Assembly: GCA_001769835.1 (NCBI GenBank)
Contig: MEPR01000077.1
Location: 1-42,666, forward strand
Direction of reading: 5' to 3'
Length of the DNA: 42,666 bases
From: Bdellovibrionales bacterium GWB1_55_8
Lineage (GTDB): Bacteria; Bdellovibrionota; UBA1018
Position numbers and translations under genes: made by a program. Below the pieces are notes generated by a model. That model did not search any database, was not told where the DNA came from, and saw only the letters and a list, made by a program, of their open reading frames with translations. This document shows, piece after piece, positions 1 through 42,666 of this stretch (within the stretch, counting starts at the first letter, position 1; each line of letters opens with the position of its first letter).

Positions 1-25
1 GTTAGCCATGACTTCCCTTAAGCAT

Positions 26-1306
26 TTAAGGCGTGTCGACATTCCGTACAACGTAGTTCAAAGGCAATCTGCCATCTGAGGTGCAGTTTCCCGCACACTC
101 GGGATCAGACGGATTCATCGGGGCGTAAGCCGTGAAGTCGTCGAAATAGAGAGGCATTCGGGTTCCGGAGACGCCGAATGTCTCAGGATAAGAAAAGATG
201 TTCATGTTATCGGGCCACCAGATGACATTCCACCCGGTGGCGGTCGTCATCGCTGTTCCGTTACTGTCCGTCGCCGCGCTCATGACCCAATCGACATTCG
301 TCATTTCCCCCTGCAGAACATTGTCGAGGTACACTCGCCAGATTCCGTCGGTTGCTCCCGGTGAGCTGTTCATTTTTACGTAGTACTCATAGAGATGCCA
401 TTTGCCGTCGCCGCACCAGCCTTGGCCCTGGGGAATCGTAGGTGACGTCGCAGCAGGAGGCGGGCTCAGCACAGCCCCGGGTTGACCGTCGTTCGGGAAG
501 GGCTTGCTTCCAAGTGTTGTCTGTCCCAAGCCGGTGTTGTAATTGGGTGCGCGCCGCGCTTCAAAATCAAAGACAGCGTACTTTGGATAGGCTGTCGGCA
601 CGCCGTTGGATGTCTGCAGGCGAGCGTACCAGTTGCAAATCAGAGTAGGTGATGTGTCCGCATTTGGATAATCAGCGGGACTCACTGCTGGATTACTCAA
701 CGGACGTCTCAAAGAGGTGATCCTCATTAATTTTCCGCTCCCGGATTTCGAGGACGTGCCCGGCGATTGCCAGCAAAAATTCGAAGGAACATTCATCCAG
801 AAGCGGACGAACAATTCCCGCGGACCGGGCCAGCCCAGATATTTCATGATGCCGCCACCGGACCAAGCGCCGAAACCTGATGTGGATTCCACGTTGTAGG
901 TGAGCGCTTTTCCTGTGCCGCCTCTCGGGGATTCGCCGTTGATCACAAAGTGTTGTCGCCTGAGCGGATCGTCGGCCGGATCCGGAAACCTGAGCGCGGC
1001 CGAACGATAGGCATCCCATTTCGAAGGCGGGCTGGTCGTTCCAGGATACGAAATGTTTGTTCCCTGTTGCTCCGGACTGAGCCAGTCGGGCGTGTCATCG
1101 AAGTTGTCACTAAAAAGGATGGTCGATGATGGAACAGAGGGAACAGGGGAAACGCTGGGCGAGGGGCTTGGACTTGGACTCGATGAGGGAGCGGGATCGG
1201 GTTGGTCCTGATTCAAAAGATCGCCTAGGGAAAGGTTTCGTCCGCATCCGGGAGACAAAACCGCTGTAAGAATAGCTGCCAGGAGAGCTCCTTCACGAAT
1301 AGCCAT
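26..1306 (-). CDS. Exported (probable lipoprotein) jelly-roll-like protein of unknown function
   Basis: 426 residues. The N-terminus has a short hydrophobic segment ending in LSPGC at about residue 21, an imperfect lipobox, so lipid anchoring is likely but not certain. A low-complexity Ser/Pro linker (about residues 38-60) follows, which is typical of surface-tethered modules. The remainder is rich in Gly, Trp, Tyr and Asn with alternating beta-like stretches. Motifs such as FSDNFDD near residue 65, GKWHLYEYYVKMN and the near C-terminal LYFDDFTAY resemble LamG/polysaccharide-lyase type jelly rolls, in which a YFDDF strand is common. I infer carbohydrate binding or lysis and see no catalytic residues I can name. 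No Shine-Dalgarno is visible before the ATG at 1306, and an AT-rich palindrome lies immediately upstream. It is divergent from the GH3 gene. Confidence 0.7.
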   Translation of the reverse strand: MAIREGALLAAILTAVLSPGCGRNLSLGDLLNQDQPDPAPSSSPSPSPSPSVSPVPSVPSSTILFSDNFDDTPDWLSPEQQGTNISYPGTTSPPSKWDAYRSAALRFPDPADDPLRRQHFVINGESPRGGTGKALTYNVESTSGFGAWSGGGIMKYLGWPGPRELFVRFWMNVPSNFCWQSPGTSSKSGSGKLMRITSLRRPLSNPAVSPADYPNADTSPTLICNWYARLQTSNGVPTAYPKYAVFDFEARRAPNYNTGLGQTTLGSKPFPNDGQPGAVLSPPPAATSPTIPQGQGWCGDGKWHLYEYYVKMNSSPGATDGIWRVYLDNVLQGEMTNVDWVMSAATDSNGTAMTTATGWNVIWWPDNMNIFSYPETFGVSGTRMPLYFDDFTAYAPMNPSDPECAGNCTSDGRLPLNYVVRNVDTP

Positions 1307-1312
1307 AGTGAA

Positions 1313-1424
1313 TTTAATATTAAACGATTAGTGAACTAACGGATAGACGTGATCTTCTTGGCGACTCAGGAAATGAACCGAACCAGTTAACCTCTGGAAG
1401 TCTGCCAGGACACATCTAGTTCAC
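1313..1424. promoter_or_regulatory. Divergent intergenic region with palindrome and spaced inverted repeat
   Basis: This is the gap between the leftward lipoprotein gene and the rightward GH3 gene. It contains a perfect 12-bp palindrome, TTTAATATTAAA (1313-1324), and an 8-bp inverted repeat with wide spacing, GTGAACTA (1331-1338) and TAGTTCAC (1417-1424). Both are visible directly. An operator or promoter role is inference. The palindrome supplies a TAATAT-like -10 only a few bases from the leftward ATG. Confidence 0.3.
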
Positions 1425-1494
1425 CTGGAGGGCGCGATTTATATTGGAATAAGGTATGTCGTGCTCGGGGCTGCTCCCCAGGGGGTGTGCGTGC

Positions 1495-2889
1495 ATGTGG
1501 TTTGCTTTTCGGCATTCGGGTGTTTCCCTGATTTTAGCCGCAGGTTTTTTCGTCGGAGTTCAGGCCCAGGCGCAAGGGCAGGCGAGTGCCGAAATTTGTC
1601 CCTGTGATTCAACCGATGCGGCCGTTGAGGCGCAGTACGAGACGATCACCGGATTGATGAAGGATTGGAACGCCGTGGTCAGCAAAGCGCGAGCTCAATT
1701 GAAGACGCGCACGCGAGACGAACTCGGAGTGCTTTGCCAGAAGGCAAAGGATGCCGCGGAAAAAATGCGGAAGTCCGGCGTCCATATGGATGTGGGTCTC
1801 GGGGCCGATATCCGCGAGAAGAACGGCTACAAAAAAGACATTCTGGGCGGCGACCCCATGTGGGCCAGTATCATGGATCAGACGTATCTCAAGTGCTTTG
1901 AAAGCGAGAAGGTCTGCACGGGGGTCAAGCACTTCCCCGGCATCGGTTCTCTGATCGTCGATCCGCACGACGAATTGTCGCCGCAGATCCTCGATACACG
2001 TGATCTGCTTTACCACGAATTTTCGCCGTTTTATGCCGCCGTTCAGGCGAATGCCTGTAGCATCATGACCACGCATGCGACGGTCCGGACTGCGGATGGG
2101 CGCGAGGAATCCTGTCTGTTCAGCAAGGGCTGCATCGACATTCTGCGGAAGGGGATGGGATTCAATCGCCTCGTCGTCAGCGATGAAATATTCGCGATGA
2201 ATGCTCCGCTCGATGCTTTGATTGAGATGGAATATCGAGCCTACCTGCCCAAGGATCCGGAACAGCTCCAGGGATGGCGGCGGAAGAATGTCGGCGAGCG
2301 TGCAGCGGATATCGCGATCGCTGCGTGCAAGGAACGCCCGAAGCCATGCAGTGATCGGGAATTCGAAAACATGATGGGGGACATCCTGGATGACGATGGC
2401 TCCAGGCGAGCCGTGGCCGCAATGAAGGCGGGGAATGACTCGGTTCTGATGTTCTACCCGCCGCGGTATATTGTGCCGGGAGTGAAGGCAATCACCAAAC
2501 GTGCGATTCAGGAGGTCAAGGCCGGGAGATTTCCGCTGGATCAGCTCAATGCTTCCGTTCTGCGGGTTCTGTCCGAAAAAGACCGTCTCATCGGAAAAGC
2601 GATTTATGCGAGCACTCCGGGCGCGAAAAGCCCGCAAGACCTGCTGGCAAGAATGAGCCTCGAGGAAAAGGTGAAACAGCTTCTGGTCATCGATGGTCGT
2701 TATAAAGGCGTTCAGGCGGCGCAGAAGCTCGACCTGGGCGGCGTTTACCTCCCCGATGACCCCGTCGGAACCGGGAGCTCACGACCAAAAGTCCCGCTAC
2801 TGGTGATGGGAGATCATGAGTACGCGGGTGGCAATCGAAAGATCGGTGACCGTATCATGGAGGCCGAGGCGCAAGCCGAACCGAACTGA
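1495..2889 (+). CDS. Exported glycoside hydrolase family 3 N-terminal domain protein
   Basis: 464 residues from the ATG at 1495, which has an AGGGGG Shine-Dalgarno about 9 bases upstream. The in-frame ATG at 1456 lacks good spacing and would place 13 residues before the signal peptide. After a signal peptide ending near VQAQAQ comes a GH3 barrel with family landmarks: KHFPGIGS followed by a D-P-H dyad (the Asp-His acid/base pair of NagZ-type enzymes lies here) and VVSDEIFAM, where the Asp after Ser is the usual nucleophile. The second acidic position is Glu instead of the common Asp, and the usual GHGD has become GIGS. There is no clear second GH3 domain, only a short tail. The likely substrate is a beta-N-acetylhexosaminide, perhaps peptidoglycan-derived. 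Whether it is active is uncertain, given the altered motif. Confidence 0.8.
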   Translation: MWFAFRHSGVSLILAAGFFVGVQAQAQGQASAEICPCDSTDAAVEAQYETITGLMKDWNAVVSKARAQLKTRTRDELGVLCQKAKDAAEKMRKSGVHMDVGLGADIREKNGYKKDILGGDPMWASIMDQTYLKCFESEKVCTGVKHFPGIGSLIVDPHDELSPQILDTRDLLYHEFSPFYAAVQANACSIMTTHATVRTADGREESCLFSKGCIDILRKGMGFNRLVVSDEIFAMNAPLDALIEMEYRAYLPKDPEQLQGWRRKNVGERAADIAIAACKERPKPCSDREFENMMGDILDDDGSRRAVAAMKAGNDSVLMFYPPRYIVPGVKAITKRAIQEVKAGRFPLDQLNASVLRVLSEKDRLIGKAIYASTPGAKSPQDLLARMSLEEKVKQLLVIDGRYKGVQAAQKLDLGGVYLPDDPVGTGSSRPKVPLLVMGDHEYAGGNRKIGDRIMEAEAQAEPN

Positions 2890-2907
2890 TCTCGCGGGGC
2901 TTCGGTG

Positions 2908-3315
2908 CTAGCGCTTGTGGCTGAAAACATAATGCCGGTGGAGCGGGAAATTGAACAAGAGCCCGACCAGCGCTGAAACCACCACGACGGAAACGGAGTA
3001 GTGAACGCCGAACCACTCAGTGACGGCCCAGACCCCGCCCGCGTTCAGGAGCATACTGCTTACCGAGATAATGGCGTAGCGGAACGCCTGCTCATGCCAT
3101 ACTTTGTGTGAGGCTCGGAACGTCCAGTAGCGGTTCACCAGAAAATTCGTGATTCCTCCGGCCAGCGTGCCGATCGCGGTCGCGGCGACGTACCAGACTC
3201 CAGCGTGTTCAACGAGTCCGAAGAGCAGTCCAAAATCAACCGTGGTTGCCAAGGCCGAGGAAACCTGCGCACGACTGAAGGACCCCAAAAAAGAGCGGGG
3301 ATGATTTTTTGTCAA
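2908..3315 (-). CDS. GtrA-like family membrane protein
   Basis: 135 residues with four predicted membrane helices in the GtrA layout: helix 1 around SSALATTVDFGLLFGLV, helix 2 around AATAIGTLAGGITNFLVNRYWTF (the NF-x3-RYWTF strand is the family signature), and two more helices ending in FNFPLHRHYVF. GtrA proteins are thought to move undecaprenyl-linked sugars across the inner membrane during cell-surface glycan modification. The start is a TTG at 3315, one base after the stop codon of the upstream CDP-alcohol phosphotransferase. The two are therefore almost certainly co-transcribed and probably translationally coupled. It converges with the GH3 gene. Confidence 0.88.
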   Translation of the reverse strand: MTKNHPRSFLGSFSRAQVSSALATTVDFGLLFGLVEHAGVWYVAATAIGTLAGGITNFLVNRYWTFRASHKVWHEQAFRYAIISVSSMLLNAGGVWAVTEWFGVHYSVSVVVVSALVGLLFNFPLHRHYVFSHKR

Positions 3316-3316
3316 T

Positions 3317-4258
3317 TTACCGTCCGAGGGGGCCGCCGTGGTTCGGGGCTTCCCGGTGCGTGAGCAGTTCGTCGTCTCCCAGTAGCTCTTTTTCCTGCGC
3401 GAGCTTGCGTCGTTTCTCTTCGGCTTCTTGGGCCAACGTCGCTTTCATCGTGTACCAGAGCTGTTCGATCGCGCAGGAATTCGCGAATACCGCGACGATC
3501 CCGAGCGCGATGATCATGGGATGTCCGATGGCCACGGGGAATTCACGGATTTTTTCGAGCCATGGAATCGTGACCGGAGACAGCGCGGCTCCGACGGTCA
3601 GGTAAACCAGACGTTCGGGGCGTTTCATGCTCCAGCGGAGCGGCGGGATTTTCACTTGCTTGGAACGCGCGTAAAGCGATGAATAACTCACCATGAACGA
3701 GCCGAGCAGCGCAATCAGGGTCAGGATGAGCAGTGGCAGTATTTCACGGTAATGGATCGCCAATCCGCCCAGGAAGAAGAACTCGACGTATCGATCCAGC
3801 GCTGAATCCAATACTTCGCCGGCTTGAGTGGTCATTCCGCGCATGCGGGCGACCATTCCGTCCAGCGAATCCAGCAGGGCCGCGACTGTCATCATCGCGG
3901 CGGCGGATCCGTAATGTCCGAAGACCAGGCAAGTGCCAGCGAGAAATCCGAAAAGAAGTGAAGTCCATGAAATCTGATTGGGTGTGACCTGAAAAAACAC
4001 GAGCAGTTTACCGAGCGGCTGCATCGCCCAATAGCCCATCTCCATCAGGCCCTTGCCGAGAAATCTGCTGCCGCCCTGGCGATCCACGCGATCGAAGTGG
4101 GCCCGTCCCTTGAGCAGGATGCGAATGGAATACGCAGCAACAAGGAGCAGGGGCAGGGTAATCAGAAGGATAATGTAGGCGACATTTGCACCCGACCAGC
4201 CAGTCGCCAGATTGGTTGTTATACTTGCCAGGGTTGGAAGAACCGCCGATGACTGCAT
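3317..4258 (-). CDS. CDP-alcohol phosphatidyltransferase family protein
   Basis: 313 residues. It carries the family signature DG-x2-AR-x8-G-x3-D-x3-D (LDSLDGMVARMRG followed by GEVLDSALDRYVEF), which binds the CDP moiety and the metal ion. About six membrane helices surround it. Such enzymes transfer an alcohol onto CDP-diacylglycerol, or a phospho-group from a CDP-alcohol onto a lipid. The specific alcohol cannot be told from sequence. The start at 4258 is set by a strong GGAGGT about 6 bases upstream; the in-frame ATG at 4294 has no such site. The long charged C-terminal tail (AEEKRRKLAQEKELLGDD) is cytoplasmic. It pairs with the downstream GtrA gene, suggesting a shared envelope-lipid or glycolipid role. 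Confidence 0.87.
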   Translation of the reverse strand: MQSSAVLPTLASITTNLATGWSGANVAYIILLITLPLLLVAAYSIRILLKGRAHFDRVDRQGGSRFLGKGLMEMGYWAMQPLGKLLVFFQVTPNQISWTSLLFGFLAGTCLVFGHYGSAAAMMTVAALLDSLDGMVARMRGMTTQAGEVLDSALDRYVEFFFLGGLAIHYREILPLLILTLIALLGSFMVSYSSLYARSKQVKIPPLRWSMKRPERLVYLTVGAALSPVTIPWLEKIREFPVAIGHPMIIALGIVAVFANSCAIEQLWYTMKATLAQEAEEKRRKLAQEKELLGDDELLTHREAPNHGGPLGR

Positions 4259-4354
4259 AAGGCACCTCCGCACGTCAGTCGAATCGACTTGCAATATCGC
4301 ACCATGTCTAATTTTGACAAGTGAAATTGAAAGGTTACGACCTATCGCAATCGT

Positions 4355-5308
4355 TCAGGTTTTCAGTACGGGGCTGAGTTCAGTATCTTCGGAGGGCTCT
4401 TTTTGAAGCGCCAGGAGAACCCCTCCGAAAATGAGAAGGCTCGAAACAGCCGTTCGAACTGTCACCGCTTCTCCAAACCAGGACCAGGCCAGGGCGGCCG
4501 CCACAATCGGCTGGAGATAGATGAAGATCGCCACTGAGGAGGCCTTCGCATGAGCAAGGGCCCAGAAATTCAGGAAATAGGTAAGAAGAGTCGCCCCCAC
4601 GATGCCAAAGACCATGCAACCGACAAGAAGAGGAGTGAGCGTCGGCAATGTGAAATGCATCCAGTCGGGAAGAGCCAGGGCGGTCAGACCGACGCTGCCG
4701 TACGCGAACATCCAGGCGGTCGTCCAGATTCTGTCATGGCGCTCCAGGAATGTTTTTCCATAAGCGAGAAAAAATCCGTAGCTGACGCAGTTCAGGATGG
4801 TGAGCAGGTCCCCCAGGAATGTCTGGTCAGAAAATGAGAAATTTTCCACCTTTCTGAGGACCAGGACGCCACCGAAAGCGAAAACAAATCCGACGACCCG
4901 TTTCCATGTAGCCGCTTCCTGTCCCCGGAGCGTCACGATCAAAAGCGTGACGACCGGTATCAGCGTATTCAGGATCGCGCTATTGGTCGATGAGGTCAGG
5001 TGCAACCCTACCAGAAAAGAAGCCTGATTGATCACCGTTCCCAGAAGGGCGAAAATGACGAGAGGCAGGAAGAATGCTCTTCCCCGGGGCATTCGGGTAC
5101 CTGCAAACCCGGCGATCATGAACATGAGGATTGTCGAAATGATGATTCGTGCGCTGGCCCAGAGCAGGGGAGGGAACGCTTCCACGACCACTTTGGAAAT
5201 GACGTAGTTCAACCCGAACAGCACCTGGACAGTGATGAGCGCGAGGAGAACGAGGATGGGCGCCGGTTTTTTCATCAGAGGCTTCAGTTTACCTGAATCA
5301 TGGTACAT
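4355..5308 (-). CDS. DMT superfamily (EamA) transporter
   Basis: 317 residues with about ten hydrophobic helices in two repeated EamA halves. The first half opens with LITVQVLFGLNYVISKVVVE and includes GLHLTSSTNSAILNTLIPVVT. The second includes ASSVAIFIYLQPIVAAALAW, the conserved proline-containing helix of EamA domain 2. Members export or import small metabolites such as amino acids and sugars; the substrate is unknown. Neither the ATG at 5308 nor the alternative at 5275 has a clear Shine-Dalgarno. The longer form adds 11 hydrophilic residues. Only 15 to 48 bases separate it from the divergent barrel gene. Confidence 0.9.
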   Translation of the reverse strand: MYHDSGKLKPLMKKPAPILVLLALITVQVLFGLNYVISKVVVEAFPPLLWASARIIISTILMFMIAGFAGTRMPRGRAFFLPLVIFALLGTVINQASFLVGLHLTSSTNSAILNTLIPVVTLLIVTLRGQEAATWKRVVGFVFAFGGVLVLRKVENFSFSDQTFLGDLLTILNCVSYGFFLAYGKTFLERHDRIWTTAWMFAYGSVGLTALALPDWMHFTLPTLTPLLVGCMVFGIVGATLLTYFLNFWALAHAKASSVAIFIYLQPIVAAALAWSWFGEAVTVRTAVSSLLIFGGVLLALQKEPSEDTELSPVLKT

Positions 5309-5323
5309 TCTCTAAGGAGAATT

Positions 5324-6757
5324 ATGTCAAAGCTCTGCGGTAAATCAGCGAGATGGTTGCAACTGGCGCGGAACCTTCGCAAATGCCTGATTTTTTCCGG
5401 ACTCTTCATTTGCCGGGCCGGGGACGCCTCCGTGCTCCTGCTTCCTTCCAATCTGGTGCCAGAAGTGCTCTCCGAGGCTGTTCCGACCGCGTTCAGCCCG
5501 GCGGATTTCACCAGTGATGATTTCGTGCTCGAGTGGACGAAGCCATTTCCGGCCGGCTATGAAGTGGCGGCATCGCTGGAAAAAGGGAGTCTCGAATGGG
5601 TTCGTGTGAGCGAAGTGCTCGTACTTCCGCGCGCGCGTTTGAATCTGCGTGTTGCTGGGGCCAGTGGTGGAATGGTGCGCTATGCGGGTTTCATTCAGCC
5701 GCTTGTTCGCACTTCGATGGCCGCTGAGGCGCTGGTTCCGATTGCACTCGTTTCCGGGGAGGAGCACCCCATCGACATCAGTGTCAGTGCAGGGGCTGAT
5801 CGTCTGCTCACCGGAAGTCTTGTGGTCAGATATCGTCCCCGAGGCCCTTCATCGAACTCGTTGATTCTGCTCGATCCCAGTTGCTCGCGTTATGCTGTTT
5901 CAGCGAACTGGACCGGCCAGGTGCCACTGGGCCCGCATGGAAGTCATTGGAGCTATATCGGGTGTCGCCTCGTTCACACCGAAGCTGAGAATTTCAGGAC
6001 GGCAAGCCTGGAGATCAGTGTTTTCTGGGATAATATCGGGCGCTCGCTCAAGATCTCGGGGATCGAGACTCCTGCCTTTTCGTCTTCGGTCTGGCAGCTC
6101 CGATTGCGCTCGGAACCGGGGTTTGTGTCACTCGCTCTTCCATCGGATGCTGTTTCATCGGGTTTGCGGCTGGATTACCGGATTCCGAAACAGCTGCATC
6201 GGGGCTCGATCGCGTTGGGAGTCGGCCCTTATGCGCATTCCTTCCGAAACGGCGCTGCAGGTGGTGAGCGCGTGAGTTCGTGGACCGTGATGCCCACGCT
6301 CTATGCGTCTTTTTTCATCACGGAAACGATGCGCATGGTGGCATTTGATGCGACGACATTAAATTCGCAGTTCATCTCCGATTTTGGCGTTTATTTCAGC
6401 ACGGAGTACATGAGGAACTTTGATCGGCGGGTGGTGGTGAATCTGATGCTCGGAGTGCACTCGATAGGCTTTCGCTCACAGGAGGGCTACGCAGTTCTGC
6501 TGGGGGCTCCGCAGGGTTTCGAAGTGATCATCTCGGATTTTCTCGGACGCGCGCGCAATCTGACACTGGGAGGATTCATTTACCCTTCCATTCAGGATAA
6601 AGCTTATTACAACACCTGGATTCGCTGGGGATCGCCTTCGTTATTCGGCGAGGTGAACTACATTTCCTGGAAGGAAAAACTGAAAGGCATTCCGTATTCC
6701 TCCAGCAGCCTGGGGTTGACGATCGGGATGCCGCTCTCGTTCGCCGGATTTTTTTAG
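5324..6757 (+). CDS. Hypothetical exported protein, probable outer-membrane beta-barrel
   Basis: 477 residues from the ATG at 5324, with AAGGAG about 5 bases upstream; the in-frame ATG at 5300 lies upstream of that site. The N-terminus is basic and then hydrophobic (CLIFSGLFICRAGDAS), fitting a signal peptide. The first part looks like an Ig-like or beta-sandwich domain. The second part (about residue 270 on) has alternating short beta strands rich in aromatic residues and ends with Phe-Phe, as outer-membrane barrels usually do for BAM recognition. I do not recognise a family. The thpR gene begins 9 bases after the stop and may be co-transcribed. Confidence 0.7.
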   Translation: MSKLCGKSARWLQLARNLRKCLIFSGLFICRAGDASVLLLPSNLVPEVLSEAVPTAFSPADFTSDDFVLEWTKPFPAGYEVAASLEKGSLEWVRVSEVLVLPRARLNLRVAGASGGMVRYAGFIQPLVRTSMAAEALVPIALVSGEEHPIDISVSAGADRLLTGSLVVRYRPRGPSSNSLILLDPSCSRYAVSANWTGQVPLGPHGSHWSYIGCRLVHTEAENFRTASLEISVFWDNIGRSLKISGIETPAFSSSVWQLRLRSEPGFVSLALPSDAVSSGLRLDYRIPKQLHRGSIALGVGPYAHSFRNGAAGGERVSSWTVMPTLYASFFITETMRMVAFDATTLNSQFISDFGVYFSTEYMRNFDRRVVVNLMLGVHSIGFRSQEGYAVLLGAPQGFEVIISDFLGRARNLTLGGFIYPSIQDKAYYNTWIRWGSPSLFGEVNYISWKEKLKGIPYSSSSLGLTIGMPLSFAGFF

Positions 6758-6766
6758 GGGTATTCC

Positions 6767-7351
6767 GTGACGATTCGTCTTTTCGTCGCCGTGCCGATCG
6801 ATGAAGAAACACGTTCTTGCGTCAACGCGCGGGTGCGAGGGTTTCAGGAGCTTCTCCCAGAGCACGCCGAGCGCCAGCTATCCTGGACTCGCTCTGAAAA
6901 CTACCACCTGACGATTCAGTTCCTGGGAGCCACCGAGCCGGAGAGGATTCCGGACATTCTTGCTGCAATGAAATCAGCCTGCACGAGTATTACCCCATTT
7001 CAGATTCGTTTGGGCGGTCTTGGGGTTTTTCCTTCGAGCGATCATGTTCGGGTTGTATGGATCGGACTTTCAAAAGGGGAGCGTCCGATGGAGCAGCTGG
7101 CTTCAATTCTGGGAAGGGAGCTGGATCAGGCGGGATTTGTCCCTGAGGAGCGAAAATTCTTTCCTCACCTGACGATCGCAAGAACCCGTCCTCGCTCGAG
7201 AACCGTCCGACTCACCGAAGAGATATCGCAGCAGAATGCGTTGCAGGAGGAATTCAGCGACGACACCAACGTAAGCGAGCTCGTGCTTTACGAGAGCATC
7301 TCGGGTTGTTACCTCGAACGAGCGCGCTTTCCGCTGATCGGGGCGACTTAA
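6767..7351 (+). CDS. thpR: RNA 2',3'-cyclic phosphodiesterase (2H phosphoesterase)
   Basis: 194 residues from a GTG with AGGGG upstream. The two catalytic HxT motifs of the 2H superfamily are present: YHLTIQFLG (His47) and FFPHLTIAR (His134), with normal spacing for ThpR/LigT. The family opens RNA 2',3'-cyclic phosphates to 2'-phosphates and can ligate tRNA half molecules in vitro; the in vivo role is usually unclear. It starts 9 bases after the barrel gene. Its TAA stop shares four bases (TTAA, 7348-7351) with the stop of the convergent ferredoxin gene. Confidence 0.93.
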   Translation: MTIRLFVAVPIDEETRSCVNARVRGFQELLPEHAERQLSWTRSENYHLTIQFLGATEPERIPDILAAMKSACTSITPFQIRLGGLGVFPSSDHVRVVWIGLSKGERPMEQLASILGRELDQAGFVPEERKFFPHLTIARTRPRSRTVRLTEEISQQNALQEEFSDDTNVSELVLYESISGCYLERARFPLIGAT

Positions 7352-7578
7352 CCGTCGTTTCCGATCGCTTCGACCGGGCAGGCCTCAAGCGCGGATTTGC
7401 ATTGGGCTTCCTGTTTTCCATCAGCCGGCTGCTTGGTGACGTAGGAATAGCCGTTATCATCGTTTCTGGTGAAATTGTCGGGCGCTTCAGCGCGACAGGC
7501 ATCACAATCGATGCACTGGTCATCCACGTAGTATCGTCCTGAAGCGTTATCCGGCCATCTCTTGCTCTTGTCTGCCAT
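7348..7578 (-). CDS. Small single-cluster ferredoxin
   Basis: 76 residues. The ligand pattern is C22-x2-C25-x2-C28 and C67-P, the arrangement of single [4Fe-4S] ferredoxins; an additional Cys60 could allow a second disulfide or an alternative ligand. The protein is acidic and soluble, and acts as a one-electron carrier in the cytoplasm. No clear partner enzyme lies next to it. No strong Shine-Dalgarno is visible before the ATG. It ends on the same TTAA that ends thpR on the other strand. Confidence 0.9.
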   Translation of the reverse strand: MADKSKRWPDNASGRYYVDDQCIDCDACRAEAPDNFTRNDDNGYSYVTKQPADGKQEAQCKSALEACPVEAIGNDG

Positions 7579-7628
7579 GGTCAGGTTTTTCGTGGATTAG
7601 GGACCTAAAGTCAATTTTATTTCACTTA

Positions 7629-8816
7629 TCACCGGACGCCCAGATGTCGGTCCAGTTCGATGAAGACGTCTTCGGGGGCGAGGCGTTTGGCCTTGGGTCC
7701 AAATAGCAGGGGCAAGGACTGAATCCATGCGGACCTCGCCCGAACCACGTCTTTGTCGGTCGTGCGGAACTGGTTGGGTGAAGCCGTCCGCAGCAAAGTC
7801 CTTGTTGAATTCACGGGCTGAGCCTGAGTTTTCCAGCTCTTGATCAAGGGTAGCCAGTTTCCGGCAGCCGCCCACTTCGGGCCGACTTCATCGGAGAACA
7901 GGTGGGTCAGGAAATTCCGAATATCCGGCGTATCCCGGGTGACCAGAATATCGCTTCCCCCGTTGAGCAGTGCGGGCTTGTTCTCGATGGTGAAAAGCGT
8001 CCCGGCCAGCACCGGAAAACTCACCTTGCGGGTGATCTCGCTCAGGGAATCCAATGAAGTGGCTAGAAAAAGAGATTTCTGATCGATGAAGGACTGCATT
8101 GCACTTTCGGAGGTTTCTTCAGTCCTGATGAGGCCGTCGTCGAGCAACCCCCTGAGCTTTTGTATGGCCGCTGTCAGGCGCCGTTCTGAGCGAATGCCGC
8201 CCTGCTCGCGAGTCCAAAGGGGGCCACCGGCGATGGCCTCGAACATCCAGAGCCCCTGGGCGCCCTGGAGAGGCAGGGCGAGCGGGGCCTCTTTCCGGGA
8301 TTGTTCTGATCGGGAATTTCTGAAATTTCGACTTAAATTCTCGAGCTCGGGCCAGCTGCGGGGAGTTTTCTGTGGAGCCAGCAGTGCCGCATTGGCAAGA
8401 AGCACGGGAACCGTACGCAAAAACGGGAGGGAGGGCAGGCCTCCTGGCGAGGAACCCGGGCTCAAGTCCTTGCGGACCGAATTTGCGAGGCGCATCGGCT
8501 TGGCAATGTCCAAATGAGCAATGGCGGGCCCCTCGGAAGCTTCGATGAGCGCGATTTCGGGGATGTCGCCGGCGAGGAACATGGCGATCAGCTCTCTTAA
8601 CGAGGAGTACTGGTCTCCTCTGCGGATCAGCTGGACACGGCCATCGGGATGCAGGCGATTGTAGCGTTCGATGATTGCCGTGAATTCGGTTTGGGCGGAT
8701 CCGGGCAGGGCCGAAAGAGGCAGGAGGAAGCGGACACCCGGTTTTTCGCCCGCCCAGCCGGGCAAACTGGCCAGCAAGGCGCAAAAAAGAAGCGTAAATC
8801 GCGTGAACGGAATCAT
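7629..8816 (-). CDS. Orphan extracellular solute-binding protein (ABC type)
   Basis: 395 residues from the ATG at 8816, which directly precedes a signal peptide (LLFCALLASLPGWAG). Upstream in-frame starts would overlap the divergent phosphoesterase gene. The mature part follows the sugar-type family 1 binding-protein layout: an N-terminal strand (VRFLLPLSALPG), a helix with EFTAIIERYNRLHPDGRVQL, a hinge segment MFLAGDIPEIALIE, and later PRSWPELENLSRNFRNS and a LNGGSDILVTRDT region. It would capture a solute, perhaps a sugar or glycerol phosphate, in the periplasm. No permease or ATPase gene adjoins it, so it either serves a distant transporter or has a sensory role. The Shine-Dalgarno (GGAG) is unusually close to the ATG. 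Confidence 0.8.
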   Translation of the reverse strand: MIPFTRFTLLFCALLASLPGWAGEKPGVRFLLPLSALPGSAQTEFTAIIERYNRLHPDGRVQLIRRGDQYSSLRELIAMFLAGDIPEIALIEASEGPAIAHLDIAKPMRLANSVRKDLSPGSSPGGLPSLPFLRTVPVLLANAALLAPQKTPRSWPELENLSRNFRNSRSEQSRKEAPLALPLQGAQGLWMFEAIAGGPLWTREQGGIRSERRLTAAIQKLRGLLDDGLIRTEETSESAMQSFIDQKSLFLATSLDSLSEITRKVSFPVLAGTLFTIENKPALLNGGSDILVTRDTPDIRNFLTHLFSDEVGPKWAAAGNWLPLIKSWKTQAQPVNSTRTLLRTASPNQFRTTDKDVVRARSAWIQSLPLLFGPKAKRLAPEDVFIELDRHLGVR

Positions 8817-8833
8817 CTCTCCGAATTGTAGGC

Positions 8834-8839
8834 TATAAT
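8834..8839 (+). promoter_or_regulatory. Consensus -10 hexamer placing transcription start at the GTG of the next gene
   Basis: A perfect TATAAT ends 7 bases before the GTG at 8847, so transcription would start at or within one base of the start codon, giving a leaderless or near-leaderless mRNA. No -35 match is seen at the normal distance, and no Shine-Dalgarno precedes the GTG. The hexamer is seen directly; its use is inference. Confidence 0.45.
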
Positions 8840-8846
8840 CGAAAAC

Positions 8847-9965
8847 GTGGACAAGGTGAAACTCGTCATCAGTGATTGTCATCTCTCTGCCGGTCGAATT
8901 TTCGAGAACCGCTTGAACCCGCACGAAGATTTCAAGTTCGATCCAGAATTCTGCGATTTCCTCGAATATTTTTCGAGCAGCGTCTACGGTGAAGGTCCTG
9001 ACGGTCCTGTGGATGTCGAGCTTTTCATAAATGGTGACTTCCTGGACTTCCTGAATGTTCCTTACTACGGGGAATTTGAGGACGCTGTTACTGAGGAAAT
9101 TTCACTCTACAAGCTCGAGCAGATCATCAATGGCCATCCCAAGGTGATGGCCGCTCTCAGACGGTTCGCGTCAAAACCGAATAAAAAGATCACTTACATG
9201 GTTGGGAACCATGATGCGGACCTGGTGTTCGCGAAGGTCCGCGAGAGAATTATCCGCGAATGGGCTCCGGAGGGCGTGTTTCCGAGCGACAATGTTTCAA
9301 TCATTCACGATCGGGACCGGGTCCGATACGAAGGTGGGGTTGAAATACACCACGGCAATCAGTTTGAGGCCGTGAATACCCTGAGCTTCGAGCAGCCGCT
9401 TCTGGTTTCCTACATCGACCAGCCATTTCTGAATCTTCCGTGGGGAAGTATTTACGTGCTGAAGATCGTGAATCGTCTCAAGTGGGAACGCGAGTTTCTG
9501 GACAAGGTGCGCCCGGTGAAGATCTTCATTCTTTTCGGGCTGATCCTGGATCCCTGGTTCACCATTCGGTATGTCTTTCTTTCGGTTTTCTACTTCCTGA
9601 AAACGCGGTTGGCTTTCAATCGCGGCCGGATGGGCAAGTTCAAAACCACCTTCGAGATCATGAAGCAGGAATCCGCATTTTTCCTCGACCTCGAAAAACA
9701 GGCGCGAAAGATCCTCGATCAGGATGCTGACGTGAAAACCGTGATTTTTGGGCACGTTCATAAGCCCATGAACAAGATCTATCCGGATGGAAAACAGTAC
9801 ATCAACACGGGCACCTGGACGAAGATGATCAATCTGGACTGGGTCACCCTTGGTCAGCAGTTTGCGCTCACGTTCGCTCTGATTAAGATCCGCAGTGGGG
9901 TCGCGGAATGCGAGCTTCGCCAATGGACGGGTGAACAGGGTCCACATCGTGGATTTCACAACTGA
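8847..9965 (+). CDS. Membrane-associated metallophosphoesterase
   Basis: 372 residues. All the calcineurin-like metal motifs are present in order: DCH (Asp10, His12), GDFLD (about 63-67), GNHD (120-123), an HHGN segment and the late GHVHKP (about 303-308). An internal hydrophobic stretch (about residues 225-255, IFILFGLILDPW and VFLSVFYFL) suggests membrane attachment, in the manner of lipid phosphoesterases such as LpxH-like enzymes. The substrate is unknown. The GTG start is chosen because the DxH strand begins only 5 residues later; a second GTG at 8856 is possible. Only 30 bases separate this start from the divergent solute-binding gene. Confidence 0.85.
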   Translation: MDKVKLVISDCHLSAGRIFENRLNPHEDFKFDPEFCDFLEYFSSSVYGEGPDGPVDVELFINGDFLDFLNVPYYGEFEDAVTEEISLYKLEQIINGHPKVMAALRRFASKPNKKITYMVGNHDADLVFAKVRERIIREWAPEGVFPSDNVSIIHDRDRVRYEGGVEIHHGNQFEAVNTLSFEQPLLVSYIDQPFLNLPWGSIYVLKIVNRLKWEREFLDKVRPVKIFILFGLILDPWFTIRYVFLSVFYFLKTRLAFNRGRMGKFKTTFEIMKQESAFFLDLEKQARKILDQDADVKTVIFGHVHKPMNKIYPDGKQYINTGTWTKMINLDWVTLGQQFALTFALIKIRSGVAECELRQWTGEQGPHRGFHN

Positions 9966-9994
9966 AATAAATTTCAGTGAAAGCTAAATTTAGC
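9962..9994. promoter_or_regulatory. Two adjacent palindromes upstream of the metalloprotease gene
   Basis: CTGAAA-TAAA-TTTCAG (9962-9977) overlaps the stop of the phosphoesterase gene and could form a 6-bp hairpin. GCTAAATTTAGC (9983-9994) is a perfect 12-bp palindrome. No T-run follows, so these are not a standard terminator. An operator for the gene starting at 10030 is one possibility. Confidence 0.25.
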
Positions 9995-10029
9995 CGATTA
10001 GAATGGTCAGATAGAGAAAGGGTTTCCCT

Positions 10030-11688
10030 GTGTCACCATTGACCTTCTTCAGTCGTGTTTTTAGGAGTCAGGAAGCCCGTTTCAGCTGCGGCGTTTTGAT
10101 CGCAGTTGTCGTCGGAGGTATCGGTTGCAAGGGCGATTTCGCGCACGAGGCGAGCTCCATCGTGAACAACTGCCCAGGCATTTCAGGAACGCCGTGGATC
10201 CCGAACGTTGCCGAGATTTCCAACTCCAATCATGATTCCAGCTCATCCACCTCTGAATCGACCGTGACCCGGTCGGGCCCGCTGACGGGGCTGGGTCAGG
10301 ATCCCGCCGGAAAAACGGTCGAAGTCACCTTCACCATTCCGGAAGACCTCGGACCTGCGGGCTCGGTCACTCTCACGGCGGAGGTGGCGGACTTTCCGAG
10401 TGCTCTTACCGGAAACGCTTACGCGTTACTGGTGTATCTTTCGGATGGCACGAATGAGTTTGTGAATCTGAACAGCGGTTGCCCGAGTTTCTTTCAGTGC
10501 GATGCGAGCGGCAACTGCACTTCCAATTCCAGTTGCACAGTGGACTGGCCAAGCGCCTTCAGCGATCGCTCCCGGTGGGAACAGAGGCAGTTTCCCGTGT
10601 TCGGTTACACAAGCGTGAATACTTTTCCCACCTGCAACTGGATCGGAGGGGACACCACCGTCGCGAGCGATCCTGCCTGCGCGTTCAATACTCATTTTTT
10701 CGACGGCACGGGACGTTTGCGCACGGGAACTTATACGGCGCGATATGTACTCCTTGCGGATAGATACAAGTCGGTGACGGGCTACGAGGCGAATTTGAAA
10801 CTCACGGTGACACGCAAAAAAGATCCGGGTGGCACAGGCGGAGCGGTTGACCTGAATATCGTGCTGGTCGGGACGTCGAACATCCAGGCTGCCCGGACGG
10901 ATCAGGGTAAACGCAATCTGGATACGCTTTTGTCGATGGTGCATGGTTATCTGAATCAGGTGAATGTCGGCGTGAAGCTGGGCGAGGTCCAGGTATTCGA
11001 GTGGGGCTGCGAAGCCGATGGGGACGCGTATGCGAACGTGGACGTGAATGCTCTCGGTACCATGTTTGCGACGGGCAGCACGAACCTGGCGGGAAGTGGT
11101 CCGCGGGCGCTGAACGTATTTCTCGTTGATGGGATCACTTGGAGCGGCGATGGAACGATTCTCGGCGTTTCAGGCGGAATCGGCGGCCCGATCCGTTCTG
11201 GCCTGCCAACCAGCGGACTCGCTTTCACCAGTTTTGGGCAGCTTGGAAGCTACAATCCAACCTGCACATCGAGTCCGTGTTCCACCGCAACGATGGAGCA
11301 TGATTTTGTCGAAACCGCACTCACGATTTCACATGAGATCGGCCATTTTCTCGGGCTGAACCATCCATCCGAATCAGGGGCGAGCGAGCACGACGTGATT
11401 GCGGATACCCCGATATGCACTACGGTGGACACCAGTGCAACGGCCAAGAATCGGATCACGATCAGTTCCTGTCTTTTGGATTCGAATACGCTGCAGGGCA
11501 AGAAATGCAGTGATGTCTGCCTCGGGTACAACAAGGACCTGGGGTCTTTCTGCCCTGAAGCGCTGGAGTGCCAGTTCAATCACATGATGTGGTGGAGTTC
11601 GAAGAACTTCAAAAATGGTCTGGGCGATGGCAATGCTTTCTCAGTGCAGTCCGGCGGGATTATCAATTATAGTCCGTTCGTGCAGTGA
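10030..11688 (+). CDS. Lipoprotein metalloprotease, M43 (pappalysin)-like
   Basis: 552 residues from a GTG with AAAGGG upstream. A signal peptide ends in GGIGC (Cys33), a lipobox. Residues about 60-270 form a beta-rich module with several Cys pairs. The C-terminal part carries the metzincin zinc site HEIGHFLGLNH (435-445) followed by DVIADTP, where M43 enzymes usually have a DTP segment, and later NHMMWWSS, which sits where the Met-turn of that family is expected. I therefore infer an extracellular or periplasm-facing zinc endopeptidase attached by lipid. The Met-turn is irregular (NHMMW rather than N-x-M-x-Y). The next gene starts 13 bases after the stop and may be in the same transcript. 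Confidence 0.8.
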   Translation: MSPLTFFSRVFRSQEARFSCGVLIAVVVGGIGCKGDFAHEASSIVNNCPGISGTPWIPNVAEISNSNHDSSSSTSESTVTRSGPLTGLGQDPAGKTVEVTFTIPEDLGPAGSVTLTAEVADFPSALTGNAYALLVYLSDGTNEFVNLNSGCPSFFQCDASGNCTSNSSCTVDWPSAFSDRSRWEQRQFPVFGYTSVNTFPTCNWIGGDTTVASDPACAFNTHFFDGTGRLRTGTYTARYVLLADRYKSVTGYEANLKLTVTRKKDPGGTGGAVDLNIVLVGTSNIQAARTDQGKRNLDTLLSMVHGYLNQVNVGVKLGEVQVFEWGCEADGDAYANVDVNALGTMFATGSTNLAGSGPRALNVFLVDGITWSGDGTILGVSGGIGGPIRSGLPTSGLAFTSFGQLGSYNPTCTSSPCSTATMEHDFVETALTISHEIGHFLGLNHPSESGASEHDVIADTPICTTVDTSATAKNRITISSCLLDSNTLQGKKCSDVCLGYNKDLGSFCPEALECQFNHMMWWSSKNFKNGLGDGNAFSVQSGGIINYSPFVQ

Positions 11689-11701
11689 ATGAGGTTCATA
11701 G

Positions 11702-12688
11702 ATGCAATGCCGCCGACTGAGACCCCTTTGCCGATCCCTGATAACCGGTGCGATTCTGTTTCTGGTGATGCTGCCGAACGCGTTTCCCACGCGGGCCGCA
11801 TCTGATCAGGAAATAGAACACGCCATCGATACAGTTCTTGCCGAGCGGCATCCGACCGACACCCCTGATTGGTGGCGTTCACTCGGACCGACGGCTCCAC
11901 GAGTTATCTTACGGATGCTGAAGAGTTCGGATCGGGTTTATCATCGCGTTCGATTGACCCAGGCGTTGGGTTGGTTCGACGACCCGGAGGTCGTGGATTA
12001 CCTGAAAACACAAGCCAGGGAAACGAAGGAAGACGTGGTTCGAAACGCCGCAGTCCGTTCCGTAGGCAATTCGCAAGGCGCAAAGGAGTTCGAATTCATC
12101 GCTGAGTTTCTTGAGCACGCGGATCCGCAAACGCGACTGAGCGCTGCCGAAGCCTTGCAAAAAATTGACAATTCAGAAGCTCGTGAGCGGCTGAAACGTT
12201 TCATGGCGGAAGAAAAAGCGGGTTGGCTTGTTGCCAGACTGAAAGGGGAGCTACCCAAACCTACCGCGAAACTCTCGCCCGTTTCGAGTTCTGAGGACCG
12301 CCTGAGTCCCGAATGGGAGGGGCGCTGGATGGGTTACTGGTTGGTTCCGCGCAGTAAGCCGGACGACAAGGCAAAGGCGCCACTTGAGCCTGTTCAGGCT
12401 GTGTCCATATGGATGCAGCTTAAAATCACCAGAGTGGTCGAGCTTTCAGGCGCTTTTCGGGAGAAAATTCCCGGTGATAAAAAAGAGAGTGTTTACTCTC
12501 TCAGTCGTGCCTCCGGCAAACGCAAGCAGATCTCGGGCATTCTGGAATCAACTGCGGTGAAACCCGCCCTGGTGATTCCATTTTCGGCTGAATTGGTTCT
12601 CGCGAAGGGGGAACCCGCCATCGAATTGCGCTCCGTAAAAACCGGCGCGATCGGATTGCTCATGCGGGACAATTCCCCGCAGCATTGA
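11702..12688 (+). CDS. Exported HEAT-repeat protein
   Basis: 328 residues. An N-terminal signal peptide (SLITGAILFLVMLPNAF) is followed by helical HEAT-like repeats from about residue 45 to 175; repeat cores such as VRLTQALGWFDDPEVVDYL, VVRNAAVRSVGNSQG and TRLSAAEALQKIDNSEA are easy to see. HEAT arrays bind proteins. The C-terminal half (about 195-325) looks beta-rich (WEGRWMGYW, VSIWMQLKITRVVELSG) and has no family I recognise. It follows the metalloprotease after 13 bases, so a joint function is plausible but unproven. Confidence 0.72.
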   Translation: MQCRRLRPLCRSLITGAILFLVMLPNAFPTRAASDQEIEHAIDTVLAERHPTDTPDWWRSLGPTAPRVILRMLKSSDRVYHRVRLTQALGWFDDPEVVDYLKTQARETKEDVVRNAAVRSVGNSQGAKEFEFIAEFLEHADPQTRLSAAEALQKIDNSEARERLKRFMAEEKAGWLVARLKGELPKPTAKLSPVSSSEDRLSPEWEGRWMGYWLVPRSKPDDKAKAPLEPVQAVSIWMQLKITRVVELSGAFREKIPGDKKESVYSLSRASGKRKQISGILESTAVKPALVIPFSAELVLAKGEPAIELRSVKTGAIGLLMRDNSPQH

Positions 12689-12720
12689 CCGCATTCCTTT
12701 CTGGACAGATGCGCCAAGCG

Positions 12721-12751
12721 GATGTAACTAATCGAGTATAGCATTTACATC
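12721..12751. promoter_or_regulatory. Inverted repeat around a -10-like box upstream of sdhC
   Basis: GATGTAA (12721-12727) and TTACATC (12745-12751) are a perfect 7-bp inverted repeat with a 17-base spacer that contains TATAGC (12737-12742). This layout suits an operator flanking the promoter of the sdh operon. No convincing -35 is seen. Two copies of ATCTCAAG follow just before the gene. Confidence 0.35.
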
Positions 12752-12784
12752 TCAAGCGAATCTCAAGAGGGAAACCGGAATATT

Positions 12785-13453
12785 ATGACCTCGCGTTCAG
12801 GATTTTTTTCGTCTTCCGTCGGGAAAAAATACCTCATGGGCGTCACAGGGGCTGGTCTCAGCCTTTTCGTGCTCGCGCACATGCTGGGAAACATGCTTCT
12901 GTTCGTCAGCCCGGAAGCTTACAATCTCTACGGCCACACGCTCATTCACAGCAAGTTCATCTACTTTTTTGAAGCAGGACTGATCGTTCTGTTTCTGCTG
13001 CACATCATCTACGGCGTGACGTTGACGCTGCAGAATCGGGCTGCTCGTGGCTACCGAACTTATCTCACCACGAGTGGGGACAAGGCCGTGACGTTCTCGT
13101 CCAAGACCATGATCTGGACGGGCACGATCGTCGGCGTGTTCACGATCATCCACCTGTTGAATTTCAAGTTCGGCGCTTATTACGAGATCGTCTACGACGG
13201 CGTGACCGTTCGCGACCTTCAACGCCTGATGCTCGAATTGTTCATGAGTCCCTGGTATGTCGCCTGGTATGTGTTCGCGATGCTGACGATGCTTTTTCAT
13301 CTTTGGCATGGCGTGCAGTCCGCCTTCCAGTCTCTGGGATTCAGGCATCCTCGTTATACGCCCGGCATCATCAAGTTCGGCGCCGTATTCGCGTGGATCG
13401 TGGGCTTGGGATTCATGTCTCAGCCTCTTTACGTCTATTTCTTTCTGAACTGA
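12785..13453 (+). CDS. sdhC: Succinate dehydrogenase/fumarate reductase cytochrome b subunit
   Basis: 222 residues with five membrane helices, the type B architecture in which one polypeptide carries two b hemes. Candidate heme ligands are the His in VLAHMLGN, LLHIIYG, IIHLLNF and LFHLWHG, each within a helix. It anchors SdhA and SdhB to the inner membrane and passes electrons to or from (mena)quinone. The C-A-B gene order matches epsilon- and deltaproteobacterial Sdh/Frd operons. Direction (succinate oxidation or fumarate reduction) cannot be set from sequence. The nearest Shine-Dalgarno-like sequence (AGAGGG) is rather distant from the ATG. Confidence 0.93.
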   Translation: MTSRSGFFSSSVGKKYLMGVTGAGLSLFVLAHMLGNMLLFVSPEAYNLYGHTLIHSKFIYFFEAGLIVLFLLHIIYGVTLTLQNRAARGYRTYLTTSGDKAVTFSSKTMIWTGTIVGVFTIIHLLNFKFGAYYEIVYDGVTVRDLQRLMLELFMSPWYVAWYVFAMLTMLFHLWHGVQSAFQSLGFRHPRYTPGIIKFGAVFAWIVGLGFMSQPLYVYFFLN

Positions 13454-13477
13454 GCACCGCACGAGCAAAGGACGCAT

Positions 13478-15394
<1,917 letters not shown>

Positions 15395-15404
15395 GGAAAC
15401 GACT

Positions 15405-16175
15405 ATGAGCAAGGCGAAGAAAATCAATCTTACCCTGAAAGTCTGGCGACAGAAGGATCAGAACGAGATCGGCCGCTTCGAAACCCATCCGGTGAAGGGC
15501 ATCTCCACTGACATGTCATTTCTGGAGATGCTGGATCATCTCAATCAGCAGATCATCCATGCCGGTGGTGATCCGATCGCGTTTGATAGCGATTGCCGCG
15601 AAGGCATCTGCGGCAGCTGCTCGACGACCATCAATGGAAACCCACATGGTCCGGATCGCGAAACGGCGACTTGTCAGCTGCACATGCGTCGCTTTGAAGA
15701 CGGCCAAACCATAGTGGTGGAGCCTTTCCGTGCACGCGCGTTTCCGGTCATCCGTGATATCTCCGTGGATCGTTCGGCGTTGGACAGGATCATTGCTGCG
15801 GGTGGATTCGTATCCGTGAGTACGGGGAATGCGCAGGATGCAAATGCGATTCCGATTTCGAAGGAAAGCTCGGATCTTGCGTTTGATGCTGCCGCATGTA
15901 TTGGTTGTGGCGCTTGCGTCGCAGCCTGCAAGAACGCATCGGCGATGCTGTTCACTTCGGCCAAAATTTCGCAGCTGGCGCTATTGCCCCAGGGTGCGGT
16001 CGAGAAAGACCGCCGCGCCCGGAACATGGTGGCGCAGATGGATCGCGAGAAGTTCGGCAACTGCACCAATACAGGAGCTTGTGAAGCAGCCTGTCCGAAG
16101 GGCATCACGCTTGAGAACATGGCGAGGATGAACCGGCAGTTTACCAGCGCTTGGCTGACAGCAAGAGTCAGGTAA
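15405..16175 (+). CDS. sdhB: Succinate dehydrogenase/fumarate reductase iron-sulfur subunit
   Basis: 256 residues from the ATG at 15405, just after the sdhA stop, with AAGGAA upstream; an upstream GTG inside sdhA is not needed. Three cluster motifs are seen: the plant-type [2Fe-2S] loop CREGICGSC with a later TCQLH, the [4Fe-4S] motif [11 protein letters not shown], and [15 protein letters not shown] for the [3Fe-4S] cluster, which also uses one further Cys. It transfers electrons between SdhA flavin and SdhC hemes. It is the last gene of the operon; no hairpin terminator is visible in the 69 bases before the next gene. Confidence 0.97.
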
Positions 16176-16244
16176 GCGCCTCCAAGAGCGCGCCTCAGCT
16201 GATCCCGATTTGAGAATCCGGTCCGGTCTTCCGATAGGACTATC

Positions 16245-17606
16245 GTGAGACTGCGCACACCTGTCTTTGTAACTATCGGATTTGCTCTTTTCCTGGGTTT
16301 TGCCACGGCCCAGGGAAGCCCTGCAAGCACCCAAGCGCGGAAGTTCGCTTTCATTTTCGGCGCTGGCGGTGAACCCCCTGGAGCGAAGACCATTTTTGAT
16401 GTGTCGTTTGATCAAATGGGGAAGGTTCTGACACAGGCTGGTTACGCTGGGCGACTGGCTTATAACGGGGGCCATGCGGACGCGGAAGGCTTGAGCGAAA
16501 AGCATTTTCCGGGACAACGAACGGAAGTCATGCGCGACGAGATCGAGAAGGCGATCCGTGATTTTGAGAAAGATATAGAAGAGGGCAGGATCAAAGCTGG
16601 TGACCAGCTGCTCATCGTGAACCTGAATCACGGTTTTCTGCCGGAAAAAAAGACCAAGAGTCACCCCGTCGCAAGCCGAGGCGGTGATTTCAATATGGAT
16701 GGTCTCGAGTCGCTTCGCCTGAAAGCGGAAAAGGCCGGGGTGAAACTCGCGATTCTCGACCAGTCCTGCTATGGCGGCGCGTCCCTCGCGCTTGCGAGCC
16801 CGAAAACCTGCGTGATCAGCGCCACCGGCGCGGATAATGTCGGGTATACGACCGAGATATATGAGTTGTGGAAGCGCGCTGCTCCGGGCAAGAGCCTGGA
16901 GTCAGTTTTTCTCGAGGCTCGCAAGTACGGCTATATGCCCACGAGTCCCAGGATTTCGGGTGAAGCCGGGACGAGAGTCGAGGAGCTTCTGAAAACAATT
17001 CAAAAACATCTTCTAAATTATTCGACGGACATTGAGCAAAAGCTCAGGAAATCCCAAGATTGCCCCACTTGTTTCACAGCGGAGAAAGCAGGCGTCGGAA
17101 CGGAATTGCAGCTGAACCTGGCCGAAATAGCGGCTCTTGCAGCTATTCCAAAGGCGACACTCGACGAGATAAAAAAGCGCATACAGGAACATGCAAGGAT
17201 TTTTCAGGCACTGGAAGCGGATTGGAAACTCGAGCGCGAATTCGCGAAGAAAATGATCAAGATCGGTCCCACGACGTGGTCCTGGGCAACGCTTTCCAGA
17301 TTTGACCTGGCCGCGGAAAAGAAACATTGGTCCGAGCTGGTGGCATCAGCGAAGGCTCCTTTCCCGAAAACCTATTACCAGCACGTGCTCGCCTCGCTGG
17401 ATCAGGTGCAAGCCAAACGTGACCAACTCCCGCAGGACAAGGATTTCGCAAGTTTCCTGAGTCTCCGTTCGAAAGTCGATGCGCATTCAAAGGACCTGGC
17501 TCAGGCGGCGGCTGAAGTCGGAAAACTGGAGCGCGCCCTATACGATGTCCTGTATCAGGCGGTCCGAGGAAAGGGGGCAAACCCGTGCGCCGGCTTTGTG
17601 CTCTGA
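16245..17606 (+). CDS. Exported caspase-like (clan CD) cysteine peptidase with helical tail
   Basis: 453 residues from a GTG with AGGA upstream. A signal peptide (VFVTIGFALFLGFATAQG) is followed by a caspase-like fold: strand KFAFIFGAGG (about 33), strand LLIVNLNHGF with candidate catalytic His129, and strand LAILDQSCYGGAS with candidate catalytic Cys175. The pattern hhh-HG then hhhD-x2-C-x-G is that of clan CD (caspase/C13/C14) peptidases. Residues about 245-453 are helical, partly coiled-coil-like, with a CPTC pair near 282 and a late Cys. It is predicted to act outside the cytoplasm. It overlaps the next gene by 22 bases and heads a three-gene exported cassette. The substrate is unknown, and a pseudo-enzyme cannot be excluded. 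Confidence 0.75.
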   Translation: MRLRTPVFVTIGFALFLGFATAQGSPASTQARKFAFIFGAGGEPPGAKTIFDVSFDQMGKVLTQAGYAGRLAYNGGHADAEGLSEKHFPGQRTEVMRDEIEKAIRDFEKDIEEGRIKAGDQLLIVNLNHGFLPEKKTKSHPVASRGGDFNMDGLESLRLKAEKAGVKLAILDQSCYGGASLALASPKTCVISATGADNVGYTTEIYELWKRAAPGKSLESVFLEARKYGYMPTSPRISGEAGTRVEELLKTIQKHLLNYSTDIEQKLRKSQDCPTCFTAEKAGVGTELQLNLAEIAALAAIPKATLDEIKKRIQEHARIFQALEADWKLEREFAKKMIKIGPTTWSWATLSRFDLAAEKKHWSELVASAKAPFPKTYYQHVLASLDQVQAKRDQLPQDKDFASFLSLRSKVDAHSKDLAQAAAEVGKLERALYDVLYQAVRGKGANPCAGFVL

Positions 17607-18016
17607 TTCTCATCCTTTTGAGTTTGTTCGGATCGACGGGGGCACAGGCATCTGTGTTTTCCGAGTGCGGTTATTACCGGATCTTCGGCACGGTGGAATC
17701 GGAAGGGGCGCGTCCGGTGCTGGTTGTGTTTCAGGGTTCGATGAGCGAGACGCGGCTTCGGATCGAGCCGGATTCCAGCAGTCCTGATGCGCTGGACGCC
17801 TTTAGAAACCTTTCAGGGCACCTTGGACGCCGTGTATCCCTGCGGGGAAGAATTCATTCACCCGTTTCCGGGCGTAAGGGAGCAGTCGAACTGCAATCGA
17901 TCATCCCCACCCTTCCGATCGGGCTGTTTCAGGGGTCGCCCAGTGATGAATATCAGTTGAACGAGAAGGTTCGCTGCCAGACTTCCGAACGGGGTATCGC
18001 AAGCGGTACACCATGA
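17585..18016 (+). CDS. Small exported protein of unknown function
   Basis: 143 residues from a GTG preceded by AAAGGGGG. The signal peptide (LCALILILLSLFGSTGAQA) is clear. The mature part is about 120 residues, probably a beta-barrel or OB-like fold (YYRIFGTVESEG, RVSLRGRIHSP) with two Cys (near residues 28 and 131) that could pair. I do not recognise the family. It overlaps the peptidase gene by 22 bases and shares ATGA with the kinase-like gene that follows, which argues for coupled expression of all three. Confidence 0.68.
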   Translation: MRRLCALILILLSLFGSTGAQASVFSECGYYRIFGTVESEGARPVLVVFQGSMSETRLRIEPDSSSPDALDAFRNLSGHLGRRVSLRGRIHSPVSGRKGAVELQSIIPTLPIGLFQGSPSDEYQLNEKVRCQTSERGIASGTP

Positions 18017-18942
18017 TTTGGCGCCATCTCGGCATTCTCAGTACCATCGGGTTAGTTCTTCTTACGACCGCAACACATGCCGCGAGTTACACCCTTTTCG
18101 CCTACGACGGGTTCTTGTACGACCAGGTCGCTGATTACGACCAGATCGTGAAGCGGCTGGTGCCTGGTGACGAACTGGTCTTCAGCAATGGGGACGTCCA
18201 GCGCATTGGACAGCTGGTGGGAACCGGGAACACGACGCTTATTTTTGAACTCGCGAATGACTCCGAAAAGCTCATACGCATTCCGAAAGGGCGTGACTGG
18301 GCGGAATTCACCGAAACGCGTTACATGGAGTACATGTCTTCTTACCAGATTGGGGCAGAGGCCCTGCGGGATCAAGGCGTGCCCATCGTGAAAATTCACG
18401 ATCAATTGGCCGGTGAATTCACCATTGTGGAGCGAATTCCGGGCGAAATGAGTCTGAGGGATTTTCTGAATCGACCCCCCGGAGCCGAGGGTGCGCAGGA
18501 AATGCAAGACGCTCTCGTTGAGTTCGCGCGAAAGACGGCCGGGTTTCAAGAGATCGGTGATTTTCACCCCGGACAGCTCTTTTATCATACCGGGCGCAAA
18601 GAATGGGTTCTCGTGGACTGGAGTAGTGCTCACCTGCCGTTAGTTCCAACCAGCGAGGATATGCTGAGCCGAAGTCGAAGTCTTTTCGTGGGTCGGCCGG
18701 AGTATCGTGCTGATTTCTTTTTTCAATTCCTGAAGAGTGCAGAGGCGGAGCCAGGAAACGTGATTTTCACGCCTGTTCGAGAAGAGTATTCATGGATCGC
18801 GAACCTGGCCAATCGCATTCACCGGGCTGTTACGGACGAGCGTAAATCAATGATTATGAAAAGAGCGACAACGCCGAATCTGACAGACGACGGTTCGCGC
18901 CGGCGAGGCTGTATCTTTTCGATTCTTCCGGGAACAATCTGA
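18013..18942 (+). CDS. Exported protein-kinase-fold (APH-like) protein
   Basis: 309 residues. The signal peptide (ILSTIGLVLLTTATHA) directs it out of the cytoplasm. The rest has kinase-fold landmarks of the aminoglycoside-phosphotransferase type: a nucleotide-loop-like IGQLVGTGNTTLIFEL (about 65-80), a beta-3 strand LIRIPKG with Arg89 or Lys92 in the Lys position, the catalytic-loop-like GDFHPGQLFY (Asp183) and LVDWSSAH (Asp202) in the DFG/DxD position. An exported kinase fold is unusual because ATP is scarce in the periplasm. It could use another nucleotide or be a binding or AMPylating relative. It shares ATGA with the preceding gene's stop. The last 30 residues are basic. Confidence 0.65.
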   Translation: MIWRHLGILSTIGLVLLTTATHAASYTLFAYDGFLYDQVADYDQIVKRLVPGDELVFSNGDVQRIGQLVGTGNTTLIFELANDSEKLIRIPKGRDWAEFTETRYMEYMSSYQIGAEALRDQGVPIVKIHDQLAGEFTIVERIPGEMSLRDFLNRPPGAEGAQEMQDALVEFARKTAGFQEIGDFHPGQLFYHTGRKEWVLVDWSSAHLPLVPTSEDMLSRSRSLFVGRPEYRADFFFQFLKSAEAEPGNVIFTPVREEYSWIANLANRIHRAVTDERKSMIMKRATTPNLTDDGSRRRGCIFSILPGTI

Positions 18943-19140
18943 TGACTGATCGAAATATTGGGGGATGGATCCAAATTGCGTCCCCTAAACGCACCGTGCG
19001 ATGCGTTGAAGTGGGCTGAATTCGAGCACTTTTACGCTAAAGGTCTGGAATCGCAGGTGCTCTCCATTTTGTTAAACTGGCGTATCCCTTGCTGTTGCGT
19101 CTTTTCGATTTTTAACAAATTCGAAATAGGGGAACATCGC

Positions 19141-19755
19141 ATGAAATTTAGGACACTGTTGGTTTGTCTTCTTACGTTTTCTTTCTGTATTCCCGGTTTT
19201 GCGGCCACTTTCGAAAAACAGCTTTCCGAGAAAATCGAAAAGAAAGAGCTCGTGCTGTTTCAGCGCGAGGCGATTCGTGAAGCGAAATTGCGGACACTAT
19301 CGATTCAACTGGAACGTGCCGGTCTCGTCAAAATGGGCCTCTTCGGAGCCAAGGTCCGCGAAGACCGCGAATCCTGCTTTGAGGCCTGCGCCGATTCCTG
19401 CCGAGGCGGTTCCGGGTCGATGGCATGCTGGAACAAGTGCACGAGCGAGGGATATGGAAGTTCCACTTGTGTGTCGCGTTGCGGTGTAGATACCTCGGCC
19501 GGAAGCAGCGCTTGTTGGTCCAAGTGCACTCAGGAGGGGTACGGCAGTGGTACCTGCTCTGAACGTTGTGGAATCGGTAGCGAAGGTGGCAGTGAGGCAT
19601 GTTGGGATAAATGCACCACCGAGGGCTACGGAAGCAGCACGTGTTCAGGTCGCTGTGGCATCACGACTCCAGGAGGAAGTCGCGCTTGCTGGGATAAGTG
19701 CACGACCGAAGGTTATAGCAGCTCAACCTGTGCAGGTCGTTGTGGAACGGAATGA
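19141..19755 (+). CDS. Exported cysteine-rich repeat protein
   Basis: 204 residues from the ATG at 19141, with AGGGG about 8 bases upstream and a signal peptide (LLVCLLTFSFCIPGFA) directly after; longer in-frame starts lack both. A charged helix (about 24-70, rich in Lys, Glu and Leu) precedes four copies of a 29-residue unit, CWxKCTxEGYGSxTCxxRCG plus a Gly/Ser-rich spacer, starting at residue 96; a partial Cys-rich unit lies at 79-95. Each unit has four Cys, so two disulfides per repeat are likely in the oxidising periplasm. I do not know the family. No terminator is seen between it and the kinase-fold gene 199 bases upstream. Confidence 0.78.
   Translation: MKFRTLLVCLLTFSFCIPGFAATFEKQLSEKIEKKELVLFQREAIREAKLRTLSIQLERAGLVKMGLFGAKVREDRESCFEACADSCRGGSGSMACWNKCTSEGYGSSTCVSRCGVDTSAGSSACWSKCTQEGYGSGTCSERCGIGSEGGSEACWDKCTTEGYGSSTCSGRCGITTPGGSRACWDKCTTEGYSSSTCAGRCGTE
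19426..19752 (+). repeat. In-frame 87-bp tandem repeats encoding Cys-rich units
   Basis: Three full units begin at 19426, 19513 and 19600, and a shortened fourth begins at 19687, with an exact 87-base period. Protein identity between units is high (CW, KCT, EGY, TC, RCG are invariant), while third codon positions vary. This implies amplification followed by purifying selection rather than recent slippage. Confidence 0.9.
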
Positions 19756-19816
19756 GGTCCAGAAACTGAGTGCTCAAGTGATTTGATCGATCGTGGGGAT
19801 TCCCTCAGAACTTGTG

Positions 19817-19844
19817 TTGAAACGGCCCATCGTTCGTTTACGAT
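19817..19844 (+). promoter_or_regulatory. Sigma-70-type promoter for the lipoprotein gene
   Basis: TTGAAA (19817-19822) and TACGAT (19839-19844) are separated by 16 bases, giving a start near 19851, some 28 bases before the ATG at 19879. Both hexamers match the consensus at 4 or 5 of 6 positions. Confidence 0.5.
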
Positions 19845-19878
19845 TGACCAGTACAACTTAAATTCAGAGGGGGCTCCC

Positions 19879-21237
19879 ATGTTTCGTCGTTACGGTCGGA
19901 TTTTTATCGCTTCCAGCTTTTGTCTGTTCGCGATCAGTTCGGTAGGTTGCGGTTCCAAAGAAGGCGGAACTGTCACACCACGCGCGGTATTGTCCGTTAC
20001 GGGTGCGGTGGGTTCGTTGAATACGGGCCTGTCGCTCTTCGACATGTTCGCGTTCGAATCGGATGGACCGCAGATGCTTTTCGACCCGCTCGTCGGGCAG
20101 ACGACGTCTACAAGCCTGAAGAGCCTGAAATACTTCGTCAACACGATCGAGCTTTGCCAGGATGTGGCTATCAACGGTACGGGGTATTCAGGGACAACTA
20201 ACTGCATCACGATCTATGAGTCCCCCGATGCAGCTTCGAAGTCTGTCGATTTCTACAACAACTACACTGTTTCGCAGGCCTTGAACGACACAGTCGAGGG
20301 CCGCTGGATAGATTTCATGAGCGCAGGTGATCGGGCGAAACTGGCGACCCCCTTTCAGCTCTCATCAGACCATATCGGAACCTATAGATACGGAATGATC
20401 GGGTTTCAAAGGCCCATCAAGATCACGGCGGAATATGTGGATCGGGATGGCACCGCGCGAATCTTCACGAAAACGCCGCTTCCGGGCGACATCAAACCGA
20501 TTGCATCTGATGGCGATATGAAATTGGAGCAGGTGAATTTGAGCACGAGCACTTTGACCGGCACTGCTCAGGAAATGACCCTCATGCATAGTAATGGCGG
20601 CACGATGGTCATTTTCCACAAACCTTTCGAGATCACGGAAGCGGACATTGAAAATAAAACCGAGCTCTTCGTCGATTTCGTCTTCAATCCGGATCAGGTA
20701 TCGACCGCGAGCGTGATGTACGCAGGATGTGATCCGGAAAACCTCGTGAATGCGATCTTTGACGGCGCAAACTGCGTGGACTTCCAGGTTCCGATGGGGA
20801 AATTCGCTCCGGTGCCGCGCAAGTCGGGGGAAACGATCGAAAAAGAAGTTTACCTGGTCACGAATTACTATAACGGCGGAGCAGACGGCACGAATAACGC
20901 GAGAATCGAGCTTTATTACAATTCCGCGGATACCGCCAAATCGCTCCAGGGTATCGATATGAGCGTGATTGCGAACGTGGGCGCCAAGACCAGCGGAGGC
21001 CATGCGGTTTACTCCTACAAGTCGACTGAGGTGAGTGGCCTCGTGACGTTCTTTGGTTATAACCAAGCCACAGGCGCCATCGACGAGCAGACGCTGACTG
21101 GATTGCAACGCCGGCAGGACGGCGCTGTCTCAATCACATGCGGCCATGTCGGGCACCTGGGGAGTGATTGCACGGCAACCGGAGTCAAAGTGAGTCGCAC
21201 TTACACGTACTTGGGAACGGTGCAGGTTTCCGAGTAA
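19879..21237 (+). CDS. Putative lipoprotein of unknown function
   Basis: 452 residues from the ATG at 19879, preceded by GAGGGGG. A longer in-frame start would bury the signal peptide. The signal peptide ends SSVGC, a lipobox (Cys about 24), so the protein is lipid-anchored. The mature part is beta-rich, has Thr/Ser/Asn stretches and several Cys pairs (for example CQDVAINGTGYSGTTNC), and resembles cell-surface Ig-like or DUF-type lipoproteins without matching one I can name. It has its own likely promoter upstream and a strong terminator 27 bases after the stop, so it is probably monocistronic. Confidence 0.72.
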   Translation: MFRRYGRIFIASSFCLFAISSVGCGSKEGGTVTPRAVLSVTGAVGSLNTGLSLFDMFAFESDGPQMLFDPLVGQTTSTSLKSLKYFVNTIELCQDVAINGTGYSGTTNCITIYESPDAASKSVDFYNNYTVSQALNDTVEGRWIDFMSAGDRAKLATPFQLSSDHIGTYRYGMIGFQRPIKITAEYVDRDGTARIFTKTPLPGDIKPIASDGDMKLEQVNLSTSTLTGTAQEMTLMHSNGGTMVIFHKPFEITEADIENKTELFVDFVFNPDQVSTASVMYAGCDPENLVNAIFDGANCVDFQVPMGKFAPVPRKSGETIEKEVYLVTNYYNGGADGTNNARIELYYNSADTAKSLQGIDMSVIANVGAKTSGGHAVYSYKSTEVSGLVTFFGYNQATGAIDEQTLTGLQRRQDGAVSITCGHVGHLGSDCTATGVKVSRTYTYLGTVQVSE

Positions 21238-21263
21238 GTCCCCCGGGTTCCTGAACTTTGAAC

Positions 21264-21297
21264 GCCCTCCTGTCTCACGACAGGGGGGCTTTTTTTT
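21264..21297 (+). terminator. Rho-independent terminator after the lipoprotein gene
   Basis: An 11-bp GC-rich stem (21264-21274 pairs with 21279-21289, one G-T pair) with a TCAC loop is followed by eight T residues. It lies 27 bases past the stop codon. Confidence 0.93.
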
Positions 21298-21451
21298 AAC
21301 TTAATATCTCTTAGTTTTTTGGTCGGTTGCGGCGCAATAAGCGCAACGAATTTGTCGGATAAACTGAGAGATTGTATTTGTCTTACGTGTACACAACCCC
21401 TCAACTTCTTTTGTGATTCTACCGATAGGGTCCCTAGAGGAAGTGGATTCT
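21298..21451. other. Intergenic leader before the cupredoxin gene
   Basis: No gene is seen. It contains an inverted repeat GTTGCG (21326-21331) and CGCAAC (21342-21347) with a 10-base loop, and a weak promoter-like pair TTGTCG (21353-21358) and TATTTG (21376-21381) at 17-base spacing. The Shine-Dalgarno AGAGGAAG of the next gene closes the region. Confidence 0.3.
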
Positions 21452-22135
21452 ATGGACAGAGTCACTCAAAATATATCAATCGTTTTGCTGGCTTCAGTGG
21501 TGCTGGTGCAGCCTTGTTCTGCATGGGCACGAGGAGCTGCAGGGCTGGAACATTTCCCGGAATCTCGTTTCGGGGCACCGCCGGCTCGGCCAGACATGGG
21601 CGTGAGTTCGGGGTACGCGATCCGAGCCGTTGACGATCTCGAGGCTCGCAACGATGAGCTCGATGCTGGTACGTGGTACGCGCGGGAAAACGGCGCCCGA
21701 GCCGGCCGTTCTCCTGCAGGCCTGGAAATCACTGGCGGCAGCGTCCCTCGGGCGGGAAGTAATAAGATGGCAGATCTGGCACCGCCGCTGGAGCCCGCGC
21801 CTGTGAACCCGACGTCCGCTGCGAGCGCCATCGCCCGTAAAGGCGTGCAGGAAGTGGCGTTGATCGCAGGAGACCTTGGCTTTTTTCCGAAAACGGTTTT
21901 TGTGTCGCGCGATGTTCCCGTCAGGCTTTTCGTCACGGGAGCTTCGAAGAACACCCTCTGCATCATGATGGATTCGTTCGACGTGCGACGACAGGTGAAG
22001 TCGCAGAAAATCGAGGAGATCACTTTCACTCCTGACACACCCGGAAAGTTCCGGTTTTATTGCCCCGTGAACGGAATGGAAGGGACTTTGATCGTGAAGG
22101 AATTCGCGACACAAACGGACAGCAGCGCGGAGTGA
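21452..22135 (+). CDS. Exported cupredoxin-like domain protein
   Basis: 227 residues from the ATG at 21452, with AGAGGAAG about 8 bases upstream and a signal peptide (IVLLASVVLVQPCSAWA). Residues about 25-125 are disordered and Pro/Ala/Arg-rich. The C-terminal 90 residues form a cupredoxin fold of the EfeO/CusF-neighbour type: a strand FFPKTVFVSRDVPVRLFV, NTLCIMMDSF, FTPDTPGKFRFYCPVNGMEGTL. The usual first copper His is replaced by Cys or Met (TLCIMM), and the CxxHGM ligand loop reads CPVNGM, with Asn for His. Copper binding, if any, would thus use Cys and Met. The cpaF-like gene begins 12 bases after the stop, suggesting an operon. Confidence 0.75.
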   Translation: MDRVTQNISIVLLASVVLVQPCSAWARGAAGLEHFPESRFGAPPARPDMGVSSGYAIRAVDDLEARNDELDAGTWYARENGARAGRSPAGLEITGGSVPRAGSNKMADLAPPLEPAPVNPTSAASAIARKGVQEVALIAGDLGFFPKTVFVSRDVPVRLFVTGASKNTLCIMMDSFDVRRQVKSQKIEEITFTPDTPGKFRFYCPVNGMEGTLIVKEFATQTDSSAE

Positions 22136-22147
22136 CTCAGGTGATTC

Positions 22148-23287
22148 ATGGGTGAGGTTTATAAAGATTCAGTCGGAGTTTTCCTGAGCCCCATCCGGGA
22201 GTACCTGGAGGACGACTCTGTTTCCGAAGTGCTGATCAACGGGGCCAACGAGGTTTTCGTCGAGCGTCGCGGCATTCTTGAGCGAACCAACGCGAAATTT
22301 CACGATGAGCAGGCACTTCAGGCCGCGGTTCGCAATATCGCGCAGTTCGTCGGCCGACGAATCGATGAAGAAAATCCCACGCTTGACGCGCGCCTGCCGG
22401 ATGGCAGCCGTGTGGCGGCGGTCATTCCTCCCTGTTCGCGCAAGGGAACCACGCTCTCCATTCGCAAGTTTTCCAAAGGTGCGCCCACGTTCGCGGATTT
22501 GATCAATCGCGGGTCGATCAGCAAGGATGCCGCACGCTTTCTCGATGTCTGCATTTTCCTAGGCAAGAACACGATTGTTTCAGGTGGTACCGGTTCCGGT
22601 AAGACGACGCTTTTGAATGTGCTCGGCTCCAGGATTCCGAAAACCCAGCGGCTTCTGATTATCGAGGATTCCTCGGAATTGAAGATCGTGACCGATCATG
22701 TGGTTTTCTTCGAGACGAAAGCGGCAAACGCGGAAGGCAAGGGCGAAGTCACTATTCGCGACCTGGTAAGGTCGGCTCTGCGTCTCAGGCCCGATCGCAT
22801 TATTGTCGGTGAAGTTCGCGGCCCGGAGTCGCTCGATCTGATCACGGCCATGAACACGGGCCATGGCGGTTCCATGGGAACGACTCATGCGAATACGCCT
22901 TATGATGCTTTGGTCAGGCTCGAAACCCTTGCCATGATGGGTGACACGCAGGTTCCGGTGATGGCGATTCGTCGTCAGATTTCGGCTGCCGTTCACATCG
23001 TGGTGCAGATCAAGCGCATGGCCGATGGGACGCGCAAAGTCACTCATGTATCCGAAATCATTCCGGAGGTCGACGATCAGGGTCGATACCAATTCCAGGA
23101 TATTTTCAAATTCGTGCAAAGGGGCAGGGGACCTCAGGGACAGATCATCGGTGAGATGGTCGCCACGGGCAGACTCCCTACCTTTATGGATGAGATCGAA
23201 ACCAACCGCTTACCTTTCGGTCGCGACAAATTCGCCGCCCCGGACTGGTATGTTCAGATGATCGCGGCGAACAAAAACGCGGCTTAG
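22148..23287 (+). CDS. cpaF: CpaF-family secretion ATPase, orphan
   Basis: 379 residues. It follows the PilT/VirB11/CpaF layout: an N-terminal domain with [16 protein letters not shown] and [17 protein letters not shown], Walker [10 protein letters not shown] (about 146-154), an Asp box IIEDSSEL, Walker [10 protein letters not shown] and the His box [11 protein letters not shown]. CpaF hexamers power Tad-type pilus assembly and secretion at the inner membrane. No tadB/tadC, prepilin, secretin or TadZ gene lies nearby. Its only apparent operon partner is the cupredoxin-like gene 12 bases upstream. Its TAG stop overlaps the stop of the convergent pntB by four bases (TTAG). Confidence 0.93.
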
Positions 23288-24675
23288 TGCCCTGTTCCCC
23301 GCAGTGCCTGCACCAGTTGCTCCGTGACGGCTTTTGCATCACCGAACACCAGTGAGGTGTTGGGGTAGTAAAAGAGGGCGTTGTCGACGCCGGCGTAGCC
23401 GACTTTCATGGACCGCTTGTTCACGAATACCTGCTTTGATTTATAAGCATCGAGTATCGGCATGCCATAGAGCGGGCTTGCCTTGTTTGTCTTTGCATCC
23501 GGGTTCACGACGTCATTGGCGCCGATCACGAAGCAGACATCACAGGTTGAAAACTCACTGTTGATCTCGTCCATTTCGAAAACCGAATCATAAGGAATTT
23601 CAGACTCCGCCAGAAGCACGTTCATATGACCCGGCATACGGCCTGCGACCGGATGAATCGCGAATTTCACCTGGACGCCTTTTTCCGCCAGGACTTCGTA
23701 AAGCTCCTTGATGGCGTGCTGTGCCTGGGAAACCGCCATTCCGTAACCGGGTACGATGATGACCTTGCTCGAATTCTCGAGCATGAAGGCGACGTCCTCG
23801 GATGACGCCGATTTCACCCCTTTTCCAGCTGGCACAGCACTGGCTGCGGCCGCATCGCCGCCAAAGCCGCCGAGGATCACACTGATAAAACCGCGGTTCA
23901 TGGCCTTGCACATGATGTAGGAAAGAATCGCGCCGCTCGAACCGACGAGAGCCCCTGTCGTGATGAGAAGGTTGTTTCCAAGCGTGAAGCCTGTCGCCGC
24001 CGCTGCCCAGCCTGAATAGGAATTCAGCATGGAAACGACGACCGGCATGTCCGCGCCGCCGATCGGGATGATGAGCGTGAATCCCAGAATGAGTGCCATG
24101 AAGGTCATGATCAGAAAACCGGCCAGGCTGTCGCCAATGACGAACCAGGCGCCGAATCCAAGCATTACAACCGCCATCAGTAAATTCAGGAAGTGCTGAC
24201 CCTTGAAGACCACGGGATTGGAGCCGAGCAGGCCCTGGAGTTTTCCGAAGGCAATCAGGGAGCCGGTGAAGGTGATTGCCCCGATGAAGCTTCCGATCGC
24301 AAGCTCGACCATGAGGGTCGTGTTCAGATGTCCCGCGTCCTGATGAGCGAAATACGTCCCAAGCGCTACCAGCACGGCTGAGAGGCCCACAAAACTGTGG
24401 AGGGCCGCCACGAGCTGTGGCATCGCGGTCATCTGGATTTTCAGGGCGACGGTCGTGCCGATCAGGGCTCCGACGGCCAGTCCGGCGGCGATCCAGGTGT
24501 AATTGCGCACTTCCGGATTCATTACTGTGGCGACGACGGCGATGAACATGCCGATCATGGCGAAGAGGTTTCCGCGAAGCGCGGTTTTAGGTGAGGCGAG
24601 TCCTTTCAGTCCGAAGATGAACAGGACCGTCGCAGCGAGGTAAACCAACGCGAACACTTCTTGATTTATTCCCAT
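23284..24675 (-). CDS. pntB: NAD(P) transhydrogenase subunit beta
   Basis: 463 residues. The first ~250 residues carry about nine membrane helices (domain II part), and the C-terminal ~180 form the NADP(H)-binding domain III with VIIVPGYGMAVSQAQH, GRMPGHMNVLLAE, the GANDVVNPDA segment and KRSMKVGYAGVDN. With the two alpha subunits it couples hydride transfer from NADH to NADP+ to proton entry across the inner membrane. GGGGTG stands a few bases before the ATG. Its upstream neighbour pntA2 ends 12 bases before. Confidence 0.97.
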   Translation of the reverse strand: MGINQEVFALVYLAATVLFIFGLKGLASPKTALRGNLFAMIGMFIAVVATVMNPEVRNYTWIAAGLAVGALIGTTVALKIQMTAMPQLVAALHSFVGLSAVLVALGTYFAHQDAGHLNTTLMVELAIGSFIGAITFTGSLIAFGKLQGLLGSNPVVFKGQHFLNLLMAVVMLGFGAWFVIGDSLAGFLIMTFMALILGFTLIIPIGGADMPVVVSMLNSYSGWAAAATGFTLGNNLLITTGALVGSSGAILSYIMCKAMNRGFISVILGGFGGDAAAASAVPAGKGVKSASSEDVAFMLENSSKVIIVPGYGMAVSQAQHAIKELYEVLAEKGVQVKFAIHPVAGRMPGHMNVLLAESEIPYDSVFEMDEINSEFSTCDVCFVIGANDVVNPDAKTNKASPLYGMPILDAYKSKQVFVNKRSMKVGYAGVDNALFYYPNTSLVFGDAKAVTEQLVQALRGTGH

Positions 24676-24687
24676 GATGTCACCCCG

Positions 24688-24981
24688 TTATTTCTTTCTC
24701 TTGAACATCGCGAGAATGCGGTTCGTGACGACAAAGCCGCCGAAGATGTTGATTGATGCGAGAGCTACGGCGAAAAAGCCGATGATCTCAATCAAGCCGA
24801 GTTGCCCTTCGCCTTCGTGAAAGCCTGCAACCAGGATTGCTCCGACCACCACGATCGCGCTGATCGCGTTTGTGACCGCCATGAGCGGCGTATGAAGCGC
24901 CGGAGTCACGCCCCAGATCACGTGGTAACCCACGAAACAGGATAGGACGAAAACATAAATTCCGATCATCGTTGGTGACAT
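24688..24981 (-). CDS. pntA2: NAD(P) transhydrogenase subunit alpha, membrane part
   Basis: 97 residues with three membrane helices: [20 protein letters not shown], then a segment with [20 protein letters not shown] (signature of the domain II part of PntA), and [20 protein letters not shown]. It is a separate gene, as in Rhodospirillum, whereas E. coli PntA fuses this segment to the NAD domain. AGGAG lies about 9 bases before the ATG. It sits between pntA1 and pntB in one operon. Confidence 0.96.
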
Positions 24982-25001
24982 CGCTCGTTGCTCCTAGTCT
25001 C

Positions 25002-26123
25002 TCATTTTTTCTGAAACCGGACCTGTCCCTGCTGCACGGCGAGTGAAGCGGCGACAATATCGTCTTCCATGTTCATGTGAAGCGCGGGCTTGCCGTCCTC
25101 GGCCTTTTTGATGATGAGCGCGAGAAGGTTAGTGAGATTCCGCGCAAAGAATTCACTCGCATCAGCAGGCACGAGACCTGCCCAATTGGTATACCCTACG
25201 AAGGTGACCCCGTGTTTGATAACGACCTTGTCCGGTTCAGTAAGCGGACAGTTTCCGCCGGTTGCGGCGGCCATGTCGATTACAACGGAGCCCGCGCGCA
25301 TGCCTTTGGCGGCATCCTCCGTCAGGAGGATCGGCGCCTTGCGTCCCGGAATGTTCGCGGTGGTGATGATGATGTCGAACTTCTTCAGCTTCTCGGTGAG
25401 CAATGCCTGCTGCTTGCGTTTTCCCTCTTCGGAAAGTTCCCTGGCATAACCACCGGTGCCTGTTCCTTCTTCTCCGATATCAAGATCGATAGGTTTGGCG
25501 CCGACTGAGACGATCTGCTCTTTCACTTCCGGACGAATGTCATAAGCCTCGACCTGCGCGCCCATTTTCTTGATCGTGGGAATTGCCTGCAGGCCGGCAA
25601 CGCCGACGCCCAGGACCGCGACTTTCGCAGGTTTGGCGGACCCGGCAGAGGTCATCATCATCGGCACGAAGCGGCGGTAACGAGCGGCCGCTTCGATCGC
25701 GGCGCGATAGCCTGCGATATTCGCCTGTGACGAAAGGACGTCCATGGATTGCGCGCGCGAAGTGCGCGGAAGAAGTTCCATTCCGATCGCATCGATGCCC
25801 TGCTGAGCGAGCTTTTCCAGGAGGCCGTCGTTCATGTAGGCGTCGAGGAGCGACAGCAGCACGGCGCCTTTTTTCATCCGAGCGACTTCTTCGAATGTCG
25901 GACGATTGATTTTGAGCACGATGTCGCATCCAAGCGCGGTGCCGGCGTCGACGAGTACCGCGCCTTCGGCCGCGTATGCGGAATCACTGAAGCCTGCTGC
26001 GGCTCCAGCGCCTTTTTCGACGGCAACCTCGAAGCCTTGCGCTATCAGTTTCTTGGCGGAGAGGGGCGTTCCTGCGACACGGGTTTCGTTTTCTTTCGTT
26101 TCCTTGGGTATTCCGACTTTCAT
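25002..26123 (-). CDS. pntA1: NAD(P) transhydrogenase subunit alpha, NAD-binding part
   Basis: 373 residues, domain I of transhydrogenase, related to alanine dehydrogenase. It opens with MKVGIPKETKENETRVA, carries the Rossmann motif VAVLGVGVAGLQAIPTIKKMGA with AYDIRPEV, and later VIDMAAATGGNCPLTEPD. It is soluble and binds NAD(H) on the cytoplasmic side. No obvious Shine-Dalgarno precedes the ATG at 26123. The cold-shock gene ends only 43 bases upstream with no hairpin between, so read-through is possible. Confidence 0.96.
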   Translation of the reverse strand: MKVGIPKETKENETRVAGTPLSAKKLIAQGFEVAVEKGAGAAAGFSDSAYAAEGAVLVDAGTALGCDIVLKINRPTFEEVARMKKGAVLLSLLDAYMNDGLLEKLAQQGIDAIGMELLPRTSRAQSMDVLSSQANIAGYRAAIEAAARYRRFVPMMMTSAGSAKPAKVAVLGVGVAGLQAIPTIKKMGAQVEAYDIRPEVKEQIVSVGAKPIDLDIGEEGTGTGGYARELSEEGKRKQQALLTEKLKKFDIIITTANIPGRKAPILLTEDAAKGMRAGSVVIDMAAATGGNCPLTEPDKVVIKHGVTFVGYTNWAGLVPADASEFFARNLTNLLALIIKKAEDGKPALHMNMEDDIVAASLAVQQGQVRFQKK

Positions 26124-26166
26124 GATCCGAGATTTAATCGAACGAAGTCGAAATGGAAAGAACAGA

Positions 26167-26370
26167 CTACTGTCGCAGAAGTACGTTCTGCGCTTCGATG
26201 CCTTTCTGGTTCTCGTAGAGATCGAATTCCACTTCGTCGCCGCTGTTTAACGTGCGGTGTCCATTCGAAACAATCGCACTGTAATGAACGAAAACATCTT
26301 TGCCATCCTTGGACTCGATGAATCCGAATCCTTTGGCGTCGTTGAACCATTTCACTTTGCCTGTGGCCAT
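26167..26370 (-). CDS. Cold-shock domain protein
   Basis: 67 residues from the ATG at 26370, which has GGAGGGG 5 bases upstream. Single OB-fold cold-shock domain with [16 protein letters not shown] (RNP1 KGFGFI) and DVFVHYSAI (RNP2). Acts as an RNA/single-stranded DNA chaperone. The leader from the predicted promoter is only about 34 bases, so the long thermosensing leader of enteric cspA is absent. It lies upstream of the pnt genes. Confidence 0.95.
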
Positions 26371-26410
26371 CGATTCCCCTCCATGGGCGCAGCAGGACGC
26401 CCGCTTCATT

Positions 26411-26440
26411 ATTCTGTATGAAAAAGAAGCCGCGTGTCAA
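26411..26440 (-). promoter_or_regulatory. Promoter of the cold-shock gene
   Basis: On the minus strand, a perfect TTGACA (26440-26435) is followed after 18 bases by CAGAAT (26416-26411). Transcription would start near 26404, about 34 bases before the ATG. Confidence 0.6.
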
Positions 26441-26457
26441 AGGTTGGTAATAGTGTA

Positions 26458-26796
26458 CTATTCTGATATATTACTGGTTTTTGGAGTTTCTTCGGAACTG
26501 AAATCGAAAATGATTTCGTCTTCAGCCGTATAGCTCAGCACGCGGCGGATCTCGCGCTGCTGGGCTATACGGTTTTTTTCCAGAAGTTCCGAATCAAGTT
26601 CGAGACGTTCCACCTGGTTTTTGAGCTGCTCAACCTGAGCTTCCTTCGTGTGAAGGAGTCCCTTGAGCCGGAATAACTGTAGCATGCCAGGCGAGCCCAC
26701 AAACTGAGCAAGCGCGCCTGACAGAAATAAGAGCCAGAAACCAAAGATGAAAGTCCAGAGCCGCGCGGGCGAAAGCCAGCGTCTGCTGGAACTCAC
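26458..26796 (-). CDS. ftsB: Septum formation initiator FtsB/DivIC family protein
   Basis: 112 residues from a GTG that overlaps the enolase stop by four bases (GTGA). One membrane helix (about 14-34, [18 protein letters not shown]) is followed by a coiled coil ([20 protein letters not shown] and beyond) and a short tail. This is the layout of FtsB, a bitopic division protein that bridges FtsL and FtsQ at the septum. Linkage to eno is common in proteobacteria and supports the call. The C-terminal tail is acidic and may be disordered. Confidence 0.85.
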
Positions 26797-28112
26797 CTAC
26801 GAAACCTTTCATAGAGGCGCATGCCGCTGAAGCGCGAGTTTGAACCCAGTTGTTCCTCGATCCGAAGCAGCTGGTTGTATTTCGCGATTCGATCCGTTCT
26901 GGACGCGGATCCCGTTTTTATCTGACCGCAATCCGTGGCGACCGCAAGATCGGCGATGAAGGAGTCCTCTGTTTCGCCGCTGCGATGCGAGACGACCGCG
27001 TTGTAGCCAGCCTGCGCAGCCATCTTCATCGTTTCGAGAGTTTCAGTCACGGTGCCGATCTGGTTCAGTTTGATCAGAATGGCATTGGCGACTTTTGACT
27101 CGATGCCGCGTTTCAGGAATTTCGGATTCGTGACGAAGAGATCATCGCCAACGAGCTGAATTCGCGAGCCGAGTTTTTGCGTGAGGGAAGCCCAGCCTTC
27201 CCAATCATGCTCGGAAAGTCCGTCTTCGATGGAAACGATCGGGAACTGATCAACCCACCCGCTATAGACGTTGATCATGTCCTCGGAAGTGCGGCGCGTG
27301 CCTTCAAACATGTATCCGCCTTTTCCATCCGTGAACTCGCTTGCTGCGCAATCGAGGGCGAGGAAAATGTCGGTTCCAGGCTTGTAACCCGCATCACGGA
27401 TCGCCTGCATGATCGAGAGCAAAGCCTGCTCATGCGGATGTTCGTCATCGAACACAGGGGCAAAGCCGCCTTCGTCGCCAACGCCTGTGGAAAGTTTCTT
27501 TTCGCTCAGGATTTTCTTGAGGCGATGGAAAACCTCGACCCCGGCGCGGAGCGCTTCGGAGAATTTGTCAAAACCGGCCGGGACAATCATGAACTCCTGA
27601 ATGGCCAGCCCGTTGTCGGCGTGTTTGCCGCCGTTGACGATGTTCATGAGCGGCACCGGAAGAGTGACGCCGGTGGACCCGAAAGTCGAGGAAAGCAGGC
27701 GATAACTTGTTTCCCCTTGGGCCAGCGCTTGAGCACGAGAGAAAGCCATGCTGACGCCAAGAATGGCATTCGCGCCGAGTTTGGTCTTGTTGGGGGTGCC
27801 GTCGATTTCGCGAAGGGCATCATCCAGGTGCGACTGCAGCGAAAATTCGCGGCCCGTGATCGCAGGTGCGATTTTTTCGCGAATGTTCGCGACGGCGTTC
27901 AATACGCCTTTTCCCAGATAGCGTTTTTTGTCGCCATCTCGCAGTTCAAGGGCTTCCCCTTCACCCGTGGAGGCACCTGAAGGCACCATAGCCCTGCCTA
28001 CCACAAGCTCACCCGCGTGCTTCGGATGATCGAGAGTAACTTCGGCTTCCACTGTCGGAAAACCACGTGAATCCAGAACTTCCCGCGCCACAACTTTACG
28101 AATTTTCAGCAT
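26793..28112 (-). CDS. eno: Enolase
   Basis: 439 residues from the ATG at 28112 (GGAG about 10 bases upstream). Typical features are [16 protein letters not shown] at the start, the loop [30 protein letters not shown] with metal-binding Glu, [12 protein letters not shown], the catalytic Lys strand [10 protein letters not shown] and [18 protein letters not shown]. It interconverts 2-phosphoglycerate and phosphoenolpyruvate in glycolysis. An in-frame upstream ATG at 28163 would add 17 residues absent from enolases. It is translationally coupled to ftsB downstream. Confidence 0.98.
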
Positions 28113-28195
28113 TGTTTCATTCGCTCCTGAGCGGATATTTCCATACCCAGGCCACCAGGGCAAGCGACTATTCTTTAAGCCTGCGTCAGGATTTC

Positions 28196-28633
28196 CTATT
28201 CCCGAAGATGTTGGGCGCGAACGACTGTCTTGATGTTGCCGCGGACGTTGAAATCACCGATTACTTCCATCTGCCAGGGATCCAGAAGGGCAACGAGATC
28301 GTCCAATACGACATTGACCGCGTCCTCGTGGAAAACTCCACGATCCCGGTACTGGTTCAGATACAGCTTCAGGCTTTTCAATTCCACGCACCAGTCGCGC
28401 GGCACATATTTGATATTCAGAGTTGCAAAGTCAGGAAATCCGGAAGCGGGGCAAACGCAGGTGAACTCAGGGCAATTGAATTCCACTTCGTATCTGCGAA
28501 CCTGAACCCGGTTTGCAAAACGAATCAGTTTCGCCTCTCGGATCATTCGAGCTCCATCGGGACGTGCGTTGGAAAGCGTGAGTTCGGCGTGTTTTGTTTT
28601 TTTTGCGGGCTTCCGGGGTGATTTCTTGCTCAT
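28196..28633 (-). CDS. queF: NADPH-dependent 7-cyano-7-deazaguanine reductase (type I QueF)
   Basis: 145 residues from the ATG at 28633; the 30 residues encoded further upstream overlap a terminator and are not part of the family. QueF motifs: [14 protein letters not shown] with the catalytic Cys in VCP and Asp in [14 protein letters not shown] (substrate-binding Glu) and GVFHEDAVN (His-Glu pair). It reduces preQ0 to preQ1 in queuosine synthesis. Length and single-domain form match the short YkvM-type QueF. The N-terminal 20 residues are Lys/Pro-rich and dispensable-looking. No preQ1 riboswitch was recognised upstream. Confidence 0.95.
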
Positions 28634-28672
28634 GTGCGGGTGATAACACACTCCGTCGCATGACTGGCAGCC

Positions 28673-28707
28673 AAAAAAAAAGCCGGCGGACCATCGGTCC
28701 CGCCGGC
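28673..28707 (-). terminator. Rho-independent terminator between a small exported gene and queF
   Basis: On the minus strand, a GC-rich hairpin (28707-28682; GCCGGCG pairs with CGCCGGC, with an inner GACC/GGTC pairing) is followed by nine T residues (28681-28673). It ends the transcript of the gene at 28748-29083 and separates it from queF. Confidence 0.9.
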
Positions 28708-28747
28708 CATGCAGCCCGGGCATTGAGCGCGGGTGATTCGTTAGGAA

Positions 28748-29083
28748 CTAGGGTTCGTCATTTAAGGAATCGCGTGGCATGGAGTCGCCTGGTACCGGAT
28801 CCGAATGCGGACCGGCGATCTCATCGTCCGTTTCCTCGCCCAGCTCGCCGGCCATCTGCTTCTGAACGCGTTCCTTCTCGCTCCGGCACTCACTGTAAGC
28901 CTCCGTGCCGGGGCGGTGAATGATTCCTTTGGCATCGATACAGGTCTGTGCGGTTGTGACATTTTCGCTTACGCCTGCAGATGAGTCTTTAGATCCGCTC
29001 CTCGCGGTGTCATCTGCGTTTGCCAGTGCCAACGCAAATCCAATCGCCACCCCCGTTGAAAGCATTGCTATTGTCCTCTTCAT
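28748..29083 (-). CDS. Small exported protein of unknown function
   Basis: 111 residues from the ATG at 29083, which has AAGGAG 6 bases upstream; the ATG two codons earlier directly abuts that site. A signal peptide (TIAMLSTGVAIGFALALANA) is followed by an acidic, Ser/Asp/Glu-rich chain with two Cys about 18 residues apart (QTCIDAKGIIHRPG and YSECRSEK) that may form a disulfide. The tail is disordered. I do not recognise a family. A strong terminator follows, so it probably forms its own unit. Confidence 0.7.
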   Translation of the reverse strand: MKRTIAMLSTGVAIGFALALANADDTARSGSKDSSAGVSENVTTAQTCIDAKGIIHRPGTEAYSECRSEKERVQKQMAGELGEETDDEIAGPHSDPVPGDSMPRDSLNDEP

Positions 29084-29093
29084 GCCCATCTCC

Positions 29094-29117
29094 TTGCACC
29101 TGATCTGTTGGGTGCAA
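29094..29117 (-). promoter_or_regulatory. Stem-loop abutting the ribosome-binding site of the small exported gene
   Basis: On the minus strand, TTGCACC and GGTGCAA form a perfect 7-bp stem with a 10-base loop; the last AA of the 3' arm continues into GGAG of the Shine-Dalgarno. A third TTGCACC lies 27 bases further upstream (29144-29138). Control of translation or a repressor site are both possible. Confidence 0.35.
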
Positions 29118-29145
29118 CGGAAATGCCATGGCTGGCGGGTGCAAT

Positions 29146-29655
29146 TTAGCCCGCTTTTTTTGCAATGCGCGCGTATTCTCCAAAAAGTTCGCCTTCGGCC
29201 AGAGTCAACGGCTTCAGCCGTTCAAGCAGGGCTTCGCGGGTGATTCGCGCGGGAATCTCGGGGTCTTCGCTCAATGCGAAGATCCGGACACGATAGTGGT
29301 GCGCACGATCCTGATAAGGTGGGCACGGCCCGGTATAGCCTAGCTTTCCAAAACCGTTCAGTCCTTGCCGTATTCCATTGGGCAGTGATTCCTGCGCCGG
29401 AATGCCTGCTGGAAGGTGTCTGATCTGCGGTGGTATCCGATAGATAAGCCAGTGCGTGAACGGGCCGGTACGATGATCCAGGTCTTCCGCGACCACCGCG
29501 AATGAGCGGGTCCCCTCGGGTGGGTCATCCCAGCGCAGTTCAGGCGATGAATTGTCGAGATCGCAAGTGTATCTGGAATCAAAGCGTCCTTCATAGTCGA
29601 GGGCATCGCTTTGCAGCTGCAGTTTTCCGCGCTGATGGGCCTGCTCGTTGGGCAT
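29146..29655 (-). CDS. YbhB/YbcL-type PEBP (Raf kinase inhibitor-like) protein
   Basis: 169 residues from the ATG at 29655, preceded by AGGAGG at 7 bases. Family features: SPELRWDDPPEGTRSFAVV, the ligand-site segment DLDHRTGPFTHWLIY, LPNGIRQGLN and GYTGPCPP. PEBP proteins bind anions or phospho-ligands; the bacterial role is unclear. No signal peptide, so it is cytoplasmic. The C-terminus includes a run of seven A residues encoding Lys-Lys near the stop. Confidence 0.93.
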   Translation of the reverse strand: MPNEQAHQRGKLQLQSDALDYEGRFDSRYTCDLDNSSPELRWDDPPEGTRSFAVVAEDLDHRTGPFTHWLIYRIPPQIRHLPAGIPAQESLPNGIRQGLNGFGKLGYTGPCPPYQDRAHHYRVRIFALSEDPEIPARITREALLERLKPLTLAEGELFGEYARIAKKAG

Positions 29656-29724
29656 GACGGAGCCTCCTGCGGTCACCATAAGGCTGGTGCTCCGCATTCA
29701 GCAATACGCCCCGGGTAAAGCTTT

Positions 29725-30612
29725 TTAGGGATCGCTCCTCGGACGTGAAAGGTCCTGATCTGTCTGGTTTTCTTTTGGCGGAAGATCCTCGTCCTCGGTT
29801 CCGCTTGGCGCACCGGCGTCATCGGCATTGACCTCGGGATCACGCTTGGGCCGGAGGTCGAGGAGCTTGAGAAGCGTGTTTCGGTTTTTCCCGGAAATTT
29901 CCTGGCAAACCTTCTGTTTCACCAGTTTCAGCGTGTCGGTGATTCGCGGCAACCGGCGTTCAAGAAGTCTTTCGTCCAGATGGTCCTGCCCGGGTTCCGC
30001 GATGAACACGCTGGACTGCAGGGACCTGCGGCGGTCCACGCGTTCCTGCTGGAAGACCACGAATACATCGTTTCGCTGGCTCCAGAGGCATCGTCCGAAA
30101 AAAGCTCGGGAGCTCAGGAGTAGGGAACCGGTTTTCTGATCGATGATTTTTCCCGGATAAATGAAGGCGGTCGGTTTGCGTCCATCCGGACGGATAATGA
30201 AAACGTTCGGCGAGTCCTTGCAATCGCGACACGGAAAGCCCGTGAGTACGAAGTACGGCAGCTCCGTCGCCGGACCTTTCAGGGTACCGACCGGAAGAAG
30301 GTCCACGAGGTCGGTTCGGATGGGCGAAGGTGCTTTGGCGCCGCCGGTACTGGCGAAATAAAGCGTGCCGTTTTCCACGCGATCGATGGTCACATCCATG
30401 GTCTGGGCGAAGGCCGGGGACACCCCGGTAAGGGCGGAAACAGCCCCTGCTGCTACTCCCGCTACTGCTCCTCCTCCGATGACCAGGACTGCGGGCAGCA
30501 AAGCGGTTCGCGTGAGCCGTTCAATAGCACTGGCGCCAGAAATAGCCGTGATAACATTGCGCGCCGTGCGCACCGTGCGATTTGCCCGTTCAAAACTCAT
30601 CCAAAATCTCAT
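29725..30612 (-). CDS. Hypothetical exported protein
   Basis: 295 residues (or 291 from the ATG at 30600; neither has a strong Shine-Dalgarno). A long basic N-region is followed by a hydrophobic stretch (LLPAVLVIGGGAVAGVAAGAV) and an AFA-Q cleavage-like site near residue 70, so export is likely. The mature part has a beta-rich core (VENGTLYFAS, PYFVLTGFPCRDCKDSPNVF with a C-x2-C pair), then a helical basic segment with further Cys, and a disordered acidic tail. I do not recognise a family and see no catalytic signature. It is divergent from nfu. Confidence 0.65.
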   Translation of the reverse strand: MRFWMSFERANRTVRTARNVITAISGASAIERLTRTALLPAVLVIGGGAVAGVAAGAVSALTGVSPAFAQTMDVTIDRVENGTLYFASTGGAKAPSPIRTDLVDLLPVGTLKGPATELPYFVLTGFPCRDCKDSPNVFIIRPDGRKPTAFIYPGKIIDQKTGSLLLSSRAFFGRCLWSQRNDVFVVFQQERVDRRRSLQSSVFIAEPGQDHLDERLLERRLPRITDTLKLVKQKVCQEISGKNRNTLLKLLDLRPKRDPEVNADDAGAPSGTEDEDLPPKENQTDQDLSRPRSDP

Positions 30613-30639
30613 GGAATCACTTTAATAGCATTCATCCGG

Positions 30640-30660
30640 AAACCGAAGTGGATTCGGTTT
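30640..30660. promoter_or_regulatory. Inverted repeat in the divergent region upstream of nfu
   Basis: AAACCGAA and TTCGGTTT form a perfect 8-bp inverted repeat with a 5-base spacer, midway between the divergent starts at 30612 and 30709. It could be an operator for either gene. It is not followed by a T-run long enough for a terminator. Confidence 0.35.
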
Positions 30661-30708
30661 TGCTGATCTTTGGGACGTGTTATAGGGTTTCCGGAAAGAG
30701 GAGCTGCC

Positions 30709-31278
30709 ATGACACCCACGACGATGAATAAAAAAGACGTATATGTTTCGCTCGAATTTACTCCAAACCCGAACACCCTGAAGTACGTGGTGAGTAGCCA
30801 GCTGCTTGACCGGGGGGCCGCCAATTTCACGGATATGGCTTCGGCGGAGAAGCGGTCGCCGCTCGCTGTCAAGCTGCTGGGTATTGCCGGTGTGTCCGGA
30901 GTGATGATCGGCCGTAACTTCGTCACCGTCACGAAGACGGAAGAAGGTGACTGGGACGCAGTTCATCAGAATGCCTCCTCTCTGATTGAGAAACATCTCG
31001 CTTCAGACGAACCTGTCCTGATCGGTGAAGATGTCGCGAAAGAGGGTCAGAGCGAGACCGAACGCCAGATCATCGAGATTCTTGATCAGGAAATTCGCCC
31101 GGCCGTTGCGATGGACGGCGGCGACATCACTTTCGAGCGTTATGACGACGGCATTGTGTACCTTCATCTGCAAGGTGCCTGTGCCGGTTGCCCTGGAGCA
31201 ACGATGACCCTGAAGATGGGCGTGGAGAACCGGTTGCGCGAAGCGATCCCGGAAATCCGCGAGGTGGTCGCGATCTGA
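30709..31278 (+). CDS. nfu: Nfu-type iron-sulfur cluster scaffold/carrier protein
   Basis: 189 residues from the ATG at 30709, with GAGGAG 5 bases upstream. The N-terminal Nfu domain is recognised from LEFTPNPNTLKYV, and the C-terminal NifU-like domain from VAMDGGDITFERYDDGIVYL and the cluster-binding GACAGCPGATMTLKMGVE (CxxC). It delivers [4Fe-4S] clusters to apoproteins in the cytoplasm, plausibly including Sdh, ferredoxin and the radical SAM protein of this window. The M48 gene starts within its stop codon (TGATG), so the two are coupled. Confidence 0.95.
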   Translation: MTPTTMNKKDVYVSLEFTPNPNTLKYVVSSQLLDRGAANFTDMASAEKRSPLAVKLLGIAGVSGVMIGRNFVTVTKTEEGDWDAVHQNASSLIEKHLASDEPVLIGEDVAKEGQSETERQIIEILDQEIRPAVAMDGGDITFERYDDGIVYLHLQGACAGCPGATMTLKMGVENRLREAIPEIREVVAI

Positions 31279-32087
31279 TGAAAACCATGCGGGCAGCCCG
31301 GACGACTTTGTTGAGCGCGATAATCGCGAGTCTTGCGGCTTGTGCCACTTCTCCTCTCGGACGGAAGCAGCTCATTATGGTTCCCGATGCGCAGATGAGT
31401 GCGCTGGGTGAGCAGGCCTTCACGCAGATGAAGAGCGAAACCCCGATCGAGCGGGATCCGGTCATGAACGCGTACGTGCAATGCGTGGCAGGGCCGCTGG
31501 CCGAGACGGCAAAGGGCAGGCCGGGGGCTGCGGATCGTTGGGAAGTGGTTGTGTTCCGTGACGAGAGTGCAAACGCATTCGCTCTTCCGGGCGGCAAGAT
31601 AGGAGTTCATACAGGGCTCTTGAAAGTCGCGAAAACTCCGGATCAGCTCGCAGCCGTGATCGGGCATGAGATCGGGCATGTGATCGCGAAACATGGCGCC
31701 GAGCGGGTTTCGCAAAGTCTTGCGGCCCAGGGCGGAGTAGCGGTCCTGAATGAAGCGTTGGGCGGTAAATCGGCCAATCGCCAGCAGGTGCTTGGCGCTC
31801 TGGTCACTGTCGGTTTTCTGCTTCCGTTCAGTCGCACGCAGGAAAGCGAGTCTGACGTGATTGGCCTGGAGCTGATGGCGAAGGCGGGGTTCGACCCCCG
31901 TGCAAGCGTCGAACTGTGGCAGAACATGAAGGCGGCCTCTGGCGGTGCTCCTCCGGAATTCCTGTCGACACACCCGGCTAGCGATACGCGTATTTCCCGG
32001 CTTCAGGAAAACATGGCTCCCGCTCAGCAGGAGTTCGCCAAAGCGCGCGCGGACGGCAAAAATCCGCGCTGTGCGGTCCCCCGATAA
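31278..32087 (+). CDS. M48-family lipoprotein metalloprotease
   Basis: 269 residues from the ATG at 31278, which shares one base with the nfu stop. The signal peptide ends LAAC (Cys22), a good lipobox. The zinc site HEIGH is at 130-134 (AVIGHEIGHVIAKHGAERV), and the third ligand is the Glu in ESESDVIGLELMAKAGFDP. This is the LoiP/BepA-like group of periplasmic quality-control peptidases, here without the TPR tail of BepA. STHPASDTRISRL near the end is also typical of the family. Confidence 0.95.
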   Translation: MKTMRAARTTLLSAIIASLAACATSPLGRKQLIMVPDAQMSALGEQAFTQMKSETPIERDPVMNAYVQCVAGPLAETAKGRPGAADRWEVVVFRDESANAFALPGGKIGVHTGLLKVAKTPDQLAAVIGHEIGHVIAKHGAERVSQSLAAQGGVAVLNEALGGKSANRQQVLGALVTVGFLLPFSRTQESESDVIGLELMAKAGFDPRASVELWQNMKAASGGAPPEFLSTHPASDTRISRLQENMAPAQQEFAKARADGKNPRCAVPR

Positions 32088-32093
32088 GTTTTG

Positions 32094-33338
32094 TTAACCG
32101 GCGGCTCGAAGGCGTTTCGGTTTCCGCGGCACCGCAGTGAGGAAACGTCCATGCTGCTTGAGTTCCTCGAGCCGACAGCTCCACGCCAGCCGGCCGTTAT
32201 GAACTGTCATATCCGGGCAGCCGTCACACATGCTGATTCTTCCATCCGGAAGCACGTCTGACGGTTGAATGACCGTGAAGGTTTGCATGTAGTGCGGTTC
32301 AATGATTGAGAACGGGTTTTTCAGGAGTTCCCAAGCCTGCTCGCTCGCGATTCGCCGCATGCCTCTGTCAAACGGTGCCATCAGGAGCGCGCTGACACGT
32401 CCCAGGGATAAAAACCGAGGCTCAGCATACGCCAGCCATTTTTTTTGAAGCAGTCGGTGGCCCTCCTGGACCGTTTCCATAAACGTCGGTGTGACATAGC
32501 CGAAAGTGCGCTTGCGGCTGGCGATCCGGGTCCCCAGCAGCCATTTGGTACTGGTCGCGTCTTCGGTCCCGTTCAGGTAGGCTGAGGGCTCAAAAGCGGG
32601 ATCAGCTTCGCGGATCTTTGCGACGGCTTCAGGCGTCCGGACTGCGTGTTTCCCTCCCCAGGTTGCCACCTTTTGATAAGTAACGGGGACTTCCACCTTT
32701 TCGCCACCGGCATAAAAGTCGTATTCGCCAAACAGTCCCGGCTCTCGATAAAGAATGAATACGACCGTATGCACGATGTCGGGGTGTTTCATTGCCCAGC
32801 GGACTACGTCGGGAATCTGGCTCAAAGTATCGCTCGTTACGGTCTGATTGAAGGAGCAAGTGAGTCCGCCTTCAGCAGCGAGCATTTCCGCAAAGCGTTG
32901 CCGCAAAAGGTTCAGATCTTTTTCAGTGCTTGCTATGAAGTTCTTGCGCTGCTGAGAGGTGTCGACATGGAACGTGAAACCGAATGCGCCGGCCGCTTTC
33001 AGCTCTTTCAGTAATTTGGGAGTCAGTCGGACGCCATTCGTGTTGATGATCGGCTTCCATCCTTTTTTTCGTACCATTTTAACGATATCGCAGATTCGCG
33101 GGTGAACCAGGGGGTCGCCTCCTGCGATACTGATGCAGTCTGATGCTCTTTCTCTTTTGAATACGCGTAGATCAGCTGCTATCTCGTCTAGTGTTTTATG
33201 GCCGCCCCTTTTCTGATCCCGATAACAGCCACGGCAAGAAAGATTGCAACGTGTGGTCACCTCCAGCCAGGAAATCGCGTTGTCCGAGAGCGACCACGGG
33301 AGTCGATAATATCGTTGCGGTGCTAATATGTTTGTCAT
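32094..33338 (-). CDS. Radical SAM enzyme of unknown substrate
   Basis: 414 residues from the ATG at 33338 (GAGG upstream); a longer in-frame reading would run through the repeat region and the regulator start. The cluster motif is CNLSCRGC (Cys31, Cys35, Cys38), followed by the GGDPLVHP strand and IINTNGVRLTPKLLKELKAAG of the partial TIM barrel. The C-terminal third has a second Cys group (MCDGCPD and SCRLEEL) that could bind an auxiliary cluster, as in SPASM/Twitch-like enzymes, though the pattern is short. No precursor-peptide gene was found beside it. It is divergent from the PAS-LuxR regulator and ends facing the M48 gene. Confidence 0.88.
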   Translation of the reverse strand: MTNILAPQRYYRLPWSLSDNAISWLEVTTRCNLSCRGCYRDQKRGGHKTLDEIAADLRVFKRERASDCISIAGGDPLVHPRICDIVKMVRKKGWKPIINTNGVRLTPKLLKELKAAGAFGFTFHVDTSQQRKNFIASTEKDLNLLRQRFAEMLAAEGGLTCSFNQTVTSDTLSQIPDVVRWAMKHPDIVHTVVFILYREPGLFGEYDFYAGGEKVEVPVTYQKVATWGGKHAVRTPEAVAKIREADPAFEPSAYLNGTEDATSTKWLLGTRIASRKRTFGYVTPTFMETVQEGHRLLQKKWLAYAEPRFLSLGRVSALLMAPFDRGMRRIASEQAWELLKNPFSIIEPHYMQTFTVIQPSDVLPDGRISMCDGCPDMTVHNGRLAWSCRLEELKQHGRFLTAVPRKPKRLRAAG

Positions 33339-33404
33339 AGAAAAGCCCTCGGACGTGGAGGCGGAAAAACCTCCTGGTGCGTCGCCGTCTTTGCAATTGA
33401 GACG

Positions 33405-33448
33405 CCAGATTCTGACCAGATTCTGACCAGATTCTGAATAGATGCTGA
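33405..33448. repeat. Four 11-bp direct repeats between the radical SAM and regulator genes
   Basis: Three perfect copies of CCAGATTCTGA (33405-33415, 33416-33426, 33427-33437) are followed by a fourth with 8 of 11 bases kept (33438-33448). The 11-base period is close to one DNA turn, so bound proteins would line up on one face. The array ends 11 bases before the regulator's start at 33460. Confidence 0.85.
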
Positions 33449-33459
33449 AAGGAAGTGTC

Positions 33460-33975
33460 ATGCAGGAGATCATGGGCCGGCTTTTTGGGCCGGACGGAAT
33501 GGGACTTTGTGTCAAAAACAGTGACAAGAAGGTTTTGTTTCAGAATGAGGTCTGCAAAGGAATCTGCGGCAACCAGAACTCACAAACGTGTGAAATAGGC
33601 TGCATGAGTCTTTATATCTCGGACAAGAGCTGCCCAGCCCGGTCCGAAGGCGTGCAGGTTTTTACGGATCAACTGATGCACGATCGCTACATGGATGTCG
33701 TCGTTCTGAACAATGCCAGGGAGCTCGTGACGATCCTGTACCCCGTGGAAACCAAGCACCAGCGAGAGCTTCAGTTTCTTCAGGACAAGGGGCTCTCGAA
33801 GCGTGAAACAGAAATCGCTGAGATGGTTGTTCGGGGAATGACGAATTCGGACATCGTCAAGAAACTTGCGATCTCAAAAGCCACGTTGAAGACGCATCTG
33901 AACAACGTCTACAAAAAACTGCCTGCCGACAGCCGCGGACGATTCCGGCGCCGCATGATGATGTCGGGTACCTGA
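33460..33975 (+). CDS. LuxR-type regulator with Cys-rich PAS-like sensor domain
   Basis: 171 residues from the ATG at 33460 (AAAGGAAG upstream). The ATG at 33442 falls inside the direct repeats and has no ribosome site. The N-terminal ~105 residues look PAS-like (GLCVKNSDKKVLFQNEVCKG, then VVVLNNARELVTILYPV) and carry six Cys, four of them as C-x3-C-x7-C-x3-C. That spacing suits an iron-sulfur cluster, metal or redox sensor. The C-terminal ~65 residues are a LuxR/FixJ helix-turn-helix (LSKRETEIAEMVVRGMTNSDIVKKL, then SKATLKTHLNNVYKKL). There is no receiver domain. It probably regulates itself and the divergent radical SAM gene. A terminator follows. Confidence 0.87.
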   Translation: MQEIMGRLFGPDGMGLCVKNSDKKVLFQNEVCKGICGNQNSQTCEIGCMSLYISDKSCPARSEGVQVFTDQLMHDRYMDVVVLNNARELVTILYPVETKHQRELQFLQDKGLSKRETEIAEMVVRGMTNSDIVKKLAISKATLKTHLNNVYKKLPADSRGRFRRRMMMSGT

Positions 33976-34000
33976 ATAATCAGTAAATTTGATATTGAAT

Positions 34001-34044
34001 CGAGCGGAGGCGGATTTTGAGTCCGTCTCCGCTCGTTTGTTTTT
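34001..34044 (+). terminator. Rho-independent terminator between regulator and TPL-type gene
   Basis: A 14-bp stem with a single G-T pair (34001-34014 with 34022-34035), a 7-base loop and a TTTGTTTTT tract. It lies between convergent genes. On the minus strand the same stem lacks a T-run, so it is strongest for the regulator. Confidence 0.93.
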
Positions 34045-34048
34045 GAGT

Positions 34049-35479
<1,431 letters not shown>

Positions 35480-35516
35480 TTAGTGGCTCGGCTGAGGCGT
35501 TGCAAGTCTGGATGAT

Positions 35517-36713
35517 GTGAGGGTGCAAAAAAGAATCAGGCGGCTTTTTCAGAAAACCGGGCAACTCAGGCCGGCCCGCCGGGCAAGGCTCATCAGTACT
35601 GAACAGGAACTCAGGGATATTCGTTACGCATTGGATCAATCCTCGATCGTGGCGATCACGGACGCAGCGGGCACGATCACGTTCGTAAACGACAAATTCT
35701 GCGAGATTTCAAAGTATTCGCGCAACGAGCTACTGGGTCAGAACCACCGGATCATTAATTCAGGGGTCCATCCGAGAGAGTTTTTTGTCGAACTCTGGCG
35801 GACGATCTCCACCGGAAAAGTCTGGCGGGGCGAAATCTGTAATCGAGCGAAGGACGGCAGTCTGTACTGGGTGGCTACTGTCATTGTTCCCTTTTTGACC
35901 CCCGCGGGACGGCCGCACCATTATGTCGCGATCAGAACGGATATCACCGAGCGTAAGCGCGCCGAAGAACAGGTGAAAAAGGCCATTCAGGAACGCGAGG
36001 AATTCCTTGCGGTCGTCGCCCATGACTTGAAGAACCCTCTGAGCGATCTGGCATTGAACGCTCAGCTGATTTCCCGCTGGGCGACGGCCGAGGAATTGAC
36101 GAGAATCGCGGACCGCGCGAAATCCATCGAGCGCACCGGGAGCCGCATGCTTCGAATGATTTCTGAAATCCTGGATATGGGACGTATAGAAGCCGAGGGT
36201 CTGGTGCTTCACTGGGAAACCGTGAAGACAGAGGAACTGATTGCCGACGCTTTTGAAATGGCCCGGACGTTGGCGGCAGCCCGGGGGATTCAAATCGAGC
36301 GTGCCATTCAGAATGATGCGCTCCAGATGGTCTGTGATCGCGAGCGGATCCTGCAGGTCCTTTCGAACCTCATTGGGAACGCCATAAAATTCAGCCCGGA
36401 TGGGGGAATAGTGAACGTGGAGATATTTCGGTCAGATTCCGGGATCGAGATCAGGGTCCTGGATTCGGGGCGGGGCATTTCACCGGAGAAGCTTCCGCAT
36501 GTATTTAAGCGTTTTTGGAGATCGGATCCGCAAGCCGGCGGGGGTACCGGACTCGGCCTTTATATTTCCAAGTGGATCGTAGACACCCATGGGGGTCGAA
36601 TTTGGGTCAAGAACCGCCCGGAAGGCGGAGCGGAACTCGGGTTCTGGTTACCCGCCAAGCGATCAGGCAAAAGAGCTGTGCCTCCGGGTGACCTGGCCGC
36701 TGACCGAAGATGA
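35517..36713 (+). CDS. PAS-domain sensor histidine kinase, cytoplasmic
   Basis: 398 residues from a GTG; the start is uncertain because no good Shine-Dalgarno is seen. No membrane helix. A PAS domain (about 35-145; ALDQSSIVAITDAAGTITFVN, then VAIRTDITERKR with its PAC motif) is followed by the dimerisation helix with phospho-acceptor His169 (VVAHDLKNPLS) and the ATPase domain: N box NLIGNAIKFSP, G1 DSGRGIS, G2 GTGLGLYIS. The PAS stretch NHRIINSGVHPREFFVELW resembles flavin or heme sensors of the Aer/NifL class. No response regulator gene adjoins it. It lies divergent to the TPL-type gene. Confidence 0.92.
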   Translation: MRVQKRIRRLFQKTGQLRPARRARLISTEQELRDIRYALDQSSIVAITDAAGTITFVNDKFCEISKYSRNELLGQNHRIINSGVHPREFFVELWRTISTGKVWRGEICNRAKDGSLYWVATVIVPFLTPAGRPHHYVAIRTDITERKRAEEQVKKAIQEREEFLAVVAHDLKNPLSDLALNAQLISRWATAEELTRIADRAKSIERTGSRMLRMISEILDMGRIEAEGLVLHWETVKTEELIADAFEMARTLAAARGIQIERAIQNDALQMVCDRERILQVLSNLIGNAIKFSPDGGIVNVEIFRSDSGIEIRVLDSGRGISPEKLPHVFKRFWRSDPQAGGGTGLGLYISKWIVDTHGGRIWVKNRPEGGAELGFWLPAKRSGKRAVPPGDLAADRR

Positions 36714-36757
36714 TAAGCATTGCGAAAGCGCATTTCAGCAGGGTATAACGCACGCAA

Positions 36758-38440
36758 ATGGCTCAGAAATTCGCGTTTACGATGCAGGGCGTTGGGAAGA
36801 TGTATCCACCCAACAAACAGGTCCTTAGGGACATTTATCTTTCATTTTATTACGGTGCCAAGATCGGTGTTCTCGGTCTGAATGGCTCGGGCAAATCAAC
36901 GCTGCTCAAGATCATGGCGGGCGTCGAAAAGAACTTTAATGGCGAAGCCAGGCCGGGCGACGGTATTTCCGTAGGCTATCTCCCGCAGGAGCCGGAGCTC
37001 GACAATACCAAGACCGTGCGTGATGTGGTCCAGGAAGGCCTTGGCGACGTCGTCAAGTGGCTCAAACGCTTCGAAGAGATCAATGCCGAATTCGCGAATC
37101 CGGAAATTGATCCGGATCGAATGGAAAAGCTGCTTTCGGAGCAGGCGGACGTTCAGGAGAAAATCGAACACGCGAACGGCTGGGACATCGATCGCACGAT
37201 TGATATTGCGGCGGATGCGCTCAGACTTCCGCCGAGCGACGCTTCCGTAAAACACCTGTCAGGCGGCGAGCGGAGACGAGTGGCTCTTTGCCGTCTGCTG
37301 CTTCAAAAACCCGATATCCTTCTGCTCGATGAACCCACCAATCATCTTGATGCCGAATCAGTGGCTTGGCTTGAGCAGTTCCTGAAGAATTATCAAGGCA
37401 CGGTCGTCGCTGTGACCCACGACCGCTACTTCCTCGATAACATCGCTGGCTGGATTCTTGAGCTCGATCGCGGGCATGGGATTCCCTGGGAGGGAAATTA
37501 TTCGTCTTGGCTGGAACAAAAACAGAAGCGACTAGCGCTCGAGGAAAAACAGGAAACCAAGCGGCAAAAGACCCTTGAGCGTGAGCTTGAATGGATTCGG
37601 ATGAGTCCTCGGGCTCGCCAGGCGAAGAGCAAGGCCCGCGTTTCGGCCTATGAGCAAATGCTGGCTGAGGATCGTCCGGACAAAATTGACGAAATGGAAA
37701 TTTACATCCCCTCAGGGCCAAGGCTGGGCAATCTGGTGATTGAAGCCAAGCAGGTAACCAAAGCTTTTGGCGAGAAGGTTCTCCTGGATAATCTCGGTTT
37801 CATGATCCCGCCCGGAAGTCTGGTGGGAGTGATTGGAGGAAACGGCGTCGGTAAAACGACCCTGTTCCGTATGTTCACGGGACAGGAGAAGCCCGATAGC
37901 GGGACCGTTCGCCTCGGTGAGACCGTCAAGCTGGGCTATGTGGATCAGTCCCGTGAGGCTCTTGATCCGGAGAAAAGCGTCTGGGAGGAAATTTCAGACG
38001 GCAAAAATGAAACGATCATGCTTGGAAACCGTGAAGTGCAGTCCCGTGCCTATTGCGCGAGATTCAATTTCACGGGCGGAGATCAGCAGAAAAAGGTTGG
38101 CTCCCTGTCGGGTGGCGAGCGAAACCGCGTTCATCTGGCCAAGATGCTCAAGTCCGGCGCGAATGTCCTGCTTCTTGACGAGCCGACCAATGACCTTGAC
38201 GTGAACACGCTTCGAGCCCTGGAAGAGGCGCTCCTGAATTTCGCCGGTTGCGCCATCGTCATCAGCCATGATCGCTGGTTCCTTGACCGGATATGCACGC
38301 ATATCATGGCTTTTGAGGGCGATAGTCGCGTGGTACTGTTTGAAGGCAATTATCAGGACTACGAGGAAGATAAGAAAAAGCGCCTCGGAGCCGATGCTGG
38401 CCAGCCCCATCGCGTGAAGTTCAAGAAGCTGACGCATTAA
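36758..38440 (+). CDS. ettA: Energy-dependent translational throttle protein EttA (ABC-F)
   Basis: 560 residues, the usual length. Two ABC domains: Walker [10 protein letters not shown] with signature [11 protein letters not shown] and Walker [12 protein letters not shown], then GGNGVGKTT with [11 protein letters not shown] and [11 protein letters not shown]. The linker between them is charged, with [17 protein letters not shown], the tRNA-interaction motif of ABC-F factors. No membrane domain. EttA binds the ribosomal E site and gates early elongation with ADP/ATP. It begins 44 bases after the kinase gene and is followed 39 bases later by the DUF47 gene. Confidence 0.96.
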
Positions 38441-38479
38441 ACGGGCTCCACGAACAAGCCCGAGAAACTGGAGAAAAGG

Positions 38480-39097
38480 ATGTTTGGACTGATCCCGAGG
38501 GAAGAGAAATTCTTCGTCTTGTTCCGTCAGATGACTGCGACCATCGTGGAGAGTGCGGTCCTCCTCAAGGAGATGATGGATGATTTCCATAATCCCGAGG
38601 AAAGCCGCAGGAAGATCAAAGACCTTGAACATCGCGCCGATCACATCACCCATGACGTGATCGAGAAGTTGAACAAGAGCTTTATCACTCCTTTCGATCG
38701 TGAGGACATTTACGCGCTTGCGTCCAAGTTGGACGACATCATCGATCTGATCGACGCCTCTGCCGTGCGATTCGTCATGTACAATGTCGAGAAACCTACT
38801 CCACAGGCCAAGGAAATGGCGTTCCTGATCCTGAAGGGTACGCACGCGATCGAGAAAGCCGTCGCCGCTCTCGGCGAAAAGGAAGTGAATATCTCGCAGT
38901 TCTGGGTCGAGGCCAATGAACTTGAGAACGAAGCCGATCGCGTTTGCCGCGAGGCGATCAGCCGGCTTTTCGATGAGGAAAAGGATCCGATTCAGCTCAT
39001 CAAATGGAAAGAGATTTACGAGACGCTTGAGCGCGCCACTGACAAAGTGGAAGACGCCGCCAACATCATCGAAAGCGTGGTGGTGAAGAATGCCTGA
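38480..39097 (+). CDS. DUF47 (PhoU-like) accessory protein of Pit transporter
   Basis: 205 residues, all helical, with the PhoU-like repeat EESRRKIKDLEHRADHITHDVIEKLNK and matched second half ELENEADRVCREAISRLFDE. The paired Glu/Asp clusters bind metal in relatives. It acts on the cytoplasmic side of the phosphate transporter. GGAGAAAAGG precedes the ATG. Its last eight bases overlap the Pit gene, a very strong sign of coupled function. Confidence 0.94.
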   Translation: MFGLIPREEKFFVLFRQMTATIVESAVLLKEMMDDFHNPEESRRKIKDLEHRADHITHDVIEKLNKSFITPFDREDIYALASKLDDIIDLIDASAVRFVMYNVEKPTPQAKEMAFLILKGTHAIEKAVAALGEKEVNISQFWVEANELENEADRVCREAISRLFDEEKDPIQLIKWKEIYETLERATDKVEDAANIIESVVVKNA

Positions 39098-40091
39098 TAC
39101 GGCGTTGCTTCTTCTGGTGCTGGTGGTGATCAGCGCTCTTGTATTTGATTACGTGAATGGATTTCACGACACCGCCAACGCAATCGCCACGGTCGTCTCC
39201 ACTCGCGCACTTACGGTGAAATGGGCCATTATCATGGCTGCGGGCTTGAATTTTCTTGGCGCCATGGTTTCAACAAAGGTGGCCGCGACGATCGGCAAAG
39301 GGATCGTGGATCCGGGTTCCGTCACGCAGATGGTGATACTCGCCGGCGTGATCGGAGCGATTATCTGGAATTTGATCACCTGGTACTATGGATTACCCTC
39401 CTCCTCATCGCATGCAATCATCGGAGGCGTGATGGGATCCTCGATCGCGCATGCGGGAGCTTCAGTGCTTCATTGGGATGGCTTGAAAAAGATCATCATG
39501 GCTCTGATCTTGTCGCCCGTTGCTGGAACGATATTCGGTTTTTTCTTCATGGTCGCCCTGTTTTGGGGGCTCCGCAGAGCCCATCCAGCCATTCTTAACA
39601 AGAACTTCCGCAAGCTCCAGATCGTCTCGGCGGCATTCATGGCCTTTTCTCACGGCACGGCGGATGCCCAGAAATCCATGGGTGTGATTGTGATGGCGTT
39701 GATGAGCTACGGCACGCTCCAGGAATTCTCGGTGCCGCTGTGGGTGAAGCTGTCGTGCGCGGTGGCAATGGGACTTGGGACGGCTGCCGGCGGCTGGAGA
39801 ATCATCAAAACCGTGGGACGAGATTTCGTGAAGCTTCAACCGGTGCACGGATTCTGCGTTGAAACGGCTTCTGCGGGCGTGATCCTCGGTGCTTCGGCAA
39901 TGGGTATGCCGACCAGCACCACTCATGTGATCACTTCCGCGATTCTTGGTGTCGGTCTTTCCAAGCGCATGAGTGCCGTGAACTGGGGCGTTGCTCAACG
40001 GATTGTCTGGGCATGGGTCCTGACGATCCCGGCTTCCGGTCTGGTTGCTTTTCTGACTTACGTGATAATGAGCCCGTTTTTAGGGCGATAA
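39090..40091 (+). CDS. pit: Low-affinity inorganic phosphate transporter, Pit family
   Basis: 333 residues with about ten membrane helices. The two inverted PiT signatures are DYVNGFHDTANAIATVVS near the start and MAFSHGTADAQKSMGV at about residue 190. It imports phosphate with metal ions using the proton or sodium gradient. It is the downstream partner of the overlapping DUF47 gene. CheA starts 98 bases after its stop with no hairpin between. Confidence 0.95.
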   Translation: MPDTALLLLVLVVISALVFDYVNGFHDTANAIATVVSTRALTVKWAIIMAAGLNFLGAMVSTKVAATIGKGIVDPGSVTQMVILAGVIGAIIWNLITWYYGLPSSSSHAIIGGVMGSSIAHAGASVLHWDGLKKIIMALILSPVAGTIFGFFFMVALFWGLRRAHPAILNKNFRKLQIVSAAFMAFSHGTADAQKSMGVIVMALMSYGTLQEFSVPLWVKLSCAVAMGLGTAAGGWRIIKTVGRDFVKLQPVHGFCVETASAGVILGASAMGMPTSTTHVITSAILGVGLSKRMSAVNWGVAQRIVWAWVLTIPASGLVAFLTYVIMSPFLGR

Positions 40092-40189
40092 CGCATAGCG
40101 CTACAATCATTCCTGCTGATTCCCTCAAGATTTGGACTCCCGGGGTCGAAAAGATCATTGGGTACTCGTGCATCAAAAAGGGTCATTGC

Positions 40190-42055
40190 ATGGATGATTT
40201 CGAGAAAGAACTCAAATCTGGATATTTGGAAGAGGCCTCGCAGCTCCTCGCGGACGCTGAGCAGTGTTTTCTCAGTCTGGAGAAAGCCAGTGAGGACGCA
40301 TCGATCGTCGAAAAGATTTTTCGTCTTGCGCACAATCTGAAAGGCAGTGCCCGGGCCGTGGGTTTCATGGACATCGGGGAGTTCACTCATCAGCTCGAGT
40401 CTCTTTTGCTTAAAATCAAGAATAAGGAAATGCAGATTCAGTCCTCCACAGTGAGTCTGCTTCTGGAATGTAATGACCACCTTCGCATGATGGTCGATAC
40501 GCTGCGCACGGACATGGACGCGCGCGTCGATAGCCAGGCCTTGATGGCCGAGATCGGCCGCCATCTGAACGGGGAAGTTCAAAGCGAGGAAGCACCGGAG
40601 TCCCTCGAGCTCGTTCCGCCTCCCGCGAGCGCTTTTGAAGAGGAAGCTGTGACGGAGGAGGTGGCGCAAGTTGAGGAAATACAGGCTTCAGAGCAGGAAG
40701 AGGAAGTCATTGAAACCGAAGTCTCTTTTGATCAGCTGACGTCCGTCGTTGAAAATTCGCTTCGGGAGGAGAAGCACAGGCTTGAACTCGTTTCGAGCGG
40801 ACCGGCGCCGGTCCAGCCCGCTCAGCCTCAGAAAACCGCGACTCCGACCGGCCCTGTTGATGAAAGCATTCGTGTCAGTCTGAAGAGGCTTGAGCGCCTG
40901 ATGAACAACGTCGGCGAACTGGTGATTCTCCAGGCGGTTTTGAACCAGCAGAAGCACAGTGTCCAGTCCATGCTGATGCAGAAAACCATTGATCAGCTGG
41001 CCAAGATCACGAAGGACATTCAGGACATCTCCATGAGCCTGCGGATGGTTCCCGTGAAGCAGACTTTTCAGAAGATGCAGCGGATCGTGCGAGATACGTC
41101 GAAAGCACTTTCGAAGGAAGTGGTACTCGATATCTCGGGTGAGGACACCGAGCTCGACAAGATCGTCCTGGAACAGATCGGTGATCCTCTGGTTCACCTG
41201 GTCAGGAACGCGGTTGACCACGGCCTTGAATCGACCGAGGAGCGCGTGGCACGCGGCAAGTCTTCCCAAGGCACGGTCTGGCTGAGCGCTTTCCATCAGG
41301 GGAGCCACATCGTCATCGAGGTGCGCGACGACGGTCACGGCCTGGACGCTCAGAAACTGATCGCCAAGGCGCGCGAGAAGGGCGTGATCAAACCCAATCA
41401 GGAGCTGACCGACGAGCAGGCTTATCATCTTGTTTTTGCCCCGGGCTTTTCAACGAAAACCGAAATCACTGACATCTCCGGTCGTGGTGTCGGGATGGAT
41501 GTCGTGAAAAACAATATCCAGCAGCTGCAGGGCGAGATTCAGCTTGAAACCGAGAAGGGCAAGGGCACTTGCTTTCGTATTCTGCTGCCGCTGACGCTTT
41601 CCATCATTGATGGAATGGTGATTCGCGCCGGTGAGGAACGGTATGTGGTTCCCATCTCGCAGGTTCACGAGTCCGTGCAGCCCGAAGGCCAGGACGTTCA
41701 TTTTGTCACCGGTCTTGGTGAGGTGCTTAGCCTGCGAGGCGAGAATATCCCGCTCTTCCGGCTGACGAGCGTACTCGGCCGTAAAACCGTGCCGCGCCCG
41801 GTGACAGAAAGCATCGCAATCGTCATCCGCAACGGCAAAAGTCCTTTTTCGATCCTTGTAGACGATATCATCGGGCATCAACAGGTCGTGATCAAACGGC
41901 TGGGCCACGGTGTTCAGAACATGAAAGGGATCAGTGGCGGCGCCATTCTCGGGGATGGTCGTGCCGCGTTGATTCTGGACTTTAACGAGCTGGCAAGCCG
42001 GGCGACCCCGGCGACGTCGGCAATCACTTCCGCAGTAATGAAAGGGGCAGCGTAG
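40190..42055 (+). CDS. cheA: Chemotaxis histidine kinase CheA
   Basis: 621 residues from the ATG at 40190 (AAAGGG upstream); the longer in-frame reading overlaps the Pit gene. P1 has the phosphorylated His48 (FRLAHNLKGSARAVGF). Residues about 125-220 are an acidic, Pro/Glu-rich linker rather than a recognisable P2 domain. P3 dimerisation (RLERLMNNVGELVILQ), P4 ATPase (NAVDHGLE, VRDDGHGLD, GRGVGMDVV) and P5 CheW-like (RYVVPISQVHE, then LVDDIIGHQQVVIKRLG) follow. It phosphorylates CheY/CheB in response to receptors. CheW follows after one base. Confidence 0.96.
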   Translation: MDDFEKELKSGYLEEASQLLADAEQCFLSLEKASEDASIVEKIFRLAHNLKGSARAVGFMDIGEFTHQLESLLLKIKNKEMQIQSSTVSLLLECNDHLRMMVDTLRTDMDARVDSQALMAEIGRHLNGEVQSEEAPESLELVPPPASAFEEEAVTEEVAQVEEIQASEQEEEVIETEVSFDQLTSVVENSLREEKHRLELVSSGPAPVQPAQPQKTATPTGPVDESIRVSLKRLERLMNNVGELVILQAVLNQQKHSVQSMLMQKTIDQLAKITKDIQDISMSLRMVPVKQTFQKMQRIVRDTSKALSKEVVLDISGEDTELDKIVLEQIGDPLVHLVRNAVDHGLESTEERVARGKSSQGTVWLSAFHQGSHIVIEVRDDGHGLDAQKLIAKAREKGVIKPNQELTDEQAYHLVFAPGFSTKTEITDISGRGVGMDVVKNNIQQLQGEIQLETEKGKGTCFRILLPLTLSIIDGMVIRAGEERYVVPISQVHESVQPEGQDVHFVTGLGEVLSLRGENIPLFRLTSVLGRKTVPRPVTESIAIVIRNGKSPFSILVDDIIGHQQVVIKRLGHGVQNMKGISGGAILGDGRAALILDFNELASRATPATSAITSAVMKGAA

Positions 42056-42056
42056 T

Positions 42057-42557
42057 ATGAGCGAGCAAATGGAACAGAAGAAGAGCAAAGGACAATCTCA
42101 GCGTTATCTGAATTTCTCGCTTGGAAGCGAGGAATACGCGATTCCTCTGAACGCGGTGAAAGAGGTCATTGCCCTTCCCGAGGTGACATCGGTTCCCTAT
42201 ACGCCCCCTCATTTCCTCGGAATCATGAACCTGCGCGGGCAGGTCATTTCGGTGATCGATCTGCGCCTCAAATTCGGGATCAAAGCCGAAACCACCGCGG
42301 AGACCGCCGTCATCATCTGCGAAATGGGCCAGCATTCGCTTGGCATGGTGGTGAGCTCGGTCAACAGCGTCCTTGCTCTCGAGGAGTCCGAGATCAGCCC
42401 GAAACCGGAAATTCACAGTCACCGCAATACGGATTACATCCAGGGTGTCGCCAAGAAAGACAAGCATCTGGTGCTGCTGCTCGACATCGTGAAGGCCCTG
42501 AGTGCCGAAGAGCAGGCCGCGATCAGTCGCGCGACCGGCGTCAAGAAAGCCGCGTAA
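42057..42557 (+). CDS. cheW: Chemotaxis coupling protein CheW
   Basis: 166 residues. CheW fold: RYLNFSLGSEEYAIPLNAVKEVI, PPHFLGIMNLRGQVISVIDLRLKFG, and late HLVLLLDIVKALS. It couples receptors to CheA at the inner face of the membrane. Its ATG lies one base after the cheA stop, and the receptor-like gene starts 20 bases later. Confidence 0.97.
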   Translation: MSEQMEQKKSKGQSQRYLNFSLGSEEYAIPLNAVKEVIALPEVTSVPYTPPHFLGIMNLRGQVISVIDLRLKFGIKAETTAETAVIICEMGQHSLGMVVSSVNSVLALEESEISPKPEIHSHRNTDYIQGVAKKDKHLVLLLDIVKALSAEEQAAISRATGVKKAA

Positions 42558-42577
42558 CTTTCAAATAGGAGGCGAAA

Positions 42578-42666
42578 ATGAATTTTCGCAAATGGTCTTT
42601 CAATAAAAAAGTGACGGCGTTTGGCATCTCCCTGGTGATCGGAGGGACGTCAATCTTCGGATTTTA
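42578..42666 (+). CDS. Start of a probable methyl-accepting chemotaxis protein (truncated by window end)
   Basis: Only 29 codons are visible. AGGAGG stands before the ATG. The reading begins MNFRKWSFNKKVTAF and then enters a hydrophobic helix (GISLVIGGTSIFGF), as chemoreceptor first helices do. The position right after cheA-cheW supports the call; the signalling domain is outside the window. Confidence 0.6.
   Translation, partial: MNFRKWSFNKKVTAFGISLVIGGTSIFGF

Follow-up and report, generated by a model that had tools for sequence, protein, structure and literature searches.

Background

In Tannerella forsythia, the genes encoding the potempins directly precede the genes of the co-expressed KLIKK proteases that they inhibit (PMC7296668). 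The C10 proteases of Bacteroides are accompanied by genes for staphostatin-like inhibitors, some of which are exported; these genes are located upstream or downstream of the protease gene and are co-transcribed with it (PMC3462683). Moreover, Bdellovibrio bacteriovorus is shielded from the protein Bd3459 by Bd3460, which is encoded beside it (PMC4686830). In this study, we describe a gene pair from the phylum including the predatory Bdellovibrio, specifying an exported-looking cysteine peptidase of predicted clan CD fold, designated CASP, and a small exported-looking protein with a predicted OB-fold, designated SMALL. No study of the CASP family was found in the literature on caspase-like, clan CD or C13 peptidases of Bdellovibrio, and the pair is apparently undescribed in the literature searched.

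Genetic organization of the locus

The window analyzed here is the whole stretch of 42,666 nucleotides that represents a single contig of the 3.78-Mb assembly (96 contigs) of Bdellovibrionales bacterium GWB1_55_8. It contains three consecutive open reading frames on the forward strand, namely the CASP gene (positions 16,245 to 17,606; 453 amino acids, GTG start), the SMALL gene (17,585 to 18,016; 143 amino acids, GTG start) and a third gene designated KIN (18,013 to 18,942; 309 amino acids, ATG start), the product of which resembles APH-type kinases. In agreement with the first-pass annotation of this DNA, the 3' end of CASP and the 5' end of SMALL overlap by 22 bases (17,585 to 17,606, according to the ORF coordinates), and SMALL and KIN share the four bases ATGA. 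The signal-peptide-like starts noted there were likewise recognized by eye: each N-terminus starts with a few basic residues, continues with a hydrophobic core and has an AxA-like site, which reads ATAQG in CASP, AQA/SV in SMALL and THA/AS in KIN, suggesting that all three proteins are exported.

The locus is preceded by sdhA- and sdhB-like genes and followed by a gene (18,958 to 19,755, forward strand) encoding an exported protein that is rich in Cys and carries tandem repeats, each about 30 residues long (CWDKCTTEGYGSSTCSGRCG type), and whose match to the Pfam model Ole_e_6 (5.2e-6) is slightly under the cut-off. Comparison of the window proteins CASP, SMALL and KIN with Pfam and NCBIfam yielded nothing over the cut-off, and sequence searches of the PDB with the same three proteins gave no credible relative, the top-ranked matches being attributable to chance.

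Conservation of the CASP-SMALL gene pair

Profile searches with CASP, SMALL and KIN were performed over 369 genomes of the phylum. A SMALL gene was present within 800 bases and on the same strand for 80 of 85 strong CASP matches, and 79 of 83 strong SMALL matches had a CASP gene within 300 bases. The five strong CASP matches lacking SMALL comprise the divergent full-length proteins L053 and L054 as well as short-contig or partial matches. CASP is the first gene in 28 pairs and SMALL in 18, the latter number excluding row L122, a duplicate of L096. The two reading frames overlap in 26 of 47 rows, i.e. in about half of the pairs; the 22-base overlap of the window is found at four further loci (L046, L048, L049 and L138), with the limitation that start codons were set by a simple rule and single overlap lengths are thus approximate. 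In a set of 28 wider loci, which are mutually non-duplicate but phylogenetically unbalanced, CASP was detected by BLAST in 28 and SMALL in 26, and every other neighbour family in at most seven.

The sequence distances of CASP and SMALL were correlated over 46 pairs with an r value of 0.69, the best of 2000 permutations reaching 0.18. For 15 pairs of one genus, a set that includes several paralogues per genome diverged to 28-69% identity, the r value was 0.83 and the best of 5000 permutations yielded 0.52. Linkage and co-divergence in either gene order are expected of a dedicated pair. These data show that the pairing exceeds chance and that the conserved unit consists of the two genes CASP and SMALL; the pair is real and widespread in the phylum. 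An alignment scan with four sequences detected CASP at four loci in named relatives, belonging to Bdellovibrionales GWA1_52_35, an Oligoflexia MAG, a Bacteriovoracaceae MAG and a MAG labelled as Deltaproteobacteria. On the strength of these relatives, the phylum of the genomes searched is presumed to be Bdellovibrionota. At the contig end of locus L065 (positions 1 to 2038), a truncated copy of CASP is followed in series by a SMALL gene and a complete CASP gene.

The first-pass annotation had placed all three genes in a single unit, of which the CASP-SMALL linkage is conserved, whereas KIN adjoins the pair only here. KIN homologues occur in 54 of the 369 genomes, and among the 66 matches compared the window locus is the only one near a strong CASP or SMALL match, the other 65 having none within 20 kb. 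One fragmentary KIN match and a weak SMALL match are separated by about 15 kb, and the KIN loci that were inspected have unrelated neighbours. With 65 matches located away from the pair, synteny of the trio in relatives, the lack of which had been set beforehand as a refutation, is not conserved. A cassette that joins proteolysis and phosphotransfer would fit the ATGA overlap of SMALL and KIN and the exported appearance of all three proteins; it is nevertheless very improbable in view of the location of the other KIN matches and of a second CASP-SMALL pair in the same genome (L046 on contig C52) that is devoid of an adjoining KIN gene. The trio was accordingly rejected as a unit, as KIN adjoins the pair at one locus only among the 369 genomes, and KIN is a separate exported-looking kinase-fold protein that is a chance neighbour of the pair in this genome. 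A second KIN homologue of the same genome (L058, positions 6930 to 7856; G000:C65:28941-29849) likewise has no CASP or SMALL neighbours.

The APH landmarks reported for KIN were retained in part. The protein resembles the APH/protein-kinase-like fold in its G-rich loop (GTGNTT), R89, the D183-Q188 segment and D202; Asp183 is invariant and Asp202 nearly so among 11 homologues, and hhalign places both in register with true APH proteins from this genome (E 0.0013, probability 18.5%). It differs from this fold family in its predicted export, in a conserved Gln (Q188) at the position of the catalytic-loop Asn, which leaves the Asp/Asn/Asp set incomplete, and in a score of 12.9 bits against the Pfam APH model, the cut-off being 23.2; two of the 11 homologues reach an E-value of 0.1. 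Because the catalytic-loop Asn is replaced and the profile match is far under the cut-off, kinase chemistry of KIN appears doubtful. Given the lack of conservation of the trio, the combination of proteolysis and phosphotransfer in one exported unit is reduced to a local juxtaposition in this genome.

The CASP peptidase

The deduced CASP protein can be divided into a signal-peptide-like N-terminus (about residues 1-24), a catalytic domain (about 32-245) with the motifs FD52, GGH77, H129-G130, H140, D172-x-S-C175-x-x-G and C189, a helical C-terminal domain (about 245-440) and the tail NPCAGFVL with an invariant Cys448 (17,580 to 17,603, forward strand). His129 is located within NLNHGF and Cys175 within LDQSCYGG. 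The alignment of 46 paired CASP proteins revealed invariant residues at His77, His129, His140, Asp172, Cys175, Cys189, Leu218, Glu219, Pro235, Ile237, Ser238 and Cys448, thereby substantiating the clan CD His129/Cys175 pair of the first-pass annotation; H129-G130 and D172-Q-S-C175 are invariant or nearly so. Most CASP copies, even distant ones, terminate in or near C-x-x-[FIY]-x-[FL], and the terminal NPCxxFx[FL] is retained even among very distant homologues.

An AlphaFold2 model built from five sequences (mean pLDDT 77, pTM 0.71) showed a caspase-like domain, to which long helices are attached C-terminally. Its best PDB matches were legumain (2.9e-4), caspase-4 (4.5e-4) and MALT1 (8.2e-4), with caspase-11 also among the best, so that the caspase fold expected by the earlier reader was recovered with an intact catalytic pair. 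The His-Gly motif and the downstream Cys following a hydrophobic strand are intact, and the model has the caspase-haemoglobinase fold; by predicted fold and intact catalytic residues, CASP is classified as a clan CD cysteine peptidase. At the level of family profiles, the window protein matches neither the Pfam C13 (PF01650) nor the C14 model, and its genome contains no C13 match at the cut-off either. Two of 11 aligned CASP homologues are matched by the C13 model (best 1.1e-7), and one CASP homologue, L054, passes the C13 cut-off.

In a distant homologue of CASP (L086, positions 1459 to 2709), both the catalytic His and the catalytic Cys are replaced, and this protein is a probable pseudo-enzyme. 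This loss would be in line with CASP being a catalytically dead clan CD fold that serves as a binding scaffold, a reading that is most unlikely for the family, as 98-100% of the 46 pairs retain His129, Asp172, Cys175 and Gly178.

The SMALL protein

A model of SMALL calculated from four sequences (mean pLDDT 73, pTM 0.63; core blocks with pLDDT 76-90) is rich in beta-strands, as had been proposed at first sight. According to DSSP, the order of elements is strand 1 (residues 29-40), strand 2 (43-50), strand 3 (54-62), a helix (67-79), strand 4 (83-90) and strand 5 (98-108), which corresponds to an OB topology. OB-folds dominate the PDB matches of the model, mostly tRNA synthetases and RPA/Stn1-type domains, and none of the matches passes an E-value of 0.001. 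Among them are structures of potempin A with either karilysin or MMP-12 bound (PDB 8b2q and 8b2n), at a Foldseek probability of 0.99-1.00, with TM-scores of 0.34-0.35 normalized to the query and 0.48-0.50 normalized to the target; by the latter score (about 0.5), potempin A is the best among the SMALL matches listed. A profile of eight SMALL proteins searched against the PDB at E-values up to 10 detected no potempin chain. As potempin was not found by sequence, the two proteins are not regarded as one family, and the structural match indicates a shared fold in the predicted model.

Conserved residues of SMALL include Cys28, Tyr31, Gly35, Ser54-Glu55 and Cys131. Cys28 and Cys131, retained in 96-98% of the 46 pairs, may form a disulphide, which would fit an exported protein. 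Inspection of the window SMALL protein by eye revealed no canonical lipobox. The conserved Ser54-Glu55 at the beginning of beta-strand 3, along with the one-to-one linkage of the genes, could point to SMALL being a dedicated substrate or signal carrier that is cut by CASP in the envelope instead of a regulator. This alternative is considered improbable, since SMALL offers no nameable cleavage site and its predicted fold is compact and possibly closed by Cys28-Cys131.

Proposed role of the gene pair

The interpretation that we favour, at a probability of roughly 0.5, is that CASP and SMALL constitute a dedicated module of an exported peptidase and an exported OB-fold partner, the latter most likely acting as a self-protecting inhibitor. 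This view of SMALL is derived from the known enzyme/inhibitor pairs, i.e. KLIKK/potempin, C10/staphostatin-like and Bd3459/Bd3460. We infer binding, inhibition, export and target of the pair as follows. Both proteins would be co-produced by means of overlapping or adjoining reading frames and would act in the periplasm or beyond the cell, where SMALL would bind CASP and hold the peptidase inactive until its target is reached. The producer would thereby be spared from its own protease, and CASP might be used either for digesting the proteins of other cells or for protein turnover in the producer's envelope.

The predicted fold itself weighs against inhibition to some extent, as OB-folds are generic, and the linkage of the two genes would also suit a chaperone, an activating subunit or a substrate. 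The main rival explanation is that SMALL is a positive partner, either a folding chaperone or an activating or substrate-docking subunit needed for CASP activity, since linkage alone does not separate such a function from that of an inhibitor. A subunit would account just as well for the near-strict one-to-one pairing and the co-divergence, and the CASP model lacks an obvious separate propeptide ahead of the catalytic domain, which suggests that regulation comes from elsewhere, e.g. from the helical C-terminal domain or from SMALL. On the other hand, the full-length CASP proteins L053, L054 and L097 have retained the catalytic Cys in the absence of SMALL. CASP is thus apparently able to persist alone. 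The few CASP genes lacking SMALL also weigh against the favoured reading, as the partner is not always required. Where small neighbours of secreted bacterial cysteine proteases are known, they act as inhibitors (PMC3462683), and a positive role of SMALL is on balance rather unlikely. The three proteins lacking SMALL are also devoid of the GGH motif at His77, which the 46 paired CASPs retain; a link between both losses is unproven, since distant SMALL-paired homologues are likewise devoid of GGH.

Should SMALL inhibit CASP, it would to our knowledge be the first inhibitor of a clan CD peptidase to have an OB-fold. The adjacent-gene inhibitors would then represent natural, genetically paired reagents for caspase/legumain-like enzymes, and a phylum known to invade other bacteria would possess a second type of self-protection pair. 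As many paralogous CASP-SMALL pairs occur per genome, the specificity of enzyme and partner is directly testable. Only tentatively, we extend this view to a class of exported caspase-like proteases that would be phylum-wide and hitherto undescribed; every member would be accompanied by an OB-fold inhibitor co-diverging with it, and together they might form a self-protected protease arsenal of predatory and related bacteria. The first reading of the locus is thereby corrected from a three-gene to a two-gene unit.

Comparison with known systems

The predicted fold of CASP and its His-Gly and Asp-x-Ser-Cys-x-x-Gly motifs resemble those of the C13 (legumain) and C14 (caspase) families, whereas the long helical C-terminal domain, the conserved CxxFxF-type end and the lack of a match to either Pfam model set the protein apart. 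The KLIKK proteases, being metallo or serine enzymes, differ from CASP with its predicted assignment to clan CD. The general arrangement is similar, as a secreted protease is encoded beside a small exported protein, and potempin A, whose OB-fold is matched by the SMALL model, belongs to a group of specific inhibitors of the respective protease (PMC7296668). However, potempins are lipoproteins whose genes precede that of the protease, whereas SMALL has no lipobox recognizable by eye and both gene orders occur; there is no detectable sequence similarity between them, and SMALL is a putative inhibitor.

The C10/staphostatin-like, staphopain/staphostatin and SpeB/Spi systems share with the CASP-SMALL pair the combination of a cysteine protease with a small adjacent gene, which encodes an inhibitor in those systems. 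They consist of papain-like proteases and staphostatins with a lipocalin-like barrel, in contrast to the caspase/legumain-like clan CD peptidase and the predicted OB-like partner described here, which places SMALL outside the staphostatins. The Bd3459/Bd3460 pair originates from the same phylum and likewise comprises an exported hydrolase, encoded by the first gene, and an adjacent exported partner, which is inhibitory in the case of Bd3460 (PMC4686830). Its components are a DD-endopeptidase and an ankyrin-repeat protein, whereas the CASP-SMALL pair combines a putative protein-cutting peptidase with a predicted OB-fold.

Follow-up and report, generated by a model that had tools for sequence, protein, structure and literature searches.

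An 11-bp tandem repeat between divergent radical SAM and PAS-LuxR genes of a Bdellovibrionales bacterium: a probable recent, lineage-specific expansion

Introduction

Direct repeats with a register of 11 bp are recognized by bacterial regulators of several kinds. ComA, a member of the GerE family, binds TTGCGG-5nt-TTGCGG, an 11-bp direct repeat in which 5 nt is the optimal spacing (PMC4797271). The Pho box consists of two 11-bp direct repeats (PMC3978041), and in SARP boxes the direct repeats recur at 11 or 22 bp, with the -10 element 8 bp away (PMC10936776). Tandem repeats in promoter regions are also a source of phase variation, as at hifA/hifB, nadA and porA (PMC3899988), and slipped-strand mispairing generates the intergenic minisatellites of bacteria. 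Here we describe a short array of 11-bp units in a 42,666-nucleotide stretch of DNA from Bdellovibrionales bacterium GWB1_55_8 (contig MEPR01000077.1; hereafter the window, from genome G000) and weigh which of these systems it most resembles.

Results

A perfect tandem array in a 121-bp divergent gap

The array lies between a radical SAM gene and a gene for a LuxR-type regulator that are transcribed divergently, with a tyrosine phenol-lyase (TPL) gene beyond the regulator. The features of this region are as follows.

32094..33338, minus strand: 414-aa radical SAM protein, start at 33338, transcribed away from the LuxR gene
33339..33459, no strand: intergenic region of the divergent radical SAM and LuxR genes, 121 bp, with the array inside
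33405..33437, plus strand: three perfect tandem copies of CCAGATTCTGA (sequence reading, TRF)
33426..33441, plus strand: segment ACCAGATTCTGAATAG, comprising the last perfect copy, which aligns with ACCAGA--CTGAATAG of the relative G006 (local alignment, one-copy form)
33438..33448, plus strand: degenerate copy no. 4, ATAGATGCTGA, matching CCAGATTCTGA at 8/11 positions (sequence reading, TRF)
33449..33455, plus strand: AAGGAAG, putative ribosome-binding site for the LuxR gene, immediately 3' of the array (by reading)
33460..33975, plus strand: regulator with PAS-like and GerE (LuxR-type) domains, 171 aa, with near-invariant C17, C36, C44 and C48
34049..35446, minus strand: TPL, convergent with the LuxR gene; neighbourhood kept in G006 and G003

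A sequence-only reading of this DNA had described three perfect copies plus a degenerate one at exact 11-base spacing in a divergent promoter. Both parts of this description were confirmed: inspection of the sequence and TRF agree on the array (interval 33405-33448, period 11, 4.0 copies, 90% matches, score 67), with the perfect copies at 33405-33415, 33416-33426 and 33427-33437, and the radical SAM gene starts at 33338 on the minus strand and the GerE gene at 33460. The dyad CAGA-T-TCTG occurs in every perfect unit, and TCTG-AC-CAGA at every unit junction. The longest exact self-match at lag 11 is 22 bases. In 40 order-2 Markov randomizations of the window, the longest run at any period from 5 to 60 was 15 bases (mean 10.8), and the array is therefore beyond chance. 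It is an intergenic minisatellite-like repeat of near-identical head-to-tail units above chance expectation. Isolated units show no enrichment in the window (19 matches when at most 2 mismatches are allowed, versus 14.4 expected), and neither sigma-70-like promoters nor terminators were detected between 33250 and 33520 at the threshold of the tool.

The radical SAM start at 33338 is backed by G006, in which the homologous N-terminus begins at the same point. A longer radical SAM frame running through the array, although open in G000 as in G006, was rejected: the upstream extensions in the two genomes are not clearly alike, and for this reason we take the array as intergenic.

One unit in the closest comparable locus, and no array elsewhere

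Among the 58 genomes of the class that were searched, three others carry a LuxR homologue with 50% identity or more. G006 retains the radical SAM gene (65% identity), the LuxR gene (60%) and TPL (82%), and is the sole relative seen in which both divergent genes are intact. Its gap, of 70 bp, holds one shorter unit, ACCAGA--CTGAATAG, and no array. The local alignment with the window comprises 18 columns, 15 of them identical, with a 2-nt gap, and the G006 gap scored highest against the one-copy form of the window sequence (37.9, as against 34.1 for two copies and 31.8 for three). The match score was reached by 0.6% of 5000 shuffles (p about 0.006, from simple shuffling and uncorrected for the choice of segment); correspondence between the G006 unit and the window unit is suggestive, not strong. 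Array copy number thus differs in a relative with an orthologous site, a difference between genera and not at strain level.

In G003 the LuxR gene (57%) is kept, as is TPL (82%), which lies about 2 kb further on. At a contig end of G027 the radical SAM and LuxR genes again form a divergent pair, in which the LuxR frame lacks a recognizable start. The gaps of both G003 and G027 are without a lag-11 repeat. Beside the intact LuxR gene of G003, on the minus strand at L005:1351-1395, we also observed MTLWLSLQCFYQLPW, 15 residues that resemble the radical SAM N-terminus. The similarity (8/15 identical) has an E value of 1.5 when taken alone, and the argument is the expected position of the segment; this suggests that the radical SAM gene was lost in G003 while the regulator and TPL were kept.

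These relatives are from other genera, and identities for the two divergent genes are 51-65%. The sequence-only reading had named lack of the repeat in close relatives with both genes as a refutation of its proposal; G006, with one shorter unit and no array, goes against the proposal, but a relative from another genus is not final on the point. At greater distance, the array was present in none of the other 368 genomes of a phylum sample of 369 that included the window's own, where all further matches were unit pairs with 3 mismatches. Regions upstream of radical SAM orthologues from other families contained no array (best unit match 8/11), and no further array copies were found in viral contigs. 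The simplest history from these comparisons would be a common ancestor of G000 and G006 with one unit, followed by expansion in the lineage of the window.

Repeats elsewhere in the genome

A search of the window's own genome with the 22-base unit pair at up to 3 mismatches returned no second site, and the upstream and promoter region of TPL had no near-unit better than 8/11. A survey of tandem repeats covered 46% of the genome with crude gene calling, in which the array itself was counted as coding. In this sampled part the array ranks with the most regular of those built from short units, and there are further short intergenic tandem repeats, such as an 11-bp unit in 3.4 copies at L156:1946-1982. 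Period 11 is common among these intergenic repeats, partly through an effect of the score threshold, and is not used as evidence. The top-scoring of such tandem repeats in the sampled part, at L156:4012-4128 on contig C55, has a 27-bp unit in 4.3 copies with 95% matches and lies mostly outside called ORFs.

The regulator and tyrosine phenol-lyase

The N-terminal domain of the regulator has no Pfam PAS match, and no solved structures match the protein by sequence outside the HTH region. Its AlphaFold model (pLDDT 92.7) has a PAS topology followed by an HTH, and the best PDB matches in Foldseek are EL222 and VqmA, in which a PAS-type domain is likewise joined to the same HTH; TM-scores are low, at about 0.3-0.5, probably because of a differing domain arrangement. 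On the basis of this topology and these matches we accept the label PAS-LuxR, and the earlier identification of the protein therefore holds at the level of the model.

Within the PAS-like domain, C17, C36 and C44 are present in 36/36 homologues and C48 in 35/36 (window 33460-33975; L004-L013, L018, L019 and L081-L104). This conservation suggests a sensor of metal, Fe-S or thiol-redox type, and the four near-invariant cysteines are a better lead than the array itself.

The TPL assignment is above the NCBIfam equivalog cut-off (774.6 bits). TPL lies near this regulator in three genomes, and on account of this proximity tyrosine/phenol metabolism may be under the regulator's control. A search of the literature for a link between LuxR, PAS and tyrosine phenol-lyase found nothing.

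Palindromes upstream of other LuxR homologues

A different element precedes the orthologues of genus g89, which belongs to another family. The palindrome ATGAY-N4-RTCAT lies upstream of the LuxR gene in 19/20 of these orthologues (L081-L093, L095-L099, L103 and L104), mostly at about 70 bp. The form common to the 19 is ATGAYNNNNRTCAT, and many loci also carry CTCACATTT further upstream. We regard ATGAYNNNNRTCAT as a strong candidate for a regulatory element of the g89 orthologues. Its topology, an inverted repeat with a 4-nt spacer, is that of the canonical ComA site, and FNR/CRP-type proteins bind similar palindromes. In its recognition region, SKATLKTHLNNVYKKL, the window's protein hardly differs from the g89 proteins. 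Two uses of the palindrome were tried and discarded: transferred to the window gap, its best match was 6/10, as in shuffles, and its genome-wide site counts, 12, 21 and 19 for the three genomes counted, were near the figure of about 14 expected under equal base frequencies and defined no regulon.

Two Thiotrichaceae homologues, in turn, share AATCAACCYAGGGGGTTGATTTT upstream of the LuxR gene (L018 at about 4937-4959 and L019 at about 2868-2890). This inverted repeat could be a terminator or an operator.

Discussion

We conclude that the array is probably a recent, lineage-specific 11-bp minisatellite that arose by slipped-strand duplication of one pre-existing unit. That three copies agree at all 11 positions points to recent duplication, and they match even where a protein would need no contacts. 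The ancestral single unit would already have been located near the promoter or in the leader of the PAS-LuxR gene. Slippage may have been helped by an old imperfect neighbour, the present degenerate fourth copy, and by the dyad CAGA-T-TCTG, and the two added units, which amount to 22 bp or about two helical turns, would have been tolerated because they disturb no reading frame. Duplications of 11 bp inside genes shift the frame and are removed, and hence survivors sit between genes. The assertion of the sequence-only reading that slippage alone would not explain the position is thus invalid, since a 121-bp gap is where changes of 11 bp survive with no frame shift. The effect of the array on expression is possibly nil. 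Points on the other side are the high regularity of the array within the sampled part of the genome, its place in a regulatory gap and a period of 11 that fits helical phasing; the relatives compared are also of other genera, which leaves room for a new function in the window's lineage.

The main functional alternative, which we consider unlikely, is that the units are tandem operators of the adjacent PAS-LuxR protein, whose dimers on one face of the helix would shut off or switch both divergent promoters. The array does lie between divergent genes with a regulator adjoining, its 11-bp register is about one helical turn, each unit contains a CAGA-N-TCTG dyad, and ComA, from the same HTH family, binds 11-bp-spaced direct repeats (PMC4797271). 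A protein on the array would more naturally repress than activate the LuxR gene, because the array ends at the ribosome-binding site. An operator of this kind is difficult to reconcile with the lack of the array upstream of the orthologues in G006, G003 and G027, with a 2-nt deletion in G006 that alters the spacing inside the unit when ComA-type sites are strict about spacing, and with the lack of a second site at TPL or elsewhere in the genome. Moreover, the g89 orthologues, with a near-identical recognition region, share ATGAY-N4-RTCAT rather than the unit, and that palindrome has no good match in the window gap. If ATGAY-N4-RTCAT is autoregulatory, the near identity of the recognition regions makes the window units unlikely as the autoregulatory site. 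The repeat of the sequence-only reading is borne out in register and place, while its role as an operator array for cooperative binding of the LuxR protein is no more than plausible. A more elaborate and still more doubtful version is a lineage-specific multi-site operator derived by duplication of a half-conserved site, through which the four-cysteine PAS-LuxR protein would repress both itself and the radical SAM gene with a cooperativity set by copy number. If the regulator did bind the array, this would show cleanly how duplication of a single site gives rise to an operator array, and copy number would be directly testable as a dial of cooperativity.

It is improbable, too, that the number of repeats differs from cell to cell or strain to strain and, by altering spacing, tunes or switches the two promoters. 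Such promoter-repeat phase variation would be consistent with the perfect tandem identity and with an intergenic site between divergent genes, as in hifA/hifB (PMC3899988), but low instability is expected of only three perfect 11-mer copies, the cases compared use very short units (TA, TAAA, poly-G), and the comparison includes one genome of the species. It appears very unlikely that the array is bound by some other regulator, of the winged-helix PhoB/OmpR or SARP type, with a preference for 11-bp direct repeats: the Pho box (PMC3978041) and the SARP box (PMC10936776) share the register, but regulators of this type often act at several promoters, the genome has the unit pair only once when up to 3 mismatches are allowed, and the gap yielded no sigma-70-like promoter. 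We give least credence to an action in RNA, by which a leader hairpin would control translation of the LuxR or the radical SAM gene. Pairing of CAGA with UCUG is possible within and between units, but predicted folding of both strands was no better than that of shuffles (z -0.43, -0.77 and -1.18) and there was no Rfam match.

As a recent intergenic duplication the array is ordinary, and the regulator next to it may outweigh it in interest, as a compact protein of PAS-GerE type whose four cysteines are near-invariant and whose gene lies near TPL in three genomes.

Set beside the described systems, the array has the same 11-bp register as Pho and SARP boxes, but with no second genomic copy and no known link to a regulator of those kinds. 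With the phase-variable promoter repeats of hifA/hifB, nadA and porA it shares tandem repeats between genes, which for hifA/hifB are also divergent, whereas those loci have very short units and proven variation in copy number (PMC3899988). The likeness to ComA operators lies in exact 11-bp direct-repeat spacing near a promoter and in a DNA-binding domain of the same family encoded next door (PMC4797271). ComA sites, however, consist of two TTGCGG hexamers, normally beside an inverted repeat, and occur at many promoters (PMC4797271), while the array has three to four nearly identical 11-mers in one place only. Bacterial intergenic minisatellites formed by slipped-strand mispairing differ from the array in copy number, which is only 3+1 here, and share with it perfect short head-to-tail units, restriction to one lineage and a degenerate copy at the edge.
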